Virus record (IMG/VR): IMGVR_UViG_3300044516_000846
Location: 1 to 53,423 of that record
DNA length: 53,423 bases
DNA from: a virus
Direction: 5' to 3' (one strand)
The position numbers were made by a program, and so were the translations under genes. The notes beneath the pieces are model-generated. The model worked only from the letters and a program-made list of their open reading frames with translations. It was not told the origin of the DNA and searched no databases. Every line of letters starts with the position of its first letter. Positions within the stretch are counted from its first letter, which is position 1. Below, one piece after another: positions 1-53,423 of this stretch.

Positions 1-835
1 AAGGTAGTTTATTTATATAAGCGGCCTTGTAAAAAAGATCTTTATGATCTGGTCCAACACCTGCATTATGTAATATCCAATATTTATCAATGGACTCTGA
101 ACCATGTATGGTCCATCCAAAGTCAAGCCTAGGATCTACCTTTGTCTCATGACCACTTAGCCAAGCGTTCCAAAGTAATGCCCACATACCAGCTGTCCAC
201 TTTTGTATAGGGTAATCAGCAGGGTGTTTTTTTACATGTAGTGGTTCTTGTTTGCAAAAGTGTTTGTATAGTTCTATACTGTCTTTTTCTACTTTGTCCC
301 AAAATTCATACCCCTCACCAATTATTATATACTGTGCTCCTCCTGAATTACTGTTCATTAGCTTAGGTATTGTTTTATCTATACCTACTATTTCGCACAT
401 GCTTTCGTATACATCGTTCCCTTTCTGTTGTATGTAGTCGTAGTTTATGTATGAGTTTGTATCACTCATGTACCATATTTTCTTATCTACTACCCATTGA
501 ACTTCCGGTGGTCTTGTAAAAACTATATCGCTATCGTGTAAAAATAATCTCTCTTCTTTTAGTTCTGGGTGAGCTTTCATGTGACTGCTCATAAGGTTGA
601 AGTACACTGATGGTACATAGCTCTTATCTACCCTGCTATCATTATAGAAAAAGAATCTTACTGTGTTATAATGCTGTTGTAGTTTTATCCAATCTTGTGG
701 TATGTGATTATTTTGTGTTGCACAAAGAATGTCAATTTTATTAGGGTTTACCCCATGCTTTTTGAAGTTATTTATAAGTACTTCTACTTGCCAGGTATAA
801 TAATTACTGGCTGGTTGTGCACATATGTATCTCAT
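1..835 (-). CDS. Glycosyltransferase-like protein, 3' end cut by window edge
   Basis: The reading frame is open from an ATG at 835 down to the first base of the window, giving 278 codons without a stop, so the C-terminus lies outside. The N-terminus (MRYICAQPASNYY) leads into a fold with a hydrophobic strand ending in LFLHDSDIVF near residues 97-106. That D-S-D triplet after a strand is the metal and nucleotide-sugar binding signature of GT-A transferases. The same hydrophobic-D-x-D pattern occurs in three other genes of this arm (7255-9921). It follows the 841-1524 transferase with a 5-base gap, so they are probably cotranscribed. Substrate unknown; fibre or host-surface glycosylation is inference. 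Confidence 0.75.
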   Translation of the reverse strand, partial: MRYICAQPASNYYTWQVEVLINNFKKHGVNPNKIDILCATQNNHIPQDWIKLQQHYNTVRFFFYNDSRVDKSYVPSVYFNLMSSHMKAHPELKEERLFLHDSDIVFTRPPEVQWVVDKKIWYMSDTNSYINYDYIQQKGNDVYESMCEIVGIDKTIPKLMNSNSGGAQYIIIGEGYEFWDKVEKDSIELYKHFCKQEPLHVKKHPADYPIQKWTAGMWALLWNAWLSGHETKVDPRLDFGWTIHGSESIDKYWILHNAGVGPDHKDLFYKAAYINKLP

Positions 836-840
836 AACTA

Positions 841-1524
841 TTAATTTCTTTTTATTAAATAATTATTAGTAGTGGTATTTTTACCATGTACATTCCAAAT
901 AGTTTGATCTGCATTGTCTATTTCCTTGTGAATAAGACCAGCTTTCATCCATGCCTTTCTCCAAGCTACATCTTCCCAATCATTTCCTAATTCTTTTCTT
1001 GTCAAATTAATAATTTGATCTAATGCTTTTTTAGTAAAGGCAAAAGTCATAGGCATGTGTGAGTTATCCTCTTTAGATATTCTTCCTAAGGTAGTATAGC
1101 CATTTTTATTTTTTATAACTGTGAACCCATTTAACTGTGTTCCTACTTTAGAAGAGGCAATGTCTGCGTCTGGGTTACTTTTAAAAAAGTCTACTAAGTT
1201 TTTTATATAATCTTTTTTATAGATATCATCATCATCCATCTTTATGAATAAATCATAATCTTGGTAATTAGGTACTGATTTTATAGTATCCATAGCATTA
1301 TAGTGAGTGAAGCAAACTTTGTGGTTTATCTGCTCTGTATAAACTACTCTTGGATCTTTTATATCATCTATCAATACATTATTAAGAACTTGTTGAAAGT
1401 CATCAATTTTAAGACTTAGTGCAAATGTAAAATCTTTATGTGTTTGGTTAAGTACATCTAGTAAAGTGTACCTTAACATTGCCCCCCTCTTGAAATGTGA
1501 GGGGGTAAATATTAATACTTTCAT
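841..1524 (-). CDS. Family 2-type glycosyltransferase
   Basis: The 227-aa protein starts MKVLIFTPSHFKRGAMLRYT, followed by LLDVLNQTHKDFTFALS, the usual opening of GT2 nucleotide-sugar transferases (repeated 'a.sil.QTy.nfe' pattern). The acidic cluster D-D-D-D at residues 97-100 after DLFIKM is the DxD metal site, and the E-D pair near GNDWEDVAW could serve as the catalytic-base region. It has no membrane segment, so it is probably cytoplasmic. It sits between the Thr-rich virion protein gene and another transferase. Transfer of a sugar to a phage virion protein is plausible from context, but acceptor and donor cannot be read from the sequence. Confidence 0.85.
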   Translation of the reverse strand: MKVLIFTPSHFKRGAMLRYTLLDVLNQTHKDFTFALSLKIDDFQQVLNNVLIDDIKDPRVVYTEQINHKVCFTHYNAMDTIKSVPNYQDYDLFIKMDDDDIYKKDYIKNLVDFFKSNPDADIASSKVGTQLNGFTVIKNKNGYTTLGRISKEDNSHMPMTFAFTKKALDQIINLTRKELGNDWEDVAWRKAWMKAGLIHKEIDNADQTIWNVHGKNTTTNNYLIKRN

Positions 1525-1541
1525 TTTTATTTATTTACTTA

Positions 1542-2789
1542 TTAAATACACCCTGAGCCTTCTTGATCAAGAGTTACACTTATTGATGGATCTGTAGATA
1601 AATCTACTCCCGTAAACTCTACATAACCACTGCTTACTTGACATTGGCTATACCCTGCAGATGTTGATACTCTTACTGGGGTGTCTGCTCCATGTGAAGA
1701 GAATACTACTATTGTAGAAAAAGATGTTCCGGCATATACACCTATTGCTGAATTAGTTGGTGAAAGTGGGAAAGTACCTAGTGGTACTATAATATCTGTT
1801 CCATCTACTTGTACATTGTTCAAATATGCATTAGCACCTGGAGAATTTAAGTTATAAACACTTATGTTTCCTTGGCTTGGTGCAGTTGTTGTTGTACTAG
1901 TTGTTGTAGTTGTTGTAGTTGTAGTCTCTTCTGGACATACTCCTGTTACATTCAAGGTTGCATCACCATTAGTCACTACGGTACCGTCTAAAGCACAGAA
2001 CGTTGTAGAGTCATAACCGCTTGTACCTCCTATGCTAATTGATTGAGGGTTTCCTCCACAATCTGTATAATTAGCTCCTGCATTTGTATTTGTGCCTAAT
2101 AAGTACTCAATGCATTGTGCAGGTGCAGCTGTGGTTGTTGTTGTACTAGTCGTAGTAGTGGTAGGTGCAGCTGTGGTTGTTGTTGTACTAGTCGTAGTAG
2201 TGGTTGTGTTACCTGAACAAGCTGTTACAAATGGGTATGATGCTTGGTGAGTTATTGTTTGCTCAGTAAAAGCAATCATTGTACCTCCAAAATAGTCATA
2301 CAACTCTAATCTTATAGTAACTGTTCCAGATGCATTTGTCTCTGTATACTCTACTTGTGTTGGTGTATACATTGCTGTAGCTCCTGAAGATGCAACTGTA
2401 GATGCTTCTACGTAGTAGCCAACAGGTGCTCCTGTTATATTAACAGGGAATATAATACCACATGTTGAATTATCATTACAAGTTCCTGCTGATCTACAAA
2501 TTGGTGTACCTGTTGCTATGTAAATAGAAGCTGGTGCAGCCGTAGTTGTAGGTGCAGCCGTAGTTGTAGGTGCAGGTACTACTGCTATATCTTCATAGTT
2601 TGTGCACTCTCCTGTAGATTGTACTCTTACTGTCGTTGTACCATCTGGTACATTTGCTATATAGCCTGACAGTAGATCCTGTTTAGCAACACCTGAGATT
2701 ACTAATACAAAAACCCCTGTTGAATTGCTATATATATCGAATGGTCCAGAGTCTGTTCCAGCTGATGTCAATGTTATTTGTACTATCAT
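1542..2789 (-). CDS. Modular virion protein with mucin-like Thr-rich linkers
   Basis: The 415-aa protein consists of four beta-rich domains joined by Thr/Ala/Pro linkers at about residues 72-87, 194-224 and 288-304 (for example runs of TTTTTSTTTTTAAP). Each globular part has a few Cys pairs (CRSAGTCNDNSTC, CGGNP, QCQ). There is no signal peptide, so it is more likely a virion surface or fibre component than a secreted protein. Its ATG overlaps the stop of the 250-aa gene upstream (TAATG). The linkers are encoded by tandem DNA repeats (2121-2204, 2533-2568), so length variation is expected. Thr-rich linkers would make good O-glycosylation acceptors, and five transferase genes lie nearby. Confidence 0.7.
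   Translation of the reverse strand: MIVQITLTSAGTDSGPFDIYSNSTGVFVLVISGVAKQDLLSGYIANVPDGTTTVRVQSTGECTNYEDIAVVPAPTTTAAPTTTAAPASIYIATGTPICRSAGTCNDNSTCGIIFPVNITGAPVGYYVEASTVASSGATAMYTPTQVEYTETNASGTVTIRLELYDYFGGTMIAFTEQTITHQASYPFVTACSGNTTTTTTSTTTTTAAPTTTTTSTTTTTAAPAQCIEYLLGTNTNAGANYTDCGGNPQSISIGGTSGYDSTTFCALDGTVVTNGDATLNVTGVCPEETTTTTTTTTSTTTTAPSQGNISVYNLNSPGANAYLNNVQVDGTDIIVPLGTFPLSPTNSAIGVYAGTSFSTIVVFSSHGADTPVRVSTSAGYSQCQVSSGYVEFTGVDLSTDPSISVTLDQEGSGCI
2121..2204. repeat. Tandem repeat, 42 bp x 2, in Thr-rich linker
   Basis: Two identical 42-bp units (2121-2162 and 2163-2204) lie head to tail and encode the central TTTTTSTTTTTAAP linker of the 415-aa protein. The unit length is a multiple of three, so copy-number change keeps the frame. 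Confidence 0.9.
2533..2568. repeat. Tandem repeat, 18 bp x 2, in first Thr-rich linker
   Basis: Two identical 18-bp units (2533-2550, 2551-2568) encode the TTTAAP TTTAAP linker of the 415-aa protein. A partial third copy follows. The repeats stay in frame. Confidence 0.85.
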
Positions 2790-3541
2790 TATGCTACGTT
2801 TAGTGTTACACTTAAATTATCTATAAAATCTGGTTGTATATTAGGTATTACTAAAAAGTTAATATCTAATACAGATACAATAGCTCCTGTAGGGGCATTT
2901 GATAAAGATCCTGTTTTCCATACAGCTCCATGTGTACCACCATTTGATTGTGATAGTATATTTGCTGAACCTATGTTTGAGAAAGCTCCAGGAGCATTAA
3001 AGAATACAATTGGATTTTGGTTTGCTACCCTAAATTGAGGTTCTACAGTAGCTTGTGTCATTCCTAGTGCAATACCGTTTGTTGCAACTGCACCTCCTCC
3101 GGCTAATGTTATTAAGCTTATTAAAGAGCTATCTCTTTCAAGGAAGCTACTATTTTCTCCTAAAAAGAATATTGCACCTCCTCCGGACAAATAGGTTAAA
3201 AACTTATTCCCTGCATTTGCTGTTATCAATGTGTCATAACCTATATCCCAAATATGTGCATACTCAGCTATTTCTACATCTGTTAATGCCTCAAAAGCAG
3301 CATACGATAACATTACTGTAGGTATCATTCCAAGAGCTGTTTCTCTATTTTGTATTGTTGTTGCTATATCCGCCAAGGGTACATCGGTAATATACTCTTC
3401 AAATTTAACGCTGTTTGGGTCAGATAATATCAGTACTTTTTTACTCTTAGTTACAGATCTATCTGGTATTTCCTCTGCAAATCCAGTGAAGTCGCACTCT
3501 GAACCGCTAAGTCTGTATATATTTCTTTTGAAATTTTTCAT
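2789..3541 (-). CDS. Unknown protein in fibre cluster, possible Rossmann-like fold
   Basis: 250 aa, no family recognised with confidence. The middle part alternates strands and helices: KKVLILSDPN near residue 35, then HIWDIGYDTLITANAG, then YLSGGGAIFFLGENSSFL near residue 125. This resembles the layout of amidotransferase-like or other Rossmann-type domains, though no catalytic Cys-His pair is obvious. The C-terminal third is Gly/Asn-rich and beta-like, as in fibre tips. It starts 2 bases after the 365-aa fibre gene and overlaps the next gene by TAATG, so it belongs to the same transcript. A structural role is the simplest reading. Confidence 0.55.
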   Translation of the reverse strand: MKNFKRNIYRLSGSECDFTGFAEEIPDRSVTKSKKVLILSDPNSVKFEEYITDVPLADIATTIQNRETALGMIPTVMLSYAAFEALTDVEIAEYAHIWDIGYDTLITANAGNKFLTYLSGGGAIFFLGENSSFLERDSSLISLITLAGGGAVATNGIALGMTQATVEPQFRVANQNPIVFFNAPGAFSNIGSANILSQSNGGTHGAVWKTGSLSNAPTGAIVSVLDINFLVIPNIQPDFIDNLSVTLNVA

Positions 3542-3543
3542 AG

Positions 3544-4641
3544 TTATGCTATTACATTACCTAGTAAATAAAAAGTTTCTGATGAAAGTTTCTTTTCAAG
3601 AAAAGCTTGATAGTTTTGCCCTTTTATTTTAAGGCCTGTAGCGGTATTTATTGTAGTGCCTGATGCAACAAATGTAACTAATCCTGTACCTTCTTGTACA
3701 AAACCTACTTCAAAACCTATTGATAGCCCTGCAGGTACTGTAATTGTTACAGGTGAAGTTCCATTATCTATAAATATTGTATGTTCTACATCGCCATTTG
3801 TTAAGGTGTAGTCTCCTGTAATAACTTTTTGTAAATTTCTTACTCCAAAAGTTGTACCTGATAAATACAACCCTAGTCCTGCTGAGTATGTTGTATCAGT
3901 GTCAGTTGAGCTAACAGTGAAGTTAGGATAAGATCCGCTAACTGTTGTGGCTCCTGAACCTGTTATTGCAACTACTTGGTCTGGTGCTGTATTTGTTACT
4001 ACATAAGGTGAAGCTATTGTACCAGTTCCTGAAACAGATATTGCTGTACCTGCTGTAACTTTCGTTTCGCTTCCATCTACTGACACTGCAAAATCTATTT
4101 CATTTGCCTCTTCTGTAATAGTTATTGTACCATTTTGAGATTTTAGTCTTTTGAAGCTTAAGTTTACATTGTCTCCAGTTCTAATTGCATTTTTGTATAC
4201 ACCAGCTCCTGTACCTACATTTGATGCAGAGTATGTTATCTGGTTATCTTGTATAAAGTCTTTTAGTATTACTACATCTAGTCCTATTTCTATTTCTTTG
4301 TCATCTGTTGACAAACCTACTGTGATAATAGTATTTGATGGTGTAATAGATCTGATCTCTTTTCTACCAATTCCGTCTACTCCTTTATACACTCTAGTTC
4401 CTTGACCAACACTTATTAAACTAAAAGAGTTTGCCAGTTGATTTGATAAATCACAAAGGTAGGTGTCTAATTGACCAAAGGCTTCTGTTAAAAGCGTTCC
4501 TGTTTTTATTTCAGAGCAAGGTAAATCCTCACCTGTATAAAGTACACAGTCTGTGCTTAAATCTTTAATTGGACAAGCACAATCAACTGTTTGACATGAT
4601 GATGTACATATTGTATTCGTTGTTCTTCCGCAGTTACACAT
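3544..4641 (-). CDS. Tail-fibre-like protein with Cys-rich head
   Basis: 365 aa. The first 45 residues are Cys-rich (MCNCGRTTN, CTSSCQTVDCACP) followed by STDCVLYTGEDLPCSEI and a short helix. The rest is low-complexity beta structure rich in Gly, Thr and Ser with repeated GTGTGV-, STDTDTTYSAG- and VSGTGT-type segments, as in trimeric phage fibres. The T-D-C-x-x-Y-x-G head resembles those of the neighbouring 145-, 105- and 308-aa proteins, suggesting a shared attachment module. The STDTDTTYSAG segment also resembles parts of the 550-aa fibre (16330-17982). Probably a receptor-binding or fibre subunit. Confidence 0.7.
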   Translation of the reverse strand: MCNCGRTTNTICTSSCQTVDCACPIKDLSTDCVLYTGEDLPCSEIKTGTLLTEAFGQLDTYLCDLSNQLANSFSLISVGQGTRVYKGVDGIGRKEIRSITPSNTIITVGLSTDDKEIEIGLDVVILKDFIQDNQITYSASNVGTGAGVYKNAIRTGDNVNLSFKRLKSQNGTITITEEANEIDFAVSVDGSETKVTAGTAISVSGTGTIASPYVVTNTAPDQVVAITGSGATTVSGSYPNFTVSSTDTDTTYSAGLGLYLSGTTFGVRNLQKVITGDYTLTNGDVEHTIFIDNGTSPVTITVPAGLSIGFEVGFVQEGTGLVTFVASGTTINTATGLKIKGQNYQAFLEKKLSSETFYLLGNVIA

Positions 4642-4667
4642 TTTTATTTATTTTTTATTTGTTATAA

Positions 4668-5594
4668 TTATATTGTTGTAGTAGTAGTAGTATTTGGATC
4701 ATCACATGAAGTTATACCATTAAGGGCATATAATCCGCTACCTTCTATATAAGTTCCCAGTCTCATATTATTTATTTCACCAAATGGTAATACTTGAACA
4801 TAAAGTGTTCCATCTTGAAGCTCATTTGTTAGATTAGAGTTTCTAAACAACCTTGTATTGTTACTAATTACATTACTACTAGAGTAAACTGTTATTCTAG
4901 GAAGTTCGCAACTAAAAGTTTGTTCAGGGGATACCCAAGTAACACTGAATGCATTTGGTCCACTTGTCGTAGTTGTAGTAGTAGTTGGTGCTGAAGTAGT
5001 TGTGCCTGGGCAACCGCAGCTTTGAGAGGCTCCTCCAGCATCAACTAATGTTGCCATATAGAAAGGGGCTGATGAAGATAGTACATTAAAGAAAAAGATA
5101 TTACCGCTAATAGCACGGGGTACCCAATCCCCAATAGATAAAGGCGTTACCGTTTTTATTATCATATTAGTGCCAACAACATAATTACAATCTGGACATG
5201 CATACTGATTAGCTACATAATAATAAAATGGATCTGTAGTTGTTGTACTAGTGGTAATAGGAATAGTTGTTGTAGTGGTTGTAGGACAACAAGCTTCTAC
5301 TTGTGATTGTATAACTTCTAGTGTTACTAAGCTTTGTTCTAAAGCTACTTGCAACTGTTCTATAAGAAGTTGTTGATCTCTGTTTTCTTCTTCTAAAGCT
5401 ACTATATCTGAATTAGCCGCTACAAGACTTCTAACTATGTATTCTAATATCACTGCTAAACTTGCAGTATTTTGTGTACCTAAGTATTCTATTGCTAGAC
5501 CATAAAAGATACAATTTGTTAGTAAGGACCCCTGAATGCAGGGATCCTCTTGTGTATTTAAAATTGGTATATTTGTTTGATTACATCCTTCCAT
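4668..5594 (-). CDS. Coiled-coil virion protein with Thr-rich linkers
   Basis: 308 aa. Residues 1-105 form a head that aligns with the whole of the next upstream 105-aa protein: QEDPC, a T-x-C motif, then a heptad-rich coiled coil (EEENRDQQLLIEQLQ) ending ACCP. After CCP a run of six Thr begins a linker, followed by two small beta domains (with CPDC and CGCP motifs) separated by a second Thr linker. The protein ends in NTTTTTTI directly before the stop, a linker with no domain after it, so a C-terminal domain may have been lost. Likely a trimeric fibre or tip protein. Confidence 0.65.
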   Translation of the reverse strand: MEGCNQTNIPILNTQEDPCIQGSLLTNCIFYGLAIEYLGTQNTASLAVILEYIVRSLVAANSDIVALEEENRDQQLLIEQLQVALEQSLVTLEVIQSQVEACCPTTTTTTIPITTSTTTTDPFYYYVANQYACPDCNYVVGTNMIIKTVTPLSIGDWVPRAISGNIFFFNVLSSSAPFYMATLVDAGGASQSCGCPGTTTSAPTTTTTTTSGPNAFSVTWVSPEQTFSCELPRITVYSSSNVISNNTRLFRNSNLTNELQDGTLYVQVLPFGEINNMRLGTYIEGSGLYALNGITSCDDPNTTTTTTI

Positions 5595-5624
5595 GGTTAC
5601 TTCTAGGTTTTTTTAATATTATTT

Positions 5625-5942
5625 TTATTCTGGACAACAAGTAGCTAAGATAGCTTGTATATCAAAGATTACTTCTTGTATTTGAGTTACTTGTTCTTGA
5701 AGATTTGTTATTTGAATTGCTTGTTGTGCATTCTCTTCTTGTAGTTGTGTAACTCCAGTATTGTTACTTTGCAAAGATAAAACTATTGCTTGTATGATAG
5801 AGGTTAAGTTTTGATTATCCTCTATAAAAAGATATGTTATTGGCTCCGTGTGTACAACACAATCTGTTGAAGTGTGTAGTCCATTACATGGATCTTCTTG
5901 TTGTACTATAACCGGAGTGGTCATTTGACTGCATGTTCCCAT
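5625..5942 (-). CDS. Short coiled-coil paralogue of the 308-aa protein head
   Basis: 105 aa, equivalent to only the head of the neighbouring 308-aa protein. Shared features in order: C-x-Q near the start, QEDPC, T-D-C, a helix with SLQSNNT, then LQEEN and a coiled coil ending CCPE-stop where the longer protein continues into Thr linkers. It may be a minor form, a chaperone-like partner or an assembly adaptor for the same attachment site. It lies between the 145-aa and 308-aa genes in the same direction. No family name is known to me. Confidence 0.65.
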   Translation of the reverse strand: MGTCSQMTTPVIVQQEDPCNGLHTSTDCVVHTEPITYLFIEDNQNLTSIIQAIVLSLQSNNTGVTQLQEENAQQAIQITNLQEQVTQIQEVIFDIQAILATCCPE

Positions 5943-5946
5943 AGTA

Positions 5947-6384
5947 TTAAGGTGTTTGTGTGTTGTCTAATAAATATTGAAGAAGTTCTCCTAAAGTATT
6001 TATAGGGGAATTACATTGGTCTACTAATCCAGAAAGGTCTAAGCACTCTGTTATGATTTTGTCGCATATTGCTTCATTCTCTAAGTACTCCACTCTTTGT
6101 TTTAGTGAACATATTTCCTCTTCATACTTAATTAATACATTTTTTACAATGTTTTTATTATCTTCTTGAACATAAGTAAGGCACAAGTCTCCAAGAGCTG
6201 ACAAATCAATCTCTGACTTTATTCCTGAAACTAGGTCATATAAGTCTTCTGTTGTTTCCTCTATGGTAATACAGTCTTGTCCTACTAGGCTAGAAAATGT
6301 TGGTACCTCTAGTTCGTAATAAGTACATGTGGCATAAGTTTTTTCTCCACACATGTTTTTGATTTTGTTTCCGCAATTTTTCAT
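5947..6384 (-). CDS. Small Cys-containing helical virion-associated protein
   Basis: 145 aa with nine Cys residues and an ATCTYYELEVPTF segment followed by helices (EDLYDLVSG, SLKQRVEYLENE). The T-C-x-Y-Y segment followed by a helix matches the layout of the heads in the 365-, 308- and 105-aa neighbours, so it may be a divergent member of the same small family. Its ATG overlaps the stop of the 44-aa gene upstream as ATGA, indicating translational coupling. Function unknown, probably fibre or baseplate related. Confidence 0.55.
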   Translation of the reverse strand: MKNCGNKIKNMCGEKTYATCTYYELEVPTFSSLVGQDCITIEETTEDLYDLVSGIKSEIDLSALGDLCLTYVQEDNKNIVKNVLIKYEEEICSLKQRVEYLENEAICDKIITECLDLSGLVDQCNSPINTLGELLQYLLDNTQTP

Positions 6385-6515
6385 CCTTGTCCTCTATTTA
6401 GTTTTTTATAATTTTTTGAATTTTTAGATAGTGAAGTTTTAGACTTGGCATGTATGCCAGGTCGACTTACTTTTTTCTTTTCTAATTTTGTAGTTTCGTT
6501 TTTGATTTTTGCCAT
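6381..6515 (-). CDS. Small basic protein (44 aa) with SRPGIHAK motif
   Basis: A short frame runs from ATG at 6515 to TGA at 6381-6383, which overlaps the next start as ATGA. The product begins MAKIKNETTKLEKKK, continues VSRPGIHAKSKTSLSKNSKN and ends in GQG. It is very basic (Lys/Arg about 35 percent). From memory, very similar 'RPG-hAK-KtS---SKNY--GQG' micro-proteins occur in fibre regions of other Bacteroidota phages, which supports it as a real gene. This could not be checked by search. Role unknown; nucleic-acid or structural binding is possible. Confidence 0.65.
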   Translation of the reverse strand: MAKIKNETTKLEKKKVSRPGIHAKSKTSLSKNSKNYKKLNRGQG

Positions 6516-6545
6516 TTTGATATATATGTGTTATTTGTTTTTTTA

Positions 6546-7253
6546 CTAAACTTGTATATTAAAATTAATCACTGCTCTATGTTCTTTACCATAAAATGGT
6601 TCCACTGAGTGTATTATATCATAAGGCCAAATAATCAGCATGCCTTTTTTAGGTCTTATATAATATTTCATTCCTCTGACATGAAAAGCAAATACTCCGC
6701 TATATGGGTGATCTTGTATAGGTTCGCCATCAGATAAATAGTAGCCTCCCGAAAACATGATTGGCTTAGCTTCTTCATGGTGCCATCTGCAATGGTTATG
6801 TGCATTATGCCCTCTTCCTGAGAATGGATCATAGTACTGTAACCAACTTTCTGTTATGATTGGCTTACCTTCTACTTCTAGCTGCATTGCTTTTAGTAGT
6901 TGTAAAAATCCTCCCTCTATTCTTCTTCTTATAACTTGTACATCCTCATCGGGATTATCTAAGAAGTTATTTGGTGGTGTGTAGAACCTACTTCCTATTG
7001 GAGGAAATTCATGGTCTTCTACCCACTGATCTTGTCTATCGTAATTAATATCATAATGACCTTGTCTTTCTGTATCATACTGCTTTGGTAACTCTTGCCC
7101 CATTCTCTTTTGAGTATCTGTAAGAGTCTCTAATCCTAGCTTGTATACTTTATCAGTCAACACATCTTCGTAAACTCTCTGGTATACTGGTATTGGTGCT
7201 AATTGAAAGATGTGTTCATCTTGTGTCTCTATAAGAGGTTTTTTAAAATGCAT
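6546..7253 (-). CDS. 2OG-Fe(II) oxygenase-like protein
   Basis: 235 aa. The C-terminal half has the layout of 2-oxoglutarate/iron dioxygenases of the double-stranded beta-helix type: a His-rich first motif (GHNAHNHCRWHH, residues 149-159), then FSGGYYLS, SGVFAFHV, GMLIIWPYDIIHSVEPF with a distal His at 215, and an Arg near 226 (EHRAVINFN) for 2OG binding. The first motif is H-x-H rather than the usual H-x-D, so iron binding needs proof. It lies between the fibre genes and the transferase cluster. Hydroxylation of a virion protein or sugar is a reasonable guess; the substrate is unknown. Confidence 0.7.
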   Translation of the reverse strand: MHFKKPLIETQDEHIFQLAPIPVYQRVYEDVLTDKVYKLGLETLTDTQKRMGQELPKQYDTERQGHYDINYDRQDQWVEDHEFPPIGSRFYTPPNNFLDNPDEDVQVIRRRIEGGFLQLLKAMQLEVEGKPIITESWLQYYDPFSGRGHNAHNHCRWHHEEAKPIMFSGGYYLSDGEPIQDHPYSGVFAFHVRGMKYYIRPKKGMLIIWPYDIIHSVEPFYGKEHRAVINFNIQV

Positions 7254-7254
7254 C

Positions 7255-8061
7255 CTAGATGTGTTTTAAGTATATGTCTTTTTTTGCTATTGCGTTGACA
7301 TACTTGTTTATTTTTATTACAGCATCTTGTTTTGAATCTTTATTGTATATTCTTACATCATCGGATGTTCCTTGTAATACTTTAGGTTCATACTTATTTA
7401 TGTATTCATCTAATGTGCAATTGGCCCAGATATAAAATGAATGCTCTTCTATACAATTCAATACGTTATTGCTATCTGCTATATCAATCAACTCTTTACC
7501 TAAACTGCTTCTTCTAGAATATACAAACCCAAAATTAGGGCTTACTAACATTTCATTATGTTTCCAGCTATATTTTCTTAACTGGTCTTCATGTGACTTA
7601 ACGTATTCTTTTAAGTTATCCGTTAGTTGTAAAGGACCCCATGGTGTGCTCTCGTCTATCATATCAATTATACCTAGTCCTTCTTTATCAGGGTAAGCAT
7701 ATATTGGTATTTGTACTTCGTTTCCTTTTTGCAAGTGGTTGTAAAAATTACTATCAAAAGGTCTTAGTGGAAAACAGTCCCAATCTAAAAAAATATACTC
7801 TTTGTGCAAAACTCCTGCTACCTTTATAGCTTCTAGTTTATGCATGTAATGCTTATGTAGTGTTGAATACTTTTTATCAGTATCTTCTATAGATAAACAT
7901 TTTACATTGTATCCTAATGCTTCTAAATACTTTTTGTTATTCGACCCCCATACAATTACTGTTTCGTTTTTGAATAGTGGTTTAGGTGGTACTTCTGACA
8001 GTGTTCTTTCTTGGTTCCCCCATAAAGCTCTTACTATTGGTATCTTATTATCTATCGCCAT
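7255..8061 (-). CDS. GT-A-type glycosyltransferase-like protein
   Basis: 268 aa with the pattern KVAGVLHKEYIFLDWDCFPLR, a strand ending in D-W-D at residues 93-95, typical of the DxD site in GT-A transferases that work on polysaccharides. Following segments (NEMLVSPNFGFVYSRR, EEHSFYIWAN) correspond in position to acceptor-site elements. The N-terminal 14 bases overlap the 3' end of the 327-aa transferase gene, showing tight coupling. It is less alike to the 295- and 327-aa proteins than those are to each other. Acceptor unknown; mucin-like virion linkers or host glycans are candidates. Confidence 0.75.
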   Translation of the reverse strand: MAIDNKIPIVRALWGNQERTLSEVPPKPLFKNETVIVWGSNNKKYLEALGYNVKCLSIEDTDKKYSTLHKHYMHKLEAIKVAGVLHKEYIFLDWDCFPLRPFDSNFYNHLQKGNEVQIPIYAYPDKEGLGIIDMIDESTPWGPLQLTDNLKEYVKSHEDQLRKYSWKHNEMLVSPNFGFVYSRRSSLGKELIDIADSNNVLNCIEEHSFYIWANCTLDEYINKYEPKVLQGTSDDVRIYNKDSKQDAVIKINKYVNAIAKKDIYLKHI

Positions 8062-9031
8062 GTTTCTCTTCGTTCCAATATTTAAAAAGCCTAAGGTTGT
8101 ATAAGTAATTTTTTCCTCCTAAACTATGTATCTCATCGTAGTATCTTTGGCATTCTGCTTTTTCAAAATCTTTGTCTGACTTAAACACTACTTTTGCTAA
8201 CCATACATGTTCCCATTCTAATAGCCCTTTGTTCAAGTCGGCTCCTTGTGGGTAGTACCATTGCTCAGATAAGCCTTTATACCTTGTACCTTTGTTACCG
8301 TAATCACTATCTGCAAGAAAGACTTTGTCTGTTAGAGTGTTTGTATTATAGTTCCCCTCTCTAATAACATGTCCTAGTATTCCTTGATCAGTTGCTAACC
8401 AAAACCATTCCGGTACTTCTTGTCCTTCTGTCTTTATTAGCTTCTTGTGCCAGCTTACATATTCGTTTACTATATCTTTATTATTAAAATACAAAAAAGA
8501 TGTGTTTGGTGAATATGCATTTACATTGTAATCCTTAGGAAAATCAATATGCTTTATTTCTTTTTTCCAATCTTGCTCTCTAAAGTAATAATAACCTCTT
8601 GGTATTTCCCAGTGTCCTATTCCTAAATCATTTTCGTAGAACTTCTGAGGTATCTCTCCTCTTATTATAAAGTCTTGATCTAGAAATACAAATGGTTCTT
8701 TTTCATTTTGTAAAGCTTGTATCTTACCACTAGTCCAAAAATATGCAGCATCTACTTCTTTTAAGTTGTCTAAAAAATCAGTGTCTACTTCATCATACAG
8801 ACTAAGTAATCCCCACATCTTGTATGCACTTAAACCTATAGAATCTGTGTAAAGTTTGATAGGCCCATTGTGTAACTTCCATCTTAGTGCTGACAGTATT
8901 GTATACAGTAATTGGTAATCAGGTATGTCATAAGTGCTAGAGGTAATATTTCTTGTGGTATCAAACCCGTGACCTCTAAGTCTTTCTTTGTTAAAGAAAG
9001 GTGCTGTCCAATTTACATGTATCGCTTTCAT
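8048..9031 (-). CDS. GT-A-type glycosyltransferase-like protein, DQD motif
   Basis: 327 aa. The order PDYQLLYTILSALRW (helix), PIKLYTDSIG (strand), LYDEVDTDFL, then KEPFVFLDQDFIIRGEIP with D-Q-D at 118-120, matches the neighbouring 295-aa protein (YTSK-, TVLYCDEMT, PLVIVDHDFLIYTNI), so the two are paralogues. This arrangement is that of GT-A fold transferases. Later segments include NTSFLYFNNKDI and TDQGILGHVI. There is no membrane span. It starts 2 bases downstream of the 295-aa gene's stop. Substrate is not readable from the sequence. Confidence 0.75.
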   Translation of the reverse strand: MKAIHVNWTAPFFNKERLRGHGFDTTRNITSSTYDIPDYQLLYTILSALRWKLHNGPIKLYTDSIGLSAYKMWGLLSLYDEVDTDFLDNLKEVDAAYFWTSGKIQALQNEKEPFVFLDQDFIIRGEIPQKFYENDLGIGHWEIPRGYYYFREQDWKKEIKHIDFPKDYNVNAYSPNTSFLYFNNKDIVNEYVSWHKKLIKTEGQEVPEWFWLATDQGILGHVIREGNYNTNTLTDKVFLADSDYGNKGTRYKGLSEQWYYPQGADLNKGLLEWEHVWLAKVVFKSDKDFEKAECQRYYDEIHSLGGKNYLYNLRLFKYWNEEKHGDR

Positions 9032-9033
9032 AA

Positions 9034-9921
9034 TTATACATTTTGTATAACTTCTATTTTCTGTTTCAGCTCCTCTACGTTTTGTAGCTTTGTCGATTTA
9101 ATACATCTGTATAGAAATTCTATCTCTTGATTGTAATCAAACCCTTCCTGATTTTCCTTAATACGAGTTTTATCTAACCCATAATGCTTACAGTACTTTT
9201 CTATTTCTCTGTGTCCCCAAATACCGTTATCTACTTCGTCTAATGTGTACTTTATACTTTTGCAATCCCAAATATTTCTACATAAAGCCTTATGTGGTAT
9301 CTCTCTTTTACTTAACCATTGTTTGAGCATTAATTGCTCAGATAGTATCATATAGTTTGCAGATAAGTCATGGATGTCCATTGCTGATATCTCTATGTGA
9401 TTTTGTAAAGTCTGGTTTGCGTATTCTCTAGCAAATTCAGGGTCCGGTAAATAGAATAAACTTACATTAGCTGCTAAATCATTTACGTACTCTATAGGTT
9501 TTGAAAGAGCTCTATTAGCTTTGTTGTTCTCCTTTGGATACCAGTTGTTTGATTTTTCATTGTATGTAAATACTAGCTCATCTTTTAAATGTTCATCTAT
9601 ATTTGTATAGATTAAAAAGTCATGATCTACTATTACTAATGGTATCTTAGTGTTGCTTATAACTTTTGTTTTACAGCTTGACCAAAACACTTTTCTATTT
9701 ATTTTTTCTGGGTAAGATAAATGTCTTACCTCATTCCACAAATTAATAACACCTAGCTTAGATAATACATTATTTGTCATTTCATCACAGTACAAAACTG
9801 TTTTGTGTGCTGGATGATGCTTCCTCCATAAAGAAATAGATGCTACTAATATAAGTAACTCTAATTTGCTATAAAATGTTTCATCATCCTTTACATTTTC
9901 TAAAACCCAAATTGATTCCAT
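9034..9921 (-). CDS. GT-A-type glycosyltransferase-like protein, DHD motif
   Basis: 295 aa, paralogue of the downstream 327-aa protein. It has TVLYCDEMTNNVLSKLG, then RKVFWSSCKTKVI and PLVIVDHDFLIYTNI, with D-H-D at 99-101 as the probable metal site. The C-terminal region carries DVNLFYLPD-like and SEQLMLKQWL segments seen in the same positions in the paralogue. Together with genes at 1-835, 841-1524, 7255-8061 and 8048-9031, it makes five transferase-like genes within 10 kb of the fibre cluster. Confidence 0.75.
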   Translation of the reverse strand: MESIWVLENVKDDETFYSKLELLILVASISLWRKHHPAHKTVLYCDEMTNNVLSKLGVINLWNEVRHLSYPEKINRKVFWSSCKTKVISNTKIPLVIVDHDFLIYTNIDEHLKDELVFTYNEKSNNWYPKENNKANRALSKPIEYVNDLAANVSLFYLPDPEFAREYANQTLQNHIEISAMDIHDLSANYMILSEQLMLKQWLSKREIPHKALCRNIWDCKSIKYTLDEVDNGIWGHREIEKYCKHYGLDKTRIKENQEGFDYNQEIEFLYRCIKSTKLQNVEELKQKIEVIQNV

Positions 9922-9924
9922 AAA

Positions 9925-10383
9925 CTAGTAAAATTGTGCATACCATACTGTGCTTATATAACCATCTGTCGGATATATGTTTACACTGTTAGCACTTGTG
10001 ATTAGTGTTCCCCCTGAAGGTAGTGTATACCACCCTTTAAAACTGTATCCGTATGTAACATTGCATTGAATGCTTATGTAGTTATATGCTCCTGAAAATG
10101 ATTGTCTATTGTGTCCTATAAGACCTGTCCCTGAAGAGGTTTCGCTCCATGGATAAGTTATAGATACAGATCCTTTTGTTGAATTACTAGAGGCTATATT
10201 AACCCAATATACATATACACTTGGAGCTCCTCCGTAATAGTTTATATTCAAACTACTTAATGCACGATTTGGGTAAGTTGCAGAACCAAAAATACCACTG
10301 AAGCTACTAGATGTCCTATTGGTGTATTGACCAAAAGTTGATATTAGTCCTCTATTGTTGGCTGACATTGCTACTCTTCCCAT
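9925..10383 (-). CDS. Small beta-rich virion protein
   Basis: 152 aa, rich in Ser, Gly, Tyr and Asn. The C-terminal third (VTYGYSFKGWYTLPSGGTLI) has the 'GY.F.GWY....GG' pattern of InlB B-repeat/Flg_new domains, common in surface and fibre proteins. The N-terminal part (GQYTNRTSSSFSGIFGS) is fibre-tip-like. Its ATG overlaps the stop of the 177-aa gene upstream (TAATG), so the two are translationally coupled. Likely a tip or receptor-binding accessory; not assigned to a named family. Confidence 0.6.
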   Translation of the reverse strand: MGRVAMSANNRGLISTFGQYTNRTSSSFSGIFGSATYPNRALSSLNINYYGGAPSVYVYWVNIASSNSTKGSVSITYPWSETSSGTGLIGHNRQSFSGAYNYISIQCNVTYGYSFKGWYTLPSGGTLITSANSVNIYPTDGYISTVWYAQFY

Positions 10384-10916
10384 TATAATATATCTATTAT
10401 GTTTTCGCTTCCAAACATTTCACTATACACCTCTTTCAGTTTGCTATAGCAGAAGTCGTATATACTACCTGTAATAGATCCTATGTCTAAAAGTGTCTTT
10501 GTTATTTCTTTAGTTTCTGTTGTGATAGTTTCAAACCATTCTTCTTTTTGCTTAACTATCTCGTTACCGTCTTCATCAAAATCTATGTAGTCGACCATCT
10601 CTGAGTGCCACTTAGATACTGGGTAGTGCTCTACTATAACTTCCGGAGTGTGTATGTTAAAAGAATACCACATTGGATACTCTTTAGTCTCTCCGTTGTA
10701 TGTCATTGTTGTAGCAACTCTCCCGTAAGGGTTTGGTGTATCTTCTAAATATTTAGGGAAGTTTGCATTAGCAGCTTCTGTAGATTCATAATGTGCGAAT
10801 GACACACCAATAGTACCTCTTAGTTTATCTAATTGATAATGTTCTATTCTTACATAGAACTCCTCTAAATGATTACCTTCAAATGTCTCTACTGGTTGTT
10901 TTACTAAAAATCCCAT
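10383..10916 (-). CDS. Unknown protein next to large tail fibre
   Basis: 177 aa of mixed alpha/beta composition. The first part has alternating strands (EEFYVRIEHYQL, GTIGVSFAHYES), the middle is rich in aromatic and acidic residues (VEHYPVSKWHSEMVDYIDFDEDG), and the end is helical. I do not recognise it. Position directly after the 122-aa and 1669-aa fibre genes suggests a fibre partner or assembly factor. Confidence 0.5.
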   Translation of the reverse strand: MGFLVKQPVETFEGNHLEEFYVRIEHYQLDKLRGTIGVSFAHYESTEAANANFPKYLEDTPNPYGRVATTMTYNGETKEYPMWYSFNIHTPEVIVEHYPVSKWHSEMVDYIDFDEDGNEIVKQKEEWFETITTETKEITKTLLDIGSITGSIYDFCYSKLKEVYSEMFGSENIIDIL

Positions 10917-10926
10917 TTTTATTTTT

Positions 10927-11295
10927 TTAAGGTGTTGGTTCAGTAGTTACTTCTTCTTCAACTGGTGGAGCCCATGGTGATGCTGTTTCAACATACTTAG
11001 GTGTTATCTTAGCTTCTATCTGTTTTGCTATACGCTCTTGCATATGTGCTTTATCAGCTGTAGCTTCTAACCATGAAGTTACATCTTCTGGAGTTAACTC
11101 TTCAAAAGGTTTATAACTCTCAGTGTTAGGTGCTGGCATTGGTGTTACTCCTGCAAAAGTGCCTTCATTGCCTTCTTCGTCTACTCCAACGTAGTTGTAT
11201 CTTACTCTAGTAATTACTTTTTCTAATCCATTTAGTTCTGGAGCTATCTCTAGCTTCATCGTGTTGTCTGTTAAAAATGTGTAAGTGATTGCCAT
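10927..11295 (-). CDS. Small fibre-associated protein (DUF7936-like)
   Basis: 122 aa. It begins MAITYTFLTDNTMKLEIAPELNG, then VITRVRYNYVGVDEEGNEGTF, then YKPFEELTPEDVTSWLE and IAKQIEAKITP. This order (strand pair, 'V--v-y-y-G-d--g--g', then an L-T-x-E-x-V-x-x-W helix) is typical of a small protein often coded beside tail-fibre genes in marine and freshwater phages. The tail is acidic and Pro/Thr-rich. Precise role unknown; probably structural or chaperone. Confidence 0.6.
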   Translation of the reverse strand: MAITYTFLTDNTMKLEIAPELNGLEKVITRVRYNYVGVDEEGNEGTFAGVTPMPAPNTESYKPFEELTPEDVTSWLEATADKAHMQERIAKQIEAKITPKYVETASPWAPPVEEEVTTEPTP

Positions 11296-11296
11296 T

Positions 11297-14200
11297 TTAT
11301 TTGTTTGTTAATTGGTTTATTAATTGTTTTAGTTCCTCTATTTGAGTTTGTTGTTCTTTTATTGCTTCTATTAATACTGCTGTTATGTTACCATAAGCTA
11401 CGTTATACATTCCGTCAGTGTCTTGTCCTACTACTTCCGGTAGAACCTCCAAAGTCTCTTGAGCAATAACTCCGACTTTTCTTTGCTTATCTTCTGAGTC
11501 TATTCTAGTATAGTAAACACCTCTTAAGCTATTTACTTTTTCTAGAGCGTTATCAATAGTATGTATGTTTTCTTTTACTCTTCTATCTGAGTATGCTGTT
11601 ACATCACCAGTGGCAATTGCATTTCCAGAATCATCGCATCTAAGTCTCCACCCTCCTCCTGAGGTTAAGAAGCCTATGTTATTTGATGTATCTGCATAAA
11701 CATACCCTCGTATTGTAGAGTTATGATTAGATCTAAATTGTAGCTCTATATTTCCACCACTTCCTGTTATACTCCAAGCACTTCCTGTTTGAGGGTAAAA
11801 GTGTACACCATAATCTTGTCCGTATAACCCTGTATTACCTTGTGCTCTGAACCAGTTATTTGCATACATAGCTGAGACCTGAGAATTACCTGCTGGATCT
11901 ATGTAATAACCTGTATTGTTATTATCATAAAAAATAGGAGCTCTCATGTCGTCTCTTGCTCTAGTACTCCCTGTTAAAGAAGCTAGCCAAGTTCCATTCT
12001 CCATTGCTAAAAGACCGTGTGTATTTAAGTTTCCTGCAACTCCTCCGGCATTTGGGTGTGACCAAGCTAGTCCATATAAACTGCCTGTACTACTTCCATC
12101 AATAGGTAGTTTGTAAGAGTTACCCATTGCAAATATACCTTGATATCTTGTTGAGGTATAAAGTCCTACAATAGATTGTCCGTAGTTGTTATCTAGGTAG
12201 AGGTTTTCGTTTCCATCAATTCTAATACCACCGTTTGCTAAAACATAAGATAGTCTTGCTGTTCCATTGGGGTTAACATAGTACGAGCTATCATTTCCAT
12301 CATAGAAAATTCCTCCATATACATTGTTACCTCCAAAATTACAGTATCCGCTGTAATTACTGCTATCTAATGCTGTTCTCCACCCTTGCCATCCACTATT
12401 ATACCTTCTAAAATATAACTGGTCATCCCACATATTTTGTACAATCTGAAATCCGTAGGCCTGATCTCCAGGGTTTGATCCTATTGATATACCGTTGGAA
12501 TAACCGGCTGTTGGATTACCTGCTTGCCCTATATTCCAAGAATAAAATGGTCTAATTCCATGTCCAGGATGTGAGTTGTCTGGGCTTTGGGCATAAGGCG
12601 TTGCTAGTCTATCCGCATAAACAGTGTTTACCCTTGAATCACTGGCAGGATTTACATAGTATCCTGTGTTGTTAGAATCATAGAAAATAGGTGCTCGCAT
12701 GTCTGTATCATCGCTTAGCCCATATGTAGTGTATGATCTTTCCCAAGATGATATTAAAGCTCTAACAGTGCCATCGTCTTTTCTTAATCTCATATCTGGA
12801 TAACCAAGAGAGCTTGTCCAAAACCCACTTGCATTATCATTCCCTACTGCAGAAGTTTGAAATATAAAAGGCCATGTTGAGCTACCTGCGTTATCTATAG
12901 TTATTACGTTTCCGCTTGCTCCAGATCTATTAGAGTATAGTGTGGAAAAGTTTATTGCGTTTAAGTTACTAGTGGATGCTGGATCTACATAATAACCTGT
13001 ATTATTTGAATCATAGAAGATAGGTGCTCTAAGGGAATTTGCTGCTTCTAAATAACCTCCATCTATAGTTATAACGTCTCCACTACCTTGCCAATCCCAA
13101 AATGTTAGTTTATTAAAAGCAAGCCTAGCAAATGTAGACTGATTTTCTACAGCTAGTTGACTAAAAAAAGTTACATTTCCATTTAAGCTTAAGGCTGTAG
13201 AAGTACTTGCACCTCTTGCAGTTACAGTAGCTAAAGTATCTGTTTCTACAGCACTTGCTGTTACAGTCCAACTTCTGTCAGATGATAAATCATAAGATGT
13301 ACCATTAATTGTTATTGTTCTTGTTAAAGGTACAGCAAAAGATGTATAATTATTAGATGATAATACAGTATACCAAGTACTTCCAGTTCCGTTAAACCTG
13401 TAGTACATTTGGTTTGAGCTATTTACTCCTATTTGTGTAAAATCACTTCCATTACCCATTGTTAATGCTTGGAAATAGTTTCCTGGAGCATTAGGATCTG
13501 TCACCCAGTACCTAGTATCATTCACCTTCATTGAAGATATTCCACTAGTGGATGAGTTAATACCCCCACTTAAATTAGAGGCTGTAGCTGCACTTCCGGA
13601 AATGTTTCCTGAAATAGTTTGATTTACAGTTAGTGCATATAGATTTGATGTTGATGCTGGATCTAAGTAGTAGGCTGTATTGTTAGCGTCATAGTATAGT
13701 GGTGAGTACATGCTGTTTGCGGCTTGTACATAGTTTGACGAATATATATAGCCACTTGTTTGTAAAATACCTGATCCTGATACAGATGCTACATTTGTAG
13801 TACCTGTTCTAAAGATCCAACCTCTTGTAGTAGCACCTGAATTCATAGTGAAATAGGTAGCCCAATCTGAAGTTACTGAGCCATGAGTTCCATAAGTGGC
13901 TGTTCCTGCAAACATCAAACCATAAGTAGGTTGACCAGTAGCGGCTCCATTATATAATGATATACCATTTCCACTAGTAATACTCACATTTTCTACTCCT
14001 ATCCAGGCTCCTGTTAAAGAGTTTGCTGCTCTTACTATATTTAAGTTGCTAGTTGAAGCTGGGTCAACATAGTAACCAGTATTATTTGAATCGTAGAAAA
14101 TAGGTGCTCTAAATGAGTCTGTTGCTGTTACGTCTCCAGCAGATATTATCATTCTTTGGATAGGACTAACATTTGTTGTACCTGCCCAAAATCTTATAGG

Positions 14201-16306
14201 CTGGCCTGACTGATTAGCCATTATATCTAAACCTCCAGAATTATTTGTACTAATACCATATCCGTATGTTGTACCATCACCACTAAGTGTTCTAAGTGAA
14301 CTTGTAGTTGTTACTAATCCAATAGCTCCTGTGCTAGCTCCTGTGAATGCATAACTAGGTGTTGTTATGGATGTTGTTGTTGTAGCTCCTCTTCCTGTAA
14401 CTGTTGCTAATGTATCAGTTTCGCTATAAGAAGAAATATAACCATTTGGATTTGTTGCATTATAAGGGGTATACCCTAAAGCTGCTGTTACATTACCACT
14501 TGTTATGCCTGTAATATATCCTGGACCATTTGTTAATTGGTTTAAGTTTGTTAAGTTACCAGCATGCCATACATTATTTCCTCCCCAAGTTAATGCACCA
14601 GTTCCTGTTCTACCTAAAGATTCAGTGCCTGAACCAAAAGATATATATCCTGCTGTTGCGTCTTGTTGCCCTTTTACTTTTATAGAGTTTACTGCATTGT
14701 AGTCTCCTATCCAAGCATCATCTCCAATTTTTACATTTGTCCCGTTTCCGTTATTAGTTGTGAATATTTGGTCAAAAGATGGAGTGGCTGAAGTAGCTAC
14801 TGATTGTCCTATAGACACAGTAACTGCTCCAGTAGTTGAACTTACTGAAACTCCTGTTCCAGCATTAACTGATGATACAGCTCCGCCACCTCCTGCTGCA
14901 ATTGTAATTACATTTCCTGAAGCATCTACAGCTAAGTTTGCTACAGCTGTTCCTGTAAAGGAAGTTGCTGATGTATAAGCTGGTAATGTTAATTGCTTAG
15001 ATGCTAAGCTAACAGACATTGCTACACCAGTTGTACCATCGTTTGTTCCATATAGAAATCTTAATTGGTCTTTCCATACATCAATATGTCCGGCATAAGT
15101 CCAAGAAGTTGCTTTATTTAATATCATTTGTCCACCTTCATCTACACCATGTGCTCCTAATGTAAGGCTGGCTTCTGAAGATGCTGCTGCACCATTTAAT
15201 GAAAGCTTTGATAAATTTGAATTGGAAGCTGGGTCTAAATAATATGCTGTATTACTAGAGTCATAAAATATAGGTGCTCTAAAGTCAGAACTAGCTGTAA
15301 CTATTCCCCCTGAGCTTATGCTCATTTTTTCAGATCCGCTAGTTGTAAATGAGTATCCTGTTACTGCTTGTCCCCAAGATGGGTTAAAAACTAATTGATT
15401 TGATGTATTTACTTTAAATATAGACAAAGGTAATCCATCAGCTCTATAGGAAATAAATTGTTGGTTGTTCCCTATGCTTATATCACCTCCACTTATTTTA
15501 AGCTTTGCGTAGTTATCATCTGTAGTTGTACCAATAAGTATATTAGTACCATTATCGTATATTAAGCTATTGCCTAATGTAGTTGTTCCTGTAAACTTAG
15601 ATATGTAGTTTGCTGTACCACTTGCATTAGCTGGTGTATAACCTAGCCAACCTGCAATAGTTTTATTAACCCATAGAGTACCATTGTAACCTAAGATATG
15701 TCCATTAATAGGAGTTGTAGTTTTTAAGTCTGCGTCATGTAGCTCATCGAGCTCAAAACCGTTTTGTACTTTTACAAATATTTCTCCGTTATTAGTATTA
15801 GATCTAGTAACAATACCAATGAAAACTAAATGTGATGGTGCGTATGGTTTGTTTACTATACCATATATTAAGTTACCTCCAGTACCTAACCATACAGGAT
15901 CTCCTGCATTAGCTGTACTTGTATTTAATCCTGCAAGTAATCCCTCTGCTATTACATTACCAAAACCGTTGATTGCAACTGTTGAGGCCATTAGACCCAT
16001 TGTCTTAGAAGAGCTTACTTCAGCTGCATTTGAAGCTAGTCCAACAATCATGTTAGTACCATCTGCTCCTGTTACATAAACAGCTTGCCCTTTATTGATA
16101 GCGACACCTGCTTTTACTTGGTGTTGTATGTTAGATGCTACTCCAGGAGCTACACCTAAGTCAGATAGCATTTCTGAACCTGTTCTATACTTAACAACGC
16201 CAGCATCAGATACTAGAAACTTGTCTGTATCTGATGTAGCGTTGGTTATGTCGCCAATTGTAGCGTTACCTTTTATATCTAAATTTGAATATATTTTTTG
16301 AGACAT
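11297..16306 (-). CDS. Giant tail fibre with repeats and C-terminal S74 chaperone domain
   Basis: 1669 aa. After an N-terminal region of KIYSNLDIKGNATIG type and a segment like a capsid-decoration domain (GQAVYVTGADG), the body holds at least seven copies of a motif of the form R-A-P-I-F-Y-D-x-N-N-T-x-Y-Y-x-D-P-A-x-x-S-N-L, at DNA positions near 15250, 14080, 13670, 13000, 12660, 12270 and 11910. The last 99 residues begin SDRRVKEN near residue 1573 and include VGVIAQE and LPEVV, hallmarks of the Peptidase_S74 intramolecular chaperone that trimerises and then cuts itself off (Ser/Lys dyad in SDRRVK). A coiled coil ends the protein. Likely the main host-recognition fibre. Confidence 0.9.
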   Translation of the reverse strand: MSQKIYSNLDIKGNATIGDITNATSDTDKFLVSDAGVVKYRTGSEMLSDLGVAPGVASNIQHQVKAGVAINKGQAVYVTGADGTNMIVGLASNAAEVSSSKTMGLMASTVAINGFGNVIAEGLLAGLNTSTANAGDPVWLGTGGNLIYGIVNKPYAPSHLVFIGIVTRSNTNNGEIFVKVQNGFELDELHDADLKTTTPINGHILGYNGTLWVNKTIAGWLGYTPANASGTANYISKFTGTTTLGNSLIYDNGTNILIGTTTDDNYAKLKISGGDISIGNNQQFISYRADGLPLSIFKVNTSNQLVFNPSWGQAVTGYSFTTSGSEKMSISSGGIVTASSDFRAPIFYDSSNTAYYLDPASNSNLSKLSLNGAAASSEASLTLGAHGVDEGGQMILNKATSWTYAGHIDVWKDQLRFLYGTNDGTTGVAMSVSLASKQLTLPAYTSATSFTGTAVANLAVDASGNVITIAAGGGGAVSSVNAGTGVSVSSTTGAVTVSIGQSVATSATPSFDQIFTTNNGNGTNVKIGDDAWIGDYNAVNSIKVKGQQDATAGYISFGSGTESLGRTGTGALTWGGNNVWHAGNLTNLNQLTNGPGYITGITSGNVTAALGYTPYNATNPNGYISSYSETDTLATVTGRGATTTTSITTPSYAFTGASTGAIGLVTTTSSLRTLSGDGTTYGYGISTNNSGGLDIMANQSGQPIRFWAGTTNVSPIQRMIISAGDVTATDSFRAPIFYDSNNTGYYVDPASTSNLNIVRAANSLTGAWIGVENVSITSGNGISLYNGAATGQPTYGLMFAGTATYGTHGSVTSDWATYFTMNSGATTRGWIFRTGTTNVASVSGSGILQTSGYIYSSNYVQAANSMYSPLYYDANNTAYYLDPASTSNLYALTVNQTISGNISGSAATASNLSGGINSSTSGISSMKVNDTRYWVTDPNAPGNYFQALTMGNGSDFTQIGVNSSNQMYYRFNGTGSTWYTVLSSNNYTSFAVPLTRTITINGTSYDLSSDRSWTVTASAVETDTLATVTARGASTSTALSLNGNVTFFSQLAVENQSTFARLAFNKLTFWDWQGSGDVITIDGGYLEAANSLRAPIFYDSNNTGYYVDPASTSNLNAINFSTLYSNRSGASGNVITIDNAGSSTWPFIFQTSAVGNDNASGFWTSSLGYPDMRLRKDDGTVRALISSWERSYTTYGLSDDTDMRAPIFYDSNNTGYYVNPASDSRVNTVYADRLATPYAQSPDNSHPGHGIRPFYSWNIGQAGNPTAGYSNGISIGSNPGDQAYGFQIVQNMWDDQLYFRRYNSGWQGWRTALDSSNYSGYCNFGGNNVYGGIFYDGNDSSYYVNPNGTARLSYVLANGGIRIDGNENLYLDNNYGQSIVGLYTSTRYQGIFAMGNSYKLPIDGSSTGSLYGLAWSHPNAGGVAGNLNTHGLLAMENGTWLASLTGSTRARDDMRAPIFYDNNNTGYYIDPAGNSQVSAMYANNWFRAQGNTGLYGQDYGVHFYPQTGSAWSITGSGGNIELQFRSNHNSTIRGYVYADTSNNIGFLTSGGGWRLRCDDSGNAIATGDVTAYSDRRVKENIHTIDNALEKVNSLRGVYYTRIDSEDKQRKVGVIAQETLEVLPEVVGQDTDGMYNVAYGNITAVLIEAIKEQQTQIEELKQLINQLTNK

Positions 16307-16329
16307 GTTGGTTTTAGTCTATTGGGTTA

Positions 16330-17982
16330 TTAGTCAATTTTTTGAACTAATGCTCTTACTGTATTTGTTGGTGCTGTTACGAAAGTTACAGTAACTACAC
16401 TTGTTGATGTTCTTGCTACATCTGCAAATAACGTTTCTCCTGTTACAGTGTCAAACAATTGTACAATTACGTCTGTTGTTCCTAAATTGTGCGTTACTGT
16501 TTGTGCTCCTGATGTAGCTGTTAGTGTCGATGCGTAAGACTCTGCTGAGAGTTGTGCTGCTACATATGTTGAAAGTGTTGCTGGTGTTACAGCTCTAACT
16601 GTATCTGTTCCAGTATTTACTTCTGCTTGTGTAGCTATTTCAATTACTCCGACTGCTGTCTCTGAAGCATTGTTTGCTGCGATTGTAAAGGATTCTGCTG
16701 TACCTGATGAAGTATCTGTGATAGTTATGCCATTACCTTGTGTAAGTGCTACACTTGTTACAGTAGCATCGCCTGATATAGGTATGTTATAGAAGTTGGT
16801 ACCGTCATTTGTAAATGTCCATCTATCTGTACTCTCATTCCAAACAAGAGATACATTTGCTATTGTTCCTCTTTCTACTTCAATACCACCATTTTCAGTT
16901 GGTGCTGAACCAGTATAATTGCTATTTAATGTTATTATATTATCAGCAAGGTTAATGGTCTCTGTATTTACTGTAGTTGTAGTACCATTTATGGTTAAGT
17001 TACCTGTTATAATTACGTTGTTTGAGAACGTCTTATCTCCTGCAAAAGTTTGTCCATTTGTTGTAACAATACCTGAAGCTGTAGCTGATGCCGATGGTAT
17101 GGCTCCGTATGCTACTGCTGACATACCTACTCCAGTTAATGACCCAGTTGGTCCTGCTGAAGTTCCTCCTGTCCATGAGAACGCTGTAGGGTACCAGTTT
17201 GCTGGTGTAGCTGGTAAAGTTAAAGTAAGGTTACTTTTTGTTACAAGGTGACCTTGTGCGTCATATGTAACGTAAGGTACAATAAATGTACCACCAAAAG
17301 CTAATGTTCTTGTAGCACCTGTGTCTCCAAAGTTACTTGCTGTTATAGCATTAGAGTGGTTGAAAGTAGTTCCAGATAAAGTTAATCCTGTACCTGCTGT
17401 GTAAGTTGTGTTCGTATCTGTAGATGCTATTGTAATAGTATCTGTTAAGTCGTCTGTAGTTATGGTTACATTTGATCCTGCTACTAATGTTAATGTATCA
17501 TTATTAGTATCTGCTATAACTGTATTTTGACCTGCTACTGCAAAGTTCTTAAATATGTTTTGAGAAGATCCAAGATCTGTGTTTGTTATTGTTACTGCTC
17601 CTGTTGATCCACTTACTGAAACCCCAGTTCCTGCTGTAATTGATGTTACAGAGGCTGTACCTCCTGCAATATAATCAAAAAGTAAATCTGATGTTACAAG
17701 ACCGGTACCTCCATTTGCTACTGTAGATGCTATGTCTAGAGCTAATGATACTGCTCCAGTTGTCCCACTTGTTACAGTTAGTTGTGAAGTTGTTGACGCT
17801 ACACTTGTTATGTCACCTACTGGTGTCCAAGATGTCCCATCGTGTATGTATAATTTTTTATCACCTACTGTAGAATTATAATAAATTTGCCCCTCTACCC
17901 CAGTTGGAGGTGTACCTAGTGGGTGAATTACAGCATTCTGTAATTGATTTTTGCTTAAGTCAATGTGAGCTAAAAATTTCAT
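16330..17982 (-). CDS. Tail fibre / virion structural protein
   Basis: 550 aa. The start (MKFLAHIDLSKNQLQNAVIH) and the GQIYYNSTVGDKKLYIHDGTSW segment are a well-known opening of phage fibre-type proteins. The centre is a Gly/Thr/Ser beta region with SVSGSTGAVTI and TYTAGTGLTLSGTTFN repeats. Residues about 330-400 hold the 'TVNTETINLADNIITLNSN...ENGGIEVERG' module that is common in phage tail fibres. The C-terminus (SATSGAQTVTHNLGTTDVIV) is another shared beta domain, also like the 119-aa upstream protein (VWEIQHNLDKFV). Transcribed before the giant fibre with a 23-base gap. Virion location is confident, exact role is not. Confidence 0.8.
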   Translation of the reverse strand: MKFLAHIDLSKNQLQNAVIHPLGTPPTGVEGQIYYNSTVGDKKLYIHDGTSWTPVGDITSVASTTSQLTVTSGTTGAVSLALDIASTVANGGTGLVTSDLLFDYIAGGTASVTSITAGTGVSVSGSTGAVTITNTDLGSSQNIFKNFAVAGQNTVIADTNNDTLTLVAGSNVTITTDDLTDTITIASTDTNTTYTAGTGLTLSGTTFNHSNAITASNFGDTGATRTLAFGGTFIVPYVTYDAQGHLVTKSNLTLTLPATPANWYPTAFSWTGGTSAGPTGSLTGVGMSAVAYGAIPSASATASGIVTTNGQTFAGDKTFSNNVIITGNLTINGTTTTVNTETINLADNIITLNSNYTGSAPTENGGIEVERGTIANVSLVWNESTDRWTFTNDGTNFYNIPISGDATVTSVALTQGNGITITDTSSGTAESFTIAANNASETAVGVIEIATQAEVNTGTDTVRAVTPATLSTYVAAQLSAESYASTLTATSGAQTVTHNLGTTDVIVQLFDTVTGETLFADVARTSTSVVTVTFVTAPTNTVRALVQKID

Positions 17983-17994
17983 AATTTAGGTTTT

Positions 17995-18354
17995 TTAATT
18001 TAAGTAAGCCTTCCCTGAGAAAGATGCTTGGAATCTTATTGTTATTTTATTAGTGTCGTTGTATTCAATATCCCCTATAACTACGCTTTCTCCTGAGTCT
18101 ACTACAAATACTGCTACAAACTTATCTAGGTTGTGCTGTATTTCCCAAACATTAGATGCTGCTAATTGTATATGAACATAGTTCTTATCTCCTACTGGTG
18201 CTCCTGACGTATCTACTAGAGGTACTGGTACTCCATTTAGATCTGTAATGAATGTTGTTACATCTTCATCTCCAGTATTTTTTACGTAGTATACTGAATT
18301 TGGTCTTGGATTAGTAGGTAAAACTTTTACTTTATAATGTTTTACTTCTTGCAT
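17995..18354 (-). CDS. Small structural protein
   Basis: 119 aa. It has the segment RPNSVYYVKNTGDEDVTTFITD, then a beta region with WEIQHNLDKFVAVFVVDSG and GKAYLN at the end. The 'v.HnL....v.v.v.d' element recurs at the C-terminus of the adjacent 550-aa fibre, so both may share a fibre tip or dock domain. It lies between 115-aa and 550-aa genes with almost no spacers. Confidence 0.6.
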   Translation of the reverse strand: MQEVKHYKVKVLPTNPRPNSVYYVKNTGDEDVTTFITDLNGVPVPLVDTSGAPVGDKNYVHIQLAASNVWEIQHNLDKFVAVFVVDSGESVVIGDIEYNDTNKITIRFQASFSGKAYLN

Positions 18355-18355
18355 A

Positions 18356-18703
18356 TTACCATTCTAGTTTTTCCCAATCACAACATTCGTTGGCCATTGA
18401 GTTTAGTTGATCAATACCGTATGGTATATCATATAATTTAAAATCCTTAATTTTTATTTTGTGTTTAGAACCTTCTAAATCACCATTAATTTTTTTAAAT
18501 ACCCAGTCAATTAGTTCACACTCATCTGTACAAAGCATGTTGTAAAACATCTGAGCGTGTTTTAACTTATCCCTGTCTAATTCATTACCTACTCCAAATC
18601 TTTTGTTTAGGTAATATAAGTCAGCATTAATTAATACATCTTTTTCAAATTTATCAAAGTAATTTTCCTGACTTAGTTCTAAGTAATTTTGTTGTCCTGC
18701 CAT
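18356..18703 (-). CDS. Unknown small protein in tail region
   Basis: 115 aa, mostly helical and acidic. Cys pairs are present (CTDEC, ECCDW). No recognised family. It is spaced one base from the neighbours on each side, so it is part of the same operon. A tail assembly or structural role is inferred from place only. Confidence 0.5.
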   Translation of the reverse strand: MAGQQNYLELSQENYFDKFEKDVLINADLYYLNKRFGVGNELDRDKLKHAQMFYNMLCTDECELIDWVFKKINGDLEGSKHKIKIKDFKLYDIPYGIDQLNSMANECCDWEKLEW

Positions 18704-18704
18704 C

Positions 18705-19253
18705 TTATATACAGTCTAAACATTCTCCAAATCCTTTTAGTAACGCCTTTGCTTCAGTAAAGAAGCGATCTGCTTTTACAAAGTCCCCTAATTTTGCATG
18801 GGCCTTGGCTACTTTTATTAGCCAGTCTATGTCATAAGCTTTCTCTCTAAAACCTTTATCGTTTTTAGAATACTCAAAGCCATGTTTTACTATTACTTTT
18901 GATAATTCTAACTCTGTTCTATCTGTCTTAAGGTAGTACTTTGTTTTTTCAAAATTAGTATATCCACTTTTTAAGTTTATTGTGTATACACCATCTGGTA
19001 GGTCTGCATATACCTCATCTTTACAATCATTAGTAAAGCAGGTTATACCTAAGTTGTGGCTATTAAATGCATTTATCGAGTTCTTCTTAAATGAAAATAC
19101 TAGTGCTTTTTTTGATCCTGGTAGTGTTATAAGTATGTTTGCCGGTAAAGTCTCTGCATGTACCCAGTCACTATTATCACCTATCCAAAGTGTTTGTACT
19201 GTAGTTTGTATTACATCAAAGTCTATTTTTATTTCTCCTACTATTTGTGACAT
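18705..19253 (-). CDS. Virion-region protein with helical repeat at C-terminus
   Basis: A longer frame opens at 19289, but it would run into the upstream gene's 3' end. The ATG at 19253 gives MSQIVGEIKIDFDVIQ and 182 aa, and is preferred. The first 110 residues are beta-rich (EIKIDFDV, NILITLPGSKKALVFSF, DGVYTINLKS). The end (LIKVAKAHAKLGDFVKADRFFTEAKALLKGF) reads like one TPR unit. A similar layout occurs in other Bacteroidota phages near fibre genes, from memory. Function unknown; may be a baseplate or hub accessory. Confidence 0.55.
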   Translation of the reverse strand: MSQIVGEIKIDFDVIQTTVQTLWIGDNSDWVHAETLPANILITLPGSKKALVFSFKKNSINAFNSHNLGITCFTNDCKDEVYADLPDGVYTINLKSGYTNFEKTKYYLKTDRTELELSKVIVKHGFEYSKNDKGFREKAYDIDWLIKVAKAHAKLGDFVKADRFFTEAKALLKGFGECLDCI

Positions 19254-19266
19254 CTTGTTTATATTT

Positions 19267-19743
19267 TTAAAATAGTTTATATTGTACAACTATGCCCCAG
19301 ATAGCTTTTTCCTGGCTGCTAACGCTATAATTTAAACCTGTTGACCATTTACTATACTCTAGTAATAAATTACCGTAAATAGAGGGGTTTAATATTGATA
19401 GACCGTTTGATCTAATACCTGCGTACCCGTGTAGTTCTATCTTCTTTGGCTTGTTTAGTAATTTATCTTGTGCTTCAATGTATAAGTCTTTTTCTAGTAA
19501 GACTTCGTTTTTTATTGAAAGCTGCCCTTCTAAGTTAGTTACTATACTTTTAAAATTTGCTATTCTAGAATCTTGCTCCTTTAACAACTCTTTACAAGAG
19601 TCATATTTTACTAAGTCTATTGCTACTAGTTTAGCTTGTCTTTCTGATAGTATTACTAAGCTATCTTTTTTCTGAGTATCTATCTGTGAAAAACTGCTGT
19701 AACTCACTAACAGTAAAGCTATCAATAATTTTAATTTGCACAT
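19267..19743 (-). CDS. Outer-membrane spanin-like lysis protein
   Basis: 158 aa. Residues 1-19 form a signal peptide (KLLIALLLVSYSSFS|Q) of the style usual for Bacteroidota. Residues about 25-95 are a predicted coiled coil (ILSERQAKLVAIDLVKYDSC, DSRIANFKSIVTNLEGQL). The last 60 residues read as amphipathic beta strands (ELHGYAGIRS, YGNLLLEYSKW, GLNYSVSS, WGIVVQYKLF) ending in Phe, the usual outer-membrane barrel end signal. It overlaps the 110-aa membrane gene by 83 bases in another frame, as Rz/Rz1 pairs do. No lipobox Cys is present at the signal cut. Most likely the outer-membrane spanin partner. Confidence 0.6.
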   Translation of the reverse strand: MCKLKLLIALLLVSYSSFSQIDTQKKDSLVILSERQAKLVAIDLVKYDSCKELLKEQDSRIANFKSIVTNLEGQLSIKNEVLLEKDLYIEAQDKLLNKPKKIELHGYAGIRSNGLSILNPSIYGNLLLEYSKWSTGLNYSVSSQEKAIWGIVVQYKLF

Positions 19744-19993
19744 ACTCTTTTTCTTTTATCTTTTTTATTTTCTCTACTATTAAAGTATCTGTCTTTTTAA
19801 GTAAGACTATCTCTTTTTTATATGTAGCTTCTTTTTCTTCTAATTTTTCTATTTTTGTTTTTAAGTTCTCTGCCTCTAGTATTAGTTGCTCTCTTTTATT
19901 TTGGTAGAATACTATAGAAATAAACCATAGTATAATTAATAATGAGCCTAACCACTGTTCTTTAAAAAACTTAATGATTTTTATGATGTCCAT
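19661..19993 (-). CDS. Inner-membrane spanin-like lysis protein
   Basis: 110 aa with one N-terminal membrane segment (residues about 14-31, WLGSLLIILWFISIVFY) and a long Lys/Glu-rich coiled coil (EAENLKTKIEKLEEKEATYKKEI), the layout of Rz-type i-spanins. It follows the endolysin by 3 bases and its 3' end lies inside the next gene in another frame, the usual i-spanin/o-spanin arrangement. It would span the periplasm and pair with the 158-aa outer-membrane candidate to fuse the membranes at lysis. Confidence 0.65.
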   Translation of the reverse strand: MDIIKIIKFFKEQWLGSLLIILWFISIVFYQNKREQLILEAENLKTKIEKLEEKEATYKKEIVLLKKTDTLIVEKIKKIKEKEYVQIKIIDSFTVSELQQFFTDRYSEKR

Positions 19994-19996
19994 AAT

Positions 19997-20461
19997 TTAG
20001 CTTTTTATTTGGAAATGCATCCAGTCATAATTCTTTTCTCTCCCTAAGGATTCAAAACCATGCTTATAAAATATATCAATCATTTTTTTGTATTCTGGTC
20101 TTGCAAATCTTGCAGTCTTTGATGTCTCTTTTAATTGGTTTCTAGCAGGATCTAAATCTATTGCTATTCCCCAAGAGTGTGTAGACCATGCTGATCCACC
20201 TCTCATTTTTCTGTAGTTAAAGCATCCCCCAAAAAGGTCTATGCCTAATTCTACTATTTTTTCGTAACCATATTCTTTTAGCAACTCATTAAATACTGCT
20301 ATAAAGTTATTTGCTACTAGACTGTGGCACATCATTGTTTTAACTTTAGTATCTGTATCCCAAGCTAATCTCATAGGATAAGGCAAAGTAATCTTTGTTA
20401 GATATCCATTACCTGTTTCATTTGGTGTACCGTACTTTTTTGTTATTTGTGCTGTTGTCAT
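19997..20461 (-). CDS. M15-family peptidoglycan endopeptidase (endolysin)
   Basis: 154 aa. The metal-binding pattern of the M15 (VanY/CwlK/Ply-type) peptidases is visible: STHSWGIAIDLDP with His at 95 and Asp at 102, and DWMHFQ with the third ligand His at 149. RGGSAWSTHS fits the substrate-side segment upstream of the His. It has no signal peptide, so a holin or pore is needed for export. It lies directly after the holin gene and before the spanins, completing a standard lysis cassette. Predicted to cut peptide cross-links or stems in host cell wall. Confidence 0.88.
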   Translation of the reverse strand: MTTAQITKKYGTPNETGNGYLTKITLPYPMRLAWDTDTKVKTMMCHSLVANNFIAVFNELLKEYGYEKIVELGIDLFGGCFNYRKMRGGSAWSTHSWGIAIDLDPARNQLKETSKTARFARPEYKKMIDIFYKHGFESLGREKNYDWMHFQIKS

Positions 20462-20463
20462 TT

Positions 20464-20895
20464 TTAACCTTTTATTTCGTCTATGTCGTCTTTCAACTCT
20501 TTAGACCTTCTAAGTAATTCTTTTATTTTTTGAAAAACGTCAATTTGAAAAGCCGCTTCAAAATTTTCTTTCATGCTAGTAAGTTCTATAAATATGATAA
20601 CCAGGGCTACACATTTTGTGAAAAAGAATGGTATACTAAACCATAACTTAAAAAACTCACCTATTAAAAATTGGTCTATTACATACAGTAATAGTACTGC
20701 AGATTGGTAAAGTACAAACTTCGATACTATATTACTAAGTTTCCTAGATGTAACTTTATCTTTTATCATTACAGCTTTAGCTATACCTAGTACTGTGTCT
20801 AGTGCTATAGCAACTCCTACTGCTATTAATATTCCAACAACCGGTGCAAAAAACACCAATAAAGATGTAACTATATATAGTGCATAAGTCTTCAT
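20464..20895 (-). CDS. Holin of the Phage_holin_4-like family
   Basis: 143 aa with an N-terminal hydrophobic block (YIVTSLLVFFAPVVGILIAVGVAIALDTVLGI), and two further membrane segments (VLYQSAVLLLYVIDQFLIG and FFFTKCVALVIIFIE). The D-T-V-L-G-I-x-K-A motif after the first segment, TSRKL, and the E-x-x-S-M-x-E-N motif after the last segment are typical of this holin family. The charged C-terminus (KIKELLRRSKELKDDIDE) is cytoplasmic. First gene after a strong terminator and followed by the endolysin with 2-base spacing. Confidence 0.8.
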   Translation of the reverse strand: MKTYALYIVTSLLVFFAPVVGILIAVGVAIALDTVLGIAKAVMIKDKVTSRKLSNIVSKFVLYQSAVLLLYVIDQFLIGEFFKLWFSIPFFFTKCVALVIIFIELTSMKENFEAAFQIDVFQKIKELLRRSKELKDDIDEIKG

Positions 20896-20932
20896 TTATT
20901 TTGTTTTTATTGTATTATATATAGATTTAGAT

Positions 20933-20961
20933 AAAAAAAAGGGAGGAGTTTTTCTCCTCCC
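20933..20961 (-). terminator. Rho-independent terminator after the structural operon
   Basis: Perfect 8-bp stem (GGGAGGAG 20941-20948 with CTCCTCCC 20954-20961), 5-base loop, followed on the minus strand by a run of eight T (20933-20940). It closes transcription from the 569-aa virion protein gene and its extension, before the holin gene. Confidence 0.9.
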
Positions 20962-20978
20962 TATTTAAGTTTAATTTA

Positions 20979-21260
20979 TTATAGACATGTATTACATTGT
21001 GAACTTGCTGTCATATAACCATTACCGTCATATGCAAAGTTTCTAAATGTATTTTGAATTCCGTCAGAAGCAAGTACTTGTACATTTTCTCCAACTGCTA
21101 TTGTGTGATTAATAGTTGTTTGGAATTGTTCTAAGTTTGTAATTATTGCTGCTGTCGCATTACATACGTTGTCTCCACCTACTAGTTGTATACTTATACT
21201 ATTTGGATAGAATCCGTCTGTACATACAGTTCCTTCATTTGGAGAAGGCCATGCTGACAT
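20979..21260 (-). CDS. In-frame extension domain of the 569-aa virion protein (after TGA)
   Basis: This 93-codon frame is in the same phase as the upstream 569-aa gene. The 25 codons between them (21335-21261) also read as protein (GETTTTSSAPVHNAITS...), so the only interruption is the TGA at 21336-21338. The text is a Cys-containing beta domain (GTVCTDGFYPNSISIQ, ASSQCNTCL at the end). It may be made by readthrough, giving a 688-aa minor form, or started separately at ATG 21260, or the TGA may be a mutation or sequencing error. The terminator follows directly, so the extension lies in the same mRNA. Confidence 0.6.
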   Translation of the reverse strand: MSAWPSPNEGTVCTDGFYPNSISIQLVGGDNVCNATAAIITNLEQFQTTINHTIAVGENVQVLASDGIQNTFRNFAYDGNGYMTASSQCNTCL

Positions 21261-21335
21261 TAAAGCATTGTTGTATACTTGTGCACTAGTTATAGCATTG
21301 TGTACAGGTGCACTAGATGTAGTGGTAGTTTCTCC

Positions 21336-23045
21336 TCAAACACCAGTGGTTGTAGTTACTGAAGCTACTGGATAAGCTTCTACAGTTGGTAAACCAGCTG
21401 CTGTTGCTAATGCATTAACTAAAGCTTCTACTCCTTGGTATTTACAAGCATCTACTAAGATGTGGTAATCAATATTTTCTACTACTTCTCCTGAGAATGA
21501 TTGAGCAAAACGATTTGTTCTGATTCTGATAGAGTAGTCTACGTATTGTACTGTTGGTTTCAAGTGTGATTCTTGTCCTAATACTAATTTACCGTAGTTA
21601 TTACCTGCTAATCTTTGACGATTTTCAAAGTATACTCTAGTACGCTCTTCTAAGTCATAGAATTGTCCACCTACTGCTTCTGGTTCAGTTGCAATTGAAA
21701 GAACTTTCACATTGAATCTTCCATTAGATCCCAATTTGAATGACTCTGAAACAAGTCCAGGAGCTGCATTTGCGATAGAGATTCTTGTAGAAGAGTAAAC
21801 GAATGGTAATTCATCTCTATATTCTTCTGATCCAGCAAAAATATTTACTTTACCTTTCAAGTGGATACCCATAGCACTCATTCCATTGTATTGTACTGGT
21901 GCTGCTTCCCAACTTACGAATTCGTAAGAATCTGGTGCCTCTGCTGAGAACAAGTCTCTTAAGATTGGTGAACACTCTTCTGAAACAATGTTAGATAATA
22001 CTGTAGTAGTATAAATTGTTTGACATGCTTGAGAGTCTCCTGCAGTAATAGTTAATTCTGGATATGCTGCTTGGATAGCTTCTAATTTATTATCTCCACA
22101 TTTGTCATCTGCCAATTGTAAAGTAAAAGTTTTAGCTACTGCTGTAGCAGTTGCTCCTGCAGTCCATGCAATGTTTGTTACTGTATCTGTACAATCAGGT
22201 GATCCTGCACAATCAGAGTCTTGAGAAGACAAGATTTGAGCAAAAGATGCCAAAGTTGTAGATGTTGGTGCTAAGATTGCATACTCAGAAATTCCTCCTT
22301 TGTATCCTTCTCTCTTAACAATATGTGCTGGATATTGTGCTTGCACTAATCCTAATGCACTTGCATTACCTGCATCTTGTACTTTTAATCCAAAGAAAGT
22401 GTATTCAGTACCTGTTACAGTTTGTGGGTTTGAGCTATTTACTGGAGTAATATCAATATACTCAGTAATAGGAACTCCTCCTAATAAAGTTACTTTTTTC
22501 AATCTTTCAACACCCTCTTGAACAATTTTCTCCATGTTAACAGATACCATTTGTCCTGGGATAGCGTTTGGTGCTTCTAAGTAAAGTTTTACTGTTACTT
22601 TTGCTTCTGGGTAACCTAACATACCAATAGCTTCTCCAGCTAATGTGATGTCGATAACTTCATTATCCCCAGGTTGTAGGTTTAATCTTGTATCGTAGTT
22701 AATCCCATCGTAACCGATGATAAACTCATCTACTGATACCCCTAACTTTGGTGAGTTAACTTTGATGTCAACGATTTCTGAAAGTTTGAAAGGCATAGAT
22801 GAATATGCTTTGTTAGACTGAGAACGAGTTGGTGTCAAAGGTGCGATACCTAACTTCAATTCAAATAATCTATCTTTTGGTGTTGCTGGAAAAGTGTCTA
22901 CTACCGCCATACCTAATGCAGATGGTGTAGCTCCTTTATCAACGATACCAAACTGTCCTTTTGCTAATCTTGTAGAGTAGCCATTACTCATTACTGAACC
23001 TTCGTTAGTAACAAATAAAATTGTTTGTGGTGCGTGACTTGCCAT
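21336..23045 (-). CDS. Major virion protein (tail or neck), ends in Thr-rich linker at TGA
   Basis: 569 aa. No diagnostic family motif recognised. It is a beta-rich protein with repeated Gly-Pro turns, a GVSVDEFIIGYDG segment, and a C-terminal domain with RIRTNRFAQSFSGEVVENIDYHILVDA. It is read third after the capsid candidate, where tail sheath, tail-tube or head-closure proteins are coded in many phages; a sheath-like role is possible but there is no proof. The end is VTTTTGV, a Thr-rich linker as in the modular fibre proteins, and the frame continues past the TGA. Codon use is regular and AT-rich, as in highly expressed structural genes. Confidence 0.65.
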   Translation of the reverse strand: MASHAPQTILFVTNEGSVMSNGYSTRLAKGQFGIVDKGATPSALGMAVVDTFPATPKDRLFELKLGIAPLTPTRSQSNKAYSSMPFKLSEIVDIKVNSPKLGVSVDEFIIGYDGINYDTRLNLQPGDNEVIDITLAGEAIGMLGYPEAKVTVKLYLEAPNAIPGQMVSVNMEKIVQEGVERLKKVTLLGGVPITEYIDITPVNSSNPQTVTGTEYTFFGLKVQDAGNASALGLVQAQYPAHIVKREGYKGGISEYAILAPTSTTLASFAQILSSQDSDCAGSPDCTDTVTNIAWTAGATATAVAKTFTLQLADDKCGDNKLEAIQAAYPELTITAGDSQACQTIYTTTVLSNIVSEECSPILRDLFSAEAPDSYEFVSWEAAPVQYNGMSAMGIHLKGKVNIFAGSEEYRDELPFVYSSTRISIANAAPGLVSESFKLGSNGRFNVKVLSIATEPEAVGGQFYDLEERTRVYFENRQRLAGNNYGKLVLGQESHLKPTVQYVDYSIRIRTNRFAQSFSGEVVENIDYHILVDACKYQGVEALVNALATAAGLPTVEAYPVASVTTTTGV

Positions 23046-23082
23046 TTTTAATTTTAATTTAGTTATTATTTATTTATTGTTA

Positions 23083-23748
23083 TTATACTTTTTGTAAAGC
23101 TCTTTGCATATCCATTTGATATTTTGGGTCTGAAGAGTTACCTTCAAACAAGCTTGCTGCCATTGATAGTATTCTATCTAGAAACTTATCATCAAATTCT
23201 GGTGAAAAAGTCTCATCAAATGGGCTTTCTGGATCGTCATCTACTAATGTTTTAATCTGAACAGGGTATCTGTAATATGTTACATACAGTTCATCATTTG
23301 AGAATCCGTCTTTGTAAACGTGTAAGTTATTGGATGAAATTGAGAAAGGTGCCTCTCTAGCTAAGAAAGAAGGCTTATTAAATTCGTCTTGTAGTATCTC
23401 TACTTTATTGTCATCTTTTATTTCGTAAAGATTTATTTTTTGATCTTTACATGTTTTATTAGATGCCTTTGTGTATGCAGAAGAGAAGTCGAAATAATTT
23501 TTTGGTAGTAAGAATGTGTCTGCATATTCTACAGACGCTGTTTTTATTATCTTGTGGTTAGGTACTATTATTTGTTGTATATACCTGATCTCATCACTTT
23601 TTTTGTTGTCTAAGATGTATTCTATCATCTTATTTTGAGCTTCGTTAAATACGATTACAAACCTACCTCTATCGCCTGCAACATTTGAATTTTCAAAGTT
23701 GTCATTTACTTTTAATAAAAATTTTATGTAAGCTTGTTCTGTAGTCAT
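23083..23748 (-). CDS. Head-tail connector-like protein
   Basis: 221 aa. Helical N-terminus (EQAYIKFLLKVNDNFENS) followed by beta strands and a C-terminal helix-rich end with FDDKFLDRILSMAASLFEGNSSD, a pattern seen in adaptor and ring proteins of Bacteroidota phages. Located between the 323-aa gene and the 569-aa virion gene, where neck proteins are expected. The start at 23748 follows the terminator-like hairpin at 23763-23783 closely. Confidence 0.5.
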   Translation of the reverse strand: MTTEQAYIKFLLKVNDNFENSNVAGDRGRFVIVFNEAQNKMIEYILDNKKSDEIRYIQQIIVPNHKIIKTASVEYADTFLLPKNYFDFSSAYTKASNKTCKDQKINLYEIKDDNKVEILQDEFNKPSFLAREAPFSISSNNLHVYKDGFSNDELYVTYYRYPVQIKTLVDDDPESPFDETFSPEFDDKFLDRILSMAASLFEGNSSDPKYQMDMQRALQKV

Positions 23749-23749
23749 T

Positions 23750-23783
23750 TTTTTTAAAAAATGGGGGCACTTTAAATACCCCC
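23750..23783 (-). terminator. Terminator-like hairpin between 323-aa and 221-aa genes
   Basis: GGGGG (23763-23767) pairs with CCCCC (23779-23783); on the minus strand the hairpin is followed by six T then an A-rich tract up to the next ATG. It likely lowers, rather than stops, transcription into the 221-aa gene, since no promoter is visible after it. Confidence 0.6.
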
Positions 23784-23792
23784 GTATTTATA

Positions 23793-24764
23793 TTACTCAA
23801 GAAGTCCTGTAAAAATCTGCTTTAACTCTTTGTCTTCTTTTACTTTTCTAGCAGCATTTTTCCATCCGCTTTCTAAGAATACATCGTCAATCCAGATCTC
23901 TCCTTTTTTATTTTTTACTTTACCTTTTAGGTATAGTTCTTTTAACTTAGAGTGGATAAAAATTTCTTCTTCTCCGTCCTCTGTTTGGTACCTCTCTACT
24001 GTCTCAATAAAGATCTTATCGTTTTGATACTTATCTTCTTTTGACTTAATGTAGTTACCAAATATTGTGTAAAGAACTGCATCTTCTGTAGAGTCTGAAG
24101 CACTTATTCCTAAGTAGTCTAAAACTCTAATTAAGCCTTTTCTATCTGTACTTAATAAGTTGTAGAATAAAGCTGATGCTTTTGCTTGTCTCATTTCTTT
24201 TTCAGCTTCTCTACTTACAGAGCTTTCTTTATCTACAATGCAATACATTGAAATAGGCTGTTTAAATTCTGGATGAGATTCCATGTGCTTTGGTGTAACT
24301 CTTTTGTGTATCAAAAGTAGGTACAACCTTAGTAAATCTTCTGCTTTTGAAGTGTCAAAGATTTTACCTCTTTGTAAGTCAATTCTAAATGAGTCCCAAA
24401 AACGGTTGTTGTTTGAATTTTGATCAAGAACATCTACTCCTTTTTCTGCCTCAATTGGCTTAACAATATTATCTTTTATAGATTTAAGAGCTGCTGCTCT
24501 GTTGTCTACTTGTACAGCTCTCATGAAAGAGCTAGATGTAGGGTATAAACCTGTATCCCAAATACCTCTTTCTCTATCAAAAACTGCTCCTGGAAAAGTG
24601 TCTACTACTGTATCACTTAATACTTTTGTGGTATTGTACTCTTTAAAACCGTCTGGTGCAGAGGTATCTAACTTTTCTTTTATTTCATACAGTGTATCTT
24701 TCTTAAGTTCAAAGTCATAGATCTTAAGGATAACATTATCTGTATCTTTGCTTTTTACTGCCAT
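23793..24764 (-). CDS. Unknown virion-module protein after the capsid gene
   Basis: 323 aa, charged and mostly helical. It contains DTFPGAVFDRERGIWDTGLYPTSSSF, a long helical middle (REAEKEMRQAKASALFYNLLSTDRKGL) and a C-terminal WKNAARKVKEDKELKQ region. No family recognised. It has its own promoter (24844-24876) and lies between the capsid candidate and connector, so it is probably a virion, cargo or assembly protein. Confidence 0.5.
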   Translation of the reverse strand: MAVKSKDTDNVILKIYDFELKKDTLYEIKEKLDTSAPDGFKEYNTTKVLSDTVVDTFPGAVFDRERGIWDTGLYPTSSSFMRAVQVDNRAAALKSIKDNIVKPIEAEKGVDVLDQNSNNNRFWDSFRIDLQRGKIFDTSKAEDLLRLYLLLIHKRVTPKHMESHPEFKQPISMYCIVDKESSVSREAEKEMRQAKASALFYNLLSTDRKGLIRVLDYLGISASDSTEDAVLYTIFGNYIKSKEDKYQNDKIFIETVERYQTEDGEEEIFIHSKLKELYLKGKVKNKKGEIWIDDVFLESGWKNAARKVKEDKELKQIFTGLLE

Positions 24765-24843
24765 AATACTTTATTTTTGGTTACTTAACTTTTTTCTGTG
24801 TTGGGTGGTATTCTTTGGTTGGTTTGGTTGGTTGTATTATTAT

Positions 24844-24876
24844 GCAAAATTACAAATAATATTTAGATTTTGCAAA
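24844..24876 (-). promoter_or_regulatory. Bacteroidota-type promoter for 323-aa gene
   Basis: On the minus strand TTTG (24873-24876) is separated by 20 bases from TAATTTTGC (24844-24852), matching the TTTG/TAnnTTTG consensus of the Bacteroidota primary sigma factor. Confidence 0.75.
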
Positions 24877-24888
24877 TTCGTTAAATAT

Positions 24889-24916
24889 CTTACCCCACCG
24901 ATTAAGATGGGGTAAG
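24889..24916 (-). terminator. Hairpin after capsid gene
   Basis: Nine-base inverted repeat CTTACCCCA (24889-24897) and TGGGGTAAG (24908-24916) lies just after the capsid stop. The T-run after it is weak, so it may be a terminator of low strength or an mRNA-stabilising hairpin. Confidence 0.6.
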
Positions 24917-24936
24917 TATTATTTAACTATTTAATA

Positions 24937-26631
24937 TTAGTTAAAGCCTTTTCTTCCAGCTTCGTCTAATTCAATCATTACGAAACGAGTTAAATCTCTA
25001 ACGTGAATATCTGCGATATTGAAAGCCCAGAATTCTTGTCCGATTTGTTTCATAGATGACATTACATCTCCAGCTTTTCTGTAATCGTAACGTCCATTAG
25101 TAGTTCCCCAGTAAGTCATCTCACCTTGTGGTTTTACTAAGTAAATGTTAGCTCCAGAGTTACCACCGTCTACTAAAGTAGCACCTTTTGGTAAAGCTTT
25201 ATTGTTTGAGTACATTTGATCCTCAACATCCCAAATAACCATTGAGTAAGCAGTTGGTGATAAGTTTTCTGGGTGGAATCCACCTGCCAAACGATCAGTA
25301 CCTTCCATCATGTTCAATGATGTATCTTCTTCGATTTCAACACTTCCGATTCCAGGAATGAAAACTTTAGTGAAACGAATTGGCACATACTCCAAGTTGA
25401 ATGGATCATTACCACGAACTGGGTTAGGGATAGTTCTATCTGCTCCTAAGAACGTGTTTAATGCTGCATTTTGAGAGTTAACTTCATCAGAGAAGATCTC
25501 TAAAATGTTTTGGTATGCATATTTACCACATTTGAATTTCAAACGTCTTTCAACATCTTGTTTGAATGGGTTAATACGGAATACATATTCTGCAGCTTCT
25601 TTCAAGTGATCACGAGTGATTCCACCTGGACGACCATACTTAACAAGTTTTCCACGTCTCAATTGGTGCCATAAACCTTCGTTTAATCTAGCAACTCCAT
25701 TTGAATCACGAACTGTAGCAGCACGTTGGAATAACAATTTTTGAGCAGTTAAACGCTCTAATTCTCTCATTGTCAAGAATTCCATTGTAGCTCCAATTTT
25801 TGCATTTTTCATGTCTGGAACTTTCTTACCACCTTTAGTAACTAAGTTAGTCAAGACAGCGTAGTCATTTCCACCGAATTCTGATTGCAATTTGTCTAAA
25901 TAAGCTTTAGATTGAGCATCAGCTCCAGAGAATGATTTAGAGTCAGCCATACCTGTGATGTATGCTTCAACTCCTGATGCAGATCCTAAACGGAATTCAC
26001 ATCTCATTGTTCCTACTGTATCTGGTAAATCAAAGTGAGAGAAGTTAGTACCTCTTTCTCCTAAGATAGCGTGACCAACTTTAAAGTATTGAATACCTTT
26101 TGCCAAGTTAGATGCTAAGAACCAAGTGCTCTTATCGTTATCTGCTAATTTAACTGTGTGTTCAAAACCTTCACCTACAGAAACTACTGGCTCTTCACCT
26201 GAAACGATGATTTGTTGTCCGTAGTATTTATCGTTAGATAATACGTCTCCTGTTGTGAATGCTCTGTTTAATACAATTTTGAAAGTACTACCATCAACAC
26301 CTGGATAAGCTTGGCTAGAAGTATCACGAGTTGTGTAGCATCCTTTGTACTCTTCTACAGCAATATCGTAAGTAAATCCACCGTCCCATCCATTAACTTC
26401 AAGGATAGCTTTGTTTTGTAATAATTCTCTAAGAATACCGTAGCTTCTTACTGCTTGTTTTCCCCATAAGTTCATCAAACCTAAGTGATGTTTATTTGGG
26501 TCTTCTTTGTACCATGAGTAAAGTGAAGGTAAGTCTTGTGCACCACCGATTGAAGAAACTGTTTTCTTATCTGTGAACATTATTACTTGGTCTCCATTTA
26601 CAACGAAAGGAATGTTTTGTTGTGTTACCAT
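24937..26631 (-). CDS. Major capsid protein candidate
   Basis: 564 aa. Placement is the main evidence: it follows terminase, portal and an acidic scaffold-like gene in the order usual for tailed phages. The protein is soluble, of mixed alpha/beta type with few Cys. The middle (KIGATMEFLTMRELERLTAQKLLFQRAATV) is a long helix that could be the HK97-fold spine, and MVIWDVEDQMYSNNK lies near the C-terminus. Codon choice is biased to common codons more than in neighbours, as is usual for abundant proteins. It has a hairpin after its stop. No capsid family name can be given from sight. Confidence 0.75.
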   Translation of the reverse strand: MVTQQNIPFVVNGDQVIMFTDKKTVSSIGGAQDLPSLYSWYKEDPNKHHLGLMNLWGKQAVRSYGILRELLQNKAILEVNGWDGGFTYDIAVEEYKGCYTTRDTSSQAYPGVDGSTFKIVLNRAFTTGDVLSNDKYYGQQIIVSGEEPVVSVGEGFEHTVKLADNDKSTWFLASNLAKGIQYFKVGHAILGERGTNFSHFDLPDTVGTMRCEFRLGSASGVEAYITGMADSKSFSGADAQSKAYLDKLQSEFGGNDYAVLTNLVTKGGKKVPDMKNAKIGATMEFLTMRELERLTAQKLLFQRAATVRDSNGVARLNEGLWHQLRRGKLVKYGRPGGITRDHLKEAAEYVFRINPFKQDVERRLKFKCGKYAYQNILEIFSDEVNSQNAALNTFLGADRTIPNPVRGNDPFNLEYVPIRFTKVFIPGIGSVEIEEDTSLNMMEGTDRLAGGFHPENLSPTAYSMVIWDVEDQMYSNNKALPKGATLVDGGNSGANIYLVKPQGEMTYWGTTNGRYDYRKAGDVMSSMKQIGQEFWAFNIADIHVRDLTRFVMIELDEAGRKGFN

Positions 26632-26662
26632 TTTTTAATTTAATTTAATTTATTGTTTATTT

Positions 26663-27814
26663 TTAATCGAAATTCAATGATTCAAGAGGTGAGATAATTG
26701 GGCTCTCCTCTTTCTTAACTCTAGAAACTTTTGTAGTGTCTTGTACAATTTTAACTTTCTTCAAGTTATCTAGTTGTACATTTTTCTTAGTTTCAGAAGT
26801 TACCTTTTTAATATAAGTTTCTTTATCAAGCATAAACTGTATAAGCTCTCTAGCTTTCTTAGGATCGTTCATCCACTCTTCATAGATATTATCAATTTCA
26901 AAAGCTCCGTTCTCGTCTTTCTTTGTTGCTACATCTACAAACTTTCTAGTTAAAGTATCAGATAAACCCTCTTCTTTGAACTCAGAGGCTAATCCTTTTC
27001 TATACTGCTTGATTCTTTCTTCTTCTTGTTTTTGACTCTCTATAAGTTCTTTTTCTTTATTCTCTAAGCCTTTATAGAATTGTTGTCTTTGGTAGTCAAC
27101 TATCTTCTGTGCTTTTACGTCTAGAGTTAAGTCTTTTTTAGATGCGTCTACTAAAGCTTTTGCTTCAGAGTTACTATGGCCCATTACCTGAGTGTAGTAC
27201 CAAGCTAATACATCTGTATTGTGTGTGTCATTATCACCATCATACCCTTGGAAAGGTTCCTTAAGAGAGTCTGGGTTTTCAAACAAAGCTTTTGCTAAAT
27301 CTAAGTCTCCAGATTTTACGATGTTTATTAGTCGTTTTTTTACTTCGTCTAATCCATCTACTTCTACATACTTAGTTTTAAACTCTTCTTCTTTTTGTTC
27401 TTTTAAAGCTTTTTCAATACTTTTAAAAGTTTCTTTATCAATTGTATCTAGTTGAGAAAGTAATTTCTCTTCTCCGTCTTCTGTCTCAATTAATAAGTCT
27501 TCCCATTCTCCAGAGTCTAGTCTGTCTTTAATGATGTCGTAATATACTGCATCATTATTATTAAAGACTACTTCCTCTTTTTTAGGCTCTTTAGTTTCCT
27601 TAACTTCCTTGGCAGGCTCTTCAGATTTATCGTCTTCTTCGCCTTTTGCTGTATCATCTAAATCTAGATCATCAATTGCACCTTCATCCGTTTCATCTGA
27701 TAAGTCAATATCAATTTCTTCTTTTGGTGGTGTCCCTCCATCTTCTAATGAAAAGTCGTTGAATTCTAATAATTGTTCAAATGACAGCTCTTGTTGGTTT
27801 TGTTCTGTTTTCAT
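26663..27814 (-). CDS. Scaffold-like acidic coiled-coil protein
   Basis: 383 aa, very charged. Residues about 20-85 are highly acidic (EIDIDLSDETDEGAIDDLDLDD, GEEDDKSEEP), then long helices with heptads (KALKEQKEEEF, EKELIESQKQEEERIKQY). No enzyme motif. Located between portal and capsid genes, the normal place of a scaffold. A C-terminal segment KVKIVQDTTKVSRVKKEES is basic, like capsid-binding tails of scaffold proteins. There is no separate protease gene visible. Confidence 0.65.
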   Translation of the reverse strand: MKTEQNQQELSFEQLLEFNDFSLEDGGTPPKEEIDIDLSDETDEGAIDDLDLDDTAKGEEDDKSEEPAKEVKETKEPKKEEVVFNNNDAVYYDIIKDRLDSGEWEDLLIETEDGEEKLLSQLDTIDKETFKSIEKALKEQKEEEFKTKYVEVDGLDEVKKRLINIVKSGDLDLAKALFENPDSLKEPFQGYDGDNDTHNTDVLAWYYTQVMGHSNSEAKALVDASKKDLTLDVKAQKIVDYQRQQFYKGLENKEKELIESQKQEEERIKQYRKGLASEFKEEGLSDTLTRKFVDVATKKDENGAFEIDNIYEEWMNDPKKARELIQFMLDKETYIKKVTSETKKNVQLDNLKKVKIVQDTTKVSRVKKEESPIISPLESLNFD

Positions 27815-27821
27815 TTCTTGT

Positions 27822-27853
27822 GCAAAATTAGTGGTTTTTTTTGTAACTGCAAA
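27822..27853 (-). promoter_or_regulatory. Bacteroidota-type promoter for scaffold/capsid genes
   Basis: On the minus strand TTTG (27850-27853) is followed after 19 bases by TAATTTTGC (27822-27830). A second GCAAAATTA copy at 27849-27857 overlaps the -33 box and could be a further promoter element or operator repeat. Confidence 0.65.
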
Positions 27854-27918
27854 ATTAGTTAAAATTTGCTTTTGGTATTATTCTGTTGTTAAATTATATT
27901 TAATTAGTTAAACAATCT

Positions 27919-30699
27919 TTAATTTTTGTTTATCTCTGCTATATATCTATCGTTCATTATAGCTCTATCCTTTTGTTCAATTTGCTTAAGTTTTATCTCT
28001 AAGTCCTTGCTCATTGCTGCTGCCTTATCAGATACTTGTTGTTCTTGTAGTTGAAGCTTTTTGTTTCCGCTTTCTATATCGCTACTAGTCTTAAGCTCCT
28101 TCAATGCCATATCTGCTTGTGCACTAATATTCTTGAATGATTGTGCATCTGCTTGTTTATCTGCTGCTCTACCTTGTGCTTGTATTTCTTCTTGTAAGAT
28201 TCTAGCTTCTCTATCTCTTTGATTTTGATCAGCCTGCCAAGCTCTGTCTGCATTCTTCTCTGCAGAAGCTCCTTGTATTTGTTTGTCAGCAAGTTCTTGT
28301 TCGTGAGCTCTTTGTGCTTCAACTTCTTTTTGCTTCTCAACTCTTCCTCTCTTACCTATGTCAACAAGCTCAACTATTGTATCTGCTGAGAATAACTGTG
28401 CATAGTCAAGTAAATCACTTCCTAGAGTATTCATGTTTAACAATGCTTGTTTCATTGTCTCTAACTCTCTACGTTTCTTAGGATCATTTACTGGGAATAC
28501 TCCAATTCTTCTTAGTGGGAAATCTGGGTCCGATAAGTGCATAAATATTTTATCACCATCAGAATTTGAGAATACAAAGTCTACATCCAAATATTCTTTT
28601 TGGCAATACTGTGCTATTGATAAGTGCAGTTCCATTGCTTTTCTCCTTGCAACTGACATCGTATTAAATATGTCTGCTGTCTGCATGTATGAAGCCTCAG
28701 TTCCTTGTTTTACACCGGTTGCTGTTTCGTATACACTTGGTTGTCCAAGTCTTTGCGGTGTAATACCTATTTGCTCTAGGGCTTTTCTTTGGTAGTACTC
28801 TGAAAGCTGTATTCTACTATTGATCTGTTTGTCAAAGGATATATCCTGGGTCATAAATGTATTCATTTGCCCATTTGCCCCTGCCATGTTTTGTTTTGTT
28901 GTATCTAATGGTACAAGTCCAACATCCTTAGCTAAGTCTCTTAATTTACCTAATGACTCCTCTATTGTACCATGATCTTTATATTCAGATGGTAAGAAGT
29001 TAATATCAAATAAGAAGAACATACCTATCTCTTTCTCTAACAAGTTAAAGATTTGGTTAAGACATATGTTATACCCTATTTGGTAAGGTCTAAGTTTTTG
29101 TGCTACAGAAGATGCTATAACTCCACCAACAGGTATTTTTACATCAAAGATGTTTGACTCACCTCTTATTTGATAAGGTAGTGGTTCTACTCCTAAGTAT
29201 AAATTCTCTGTTAAATACGAATTACCGGCATTGATTTTAGTACCTTGCCAAATTTCTGGTACCCAAAATTCATACATACAGTTAGGCTCTAGATCTCTTT
29301 GTATATCTTTTAGAGCCTTTGTTGTTATTTTTTTAATGTTGTTGTCTGTAACAAAATCTTGTAAGATATCGTCTGTTACAATAGTTGTATCCTCATAACC
29401 ACTCTCTGTAGTGTAGTTTATGAACCACATTCTTTTCCAGCTTCTCCAATATGCTTCTGTAACCTGTAATAAATCTTTTCTTACATTTATATCATCTCTT
29501 TGGATTCTACTGTAATTAAAGCCTAGGTTTGTGTTGTTATTTTGGAATGGGCTAAGCCAGTTTGGTATTCTTTGTTGTCCGTCTGGTGTATCTACAAGTA
29601 CTTCACCCATTGGTATATCCAATGCATCTTGTATTTGTAACCCCATGTCGTAGTTGTAATAGTTGTGGAATGGTATTGTTTGGACTTGACCAAACATACC
29701 ATTGTTCATTGCATTTTTCCAAGAACTTACTTGTGAATCTGCATTTCCTCCATCTGTTTCTGCATAGTTTGTGTTAAGCCTTTTTATTTCACTTGGTGTT
29801 AATAAGTGAGAATACCTTTTGATAATATCAGAAGGTGATATATAAAAAACTCTACCTACATACTCACAGTCTTGTGGGTTTTCTGCAGTTACGTCTTGTG
29901 AGAAAAATGTTTCTAACGGTGACCATCTCTCTGGTTTATAGAAATCATAGCCTATGTAATAGTTTCTGAAAAATCTACCTGTTACTAGGAAATCTTCCAT
30001 CTCTTGCTTATCAAGCTTGTCCATGTAGAATCTTTCTTGATCCTTTTCAATAACATGCTCTGCCCACTCAGCTGCTTTTGTTTTCCAATCTTTCATTTCC
30101 TTCTCAATCTGAGCAGGGGTGATTATCTTGGCTTTTTCTGCCTCAAGCATCTGCATATACTGCTGCTGCTCTTCTTCGCTACTGAAATTTTGTTTATTAG
30201 GGTCTATGCCCATTTTAGCAAGCTCTATTTCTAGCTCTTTCTTAAATGTCTCTAATGCATACTCTCTTACTCTACCTGTTCTTTCTCTAAGGTACTCATT
30301 TTGAGATATGTCATCTATTGTATCTACTTTGAAGTCGTCTTTTTGCTCTAGCCACTCTCCTACTAACTGTCTTGTTATAATACCTATGAAGTCGTAGTGC
30401 TTAACAAATGTAGGTATTCCTACACTGTCTCCTAGATCTCTTACTCTATTTAATACTTGGTTATCAGTCTCGTAGTCTGAGTACGCAAGTCTCCCTTCGA
30501 GCATCTTATAAAGATCTCTAAATTTAACATTCTCGCCTAATTGAGATACCCCTATTGATTCAAGGGCATCCATATTTTTTTTCTTCCATGCAAGCTTTTC
30601 TTTCTTTGCGTCAGAAATTGTTTGCGTTGGAATTGAGTGAGTTGAGGAAACTGATGTTCCAACCCCATTATAAAAAGAGTGTAAGTTATGACTATCCAT
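27919..30699 (-). CDS. Portal protein
   Basis: 926 aa. The order after terminase, the size and the composition fit portal proteins of large Bacteroidota phages. Residues 1-750 hold the mixed core, including a segment with KQNMAGANGQMNTFMTQDISFDKQ and the TPQRLGQPSVYETATGVKQGT loop, typical of portals (PQRLGQP..ETATGV motif of this group). The last 160 residues form a Gln/Lys/Glu-rich coiled coil (EAQRAHEQELADKQIQ, KKLQLQEQQVSDKAA), like portal tail barrels. It would sit as a 12-mer at a capsid vertex. Preceded by its own promoter. Confidence 0.85.
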   Translation of the reverse strand: MDSHNLHSFYNGVGTSVSSTHSIPTQTISDAKKEKLAWKKKNMDALESIGVSQLGENVKFRDLYKMLEGRLAYSDYETDNQVLNRVRDLGDSVGIPTFVKHYDFIGIITRQLVGEWLEQKDDFKVDTIDDISQNEYLRERTGRVREYALETFKKELEIELAKMGIDPNKQNFSSEEEQQQYMQMLEAEKAKIITPAQIEKEMKDWKTKAAEWAEHVIEKDQERFYMDKLDKQEMEDFLVTGRFFRNYYIGYDFYKPERWSPLETFFSQDVTAENPQDCEYVGRVFYISPSDIIKRYSHLLTPSEIKRLNTNYAETDGGNADSQVSSWKNAMNNGMFGQVQTIPFHNYYNYDMGLQIQDALDIPMGEVLVDTPDGQQRIPNWLSPFQNNNTNLGFNYSRIQRDDINVRKDLLQVTEAYWRSWKRMWFINYTTESGYEDTTIVTDDILQDFVTDNNIKKITTKALKDIQRDLEPNCMYEFWVPEIWQGTKINAGNSYLTENLYLGVEPLPYQIRGESNIFDVKIPVGGVIASSVAQKLRPYQIGYNICLNQIFNLLEKEIGMFFLFDINFLPSEYKDHGTIEESLGKLRDLAKDVGLVPLDTTKQNMAGANGQMNTFMTQDISFDKQINSRIQLSEYYQRKALEQIGITPQRLGQPSVYETATGVKQGTEASYMQTADIFNTMSVARRKAMELHLSIAQYCQKEYLDVDFVFSNSDGDKIFMHLSDPDFPLRRIGVFPVNDPKKRRELETMKQALLNMNTLGSDLLDYAQLFSADTIVELVDIGKRGRVEKQKEVEAQRAHEQELADKQIQGASAEKNADRAWQADQNQRDREARILQEEIQAQGRAADKQADAQSFKNISAQADMALKELKTSSDIESGNKKLQLQEQQVSDKAAAMSKDLEIKLKQIEQKDRAIMNDRYIAEINKN

Positions 30700-30715
30700 T
30701 ATATATTTTTAAATG

Positions 30716-30747
30716 GCAAAATTAGTTAAAATTTTTGAGAACACAAA
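30716..30747 (-). promoter_or_regulatory. Bacteroidota-type promoter for portal gene
   Basis: On the minus strand TTTG (30744-30747), 19-base gap, then TAATTTTGC (30716-30724), lying in the 60-base gap between terminase and portal genes. Confidence 0.7.
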
Positions 30748-30759
30748 ATTAGTTAAATA

Positions 30760-33525
30760 TTAGTAAAACTTTTTTGTCCTACTTGAAGATCCATATAACC
30801 TTTCCGCAAGGCTTCTTTCTGGTTTTCTTACATTAGTTTCTTCTCTGTTCTGTTTTTTATTACTTATCGTTGGTAACATGTAGTTATTAAATAAGTAGAA
30901 CTCATATCCAAGGCATGACATAAAGGATGTTATCCTATCCACGTTATTATCCTTTTTATAAGATATAATCTCATCAAGAAGCCCTATATCATTCACCATT
31001 TGTACTCCTAGTATAGTTTTCTCTTGGCCCTCTTCATCTTGTATAACAAACTCTTGTCTGAGATAGTTTTTTACTAGCCCTAACAGAAACTTTTTATTTT
31101 CTGGGCTTGGGTTCCATCCATATCTTCTTCTTCCATTTGAGCCCTGTGTCATGTCTGATTTAAAGTCCATAGATTCTACTAACCAAAGATCTGTTGCTCT
31201 TTTTCTATCAAGGTATTCCTTAAATCCCATATCGGCATTCTCCATAAATGTTCTTGCATTATACGCTTGCATCAATAAGAATATCTGTCTGTAAAGTTTA
31301 TTATGTGGATCCGGTCTAGAAGCTACTGATGCCACTATTCTACCACACCACTTATCCATGCCTATGTTTACCTTGTAGATATGGAAAGATCCTACAGAGT
31401 CTGTCCCTGATTCTTCTTGCTTATAATCATCAAATCCCCCCACATACAAGTAGGCTACTGGTTTAGTTGTAGGTAACTCTTCATATAGAACAACTGGTGC
31501 ATCTACAAAACCTCCACTATGTGGGTATTCTGCTAGATCTTTATTATTCATTTCATAGAAAATCCTACCTGCACCATCTTGCATAAGGGTAACCTTTTTA
31601 CCACACTCCCCTGATTCTAGCAAATAGTCTTTGTGTCTTTTTGCTTCTAATGCAGGGAATGGGTTTTCTTCAGATGACATAAAACAATCTTCTGGATCCA
31701 AAGGGTACTGAACTCTTCTTTGTTGCTCTAATAGCTGTCCTTTTGATCCACCAACTGACTTAGAATCCTCTAAAGATTTTTTTAGCATCTTTGTGTTGTT
31801 CTCCCAGTTTGTTGTATGTATCATTATTTTATCAAGCTCGTCTGAATCATCTACTCCTAAGAATCTTGAAAATGCTTGCTCCTTTTTTATAAAGCCGTCT
31901 TCGTATGCCATCTGTCCTGGGAAAAATGTTGCAAACTTTCTTCTTTTCCAACTTATGTACTCTGGGTCTATTTTATTTTCTAATAGGTCCCAATCCATAG
32001 GTAGTAAATCATATGCTTCAGGGTTTGATAATACATCCACAGCATCTTTTGATAAATCAGCCTCTCCACCAGTTCCTGCCAATACTGTCACACACTTAAA
32101 TCCGTAAGGTGTCTTAAATGATGGTAGTGCTGCTAGGTAAGGTTTTAAGAAGGCGTACTTACCTATCTCATCATAAATAGATACTGATGGTGCTAGACCT
32201 GCCGTCTTTTGTGTTTTTGATTTGGCACCAGACTCTAAGTTTTGTACAATTAGTGTAGAAAAAACAATAGGGTTTGAGGCATCCTCTTTAATACCAAAGG
32301 TTGTTTCACCGTTGTCCCACTCTTGTTTAAGGATGTCAATACTTAATGGCTTATCAATATAAGTCATTGAAGTTTTAATCTTGCTTGTTAGTGCATTAAT
32401 ATCCGAAGAGCTACCCCCAATAATTGAACCGTATGAGTTAAACTTAGTAATTGTTCTCCAATGTGCTAGGGATGCTAAGATTACAGACTTCCCAAAACGT
32501 CTAGTACCATACATAAGCAATGCTTTAGAATAGTAATTTTCATTTTCCGGATTAATTGCTGCTTTTAAATTCTCTGCAAAGAACCACTCATTATCCCTAA
32601 GATCAGGCTGTATGTTTGGCTCTGATCCATTTGGTTGAGGTATAGGTGTTCTAAAGAAATTTAAGTGAAAGTATAACCAAGGATGCATAAAGTATCCTCC
32701 TATAGTCACACCATAAGTTATCTTATTTATCTCCTCTGACCAGAATTGTAAAACAACTGGGTCCTGATCAAAAAAGTGCTTTTTAGCATTCCACTTTGGT
32801 ACATCCTTAGGGTTCATATTAATAAACATCTCTTTTGATGTTCTTATATGCCAATCTACTGGTACTCTTTCTATTGCCTCTTTCGCATCTTCTCTTAGTA
32901 ACATAAGAGGCTCTCTCATTAATAGAGATGCCTTCTCATCCTTGAAGAATTTTATTACCGTGTTGTCTACTTCATTTTTTATATTTAACTTTGCTAGTTT
33001 CTCTTGTATTTTTATTTTTTCATTAAATACTGTATCCTGAAAAACTATCTCATTTGTTTTATAATCTATTTCCATCTCTGTTTCAACCTCTTGTGTAAGT
33101 ACATCCATGTTGTACTTCAAGTAATCATCACATTTATCTAGATGGAGATTTATTATCTCTACAGTCTCGTCTATAAAGTCTTGTGTCTTTTTTAAGCCTC
33201 TATCACTATCTGCCTCTGATATAAACACAGAAAGCCTACCAAGTATTGACGTGGTAAGCTCATTTTCCTGTTTAAATAAAGACTCTTTAGTTTTTTTAGT
33301 ATGCTCAGATAAATCTTTAACTCTTTTTTCAACATCTTTTAGCTTCTTGTCAGTTCCTGACGTATCACTATCTTGAGATTGTAGACTTAATATTTCCTGA
33401 GAAAACTCTGTCATTCTTTCTTCATACTTAGATGTATCATTCCAAGTATTTGATTCGATAACTTTCCTATTTCTCCTAAAGTATTCTTTATGGTTTTTTA
33501 TAAAATTATCAATGTATTCAGACAT
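30760..33525 (-). CDS. terL: Terminase large subunit
   Basis: 921 aa. The ATPase Walker A loop is GTRRFGKS at residues 340-347, the Walker B strand VSIYDE lies at 448-453, and the RNase H-type nuclease half begins at YLYVGGFDDY (residues 693-701) with an acidic pair at 699-700; more acidic residues occur at MENADMGF. The first about 220 residues are a helical coiled-coil extension, longer than in most terminases (usual total 450-700 aa). Packages DNA into the prohead through the portal. Stop of the 146-aa gene and start of terL overlap by one base. Confidence 0.95.
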   Translation of the reverse strand: MSEYIDNFIKNHKEYFRRNRKVIESNTWNDTSKYEERMTEFSQEILSLQSQDSDTSGTDKKLKDVEKRVKDLSEHTKKTKESLFKQENELTTSILGRLSVFISEADSDRGLKKTQDFIDETVEIINLHLDKCDDYLKYNMDVLTQEVETEMEIDYKTNEIVFQDTVFNEKIKIQEKLAKLNIKNEVDNTVIKFFKDEKASLLMREPLMLLREDAKEAIERVPVDWHIRTSKEMFINMNPKDVPKWNAKKHFFDQDPVVLQFWSEEINKITYGVTIGGYFMHPWLYFHLNFFRTPIPQPNGSEPNIQPDLRDNEWFFAENLKAAINPENENYYSKALLMYGTRRFGKSVILASLAHWRTITKFNSYGSIIGGSSSDINALTSKIKTSMTYIDKPLSIDILKQEWDNGETTFGIKEDASNPIVFSTLIVQNLESGAKSKTQKTAGLAPSVSIYDEIGKYAFLKPYLAALPSFKTPYGFKCVTVLAGTGGEADLSKDAVDVLSNPEAYDLLPMDWDLLENKIDPEYISWKRRKFATFFPGQMAYEDGFIKKEQAFSRFLGVDDSDELDKIMIHTTNWENNTKMLKKSLEDSKSVGGSKGQLLEQQRRVQYPLDPEDCFMSSEENPFPALEAKRHKDYLLESGECGKKVTLMQDGAGRIFYEMNNKDLAEYPHSGGFVDAPVVLYEELPTTKPVAYLYVGGFDDYKQEESGTDSVGSFHIYKVNIGMDKWCGRIVASVASRPDPHNKLYRQIFLLMQAYNARTFMENADMGFKEYLDRKRATDLWLVESMDFKSDMTQGSNGRRRYGWNPSPENKKFLLGLVKNYLRQEFVIQDEEGQEKTILGVQMVNDIGLLDEIISYKKDNNVDRITSFMSCLGYEFYLFNNYMLPTISNKKQNREETNVRKPERSLAERLYGSSSRTKKFY

Positions 33526-33965
33526 TACGCTTCTTTTGTTTTAGCAAGTAAATCTTTGAAGAAATCACTTTCTAAAAACTTAGTTCGTTCCTCCTCTAGT
33601 AATCCGCTTTCGGTTTCTACTAAAGCTCCTTTTTCAACTACAAACACTCTTTTTGGTGCCCAGGTTTTCATATCTAAGTAAAACTTTAACACCTCTTCTG
33701 GTAAAGCATCGTTTGAAAACTCATTATAAAGTTCTACTGCATTTACAAGTTTTAAAAATAATATTTGTAAGTCCTTGTTATATAGTATAGTATCTACGTA
33801 AACATGTACTAATACATCTTGCAGTTCTTCTACTTTTTTACCTTGGATAACTTCTTTTAGATTTGCTTTGTTATTTGTAAGCTCCTCGTTTTTCTTTTTA
33901 ACCACGCTTTCAAACTCCTTATATTCTGAATACAAAGAGATTACTTTACTTTTTATTGCTTCCAT
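33525..33965 (-). CDS. Unknown small protein upstream of terminase
   Basis: 146 aa, helical, with a charged N-terminal coiled coil (KEFESVVKKKNEELTNNKANLKEV). No family recognised. It overlaps the terminase start by one base and could be a terminase small-subunit substitute, but nothing in the sequence proves DNA binding. Confidence 0.5.
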   Translation of the reverse strand: MEAIKSKVISLYSEYKEFESVVKKKNEELTNNKANLKEVIQGKKVEELQDVLVHVYVDTILYNKDLQILFLKLVNAVELYNEFSNDALPEEVLKFYLDMKTWAPKRVFVVEKGALVETESGLLEEERTKFLESDFFKDLLAKTKEA

Positions 33966-33966
33966 G

Positions 33967-34164
33967 TTATTGTATTTCTTTTTCTTCTTGTCTTGTTTTT
34001 TCTATTGCTGAAAATATGTCCTCATCTGTTAAGAGCATAATATCAGATATCTTTTTTGCAGAAGTCAGTCTTATTGCACTGTACAATAACTCTCCTAAAG
34101 TGTACTCTGGAAATTCTTTTGCAAACTCTTGTAATTCTCTTACTGCGTTATTTTTAAAATTCAT
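33967..34164 (-). CDS. Unknown 65-aa helical protein
   Basis: Small helical protein (MNFKNNAVRELQEFAKEFP) with one base between its stop and the 146-aa gene and a TAATG overlap with the 106-aa gene upstream. The coupling supports it as a real gene. No function seen. Confidence 0.55.
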   Translation of the reverse strand: MNFKNNAVRELQEFAKEFPEYTLGELLYSAIRLTSAKKISDIMLLTDEDIFSAIEKTRQEEKEIQ

Positions 34165-34484
34165 TATTTTTGTGTTATGTTACCTTTAAGGTTAAAAATT
34201 ATTGTTTTCTGTTCGCCTGTACTATCAGTGCATCTTTCTGTAACTCTTTGGTTTATTGTACCTAGTTTGTTATTATCATATGATATCCTTAACTGTATTG
34301 ATCCAGGTCTTATCTCAACTATTGGTTGTGTACATCCGCATGACTTTGATACTGATAAGTGCTCTACACCTAAGATGTCAATTGTAACATTTGTATCACT
34401 TCCTTGCTCTATAGTACCATAGTCTATTAAATACTCTTGGTTTTTTACTACCTCTTTTAATTGGTTTGTTCCTTTTATTTCCAT
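34164..34484 (-). CDS. DUF1573-like beta-sandwich protein
   Basis: 106 aa. The segment HLSVSKSCGCTQPIVEIRPGSIQLRISYDNNKLGTINQRVTE matches the DUF1573 pattern of Bacteroidota proteins ('..CGCT.p......i.pg....i.v.yd...g...k.v.v'). These are Ig-like (MSP/ASPM-type) domains, usually exported, but no signal peptide is present here, so a cytoplasmic or virion role is more likely. The Cys-Gly-Cys may bind metal or form a disulfide. Confidence 0.7.
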   Translation of the reverse strand: MEIKGTNQLKEVVKNQEYLIDYGTIEQGSDTNVTIDILGVEHLSVSKSCGCTQPIVEIRPGSIQLRISYDNNKLGTINQRVTERCTDSTGEQKTIIFNLKGNITQK

Positions 34485-34493
34485 TTTGTTCTA

Positions 34494-34811
34494 TTATAAA
34501 TTATTCCATTTATCTTTTGGGCACATATTCTCAGGGTCTTCTTGAGAACTTTTAAAAATCAAATTGCATGTACAAACTGTACATATTGCATCATCTGTTA
34601 CCTTAACTCGCATAATAAAATTAAGTATCTTATTAACTCTGTACATCAATAATGTTTTTATTGAGTGATTTTTATCATTATCAGAATTAAATGGGCACTT
34701 CCTGCAAACCTCAAGTCTTTTTATTTGCAAGTCAGTTAACTCTGAAGAGTGCTCTAACCTACTTTTTATAGCTAAGTATGGTATTTTAAATATACTTCTC
34801 ATGGTCTTCAT
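34494..34811 (-). CDS. Zinc-ribbon-like small protein
   Basis: 105 aa with Cys pairs CRKCPFN near residue 36, CTVCTCNLIF near residue 78, and a final CPKDKW. The order 'C-x2-C ... C-x2-C-x-C ... C-P-x-x-x-W' fits a small family of phage Cys-rich proteins seen in Bacteroides and other phages, probably zinc binding. The 3' end of the upstream 154-aa gene overlaps its start by 26 bases. DNA or protein interaction is likely, but not proven. Confidence 0.6.
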   Translation of the reverse strand: MKTMRSIFKIPYLAIKSRLEHSSELTDLQIKRLEVCRKCPFNSDNDKNHSIKTLLMYRVNKILNFIMRVKVTDDAICTVCTCNLIFKSSQEDPENMCPKDKWNNL

Positions 34812-35250
34812 TATGTATTGTTTCTAAAATTTTCCAATATTTATAAAAGGAAGGCATTATGTTTTTTTCAACATTCTCTTCTTTTTTTCTTATTGATATA
34901 AATAATAGCGGCTTATTAAAATTCTTTATATCGTTACCCTCAGGTTTTTTAAGGATCTCTCTCAGATACTTAAGCTTGTCTGACAAATACTTATACTTCT
35001 TTGTCTGCCCCTCCTTACTGGCTAAGGCACAACCCCCTAAGTAATAGTTAAATCTCATCTTTCCAAGATTTGGAAAATTTATAAGTACTAGCTCCTCATT
35101 TGATAGGATAGACTTTTTTAGATAAGATATGTTATGCTTGAGTATGTCCCTTAATAATTTTACATCCTTACCTGTCCTAGATGATAACTCTTCTAGAATG
35201 TCATCTGTAAAACAGATTGGTTTATCAGGGTTTCTGGAAGGCGAGTACAT
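34786..35250 (-). CDS. HU/IHF-like DNA-binding protein candidate
   Basis: 154 aa. The segment DVKLLRDILKHNISYLKKSILSNEELVLINFPNLGKMRF has the helix pair plus 'NEELVLINF.NLG.' strand pattern of HU/IHF subunits, in which the beta arm follows. Similar IHF-like genes lie near the terminase in crAss-like phages. A basic C-terminal extension follows. Likely bends DNA for packaging or gene control; confidence limited because the DNA-binding arm is divergent. Confidence 0.55.
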   Translation of the reverse strand: MYSPSRNPDKPICFTDDILEELSSRTGKDVKLLRDILKHNISYLKKSILSNEELVLINFPNLGKMRFNYYLGGCALASKEGQTKKYKYLSDKLKYLREILKKPEGNDIKNFNKPLLFISIRKKEENVEKNIMPSFYKYWKILETIHNEDHEKYI

Positions 35251-35581
35251 ATATTTGTTTTTTATTCTTGATAAAACTCTCTCTTATACTCTCCATGTCC
35301 GGTGATAACTTACTCATTCTTAAGTTTTTCTCGCTAGACATCAGATAACCTTTCTCTCTCAAGTGTACATCTGCGACTCTTATGTCACCATCTTTCTTAC
35401 CTGTATCCTCTTTAATGTACTCTTTTGTATCCTTGCTATAACCACTCCTAATGTAGTAGACTAAGATAAGTCTTTCAAAATTTCTTAGTGGAACCTCTTG
35501 TGATATAGAATAAACACGAAGTATCTTATCAATAAGATCTATCTCGTTTTTGTACTTTGTTTTTAATGTTGGAAAACTCAC
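35225..35581 (-). CDS. Winged-helix-like regulatory protein
   Basis: 118 aa. After KNEIDLIDKILRVYSISQEVPLRNFERLILVYY comes SGYSKDTKEYIKEDTGKKDGDIRVADVHLREKGYL, resembling a helix-turn-helix plus wing. It has its own promoter. The stop TGATAA lies inside the start of the 154-aa gene. It could control the left arm or replication; target unknown. Confidence 0.5.
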   Translation of the reverse strand: MSFPTLKTKYKNEIDLIDKILRVYSISQEVPLRNFERLILVYYIRSGYSKDTKEYIKEDTGKKDGDIRVADVHLREKGYLMSSEKNLRMSKLSPDMESIRESFIKNKKQIYVLAFQKP

Positions 35582-35597
35582 TGGCTTATATTTTTAT

Positions 35598-35630
35598 GCA
35601 AAGGTACAACCATTATTTGAGATATCCAAA
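35598..35630 (-). promoter_or_regulatory. Promoter for 118-aa gene
   Basis: On the minus strand TTTG (35627-35630), 20-base spacer, TACCTTTGC (35598-35606), a perfect match to TTTG/TAnnTTTGC. Confidence 0.85.
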
Positions 35631-35645
35631 TTTTTTAACAATTAT

Positions 35646-35933
35646 TTAACGATAATTATCAACAATCTCTTTTATGTTCTTTGTCATAGGCTGCAATCTG
35701 AATACGTTAAACATAAATGATTCTGTTAGTCTAGACAATATTCTTATAGTTAATACCGGGTTCATTTGGTACAATCTGTAAAAATCAAATGTTAGGTTAC
35801 TGATAAAATCTTCATTTTCGTCAAGATATGTTGTTGATACAACTTTTTCTGAGACATCCTCCCATAATAAATCGTAGAACTCTTCATAAGTTAACTCTTG
35901 AAATTCCGAGTATGTAAAATCTTTTACTGACAT
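35646..35933 (-). CDS. Unknown 95-aa acidic helical protein
   Basis: First gene of the leftward arm, 95 aa, acidic at the start (YSEFQELTYEEFYDLLWEDV) and helical throughout. No family seen. It has its own promoter in the divergent control region, so it may be early and regulatory. Confidence 0.5.
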   Translation of the reverse strand: MSVKDFTYSEFQELTYEEFYDLLWEDVSEKVVSTTYLDENEDFISNLTFDFYRLYQMNPVLTIRILSRLTESFMFNVFRLQPMTKNIKEIVDNYR

Positions 35934-35957
35934 AATTTGTGTATTTTGGTTTTAGCT

Positions 35958-35990
35958 GCAAATTTACAAAAAAGTTTTGTAAAAAACAAA
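35958..35990 (-). promoter_or_regulatory. First leftward promoter
   Basis: On the minus strand TTTG (35987-35990), 20-base spacer, TAAATTTGC (35958-35966), 25 bases before the ATG at 35933. Confidence 0.75.
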
Positions 35991-36014
35991 TAAGTTAAAA
36001 AAATAATTAACAAA

Positions 36015-36047
36015 TTTGGAAAATAGAATTATTATTTTTACCTTTGC
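36015..36047 (+). promoter_or_regulatory. Rightward promoter 1 in control region
   Basis: TTTG (36015-36018), 20-base spacer, TACCTTTGC (36039-36047). It would transcribe the folded 36.1-36.4 kb region. Confidence 0.85.
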
Positions 36048-36091
36048 AAAAAGTTTTTGACATTTTATTTTTTTTATTGAAATATTAGTTG

Positions 36092-36100
36092 TAACTTTGC
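36092..36100 (+). promoter_or_regulatory. Rightward -7 element 2 (TAACTTTGC)
   Basis: A perfect -7 box is present, but a TTTG at the right distance upstream is missing, so it may be weak or activator-dependent. Confidence 0.5.
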
Positions 36101-36116
36101 AAAAAATAATTATAAT

Positions 36117-36349
36117 GGCGTGTGGCTATCTGAAAAGATTCACGCTGAGGTAGAAATACCAATGCTCAATGGAAGAGGACATTACTGTTTGTAATGGAGA
36201 CCGCCAGAGGATGGCTAGTTAAGGTTCTAGCCAATACCACGTATGTAGATGAATAAATAAAATACTTCATCGAATAATCAATAAGGATTCCAGTGGTAAA
36301 TCAAAAAAACTTACAGCAGGTCTTTGGATTCGGTGTTTTTCCGCTGCTG
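36117..36349 (+). ncRNA. Candidate structured RNA with GAAA-capped hairpins
   Basis: Between the divergent arms about 480 bases hold no long frame. The first part forms several hairpins: GCGTG/CACGC (36118-36122, 36141-36145) enclosing ATCT-GAAA-AGAT (36128-36139); GGTA-GAAA-TACC (36149-36160); CATTAC/GTAATG (36180-36196); GGCTAG/CTAGCC (36213-36218, 36227-36232); CAGCAG/CTGCTG (36314-36319, 36344-36349). Two promoters lie before it. It resembles no RNA family I know. Short frames of 12 and 17 codons inside are probably chance. It may be a regulatory RNA or long 5' leader of the helicase gene. Confidence 0.55.
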
Positions 36350-36459
36350 GACTCTTTATCTTCTCTTATAAATTTTTAAGAGGGGGTAAGGGGGTGTTTT
36401 AACACTTAAGAATATCCATAGCGTGGGTTTTACAGTTGAAATTAGTACAGACTTTAAAA

Positions 36460-36484
36460 ATTACTGTAAAAAAATTACAGTAAT
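36460..36484. promoter_or_regulatory. 25-bp perfect inverted repeat, operator candidate
   Basis: ATTACTGTAA (36460-36469), 5-base spacer, TTACAGTAAT (36475-36484): a perfect 10-bp dyad about 34 bases before the helicase promoter. Without a T-run it is not a terminator, so a repressor or activator binding site is likely. Confidence 0.65.
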
Positions 36485-36517
36485 AACTAAAAACCGTAAA
36501 AATAATTAGCATATTAT

Positions 36518-36549
36518 TTTGTAGTCTCATATATTATTTGTAACTTTGC
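36518..36549 (+). promoter_or_regulatory. Promoter for helicase gene
   Basis: TTTG (36518-36521), 19-base spacer, TAACTTTGC (36541-36549). The ATG follows at 36563, giving a very short leader. Confidence 0.8.
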
Positions 36550-36562
36550 AAAAAATATAAGT

Positions 36563-37948
36563 ATGTATAAGTTAAGAGATTACCAAAGTATTTCTGTAGT
36601 AAAGGGATTAGAGGTACTTAATAGTGAAAAACCAAGACGTGAGTTATTAGTATTACCTACAGGTGCAGGTAAATCTATTGTTATTGCTGAGATAGTAAAG
36701 CAACTAGGTGAGCCTATTGTTGTGCTACAGCCCTCAAAAGAGTTGCTTGAACAGAACCACCAAAAGTTTATTAATGTTGGCGGCCAAGCCTCTATTTACT
36801 CGGCATCTGCAGGTCAAAAAGAAATAGGACACGTAACATTTGCGACAATAGGTTCTATAAAAAAAGCAGTTAACGAGCTAAAAAGACTAAAAGTTACCAA
36901 AATAATTATAGACGAAGCTCATATAGGAGTTAAAGGAGGGTCTCAATTACGTGTGTTTTTGAATAACCTAGGCATTAAGAACGTAATAGGACTTACGGCC
37001 ACCCCTTTTATACTAGCTAGTTCTATGAATGGAGCAGAGTTAAAAATGCTAACCAAGATTCAACATAAACTTTTTACAAACATTTGCTATGTTAGTCAAA
37101 TAAACAGCATGCTAAAAAACAGCTATTGGACACCTTTAGAGTATAGAATTGTGGAGCAAGACGACACTTTTTTAAAAATAAACTCTTCCGGATCAGACTA
37201 CACAGAAGATAGTATGCAAAGCTTCTATCAGAATAATGATGTACAATCTCAAATTATAGATAATGTTGAGTACTGCCTTAGTGAAGGCTCTAGGTCAATA
37301 CTTATCTTTGTACCTAGTATCTCAGAAGCAGATGATTTGTCTACTAAAATAAAAGGCTCTAGATCTGTAAGTTCTTTGACACCAAAAAAAGAAAGAGACG
37401 AAATTATATCAGGATTTAAGGATAGGAGTATATCAGTTGTAATAAACGTTGGTATTTTGACAACGGGTTTTGATTACCCAGAATTAGAGACTATTATCCT
37501 AGCAAGATCTACGATGTCTTTTGCATTATACTACCAAATGGTAGGTCGTGGTGTACGTATACACGATAACAAAAATAAAACTGTTGTTATAGATCTAAGT
37601 GAGAACTACAAAAGGTTTGGTAAAGTAGAGGATTTTACAATTGACTATTTAGAAGGTTATGGATGGGGTTTATTTAGAGGAGAAGACTTAATAAGTAATT
37701 ATCCTATAGAAGCAAAGCATAGACCAACAAAAACTAATCTTTTAAACAAGCATAATAAAAATATAGCTGTAGCAGTGAGTAATCCAGGAGTTAACATTAT
37801 GCCTTTTGGAAAATACAAAGATCTGGCTTTATCAGATGTCCTAAAAAAGGATAAAGGTTACCTAGTTTGGATGTACGAAAAGTTCACATTCTACCCTAAT
37901 CAAAAATGGTTAAAAAATGATATAGCAAAGTTGTTAAATTTATCATAA
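36563..37948 (+). CDS. SF2 DNA helicase with ExoX-like C-terminal domain
   Basis: 461 aa. Helicase motifs: PTGAGKS (32-38), DEAH (117-120), TATP (145-148), and QMVGRGVR (325-332, motif VI), with motif V near LTTGFDYPELE. This is the XPB/UvsW-like SF2 layout. The C-terminal end has MPFGKYKD (413-420) and YLVWMYEKF (433-441), the pattern of the small DUF3820/ExoX-C domain normally found on exonucleases, here fused to the helicase. It is expected to act in branch migration, recombination or origin remodelling. It opens the rightward arm that continues with recA. Confidence 0.88.
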   Translation: MYKLRDYQSISVVKGLEVLNSEKPRRELLVLPTGAGKSIVIAEIVKQLGEPIVVLQPSKELLEQNHQKFINVGGQASIYSASAGQKEIGHVTFATIGSIKKAVNELKRLKVTKIIIDEAHIGVKGGSQLRVFLNNLGIKNVIGLTATPFILASSMNGAELKMLTKIQHKLFTNICYVSQINSMLKNSYWTPLEYRIVEQDDTFLKINSSGSDYTEDSMQSFYQNNDVQSQIIDNVEYCLSEGSRSILIFVPSISEADDLSTKIKGSRSVSSLTPKKERDEIISGFKDRSISVVINVGILTTGFDYPELETIILARSTMSFALYYQMVGRGVRIHDNKNKTVVIDLSENYKRFGKVEDFTIDYLEGYGWGLFRGEDLISNYPIEAKHRPTKTNLLNKHNKNIAVAVSNPGVNIMPFGKYKDLALSDVLKKDKGYLVWMYEKFTFYPNQKWLKNDIAKLLNLS

Positions 37949-37951
37949 ATA

Positions 37952-37983
37952 TTTGCATATAATAAATATTTTTTGTACCTTTG
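37952..37983 (+). promoter_or_regulatory. Promoter for recA
   Basis: TTTG (37952-37955), 20-base spacer, TACCTTTG (37976-37983), placed 22 bases before the recA ATG. Confidence 0.85.
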
Positions 37984-38005
37984 TAAACAATTTAAAAAGT
38001 AAAGT

Positions 38006-38989
38006 ATGGCAGAAGAAAAAGATCCGTTATTAGATGTATTATCTAGCATGGATAAAAGATTTGGAAAAGGTGCTGTTATTGTTGGAGACACTGTTATTCA
38101 AACAGAGCGACAAAGCACTGGATCCCTAGGAGTTGACATAATCACCGGTGGTGGTTGGGGAAGAGGTAGAATGGTTGAGATATTTGGGCCAGAAAGTTCT
38201 GGAAAAACAACCCTTTGTATCCATACAATGATACAAGCACAGAAAGATGACCCTAATAAAAGAGTTGCCTTTATAGATGCAGAGCATGCATTTGATAGAA
38301 ACTACGCTGAACACCTTGGATTAGATATGTCACAAGTAATCATATCACAGCCGGATAGTGGAGAACAAGCGTTAGAAATTGCAGAAGCTTTGATAGCATC
38401 AGGTAAAATTTCAGTTTGTGTTATTGATTCAGTTGCGGCACTTACACCAAAAGCAGAGATTGAGGGCGAAATGGGGGATTCTAAAATGGGATTACATGCT
38501 CGATTGATGTCACAAGCTTGTAGAAAGCTTACAGGAGTTGTTAATAAAACAAACACTGTACTTTTGTGGACAAATCAGATAAGAATGAAGATTGGAGTTA
38601 TGTTTGGTAGCCCAGAGACAGTTCCAGGAGGAGAGGCACTTAAGTTTTACGCATCAACTAGGATTGATATTAGAAAGAGTGCTGGAGATAAAGATGATGC
38701 CGGAAATGTTATCAATAGCCACGTTAAGGTAAAGACTATTAAGAATAAGTTAGCACCACCTTTCCAATTAACCACTTTTGATATAGTTTTTGGAGAAGGT
38801 ATTGATAGATCTAGTGAGATTCTAGCTATTGGAGAAAATCTTGGAATAATTGAGAAGAAAGGATCTTGGTTTAACTACGGAGAAACTAAGTTAGGACAAG
38901 GTGGAGGAAACGTTAAGCAATTGCTAAAGGATAATCCAGAACTTTCTGAGGAGATAGAAGCTAAGATTAGAGAACACTTTAATATCTAG
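38006..38989 (+). CDS. recA: RecA recombinase
   Basis: 327 aa. It carries the RecA core: GPESSGKTT (61-69, Walker A), [35 protein letters not shown], and [29 protein letters not shown] (loop L2 and nearby). Slightly shorter than bacterial RecA (about 350 aa), mainly by a short, non-acidic C-terminus. It drives strand exchange in phage DNA recombination and possibly replication. Located after the helicase with its own promoter, and followed by the SegE-like gene after two bases. Confidence 0.97.
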
Positions 38990-38991
38990 GT

Positions 38992-39453
38992 ATGTCAGTA
39001 TTTAATTGGATACATAATGGTCACGACATCAACAGTCTGCCAGATATGCAAAAACATTGCCCCAAAGTATGGGGCTTTGTTTATAAGCTAACGTTATATA
39101 AAAAAGGAACACGGACTGTAGAGTTTGAGTACATTGGAAAAAAGAATGTGTACACAAAAAGGAAAAGAGTGTTTGGTAAAAAAGAAACAGCTGCCTTAAA
39201 CGACAAAAGAAAAAAATCTTACGAGTACGTTATAAAGGAATCCGATTGGAAAAAGTATGTTTCTAGTAATAAGTTCATAAAAGCGAATAGTTCTCAGTTC
39301 GATATCTCAAGAGAGATTCTAACTTTTTGTACTAACGACTATGACTTAACATATCAAGAAGCAAAAGAGATTATTTGCTCCGGGGCCTTAGAAGACTGTA
39401 GGTTTTTAAATGACGGGGTTTCGATTAGAAGGTTTGGTAAAAAAATAATATAA
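38992..39453 (+). CDS. SegE-like GIY-YIG nuclease candidate
   Basis: 153 aa. KVWGFVYKLTLYKKG and VEFEYIGKKNVYTKRKRVFGKKE resemble the GIY-YIG core as found in phage SegE-type proteins, where 'W.FVY.I' and 'YIG.K' replace the classical motifs. The later KESDWKKYVSSNKFI segment is also typical. It may be a homing-type or repair endonuclease for branched DNA, fitting with its place between recA and phoH. Being free-standing and operonic, it may not be mobile. Confidence 0.65.
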   Translation: MSVFNWIHNGHDINSLPDMQKHCPKVWGFVYKLTLYKKGTRTVEFEYIGKKNVYTKRKRVFGKKETAALNDKRKKSYEYVIKESDWKKYVSSNKFIKANSSQFDISREILTFCTNDYDLTYQEAKEIICSGALEDCRFLNDGVSIRRFGKKII

Positions 39454-39457
39454 CACT

Positions 39458-40144
39458 ATGCAAACAGCAAGGGAAAAGAAAGTTGCAGTAAAGCCAACAA
39501 GGGCTTTGAAGAATGATATTAAATACAAGATAACTCTTGACGAGGATCAAAAAAGAGTAAAGGAGTCTATTTACAATAGTGAGCTTATAGTTATAACAGG
39601 TTATGCCGGATCAGGTAAATCTTTAGTTACAGCCCAGTCTGTATTAGACTTAATATTCAAAAAAGAAGTTAACCAAGTTTTTGTAACGAGAGCTGCTGTT
39701 GAGGTAGGTAAGTCTCTTGGGTTTTTACCTGGAGAATTAGACTCAAAGTTTGATCCATATATAGAAGCCTTTAGAGATAACCTTTATAAGTGCTACGATA
39801 AGGATAAAGTAGATAAGCATATAAAGGATGGTCAAATACAAGGGTTACCTGTTCAGTATATTAGAGGTAAGACCATTGACCAAGGCCAAGTGCTTGTTGT
39901 AGAGGAAGCTCAGAACTTAACAAAGCACGAAATGCTAGCTATTTTAACCAGGCTAGGTAAGGGGGGTAAAATTATTATCAATGGAGATAATGAGCAGAGT
40001 GATATAAAAGAGAGTTATACCGGTTTACATTATGCTATAGACTTGTCAAAAGCTATTGCAGAAATAAGTTGGCACAAGCTGAAGTCTAACCACAGATCAG
40101 AGTTAATTTCAAAGATATTAAACTACGAACACAATAAAAAATAA
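39458..40144 (+). CDS. phoH: PhoH-like ATPase
   Basis: 228 aa. The P-loop TGYAGSGKS (47-55), VFVTRAAVEVGKSLGFLPG (75-92), VLVVEEAQNLT (145-155) and IINGDNEQSD are diagnostic of the PhoH family, which in phages often lies with DNA or RNA metabolism genes. An N-terminal LDEDQKRVKESI fits the usual 'q..y...i' lead-in. The family's role is debated (RNA helicase/nuclease partner, phosphate stress). The gene ends an operon; the next gene has its own promoter. Confidence 0.92.
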   Translation: MQTAREKKVAVKPTRALKNDIKYKITLDEDQKRVKESIYNSELIVITGYAGSGKSLVTAQSVLDLIFKKEVNQVFVTRAAVEVGKSLGFLPGELDSKFDPYIEAFRDNLYKCYDKDKVDKHIKDGQIQGLPVQYIRGKTIDQGQVLVVEEAQNLTKHEMLAILTRLGKGGKIIINGDNEQSDIKESYTGLHYAIDLSKAIAEISWHKLKSNHRSELISKILNYEHNKK

Positions 40145-40161
40145 ATTATTTTTATAAAAAA

Positions 40162-40194
40162 TTTGGTAGTTTAAAATATTTTTTGTACCTTTGC
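40162..40194 (+). promoter_or_regulatory. Promoter for 44-aa gene / SSB operon
   Basis: TTTG (40162-40165), 20-base spacer, TACCTTTGC (40186-40194), 19 bases before ATG 40214. Confidence 0.85.
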
Positions 40195-40213
40195 ATAGAA
40201 ATTAAGAAATACT

Positions 40214-40348
40214 ATGAGTAAAGAAGTAGAATTCACTTATTTTCTTAACGGAAAAGAAGTAGAAAAGGAAAATGTCGATTGGGATAAAGAGACAACTGTA
40301 AAGGTTGTTGACAATGATGTTTTCATAACACAAAAAGAAAAAGAATGA
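40214..40348 (+). CDS. Small acidic protein (44 aa)
   Basis: ATG at 40214 follows a strong promoter. The product starts MSKEVEFTYFLNGKEVEKEN and ends in KEKE; its TGA overlaps the next ATG as ATGA, so the two are coupled. Beta-strand pattern with acidic residues; no family known. The position at the head of an operon that includes SSB supports it as a true gene. Confidence 0.65.
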   Translation: MSKEVEFTYFLNGKEVEKENVDWDKETTVKVVDNDVFITQKEKE

Positions 40349-40722
40349 GTGAATTTGTAGCATTGACCGTTATCACCTACAAGCTTAAGAAAGAAGTAAA
40401 TGATAACATTAAGAAAACCTTTTTAGGAGGAGTTAATACAAACAAGTCTAAGGACGATTACGGTAGAGATGCCGAATTCTATAGAGATCTTGGAATAGAG
40501 CCACCCGAAGAGTTTGATCAGGAAGAAGAAACTCAGGTTTTTGATATCAAGGATGAAGACTTTGATGTAGTAGAAAGCCCGGCACGATTTAAAGTAGAAA
40601 ACCTAGTGTTTTTTGTGGCCGATGAAAAAGGAGGTTCAACAATCTATGTAGATATGGATTATAGTGCATCAGTAAAAGAATCAGTAGAAGAGATTGAATT
40701 AAGAATTAATAAGTTAAGATAA
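40345..40722 (+). CDS. Unknown protein before SSB gene
   Basis: 125 aa. N-terminal half is helical and charged, with GRDAEFYRDLGIEPPEEFDQEEE; C-terminal half is beta-like (FVADEKGGSTIYVDMDYS). Coupled to the 44-aa gene by an ATGA overlap. No family recognised; DNA-replication accessory by context. Confidence 0.55.
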   Translation: MSEFVALTVITYKLKKEVNDNIKKTFLGGVNTNKSKDDYGRDAEFYRDLGIEPPEEFDQEEETQVFDIKDEDFDVVESPARFKVENLVFFVADEKGGSTIYVDMDYSASVKESVEEIELRINKLR

Positions 40723-40734
40723 AAAAAGTAAAGT

Positions 40735-41466
40735 ATGGCGTTAAGTAAAAATTATTTGCAGTTAGAGTTTGGTTCAGGAAAGTTTTTTGACTATTCAAAA
40801 GAACCTAAAGATGGATATGACAAACACATGTCCACAAAAGGTAACGAAAGTTACAGAAAGTATTACAATGAAGGTGTTACCGGTGTGTTAGACTCTGTGT
40901 CTATCTATGACGGTAAATACGGACAGCAGATTTCTATCAGTTTAAAAGACGGAGACGAAGTTTACTACTTACCAGTATCTATCTATGACCAAAAAGGACA
41001 AGTAGACAACACGTATGCAGAAAGCTTGATCAAATTATTACCTCTTTTAGAGAAAGGTCAAAATCTAACTGTTCAAGGGTATAACTTTAAACCAGAAGAT
41101 AGTCCATATTCAAAAATTGGATTCAGTTTAAAAGTTAGCGGTGAAAAGTTGAAGTCTACTATCACAAACAGTTATTACAAAAATGGAGAGTTAGTTCCTG
41201 GAGATGTACCACCAATTGTGTGGGTTGAGAAATTAGGTAAAAAGAAACCTTCTGCAGCATCTCTTGAATTAAAAGATGCATACTTGTTAGAGCTGTTAGA
41301 AAAAGAAGAAAAGAGACTAACTTGGAAAAAGGAGAACACGGACCAATCCAATGACGAAGCTCCGGAACAAGAGAATGTTCCAGTAGCTACGCCACAAGAG
41401 GCTTTCGCTAGTCCGACAGATATGCCAAGTATTGCAGATGATGAAGATGATGATTTACCTTTTTAA
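40735..41466 (+). CDS. ssb: Single-stranded DNA-binding protein candidate
   Basis: 243 aa. N-terminal about 160 residues have an OB-fold-like strand pattern (VTGVLDSVSIYDGKYGQQISISL, GQNLTVQGYNF). The last 45 residues are unstructured and end with ADDEDDDLPF, the acidic tip with terminal Pro-Phe that SSB proteins use to recruit partners. The same design is known for SSB candidates of crAss-like phages. It works with RecA and helicase in replication. Sequence is too different from E. coli SSB to call from the OB fold alone, so the tail is the best evidence. Confidence 0.75.
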   Translation: MALSKNYLQLEFGSGKFFDYSKEPKDGYDKHMSTKGNESYRKYYNEGVTGVLDSVSIYDGKYGQQISISLKDGDEVYYLPVSIYDQKGQVDNTYAESLIKLLPLLEKGQNLTVQGYNFKPEDSPYSKIGFSLKVSGEKLKSTITNSYYKNGELVPGDVPPIVWVEKLGKKKPSAASLELKDAYLLELLEKEEKRLTWKKENTDQSNDEAPEQENVPVATPQEAFASPTDMPSIADDEDDDLPF

Positions 41467-41495
41467 TATTAATAATAAACAACAAATTTTATAAC

Positions 41496-41762
41496 ATGTC
41501 AGATCAAAAAAAGATTTCAGAAGAGCATTTAGTATCATTAAAAGAATTTACAGGATTCTTTACAAATGCAAAAACAATTCTAGGAGAAGTTACTCTTAGA
41601 TACGAGGCAGATAAGGAAAGTATTTTATCTCAAGTAAAAGCTAAAAACGAAGCTTTTGTAGAATTCCAAAAAGAGTTGGAAACAGCATACGGTAAAGTAA
41701 ACATCAGCATTGAGACTGGTGAGTATACAGAAGTAGAATTAGAAGACCAAAAAGCAGAGTAA
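41496..41762 (+). CDS. Unknown 88-aa helical protein
   Basis: MSDQKKISEEHLVSLKEFTG start, then a long helix with FFTNAKTILGEVTLRYEADKESI and Glu/Lys heptads. It may form a coiled coil. Located between SSB and a 132-aa gene with 4-base spacing. No family known. Confidence 0.6.
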   Translation: MSDQKKISEEHLVSLKEFTGFFTNAKTILGEVTLRYEADKESILSQVKAKNEAFVEFQKELETAYGKVNISIETGEYTEVELEDQKAE

Positions 41763-41766
41763 TATT

Positions 41767-42165
41767 ATGGTAGTAGAAGAAAAAAACCCAATGAACTACG
41801 GTTACTTTGGAGATGAGCAGATTACAATTTCTGCTAGAGAGTTCATGATGTTGAAAGCGGCTGTTGAACACGGTATTAACGCTACATCTGAGAGCTATAT
41901 GCCAGAAGTATTAAGATTTATAAATACAGAAGACTCTTCAATAGTAGAATCACCTTCTGATGAAGACTTAACTTCAGGTAAAGTAGTAACTGTTACAGAC
42001 AGAGAGGCTACATTTAACCCTCGTAATGTTAGATTTCAGTATTCTACCAAACTTACACCAGATATGGTTGAAGGTCAAGAGCTTATCATGGCTATTCATA
42101 CAAGAAGCGTAGAGGCTGGTATTGCTAAAACTAAAGAGGAGTTAGAAGCTGCTTCAAAAAAATAA
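41767..42165 (+). CDS. Unknown 132-aa protein
   Basis: It begins MVVEEKNPMNYGYFGDEQIT and continues ISAREFMMLKAAVEHGINAT; an internal ATG at codon 8 is an alternative start. Mixed helix/strand with a central acidic loop (SPSDEDLTSGK). Unknown role; part of the SSB-to-GroEL operon. Confidence 0.6.
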   Translation: MVVEEKNPMNYGYFGDEQITISAREFMMLKAAVEHGINATSESYMPEVLRFINTEDSSIVESPSDEDLTSGKVVTVTDREATFNPRNVRFQYSTKLTPDMVEGQELIMAIHTRSVEAGIAKTKEELEAASKK

Positions 42166-42170
42166 CAGCT

Positions 42171-42479
42171 ATGAATAACGAAGAGGAACTTTCTTCTTAC
42201 CTAAAGAAGAGCTTATCTATAGTTAAAAAAGAATTAGGAGAGGTATGCACGTACCTCTCTTTTTCAAAAGAGAAATCAGTAAATAAGGATACTGGCATTT
42301 TGGAAGAATATGATGCTTTTGTTGCAAAGATTAAAAACAATCTTGGCGGAAAAGATAAAATTATATACCGCATAGAAAAACCCCTATATATGTTAGAGGC
42401 TGCAGATTTCAATTCGCTTTTGTATAACTTAAATGAAAAAATATATGAGCGAGGAGAGTCAAATACAGAAGCAGTATAA
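42171..42479 (+). CDS. Unknown 102-aa protein
   Basis: Helical N-terminus (MNNEEELSSYLKKSLSIVKK) then YLSFSKEKSVNKDTG, and a C-terminus that overlaps the next gene by 35 bases or more. No recognised family. Operon position between SSB and GroEL. Confidence 0.5.
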   Translation: MNNEEELSSYLKKSLSIVKKELGEVCTYLSFSKEKSVNKDTGILEEYDAFVAKIKNNLGGKDKIIYRIEKPLYMLEAADFNSLLYNLNEKIYERGESNTEAV

Positions 42480-42621
42480 TTCTTTTAAAGAGTCAGGGGA
42501 TTTAAAAATGCTATTTCCTAAACTTACAGGAAATTGGGAAAAAGACAAAGCTAGATTTACAAAAATCTGGGAAGAAAACCAAAGATTACTAGAAGAAGCA
42601 GAGCGTTTCTACAAAAAATAA
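42445..42621 (+). CDS. Unknown small helical protein
   Basis: An upstream ATG at 42433 exists, but ATG 42445 (MSEESQIQKQYNSF) gives a more normal N-terminus; both overlap the preceding gene. 58 aa, charged helix with NWEKDKARFTKIWEEN. It lies 12 bases before groEL. No function seen. Confidence 0.55.
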   Translation: MSEESQIQKQYNSFKESGDLKMLFPKLTGNWEKDKARFTKIWEENQRLLEEAERFYKK

Positions 42622-42633
42622 AAAGTAAACAAG

Positions 42634-44172
42634 ATGTTAAAAATAGGAAAAGAGGCAAAAGAATCTCTTATCAGGGGTATTAACGTAGTATCAGATGCAG
42701 TCAAGACAACGATGGGGGCAGAAGGTAAGACAGTTATTATTGAGAATAAAATGGGATTCAAACCTCACATTACTAAAGATGGGGTAACAGTAGCCGAGAG
42801 TATCTTACTAGAAGATGCTTACGAAGAGATTGGTGCCAAATTGATCAAGGAAGCCGCAAGGAGAACGGTTGATTTAGTGGGGGACGGTACAACTACAGCC
42901 ACGGTTATCACACAAGAGTTGATAAACAGAGGTTTAGAGAAACTAGAATCCGGAGTATCACACGTAGAGTTAAGAGAAGGTATGGCTATTGCAATCGAAG
43001 ATGTAAAGCTTGCCCTGAAAGGCTTGAAGAAAGAGGTTGGCGAGAAAGAGGTAAAGCAAATAGCTACTATCTCTGCAAATAATGATGCCGTAGTAGGAGA
43101 AATTATAGCTGACGTATACAAGAAGATTGGCGTAGAAGGAACGGTTGATGTACAAGAAGGTGTAGCAAAAGACACTACAGTTAATTACATCGAAGGTATG
43201 TCACTAGATAGAGGTTGGGCTTTGCCACACTTTGTATCGGACACAAGTACCGGAACAGCCGAACTTAATGACACTTATATCTTGATCTACGATGGTAAGA
43301 TCAATGCAGTAAACGATATTGCAGAACACGTAAGAAAGGCCCAAACAGAAGGTAAAGGATTGCACATTTTTGCTGAAGATTTAGACGAAGGTGTTATGAC
43401 AATGCTTGTCAAAAGTAAAATGCAAGGTACATTTAGAGTTACCGTTACTATGAACCCAGATTTTGGAACCAATAGAACTAGTATCTTAGAGGACCTAGCA
43501 ATATTTACTGGAGGAGAAGTTTTCACACCTAAGTTCTCTACAAAAGTAGTATTAGGACATGCTGCAAAAACAATCTCAGACAAAAGTAGAACAGTTATCA
43601 TTACAGATACCGGAAGCCAAGAACTTTTAGACAGAATTGAAGTGTTAAAAACTCAAGTTGAGAACACAGAAGACGTTGTAGACAAAGCTAAACTGGTAAA
43701 AAGGTTGTCAAACTTGCGAAATGCCGTAGCTATTGTAACAGTTGGTGGAGTTACCGATCTTGAAGTGAAAGAAAAGAAAGATAGGATTGATGACGCTGTT
43801 AGTGCTGTACGATCTGCACTAGAAGGTGGATTTGTTGCCGGTGGAGGATCAACTTTATTGTATATTTCCAAGTACAAAATGAAGAAAAAGCTGAAAGGCG
43901 GCCAAAAAGATGGATATGAGTTGTTGAAAGCAGCTATCCAGAAGCCGTTTGAGCAAATTTTGTTGAATGCTGGGTTAGACAAAGACAAATACGAGCCTAG
44001 ACTTAGAGTTTACGGTAAAGGTATCAACGTCAAAACTAGAAAAGTAGAAAATTTACTAGAAAGAGGAGTTATTGACTCAGCTAAAGTAGTAGAAGTTTCT
44101 TTAGAGAATGCTAATTCAGTAGCCTCACTAGTACTACAAACAGATTGTATAATCACAAGTGCCGGACTATAA
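42634..44172 (+). CDS. groEL: GroEL-type chaperonin
   Basis: 512 aa. The nucleotide site GDGTTTAT (83-90) and the GAKLIKEAA lead-in are clear. The apical domain keeps the GMSLDRGWALPHF segment (family DRGYLSPYF), and VGGVTDLEVKEKKDRIDDA near residue 380 corresponds to the family 'V-G-A-T-E-x-E-x-K-E-K-K-x-R-x-D-D-A'. It is shorter than bacterial GroEL (about 545 aa), ends ITSAGL with no GGM tail, and is clearly divergent. Forms the folding chamber with the GroES gene downstream. Phage-coded chaperonins are uncommon, and usually serve capsid folding or enzyme folding independent of the host. Confidence 0.95.
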   Translation: MLKIGKEAKESLIRGINVVSDAVKTTMGAEGKTVIIENKMGFKPHITKDGVTVAESILLEDAYEEIGAKLIKEAARRTVDLVGDGTTTATVITQELINRGLEKLESGVSHVELREGMAIAIEDVKLALKGLKKEVGEKEVKQIATISANNDAVVGEIIADVYKKIGVEGTVDVQEGVAKDTTVNYIEGMSLDRGWALPHFVSDTSTGTAELNDTYILIYDGKINAVNDIAEHVRKAQTEGKGLHIFAEDLDEGVMTMLVKSKMQGTFRVTVTMNPDFGTNRTSILEDLAIFTGGEVFTPKFSTKVVLGHAAKTISDKSRTVIITDTGSQELLDRIEVLKTQVENTEDVVDKAKLVKRLSNLRNAVAIVTVGGVTDLEVKEKKDRIDDAVSAVRSALEGGFVAGGGSTLLYISKYKMKKKLKGGQKDGYELLKAAIQKPFEQILLNAGLDKDKYEPRLRVYGKGINVKTRKVENLLERGVIDSAKVVEVSLENANSVASLVLQTDCIITSAGL

Positions 44173-44173
44173 T

Positions 44174-44419
44174 ATGAAACCACTATTTCAAAGAGTTCTA
44201 CTAAAAGTAGAAGTATTAAAGGAAGCCGAGTTATTCGGTGAAGAACAAGATAAACCAAAAGTATACCTTGTTGATAAAGCAGATGACTGTCACGAATCTT
44301 TGCATAACCTATTAAATAGTCAAGTACTGTTTAATGGTGTTATTGCTGAGGTGGTAGAAGAGACAGAGGAATATAAATTAGTATTAACTCACGAGACAAA
44401 CCTTTTGATGTCTTACTAA
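44174..44419 (+). CDS. groES: GroES-type co-chaperonin
   Basis: 81 aa from ATG at 44174 (MKPLFQRVLLKVEVLKEAELFG); a GTG five codons upstream is less likely because it would overlap the groEL stop. The opening 'MKPL-x-x-RVL-x-K' matches GroES, and VLFNGVIAEVVEE agrees with the family 'G-x-V-x-A-V' end part. The middle loop (ELFGEEQDKPKVYLV) and the roof region are shortened or changed, which may match the divergent phage GroEL. One base after the groEL stop, so coexpressed. Confidence 0.8.
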   Translation: MKPLFQRVLLKVEVLKEAELFGEEQDKPKVYLVDKADDCHESLHNLLNSQVLFNGVIAEVVEETEEYKLVLTHETNLLMSY

Positions 44420-44449
44420 AATCCCCTATAAACAACACAAGTTAATAGT

Positions 44450-44526
44450 CCTGTCGCTGTTGGGATACCCAGCAGTTCTGAATCCGGCCAAAAGGCGTAG
44501 GCGGTGTTAAGGTACAGGTGGCTGTA
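44450..44526 (+). ncRNA. Structured intercistronic RNA element 1
   Basis: Between groES and the 110-aa gene, three hairpins are visible: CTGTTGGG/CCCAGCAG (44457-44464, 44468-44475), GCC-AAAA-GGC (44487-44496) and TACAG/CTGTA (44513-44517, 44522-44526). A pairing of CCTGT (44450-44454) with ACAGG (44514-44518) would exclude the last one, so two folds are possible. It may act as a cis switch or RNA processing site. No known family. Confidence 0.4.
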
Positions 44527-44553
44527 GGGTCAAATCTAAAAAATAAACATATC

Positions 44554-44883
44554 ATGAATTCATCATCATTAACAGGAAGTACTACTTCTATCAGTGGTTA
44601 TAGCAGCAATAGTTGTAACACTTTAGGTTCAAGCCTAACACTAACACCAAACACAATTTATTATCACGGAAATCAAAACCAAATGAGACAAGTAAAAGCA
44701 GTACTACTTAAAGTAGTAAAAGATCCAGATACAAACGCTATTATAGACTCTACTGTAGATCTAGAGTTTTGGGTAAAACAAAAATCAGATGTGTCTTTTG
44801 AACTAGCAGCTATGAGCCAATTAGGTAGAGTGATAGATCCAGAAACAGAAGTATTAAAAGAGATATACTCGATATACTTATAG
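44554..44883 (+). CDS. Unknown protein between two structured RNA elements
   Basis: 110 aa from the ATG at 44554 (MNSSSLTGSTTSISGYSSNS). An upstream ATG at 44518 lies in the RNA element and is not preferred. A Ser/Thr-rich head is followed by an alpha/beta domain with QMRQVKAVLLKVVKDPDTNAI and LEFWVKQKSD. No family known. Both flanks hold folded RNA. Confidence 0.6.
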   Translation: MNSSSLTGSTTSISGYSSNSCNTLGSSLTLTPNTIYYHGNQNQMRQVKAVLLKVVKDPDTNAIIDSTVDLEFWVKQKSDVSFELAAMSQLGRVIDPETEVLKEIYSIYL

Positions 44884-44895
44884 TAAAAAGCCCTC

Positions 44896-45005
44896 TGCCG
44901 GTGCACCGGTATGGATCGAAGATGGGGATTACTGATACGATTGAAATAAAAACCTCTTCGGAGTTATCGTATAGGCGAGGAAGCCCACCGGAACGTAGGC
45001 CGGCA
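44896..45005 (+). ncRNA. Structured intercistronic RNA element 2 with UUCG hairpin
   Basis: A nested fold is visible: outer stem TGCCGG (44896-44901) with CCGGCA (45000-45005); next pairs CCGGT with ACCGG; inner stem ATACGAT (44935-44941) with ATCGTAT (44966-44972), whose loop carries CTC-TTCG-GAG (44954-44963), the extra-stable UUCG tetraloop. Multi-level pairing like this is unlikely by chance. No known RNA family recognised. Confidence 0.55.
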
Positions 45006-45045
45006 CAGTTATAGCTCTGGGGATATTTGAAAAGCTAGAAACATT

Positions 45046-45106
45046 TGGGGGCAGGGTAATATTGTTTGAGAGGTCAAAGGACAGAACTGAACCTGGACAG
45101 CCCCCA
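45046..45106 (+). ncRNA. Small stem-loop RNA element 3
   Basis: Perfect 7-bp stem TGGGGGC (45046-45052) with GCCCCCA (45100-45106), with a bulged inner stem AGGTCA/TGAACCT. It is directly before the tRNA-like sequence and could be part of one larger RNA or a processing signal. Confidence 0.4.
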
Positions 45107-45112
45107 TAATAT

Positions 45113-45183
45113 TGCGTTAAGGTGTAATGGTTGCATGGAACTCTCATAAGGTTCACGGGGTGGTTCGATTCCACAGTACGCTA
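45113..45183 (+). tRNA. tRNA-like element, anticodon CAT, weak acceptor stem
   Basis: D-arm GTG-loop with AATGGTTG-CAT (45122-45136), anticodon stem GAACT/GGTTC with loop CTCATAA (45143-45149, anticodon CAT at 45145-45147), and T-arm GGTGG-TTCGATT-CCACA (45159-45175). The acceptor stem pairs only at GCGT/ACGC; other positions mismatch, and CCA is not encoded. It may be a real tRNA-Met/Ile2 with RNA repair or editing, a degenerating gene or a tRNA mimic. The antisense frame with 'CGIEPP' is a false gene caused by this tRNA-like sequence. Confidence 0.55.
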
Positions 45184-45196
45184 CTAATTTTAAAGT

Positions 45197-45469
45197 ATGA
45201 GAGATAGTTATATCAGAATGAGGAATTCCGGAAACTTGGATATTAATTGGTTCTTTAAATATTTCAGGCAAGAGGGAGGGAACGCAGACCCAGGTCTATT
45301 TTATGAAGTCTTTGAGTATGAAAGAATAGACAAGATAGAAGTTCCAGGTGGGTATATGGAAAACAAGATACCTAGAAACAAAGAGCAATTAGTACAAAAC
45401 ATGGATAGAAAGTTTGGATTGACTATCCTGTATGATCAAAACGGTAATTTTTTAAAAGCAGTAAACTAA
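45197..45469 (+). CDS. Unknown 90-aa protein before thioredoxin
   Basis: 90 aa, mixed alpha/beta (NLDINWFFKYFRQEGG, LFYEVFEYERIDKIEVPGGYM). One base before the thioredoxin gene. No family known. It begins 14 bases after the tRNA-like element. Confidence 0.55.
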   Translation: MRDSYIRMRNSGNLDINWFFKYFRQEGGNADPGLFYEVFEYERIDKIEVPGGYMENKIPRNKEQLVQNMDRKFGLTILYDQNGNFLKAVN

Positions 45470-45470
45470 A

Positions 45471-45725
45471 ATGGCAGCAGTAGAAGCAATCAAATTTTCA
45501 GCAACATGGTGTGGACCATGCCGAGTAGTAGGTAAAGCTCTAGAAGGAGTAGACTTAAAACAAGTAGACATTGACACAGACGTTGATGGATTAGCAAAAG
45601 AGTACAATATCCGTAGTGTACCTACAATAGTCTTTGTAAAAGATGGCCAAGAAATCGCAAGACATGCAGGGCTTATCACTAAGTCAGAATATGAAACCAA
45701 ACTAGAAACCTTAAAAAACCAATAA
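45471..45725 (+). CDS. Thioredoxin-like protein
   Basis: 84 aa, shorter than normal thioredoxin (about 105 aa) because the first strand-helix is missing. It has ATWCGPC (active site Cys 14 and Cys 17), RSVPT with the cis-Pro, and FVKDGQEIARHAG. It should be able to exchange disulfides. Phage thioredoxins serve ribonucleotide reductase, DNA polymerase processivity or virion disulfides; the many Cys-rich virion proteins here make the last a reasonable thought. Confidence 0.9.
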   Translation: MAAVEAIKFSATWCGPCRVVGKALEGVDLKQVDIDTDVDGLAKEYNIRSVPTIVFVKDGQEIARHAGLITKSEYETKLETLKNQ

Positions 45726-45727
45726 CC

Positions 45728-45964
45728 ATGTTAAAATTTTTATTTCCAACAACATCTGTCTCATTAGGCAAAAGAAAATCTCAAATCTTGGGTGTCTTTA
45801 CAAAAGCACACTCTGAGTTAACTCAACTATCAGCAGAGCATGATGTTTATCACAAGACTTTGTCAGAAAAGATGTCAAAAATTGCAGACGAGATGTTAGC
45901 AGTAGAAAGAGAAGTTGCAAGCACTAATAAATTATTATCCCAAATTGAAAAGTTCGTAGGGTAA
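45728..45964 (+). CDS. Unknown coiled-coil protein
   Basis: 78 aa; after MLKFLFPTTSVSLGKRKSQI the rest is a heptad helix (LSAEHDVYHKTLSEKMSKIADEM). Its stop overlaps the next start (TAATG). No function seen. Confidence 0.6.
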   Translation: MLKFLFPTTSVSLGKRKSQILGVFTKAHSELTQLSAEHDVYHKTLSEKMSKIADEMLAVEREVASTNKLLSQIEKFVG

Positions 45965-46650
45965 TGATAAATATTTGGAAAGGTAAGAAATACCTAAAGT
46001 TAGAGCATTGTACATCCCCATGGTATACCACAAACAGAGGAAAAGACTTTTGTTTAAAGCATCATTTTACAGTATGGGGTTGGTCCCTAGCTACTAGAAT
46101 GGTAAAGAGAGGGTATAAAGAAGAGTACATCAGAAAAGCAGAGTACGTATTTGGGCATGTAAGTCCGGTACTTACTAAAAAGTATGATGCAGTAGATAAA
46201 TACGAAGACCACCTAGATTTATTCTGCAAGACAGATTACCCAACACTATACTGTTACAATATTGAGGGAGATTTGCTAGGAAGAATAGACGACCTTAAGT
46301 GGATGTTCACCCATAACTGTGTAGCTGATAAAAATCTAGCAGGTGTAGCCTACTCTCAGACAGAGGGAGGATATATAGGATACTCACACAGAGCAAGACA
46401 AATATTTAAGATAGGAGACAAACTGTTTGACCCCAAGTACGAGCCACAAGAATTAGACTATGAAGAGTGGGAGTGGGCAGGATTCTTACAAGACCAAGCA
46501 AGATCACAGAAAGAGCACAATGATCTAGGAGAAGAATACATTGTACCTATCAAAGATGTAATCCCTTTCAAGAAAAGAGGATCTGTACTTATCAAGACCC
46601 CTAAGGAAGCACGTAAAGCAGCACATAATTTCTCTAAGTATGTTAGCTAG
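45964..46650 (+). CDS. Unknown 228-aa protein
   Basis: Aromatic-rich, with KYLKLEHCTSPWYTTNRGKDF and FTVWGWSLATRMVKRG at the start and a charged end. No enzymatic motif recognised. It is coupled by TAATG to the upstream gene and overlaps the 77-aa gene by 11 bases. Confidence 0.6.
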   Translation: MINIWKGKKYLKLEHCTSPWYTTNRGKDFCLKHHFTVWGWSLATRMVKRGYKEEYIRKAEYVFGHVSPVLTKKYDAVDKYEDHLDLFCKTDYPTLYCYNIEGDLLGRIDDLKWMFTHNCVADKNLAGVAYSQTEGGYIGYSHRARQIFKIGDKLFDPKYEPQELDYEEWEWAGFLQDQARSQKEHNDLGEEYIVPIKDVIPFKKRGSVLIKTPKEARKAAHNFSKYVS

Positions 46651-46873
46651 TATATTAGAACAGTACGAAGACGAAGAGTTCTTGATAGCCGATGGATTTA
46701 ATCAAGCTGTGATAGGTGTAGAAGAATCTACAATGAGACTGATCTATTCTGTCAATAAGTGTATAGAGATATTAACAGAGGATATGTCAGAGGAAGATGC
46801 AATAGAGTATTTTAACTATAATGTCCTTAGAAGCTATGTTGGAGAGAAGACCCCAATATGGTGTAACCCATAA
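46640..46873 (+). CDS. Unknown 77-aa acidic protein, last gene of the operon
   Basis: Acidic helical protein (EQYEDEEFLIADGFNQ, EDMSEEDAIEYFNYNV). The terminator at 46905 follows 32 bases after the stop, closing the operon that began with SSB or groEL. Confidence 0.6.
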   Translation: MLASILEQYEDEEFLIADGFNQAVIGVEESTMRLIYSVNKCIEILTEDMSEEDAIEYFNYNVLRSYVGEKTPIWCNP

Positions 46874-46904
46874 CAACAGAATAAGCACCACAAACCAAAA
46901 ACCA

Positions 46905-46929
46905 CCCCGGAGAGATCTGGGGTTTTTTT
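46905..46929 (+). terminator. Rho-independent terminator with GAGA loop
   Basis: Seven-bp stem CCCCGGA (46905-46911) with TCTGGGG (46916-46922), GNRA-type GAGA loop, seven T (46923-46929). Confidence 0.92.
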
Positions 46930-47494
46930 ATACCCCCCACCCTTTTATATCCTAGTAATTTAGTAGGGATTATAAATTTTAGAATTGCAATTTTTTAAAA
47001 ATCAATTTTATGTGGGGGACACCCTAACCACCATACAGAAAACCCCGGCAAGATTCGGAGGATTTTACCCCACCCCCCCTATGTGTCCAGACAAATTACT
47101 TTGTGCCGCAAACAGCCTTAAAAGAGTTTTGACTTTTCCAACTTATTTTTATACTATTTGTCTATAGTATGTTAGTATGTTATAGTCTTAGCTTATACTA
47201 GAGTGTAGTCCTATCTAGGTGACTAGGTTGCAGCCTAGCTTATTTAGACTAGATACATATAATATAATTGTTAATAACTTTGTGCATTTTTATTTGTTTA
47301 TTAAATTCTTTTTACAGGTGGCCAAAAAATACCCCTATTTTGCTCCTGTTGCATTATCTCGGAGTTTTAATGTTACGATATCAGGGAGGGGTTATCGTGT
47401 CTTAAATAGCCTTATTTAGCCTTATACGATAATCCTTTGTGAAGGCCCGAAAACACTGGGGTAAAAAATATTTAAACTTTTTTTACTTTTATGC
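46930..47494. other. Non-coding AT-rich region between operons
   Basis: No convincing gene. Short frames at 46985 and 47219 have odd composition. It holds CTAG-rich sequence (47160-47260), a -7-like TAACTTTG at 47275-47282 without a clear -33 box, and the 47390-47435 inverted repeat. Possible regulatory or replication region. Confidence 0.5.
47390..47435. repeat. Inverted repeat enclosing two TAGCCTTAT repeats
   Basis: GGTTATCGT (47390-47398) pairs with ACGATAATCC (47426-47435, one extra T). The loop contains TAGCCTTAT twice (47407-47415, 47417-47425). It may be a protein-binding site or part of an origin. Confidence 0.5.
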
Positions 47495-47525
47495 TTGTAT
47501 ATTCAATATATAGTTGTATATTTGC
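47494..47525 (+). promoter_or_regulatory. Promoter for the 79-aa gene
   Basis: CTTG (47494-47497), 19-base spacer, TATATTTGC (47517-47525). The 130-base leader folds, for example GCCGGTA/TACCGGC just before CTCTCACA and the ATG. Confidence 0.7.
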
Positions 47526-47613
47526 AAAGGGTTAGAGAGAAAGGCACTAGCTTTTTACCTAACTAGCTGATTATCAGCACGTTCATTGAAATACTGAATA
47601 CTATCTTACAAGG

Positions 47614-47650
47614 CTAAGCCGGTAGGCCTAAGATTACCGGCACTCTCACA
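47614..47650 (+). promoter_or_regulatory. Leader hairpin and CTCTCACA motif before 79-aa gene
   Basis: GCCGGTA and TACCGGC form a 7-bp stem; CTCTCACA lies at 47643-47650, nine bases before the ATG. The octamer recurs before three other starts (47934, 48819, 50517). Confidence 0.55.
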
Positions 47651-47659
47651 TTATATATT

Positions 47660-47899
47660 ATGACAAATTTTGAAGCAGTTAACAAGTTTATGTATTTCGC
47701 TCACAACTTCGGTTATGACTTTATTGAGCAGGTTTGGAAAGCCGAGCCTAACATGGCAAACCACTTAAGAAGTAAGTTCAACAGCTACGCCCAACAGCAA
47801 GGCAACGGGACAAACGGGTTCTTCAGGTGGTTCATGGAGCTAGACCAAGGCAACAAAGAAACGTTGACCGATTGGATTGGAGCAAATTACAAAGGATAA
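47660..47899 (+). CDS. Unknown 79-aa protein
   Basis: 79 aa with MTNFEAVNKFMYFAHNFG and NGFFRWFMELDQGNKETL; amphipathic, helical. No family recognised. It is the first of a chain of small genes with own leaders, so it is probably early or host-directed. Confidence 0.65.
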   Translation: MTNFEAVNKFMYFAHNFGYDFIEQVWKAEPNMANHLRSKFNSYAQQQGNGTNGFFRWFMELDQGNKETLTDWIGANYKG

Positions 47900-47907
47900 A
47901 TTAACCA

Positions 47908-47927
47908 AGCCCCTCGCAAGGGGGGCT
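47908..47927 (+). terminator. Intercistronic GC hairpin 1
   Basis: AGCCCC (47908-47913) with GGGGCT (47922-47927). The T-run is poor (ATTTAA), so partial termination or mRNA protection. Similar hairpins occur at 48270, 48796, 49239 and 50133. Confidence 0.55.
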
Positions 47928-47933
47928 ATTTAA

Positions 47934-47941
47934 CTCTCACA
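47934..47941 (+). promoter_or_regulatory. CTCTCACA motif before ATG 47944
   Basis: Octamer copy, two bases before the ATG. In a phylum that rarely uses Shine-Dalgarno pairing, it may help ribosome entry or be a regulator target. Confidence 0.45.
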
Positions 47942-47943
47942 TT

Positions 47944-48261
47944 ATGAACGCAAAAAAATTCCCGATAGGGGTTCAAAGAAAAATTGACACTATCAACTCA
48001 ATGATTGAAAGCATAAACGAGTCAGAAGTTGTACCTTACACTTATGCAGGTGGCACTTGGCCTTATGCAGTTTACATTAAGCCTATAGTTATTAAGAACC
48101 AATTCGTCACCATCGAGGGCGGTAAGTACGGGACTTATATTGAAGGCAAGGAAAGGTATAATGTTAACAAGGTTTCCACATTTGGGGACGATTACTGCAG
48201 AAAACATCTAGAGTACACTCTAGGGATTATTCTGAAGACATTCAAAAAGACATTAAACTAA
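47944..48261 (+). CDS. Unknown 105-aa protein
   Basis: Basic protein with helix-strand pattern (KFPIGVQRKIDTINSMIESIN, FVTIEGGKYGTYIEGKERYNV). No family known. It lies between two GC hairpins. Confidence 0.65.
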   Translation: MNAKKFPIGVQRKIDTINSMIESINESEVVPYTYAGGTWPYAVYIKPIVIKNQFVTIEGGKYGTYIEGKERYNVNKVSTFGDDYCRKHLEYTLGIILKTFKKTLN

Positions 48262-48269
48262 TACTAATC

Positions 48270-48290
48270 AGCCCCTCGAAAGGGGGGCTT
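48270..48290 (+). terminator. Intercistronic GC hairpin 2
   Basis: AGCCCC pairs with GGGGCT around a short TCGAAA-type loop. Same sequence type as hairpin 1. Confidence 0.55.
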
Positions 48291-48302
48291 AATCTAAACA
48301 TC

Positions 48303-48398
48303 ATGAAATATTTAAAATACTTTTTACAGCATCAGAAACCGCAAATCATTTTTTGTATTATTGTAGCACTTTATTTTCTAACTAGATTTTTATACTAA
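48303..48398 (+). CDS. Small single-pass membrane protein (31 aa)
   Basis: ATG at 48303, TAA at 48396. The product MKYLKYFLQHQKPQ continues with one membrane helix (IIFCIIVALYFLTRFLY). It ends one base before the next ATG. Membrane micro-proteins of phages often affect host membrane or exclude other phages; that is inference only. Confidence 0.6.
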   Translation: MKYLKYFLQHQKPQIIFCIIVALYFLTRFLY

Positions 48399-48399
48399 C

Positions 48400-48627
48400 A
48401 TGAAGACACTAACAGAAATCCAAATTGAAGCCCACAAGTTGTACATGCAACTTGAGCTAGGACCTTTTTTTAATACTTACCATGATTGGATGTATGACCT
48501 ACTGCAGGAGATTGATTACCTGGAGGAGGATGATGAAGAGGATTATAAGACAGCAGAAGACATCCTTACAAAATGCAAGGCTCTGATCAAAGCACAAAAA
48601 ATATTACTAACAGCAAACCTAAACTAA
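48400..48627 (+). CDS. Unknown 75-aa helical protein
   Basis: MKTLTEIQIEAHKLYMQLELG, then an acidic helix (DYLEEDDEEDYKTAEDI). No family known. Coupled to the membrane micro-protein by one-base spacing. Confidence 0.6.
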   Translation: MKTLTEIQIEAHKLYMQLELGPFFNTYHDWMYDLLQEIDYLEEDDEEDYKTAEDILTKCKALIKAQKILLTANLN

Positions 48628-48630
48628 GCT

Positions 48631-48786
48631 ATGCGAAACCTAGAAAATTACATTGTACATTGTCCAGTTGAAAACATCCAATGGGACCAATACGACAGAC
48701 CTTATGAGCAAACACCAAATGGTAAAATAATGCTCTCGATCAAATCCGGAACTCTCCAGACAAAGATCAAAACCAGAAACGTTTAA
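48631..48786 (+). CDS. Unknown 51-aa protein
   Basis: ATG 48631 to TAA 48784. Product starts MRNLENYIVHCPVENIQWDQ and ends in a basic strand (KIKTRNV). Three bases after the previous stop and followed by a GC hairpin, supporting it as a real gene. No function seen. Confidence 0.6.
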   Translation: MRNLENYIVHCPVENIQWDQYDRPYEQTPNGKIMLSIKSGTLQTKIKTRNV

Positions 48787-48795
48787 TTAATAACC

Positions 48796-48813
48796 GGCCC
48801 TCTACGGGGGGCC
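48796..48813 (+). terminator. Intercistronic GC hairpin 3
   Basis: GGCCC (48796-48800) with GGGCC near 48809-48813, preceding CTCTCACA (48819-48826) and ATG 48829. Weak T-run. Confidence 0.5.
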
Positions 48814-48828
48814 TAATTCTCTCACACT

Positions 48829-49230
48829 ATGAAAAAAAGATTAGATTGCCAGATGGGTAAAAACCTAAAGATGTCTCCTGAAACGTATGCATTAAGAACC
48901 CAGGTGATGGGTCACGTATACGAAGCTAAGAACCTGTTGAGGTCTCAAGGGATCCAGATGGATCGTGTTGATGTAAGGATCACTGATGACTCCGGTAACG
49001 GTGCCCTGGGCATGGCGAGATTGAATGACAGGATCATATGGATTAGCTTAAGCAGCCTGAAGCGATGGAAAGCACACCTCAGGGTCGTAGTATTCCATGA
49101 GCTGGTACACACTCTCACAGGATTTGAGCATGATGACAATTGCCGTCTAATGTGTCCCTGTGTGAAGATCCGACCACTGGATGAGCAGGAGACTAATAAG
49201 TTATTCCTGAAGTACTTCACCAAAAGATAG
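48829..49230 (+). CDS. Zinc-metalloprotease-like protein (HExxH)
   Basis: 133 aa. HELVH at residues 90-94 gives two His ligands and the catalytic Glu; His101 in GFEHDDNC could be the third ligand, though spacing is short. Preceded by VDVRITDDSGNGALGMARLNDRIIWISL, a strand set as in SprT/WSS1-type or other minimal peptidases, and followed by Cys residues (CRLMCPCV). GC content and codon use (CTG, GTC, GGC) are higher than in left-hand neighbours, suggesting different ancestry. It might cut a host protein or process a phage protein. Confidence 0.75.
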   Translation: MKKRLDCQMGKNLKMSPETYALRTQVMGHVYEAKNLLRSQGIQMDRVDVRITDDSGNGALGMARLNDRIIWISLSSLKRWKAHLRVVVFHELVHTLTGFEHDDNCRLMCPCVKIRPLDEQETNKLFLKYFTKR

Positions 49231-49238
49231 TATTCAAC

Positions 49239-49260
49239 GCCCCTCAAAAAAATGGGGGGC
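49239..49260 (+). terminator. Intercistronic GC hairpin 4
   Basis: GCCCC (49239 on) with GGGGC (ending 49260), loop of A-rich bases, followed by TTTATTTTGTTT. The best T-run among the set, so termination is likely. Confidence 0.65.
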
Positions 49261-49265
49261 TTTAT

Positions 49266-49312
49266 TTTGTTTATTAAAAAATTATTTATATATTTGTACC
49301 GGCAACGGTGCC
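49266..49312 (+). promoter_or_regulatory. Promoter and 5' hairpin leader A
   Basis: TTTG (49266-49269), 19-base spacer, TATATTTG (49289-49296), then after 4 bases GGC-AACGGT-GCC (49301-49312) and ACTAAAAACC before the ATG at 49332. One of four such cassettes. Confidence 0.75.
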
Positions 49313-49331
49313 ACACTAAAAACCTTATATC

Positions 49332-50120
49332 ATGACAGCAAATTTAAACACCAACTTATTCCCGATCATTTCAGTAGGCATGTACTGCAGTTCATTAGAT
49401 CCGGATTACATCTTTGACAGTTACATGATCAACCAGGATCACCAGGAAGGTCATATAAACTACGACAGTGAATACTTTCATGACAACTTCAGAAATGATC
49501 TTTATGTTGCTGCGGTCCAGAAGATAGCTCAGAACTATCTAGACGGTGCTCATGAGGCAGACGGTATTGAAATTGAAATCACTGCTGGAGACATCTACAG
49601 TCCTTCGGCTTATAACTTTGCCACTGATCAGATAGAGCTAGCAGTTAAATTTAATAAGACCCGTGTTAAACAGTATGCTGCAGCTAATGCCGATGAGTTT
49701 GACCAGTTCCTGCATGATCACTTTACCAGTTATGACGGCTTCCATAGCCACACAGCTAATAACTACTACGCCTGGAAGGAAGACTTCGCTGATAATAATA
49801 TCCAGAGTATCGGAGCTGTGCTTACTTTTATATTCCGTGATGAGATAGAAGACATCCAGAACGGCTTCCTAGATGCCTGCTATGGTGAACTGTATTACTC
49901 TGAGTTCGTAGATACTACAGAACTAGATGAGGCTGCTGCACAACTGGAGTCAGATAAACAATTGATCACACAGTACGTAAGAGATAACTACCAGACCCTG
50001 GATGTGAACCAAACCTTCTACAGTGAATTTAGTCACCTGGATCCAGACATGGTCCTTGAGACAATGAAACTAGAGATAGATAGAATCGCCAGCCACGTCT
50101 TAGAACTGGAGCTAGTATAA
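49332..50120 (+). CDS. Large acidic protein, unknown; possible host-takeover factor
   Basis: 262 aa, strongly acidic and helical (about 20 percent Asp/Glu), e.g. IEIEITAGDIYSPSAYNFATDQIELAVKF, HDHFTSYDGFHSHTANNYY. No enzyme motif. High negative charge is shared by DNA-mimic anti-restriction proteins, but nothing else supports this. It has own promoter and 5' hairpin, and higher GC than flanks, like the metalloprotease gene. Confidence 0.65.
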   Translation: MTANLNTNLFPIISVGMYCSSLDPDYIFDSYMINQDHQEGHINYDSEYFHDNFRNDLYVAAVQKIAQNYLDGAHEADGIEIEITAGDIYSPSAYNFATDQIELAVKFNKTRVKQYAAANADEFDQFLHDHFTSYDGFHSHTANNYYAWKEDFADNNIQSIGAVLTFIFRDEIEDIQNGFLDACYGELYYSEFVDTTELDEAAAQLESDKQLITQYVRDNYQTLDVNQTFYSEFSHLDPDMVLETMKLEIDRIASHVLELELV

Positions 50121-50132
50121 ATAGTATTAACC

Positions 50133-50154
50133 AGGCCACTGTAACAGGTGGCCT
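50133..50154 (+). terminator. Intercistronic hairpin 5
   Basis: AGGCCAC (50133-50139) with GTGGCCT (50148-50154), 7 bp, no T-run. Possibly mRNA stabilising. Confidence 0.5.
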
Positions 50155-50170
50155 TAAACAACACACAAAC

Positions 50171-50233
50171 ATGATAGTATATTTGATCATTACAGGAATA
50201 TCAATAATGACTCTAAGAGCATTACAAAGATAG
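50171..50233 (+). CDS. Micro-protein with hydrophobic helix (20 aa)
   Basis: ATG 50171 to TAG 50231; MIVYLIITGISIMTLRALQR. A membrane-inserting helix is plausible. Very short, so support is from position between hairpin and next gene only. Confidence 0.35.
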   Translation: MIVYLIITGISIMTLRALQR

Positions 50234-50239
50234 ATCACC

Positions 50240-50398
50240 ATGGTAGAGATAGAAATTTTAGAGTTCGGTTTTATGGCAACTATCTTTAAGGGAGGGGTTG
50301 CAGTAGGTGAATTGTTAGGGGTTACATTTGATAACCTACAACAAAGTTTACTACAAGTTTACGATATCAATTTATATAGTACATATAGTTTAAATTAA
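50240..50398 (+). CDS. Unknown 52-aa protein
   Basis: ATG 50240, TAA 50396. MVEIEILEFGFMATIFKGGV, then VGELLGVTFDNLQQ. Amphipathic; no family. A terminator with GNRA loop follows the stop, supporting it. Confidence 0.55.
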   Translation: MVEIEILEFGFMATIFKGGVAVGELLGVTFDNLQQSLLQVYDINLYSTYSLN

Positions 50399-50422
50399 GT
50401 GTGAGAGCTTATTTATGGGAGG

Positions 50423-50449
50423 GGGGAGCGAAAGTTTCCCTCTTTTTTT
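50423..50449 (+). terminator. Rho-independent terminator with GAAA loop
   Basis: GGGGAGC (50423-50429), GAAA loop, GTTTCCC (50434-50440) with two G-T pairs, followed by TCTTTTTTT. Confidence 0.85.
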
Positions 50450-50482
50450 GTGCAAATATTTTTTTTATACCAAACTATTTTG

Positions 50483-50524
50483 TATATTTGTATTGGCAAT
50501 GAAGCCCAACTAAAAACTCTCACA
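50483..50524 (+). promoter_or_regulatory. Promoter and 5' hairpin leader B with CTCTCACA
   Basis: TATATTTG (50483-50490), then after 4 bases GGC-AATGAA-GCC (50495-50506), CTAAAAACTCTCACA and ATG 50525. CTCTCACA (50517-50524) touches the start codon. The -33 box is only a T-run. Confidence 0.7.
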
Positions 50525-50764
50525 ATGATAAGACAATTTATTTTAAAAGAAAATGTATTGACCGATAACATTCTACAAGTGCCTAGCAAAGGTAAAGTAT
50601 TCAGTGGCGGTTATATTGCTTTGATTAAGGAATATCAATATCAAAACCCTTGGATGGATAAAGAAACAATAAAAAGGTTTAGAAGCAAAGATAGATTGAA
50701 TGCATACCTAGACAAACATTATTCAGAAGCGGATTTAGATTTTTATGATACTTGTATAGAATAA
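50525..50764 (+). CDS. Unknown 79-aa basic protein
   Basis: A longer frame begins at 50450, but it includes the promoter; the ATG at 50525 is preferred (MIRQFILKENVLTDNILQVP). Then KVFSGGYIALIKEYQYQ and a charged helix (KRFRSKDRLNAYLDKHYSE). No family known. Has its own leader and terminator, so it is a single-gene unit. Confidence 0.7.
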   Translation: MIRQFILKENVLTDNILQVPSKGKVFSGGYIALIKEYQYQNPWMDKETIKRFRSKDRLNAYLDKHYSEADLDFYDTCIE

Positions 50765-50766
50765 GG

Positions 50767-50790
50767 GGGGGCGGAAGCCCTCTTTTTTTT
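50767..50790 (+). terminator. Rho-independent terminator with GGAA loop
   Basis: GGGGGC (50767-50772), GGAA loop, GCCCTC (50777-50782), then eight T (50783-50790). Confidence 0.9.
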
Positions 50791-50811
50791 GCAAAATAAT
50801 TACTAAAACAC

Positions 50812-50842
50812 TTGCGTATGTAAATTCTTTGGCGTATCTTTG
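50812..50842 (+). promoter_or_regulatory. Promoter of 50.84-51.06 kb transcript
   Basis: TTG (50812-50814), 20-base spacer, TATCTTTG (50835-50842). Confidence 0.75.
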
Positions 50843-51059
50843 TTATAACAAAAGGGGAAAGGTATGGATGAATTAATTAAATAGGGGTAAGGATTTGACA
50901 AAGGGCGTGGTTTTGAAATAGAACCGGAAGAGTAGACTCCGTCCTACCTTATAGTGAGTGGTTGGGGAGGGGAACGTTTGGGTAAAGATACGAAAAAAAT
51001 CAATACAAAACAAATAAACTTATCAACACAAAATTGTTAATAACTATTTAAAATAACCC
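50843..51059 (+). other. Transcribed region without long gene, possible small RNA
   Basis: A clear promoter precedes about 220 bases with no frame longer than a few codons (MDELIK only). Local pairings include GGTT/AACC near 50910 and GTAG/CTAC near 50934-50955. It may be a non-coding RNA or a leader to the 115-aa gene. Confidence 0.4.
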
Positions 51060-51111
51060 TTGCATATATGAAACTATTGGCGTACATTTGTCTTGTAATT
51101 GCAACGAAGCA
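51060..51111 (+). promoter_or_regulatory. Promoter and 5' hairpin leader C
   Basis: TTG (51060-51062), 20-base spacer, TACATTTG (51083-51090), then AATTGC-AACGAA-GCAGTT (51097-51114 approximately) with the same loop type as leaders A, B and D; ATG at 51133 after CTTATATTATT. Confidence 0.75.
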
Positions 51112-51132
51112 GTTACTTAACCTTATATTATT

Positions 51133-51480
51133 ATGCAGAATTTCATTATTAACATTGGTTTGAATGTAGGATACATTGAGACAAAAACACAACTAGATAG
51201 TACCTTATATCATATAGGTATAATATTTAATAACCAAGCTACAACTATCCTTAAGGATAAAAATAATGGCGGTTGTTGGGGTATTGAAAGAACGCTAATA
51301 GTACAAGGGAGTACAGAATTGACTGAAGAAAGTTTTGGCAATGTAATACAAAGCCTTTGTTTCTTATTGCACCAAGAGGGTATGGCTTATTGCCTAGGGG
51401 ATACTTGTACACTAGCGTATGCGGTAGACTTTAAGGGGGAGCAATGTTTATTTGAAGAACAATATTTTTTAAGAAAATAA
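51133..51480 (+). CDS. Unknown 115-aa protein
   Basis: 115 aa, compact alpha/beta with four Cys in the second half (SLCFLL, YCLGDTCTLAYAV, QCLFEE). No family known. It is a single-gene unit with own promoter and leader. Confidence 0.7.
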   Translation: MQNFIINIGLNVGYIETKTQLDSTLYHIGIIFNNQATTILKDKNNGGCWGIERTLIVQGSTELTEESFGNVIQSLCFLLHQEGMAYCLGDTCTLAYAVDFKGEQCLFEEQYFLRK

Positions 51481-51491
51481 TTGCAAATTGT

Positions 51492-51523
51492 TTTGGTAGT
51501 TTCAATTTAAAAAACTACCTTTG
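51492..51523 (+). promoter_or_regulatory. Promoter for 193-aa gene
   Basis: TTTG (51492-51495), 20-base spacer, TACCTTTG (51516-51523), ATG at 51552. There is no 5' hairpin here. Confidence 0.85.
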
Positions 51524-51551
51524 TTTAACATTAATCTAAAAATCAATTTAT

Positions 51552-52133
51552 ATGAACAAGTTAAGAGTAGTACAAGATAGTTGTTATGATAGTCCAAGAG
51601 AATGGGATAATCTAGGTACAATGATATGTTTTCACAAACGTTATGATCTAGGGGATAGCCACAATTATAATGTAGATGATTATAATAGTTGGGAGGAAAT
51701 GGAAAAGGCTATACTCAAAGAAGAGGGTAAGGGTACAATAATTTTACCCCTATATTTATACGACCACTCGGGGGTAAGTATTAGTACCGGTTCATTTAGT
51801 TGCCGTTGGGATAGCGGACAAGTAGGCTTTATAATTGCGGACAAGAAAAAAATACTGCAAGAGTTTGGGGGTAAGATACTAACAAAGAAGACAAAAGAAA
51901 AAGTAGTATCTATACTAGAAAGTGAAGTATCTACTTATAGCCAATACCTAGAGGGAGAAGTATACGGCTTTATTATAGAAGATGAAGAGGGGGAGCAGTT
52001 GGATAGTTGTTTCGGATTTTATGGAAACGACTTTGCTATCAATGGTATGCTAGATTATATAGATGCTAGTTTGTTGGGAGTAGAAGAGGGGGAAGTAGTT
52101 AGGCTACTAGAAGAGGCAGATATTGAGTATTAG
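51552..52133 (+). CDS. Unknown 193-aa acidic protein
   Basis: Contains TIILPLYLYDHSGVSISTGSFSCRWDSGQVGFI and EVYGFIIEDEEGEQLDSCFGFYG. The 'LYLYDHSG-S-s-t--f-c-WDSGQvGfI' pattern resembles a small protein family common in Firmicutes and phage genomes, where it is of unknown function; recognition is from memory. The gene ends an arm of own promoter, before the 48-aa gene. Confidence 0.7.
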   Translation: MNKLRVVQDSCYDSPREWDNLGTMICFHKRYDLGDSHNYNVDDYNSWEEMEKAILKEEGKGTIILPLYLYDHSGVSISTGSFSCRWDSGQVGFIIADKKKILQEFGGKILTKKTKEKVVSILESEVSTYSQYLEGEVYGFIIEDEEGEQLDSCFGFYGNDFAINGMLDYIDASLLGVEEGEVVRLLEEADIEY

Positions 52134-52190
52134 TAAATTAATCTCCCCCTTTGTTGTAAGGTTCAAGGGGGGAAATAAAAAAGGTAAGCA

Positions 52191-52337
52191 ATGAAAAGTA
52201 AAATGTATTATGTTTATGTAAGGGGTATTCTAGGGTTATATGCACTAGTGTATACCTCCCCAATAAAAGAAGAGGCTAGTAATGTAGCTAAACAATACCA
52301 AAATAGTAAGGTAACATTATCAAGGTTAAATTTTTAA
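52191..52337 (+). CDS. Small protein (48 aa)
   Basis: ATG 52191 to TAA 52335: MKSKMYYVYVRGILGLYALV, then YTSPIKEEASNVAKQYQNSK. Starts with a strand and a helix; no family. Reasonable length, codon use like its neighbours. Confidence 0.55.
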   Translation: MKSKMYYVYVRGILGLYALVYTSPIKEEASNVAKQYQNSKVTLSRLNF

Positions 52338-52379
52338 AAAATAATTATCAAAACATTAGGTTCGTATTAGAATAATAAC

Positions 52380-52403
52380 TATATTTGTAACGGCAATTAA
52401 GCC
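52380..52403 (+). promoter_or_regulatory. Promoter and 5' hairpin leader D
   Basis: TATATTTG (52380-52387), then after 4 bases GGC-AATTAA-GCC (52392-52403), CTAAAAAATC, ATG at 52423. The -33 box is weak. Confidence 0.65.
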
Positions 52404-52422
52404 AAGCTAAAAAATCAAGATT

Positions 52423-52710
52423 ATGAAAATCATCACGCAAAAAAGTGTTCAAGCCTTTAACAATAACAAGGCTATCAAGTTAAGCAATACAGAGGTAAGA
52501 GTAGAAGAGGGTAAGACAAAACTATTCCTTTTCGGTAACCTAATTGCAGTAAAAGAGGGAGGGGTTTTAAAAGTATCCAATGCAGGTTGGGATAGTAATA
52601 CCACAAAGGAAAGACTTAATGCCCTAGACAATGTTCATATTAAGCAGAAGAACTTTCAATGGTATTTGAATGGGGAAGAGTGGAACGGAGCGTGGAAAGT
52701 AATTAACTAA
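52423..52710 (+). CDS. Unknown 95-aa protein
   Basis: 95 aa of mostly beta pattern (AIKLSNTEVRVEEGKTKLFLFGNLIAVKEGGVLKVS), resembling a small SH3-like or beta-sandwich. The strand string 'I---g---v--v-e-g-t-L-l-g--IA' is common in phage small proteins. Function unknown. Confidence 0.65.
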   Translation: MKIITQKSVQAFNNNKAIKLSNTEVRVEEGKTKLFLFGNLIAVKEGGVLKVSNAGWDSNTTKERLNALDNVHIKQKNFQWYLNGEEWNGAWKVIN

Positions 52711-52775
52711 CAACAAATAGGCAAGTATGGGGGGGTTAATTCTCCCCCCTAGAAAGCCACAATAAAAAAACAGCA

Positions 52776-52994
52776 ATGGAATACACAAGAACAATAATCA
52801 TAGGCAAGATAGAATTCCTAAACATAGGATGTATCATACATAGTATAGAGGAAGTATTCAAGGGGGGGAGCAAAGAAGAAACAGATGCCCTAACAGATAT
52901 ACCCGAGAGAGAGGGAAAGGATTGGATAGTAATAGAAGATTACAGAGGACAAATAAGACTAACAAAACAATGTTTAATCAACCTAGTATCATAA
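52776..52994 (+). CDS. Unknown 72-aa protein
   Basis: MEYTRTIIIGKIEFLNIGCI, then a charged helix with GGSKEETDALTDIPEREGKDW. No family. Three bases before the next gene. Confidence 0.6.
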   Translation: MEYTRTIIIGKIEFLNIGCIIHSIEEVFKGGSKEETDALTDIPEREGKDWIVIEDYRGQIRLTKQCLINLVS

Positions 52995-52997
52995 CAA

Positions 52998-53195
52998 ATG
53001 AAGAAGACAATCATACCACAGAAGTATAAAGACCAATACATAGGTGCAGTACTAGGGGGACAAACTAGGGTAACAATACTAGGGATAGAAATAACGTGGA
53101 AAGCCATACCTAGCAGAGAGAAGTTAGGGGGGAAAGAGAGGGAGAGGTTAGCAAATGAAATGGCAGAGAGAGACCTAGCTATCGTTTTTGAATAG
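52998..53195 (+). CDS. Unknown 65-aa basic protein
   Basis: MKKTIIPQKYKDQYIGAVLG, then beta strands (TRVTILGIEITWKAIPS) and a charged helix. No family. It has a G/A-rich coding sequence like its neighbours. Confidence 0.6.
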   Translation: MKKTIIPQKYKDQYIGAVLGGQTRVTILGIEITWKAIPSREKLGGKERERLANEMAERDLAIVFE

Positions 53196-53394
53196 TTATT
53201 GCATTATTCGCATCTCGGCTCGGGGGGGAGATAAAGAATTCGCAATGGAATTATAGTTTTGTTGAGAATAATTCAAAGAATGTGTGTGTTTATAGAGGGG
53301 TGGATAGCCCTCCCCCATGATTTAACCCTACTTTGCAGTTTCAAAACAACGATAATGTTACGGGCAATTAATATATAGTAAAAAAGATAAAAAG
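53196..53394. other. Short gap before the last partial gene
   Basis: About 200 bases with no gene. G-rich runs (GGGGGGGAG at 53221 on) and no clear promoter match with both boxes; nothing else to report. Confidence 0.4.
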
Positions 53395-53423
53395 ATGACT
53401 AGACAACAAAAAATAGCTAGAGT
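53395..53423 (+). CDS. Start of a gene cut by the window end
   Basis: ATG at 53395 opens MTRQQKIAR and is still open at the window end. Too short for any assignment. Confidence 0.4.

Follow-up and report, generated by a model that had tools for sequence, protein, structure and literature searches.

In bacteriophage Q-beta, the A1 protein is reported to be the product of UGA misreading, at about 1/15 (PMC8067240), and background reading of UGA by tRNA-Trp is documented for Escherichia coli (PMC13092985). Recoding, in the form of frameshifting, is commonly used by phages to equip a fraction of their coat or tail proteins with surface domains (PMC5009743). In the crassvirus phiCrAss001, gp36 makes up the outer layer of the capsid, where each asymmetric unit holds nine copies of it, as many as of the major capsid protein (MCP), and it contains a FliD-like domain (PMC10172136). 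In the literature searched, with its partial coverage, no description was found of UGA-readthrough display in tailed phages, crassviruses included.

Here, we analyze a gene in a 53,423-nt stretch of viral DNA (IMGVR_UViG_3300044516_000846, positions 1 to 53,423; a 53-kb fragment of a virus record), referred to below as the window. The gene probably encodes an auxiliary capsid protein, and a single in-frame TGA separates this body from a linked C-terminal module. Two outcomes are considered for the stop: either a few copies of the protein bear the module through readthrough, or the module has recently been switched off.

Results

A single long frame interrupted by TGA

On the minus strand of the window, 569 codons (the body, 21339 to 23045) are followed by TGA (21338 to 21336) in the context GTT TGA GGA GAA. 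The same frame continues as GETTTTSSAPV and so on for 118 further codons (20982 to 21335) up to a TAA at 20981 to 20979, and the whole frame spans 23045 to 20979. A second TAA (20978 to 20976) directly adjoins the first, closing the long frame with a tandem TAA TAA (20976 to 20981). The TGA is flanked on both sides by a Thr-rich linker (21261 to 21356; ..TTTTGV*GETTTTSSAPVHNAITSAQVYNNAL), and the post-TGA frame comprises the remainder of this linker and a Cys-containing C-terminal module of about the last 93 amino acids. The earliest in-frame ATG past the TGA lies 25 codons downstream, at 21260, and opens a 93-aa open reading frame. An intrinsic terminator with a hairpin and T-run (GGGAGGAG-AAAAA-CTCCTCCC-T8; 20933 to 20961, minus strand) is located 3' of the tandem TAA, which places body and module within one transcription unit, and no terminator is present between body and module. 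On re-translation, the split frame was found as the original prediction had described it.

The post-TGA frame has the properties of coding sequence. In random sequence of the same composition, 118 open codons would be expected with a P of about 1e-4; across the same stretch, 4 to 11 stops are present in each of the other five frames. Codon usage after the TGA scores 0.31 log-odds per codon, compared with 0.10 to 0.35 in four phage genes, and the 25 codons ahead of the internal ATG are likewise coding-like (0.29). Within the window's set of 66 genes, TGA ends two, the second being 35581 to 35225, and no other long gene contains an in-frame TGA. The proposed rarity of TGA as a stop is therefore upheld for the long genes, with the correction that one other gene, and not three short ones, ends in TGA.

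The body most likely is an outer auxiliary capsid protein

The body matches phrog_32037, a family listed in PHROGs with no function. By tblastn, it aligns with the structural proteins gp61 and gp063 of Cellulophaga phages phi4:1 and phi17:2, respectively (38% identity over 98%). As phi4:1 gp61 is annotated as structural from its detection by MS/MS, the earlier assignment of the body to the virion is supported. A full-length AF2 model, made from 18 sequences with UGA read as Trp, was of low confidence (mean pLDDT, 57). With this low-confidence model as the query, the best PDB match in Foldseek was 7qof_a (E 6e-6; probability 1.00), followed by FliD entries. Chain a of 7QOF is the auxiliary capsid protein gp36 of phiCrAss001, and the FliD entries ranking below it are in keeping with the FliD-like domain described for gp36. 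Given the pLDDT of the model, assignment of a gp36-type fold, with two domains (PH and FliD-like), is provisional. An hhalign comparison of body and gp36 aligned 25 C-terminal columns only, pairing the C-terminal helices of both proteins, and was not significant (E 0.086).

Gene order agrees with the structural match. In the window, the MCP gene is followed by genes for 323 aa and 221 aa and then by the body gene; in crAss001, the order is gp32, gp33 (330 aa), gp34 (238 aa), gp35 (230 aa), and gp36, with one extra intervening gene relative to the window. On the basis of fold, gene order, and the MS-detected homologue, we regard the body as most likely being the crassvirus auxiliary ("decoration") protein of the outer capsid, and a likely role can now be proposed for phrog_32037. 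In an abundant head-surface protein of the gp36 type, the module would hang from the C terminus on a flexible linker. AF2 predicts the module with a pLDDT of 35 when alone and of about 50 within the full-length model.

The same TGA in two virus lineages

Scans of viral contigs were made for close relatives of the body, and every one that they returned was read. The contig G002 (3300042901) carries a gene (L015) identical to that of the window, including the TGA, with one mismatch over 53 kb. In G001 (3300046327), the gene (L004) encodes a body 97% identical at the amino acid level and has the same TGA. The TGA is thus real and common to two virus lineages. A sequencing error, named at first as an alternative, or an assembly error, either of them conceivable for a metagenome contig, is for practical purposes ruled out by the identical TGA in these two independent contigs, each from a different metagenome record; in one of them, the flanking codons differ.

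Around the TGA, the window and G001 differ at codons 566, 569 (GTT versus GCT), and 575. As these differences lie on either side of it, the TGA was already in place before the two alleles diverged, and it is unlikely to have been transferred recently by itself; the post-TGA differences between the two would then have arisen while the TGA was present. Only two TGA-bearing alleles were found, and a deeper profile scan for the module gave no additional ones. G001 is a recombinant. Across some 20 kb in the early region, it is 99.97% identical to G006, which has a fused form of the gene (L024 to L026 versus L036/L037), and in the structural and tail half, it is window-like and carries the window's TGA allele. 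Alleles have therefore been swapped between otherwise nearly identical viruses.

Fused and module-less relatives

In four relatives, L005/L006 (bodies 94% identical) and L007/L008 (93%), a single stop-free frame of 655 to 658 aa runs from the body through the Thr linker into a Cys module, in agreement with the original view that a single gene is split by a TGA inside the linker. Fused genes of this kind had also been named beforehand as one half of a possible argument against readthrough, and this half holds. L009 to L013 (bodies 79 to 83%) and more distant relatives end at the body and have neither linker nor module; in L009 to L013, a terminator of the GGGAGGAG type directly follows the body stop. 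The body tree places TGA-bearing and fused forms in one fully supported group (100/100), with module-less forms outside, and the simplest history is accordingly one gain of linker and module, followed by module exchange and the appearance of the TGA in one line. The modules of the fused relatives are merely 27 to 33% identical to that of the window, compared with 93 to 94% for the bodies, and similarity at the DNA level breaks off within the linker, at about 21345. The module was seen as a separate gene in no relative, and no homologues of it were found among annotated phages. A scan of GTDB genomes returned two distant body relatives and nothing else.

Thr-linked Cys modules are also present in the adhesin-like genes 1542 to 2789 and 4668 to 5594 and in a 1100-aa gene of G003, and they are swapped between genomes. 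Comparison of these loci shows a Thr-linked set, shuffled by these phages among virion and adhesin genes, of which the module is a member. The L007 module resembles one of the Thr-linked modules at these loci (E 5e-4 within a small set), a possible likeness that is suggestive only. A scan of viral contigs for stops within Thr linkers gave at least 120 stretches; of the ones analyzed, none had a stop in frame, and there is thus no sign that such stops are common.

The gene at 4668 to 5594 (minus strand) carries its Cys-containing modules on poly-Thr linkers, and the window copy ends in a bare Thr linker. The distal modules of its counterparts in G001 (L023:14741-15955) and G003 (L033:11343-14645) differ between near-identical phages. 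A second gene with long poly-Thr linkers is found at 1542 to 2789 (minus strand) and at L023:12393-13619. G001 has the start of the upstream gene (MKNFKRNIYRLS..) connected to this linker-module gene, which is not the case in the window. The block of tail and adhesin genes also includes a putative 2OG-Fe(II) oxygenase (6546 to 7253, minus strand). A 1669-aa tail fiber-like protein (11297 to 16306, minus strand) carries an endosialidase chaperone (S74) at its C terminus and also gives a borderline match to an antirestriction family (25.4 bits against a cutoff of 25). Elsewhere, the window encodes a GroEL-type chaperonin (Cpn60, E 3e-54; 42634 to 44172, plus strand), with RecA (38006 to 38989) and thioredoxin (45471 to 45725) nearby.

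Substitutions and signals after the TGA

Over the 118 post-TGA codons, the window and G001 differ by 10 substitutions, 5 synonymous and 5 nonsynonymous, with no stops and no indels (NG86: dN, 0.018; dS, 0.066; dN/dS, 0.28). In neutral simulations of 10 substitutions, at least 5 synonymous changes and no stop were obtained in 4 to 8% of runs (P 0.04 to 0.08). Intergenic DNA of the same genome pair has 5 indels per 17 substitutions, from which 0 indels alongside 10 post-TGA substitutions has a P of 0.10, and the two tests combined give a P of about 0.02 to 0.05. In the same comparison, the flanking genes (76 synonymous to 5 nonsynonymous) are far more constrained than the post-TGA frame (Fisher P 0.001), and the body (40 to 16) does not differ significantly from it (P 0.27). 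The dN/dS of the module exceeds that of almost all its neighborhood (flanking genes, 0 to 0.07; body, 0.12). Taken at moderate strength, the pattern would favor continued translation of a fast-evolving domain, with a young pseudogene also compatible; the higher dN/dS of the module may fit relaxed constraint as well as a variable surface domain.

We detected no RNA folding 3' of the TGA above that of shuffled sequences (z between 0.07 and 0.7), and Rfam gave sub-threshold chance matches only. A 3' stimulatory structure is present in some cases of readthrough and is not required. No suppressor tRNA was found in the contigs examined, which are incomplete, or in a 128-kb relative (G008). In G008, a tmRNA-like prediction overlaps a tRNA-Met (L044:12757-13328) and may be a false positive.

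Discussion

In our view, the best reading of this locus, at about even chances, is a leaky UGA through which a minority of the decoration proteins would display the module in the manner of Q-beta A1. The arrangement itself, an in-frame stop and then a conserved coding frame, is that of the Q-beta A1 type, as seen from the window, L004, and the fused relatives. As the comparison of relatives shows, the probable decoration protein of this clade gained a C-terminal Thr-rich linker and a Cys-containing surface module from a shuffled pool. The UGA within the unstructured linker would then halt most ribosomes and yield the plain decoration protein, and a few per cent of ribosomes would decode it with a near-cognate tRNA, probably tRNA-Trp, to give a 688-residue form. 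As the UGA sits in the Thr linker, any residue inserted there should be tolerated. A minority of capsid copies could in this way display the module at the surface, as with A1 in Q-beta, and the module might there take part in host binding. The minor readthrough form put forward originally gains from the moderate signal of selection on the post-TGA frame, which falls short of proving readthrough itself. We also consider a fuller account, the chances of which we put a little below even: a crAss-like dsDNA phage may use programmed UGA readthrough to place a swappable module on few decoration proteins, its sisters fuse other modules stop-free, and recoding would be the switch that sets whether display is full or sparse.

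Recent nonsense truncation is the main alternative, quite possible if not what we would expect. Here, the TGA would have removed an accessory module dispensable in the current host, and the post-TGA frame would be a young, unbroken pseudogene fragment. That L009 to L013 exist without any module shows that it is dispensable, and the bare Thr linker of gene 4668 to 5594 shows that modules do get lost at linkers. The elevated dN/dS of the module relative to the flanking genes and the lack of a detectable stimulator after the TGA also fit truncation. However, the TGA predates the allele split, and yet the frame has gained no further stops or indels and has an excess of silent changes; moreover, the TGA allele has moved by recombination into the G006-like background of G001 and persists there.

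It is improbable that translation from the ATG at 21260 yields the module as a 93-aa protein of its own, which would join the virion independently. This in-frame ATG does lie near the start of the conserved module, but most start regions of the phage are richer in A than the sequence ahead of it (GTATACAACAATGCTTTA), the 25 upstream codons retain coding usage and Thr linker that a separate protein would not need, and no relative encodes the module separately. Termination-reinitiation at an overlapping start was rejected, as the overlapping TTG frame ends within a few codons, and a frameshift at a slippery site was rejected on inspection of the sequence, in which the module lies in frame 0. Some crAss-like phages reassign stops, and the phages studied here seldom end genes with UGA, both of which could suggest that UGA is a Trp codon for the phage, or for the host late in infection, with all copies full length. 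We consider this very improbable: under code 4, many in-frame TGAs would be expected in late genes, whereas the window has one among its long genes, which led us to reject a global reassignment; in addition, UGA still terminates gene 35581 to 35225, and no suppressor tRNA was found in the incomplete contigs examined or in the 128-kb relative.

If leaky reading of the UGA is correct, the strategy of Q-beta A1 would extend to a phage of the crassvirus group, tailed and with a dsDNA genome. Otherwise near-identical phages with the module fully fused, separated by a stop, or missing would then form a natural comparison set, with which to test how phages set the dose of host-facing head domains and how leaky UGA is in Bacteroidota hosts.

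The Q-beta system shares with the window gene the layout of an abundant coat-type protein whose frame, past a UGA, runs on through a flexible linker into a surface domain. It differs in belonging to an ssRNA phage, with no homology, and in that readthrough is measured in Q-beta and inferred for the window gene. In the frameshifted Ig-like domains of the T3 and Lactobacillus A2 coat proteins and of Listeria phages A118, A500, and PSA, a fraction of the protein likewise gains a C-terminal surface domain by recoding, but through a frameshift and not an in-frame stop. phiCrAss001 gp36, at 333 aa, has no linker, module, or internal stop; it is nevertheless the best structural match of the body and is similarly encoded a few genes past the MCP, directly behind a gene of about 225 aa. 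Finally, gp61 of phi4:1 and gp063 of phi17:2 (Lightbulbvirus) stop at the body, without Thr linker, module, or readthrough frame, and share with the window gene an identity of 38% that extends across the whole body.
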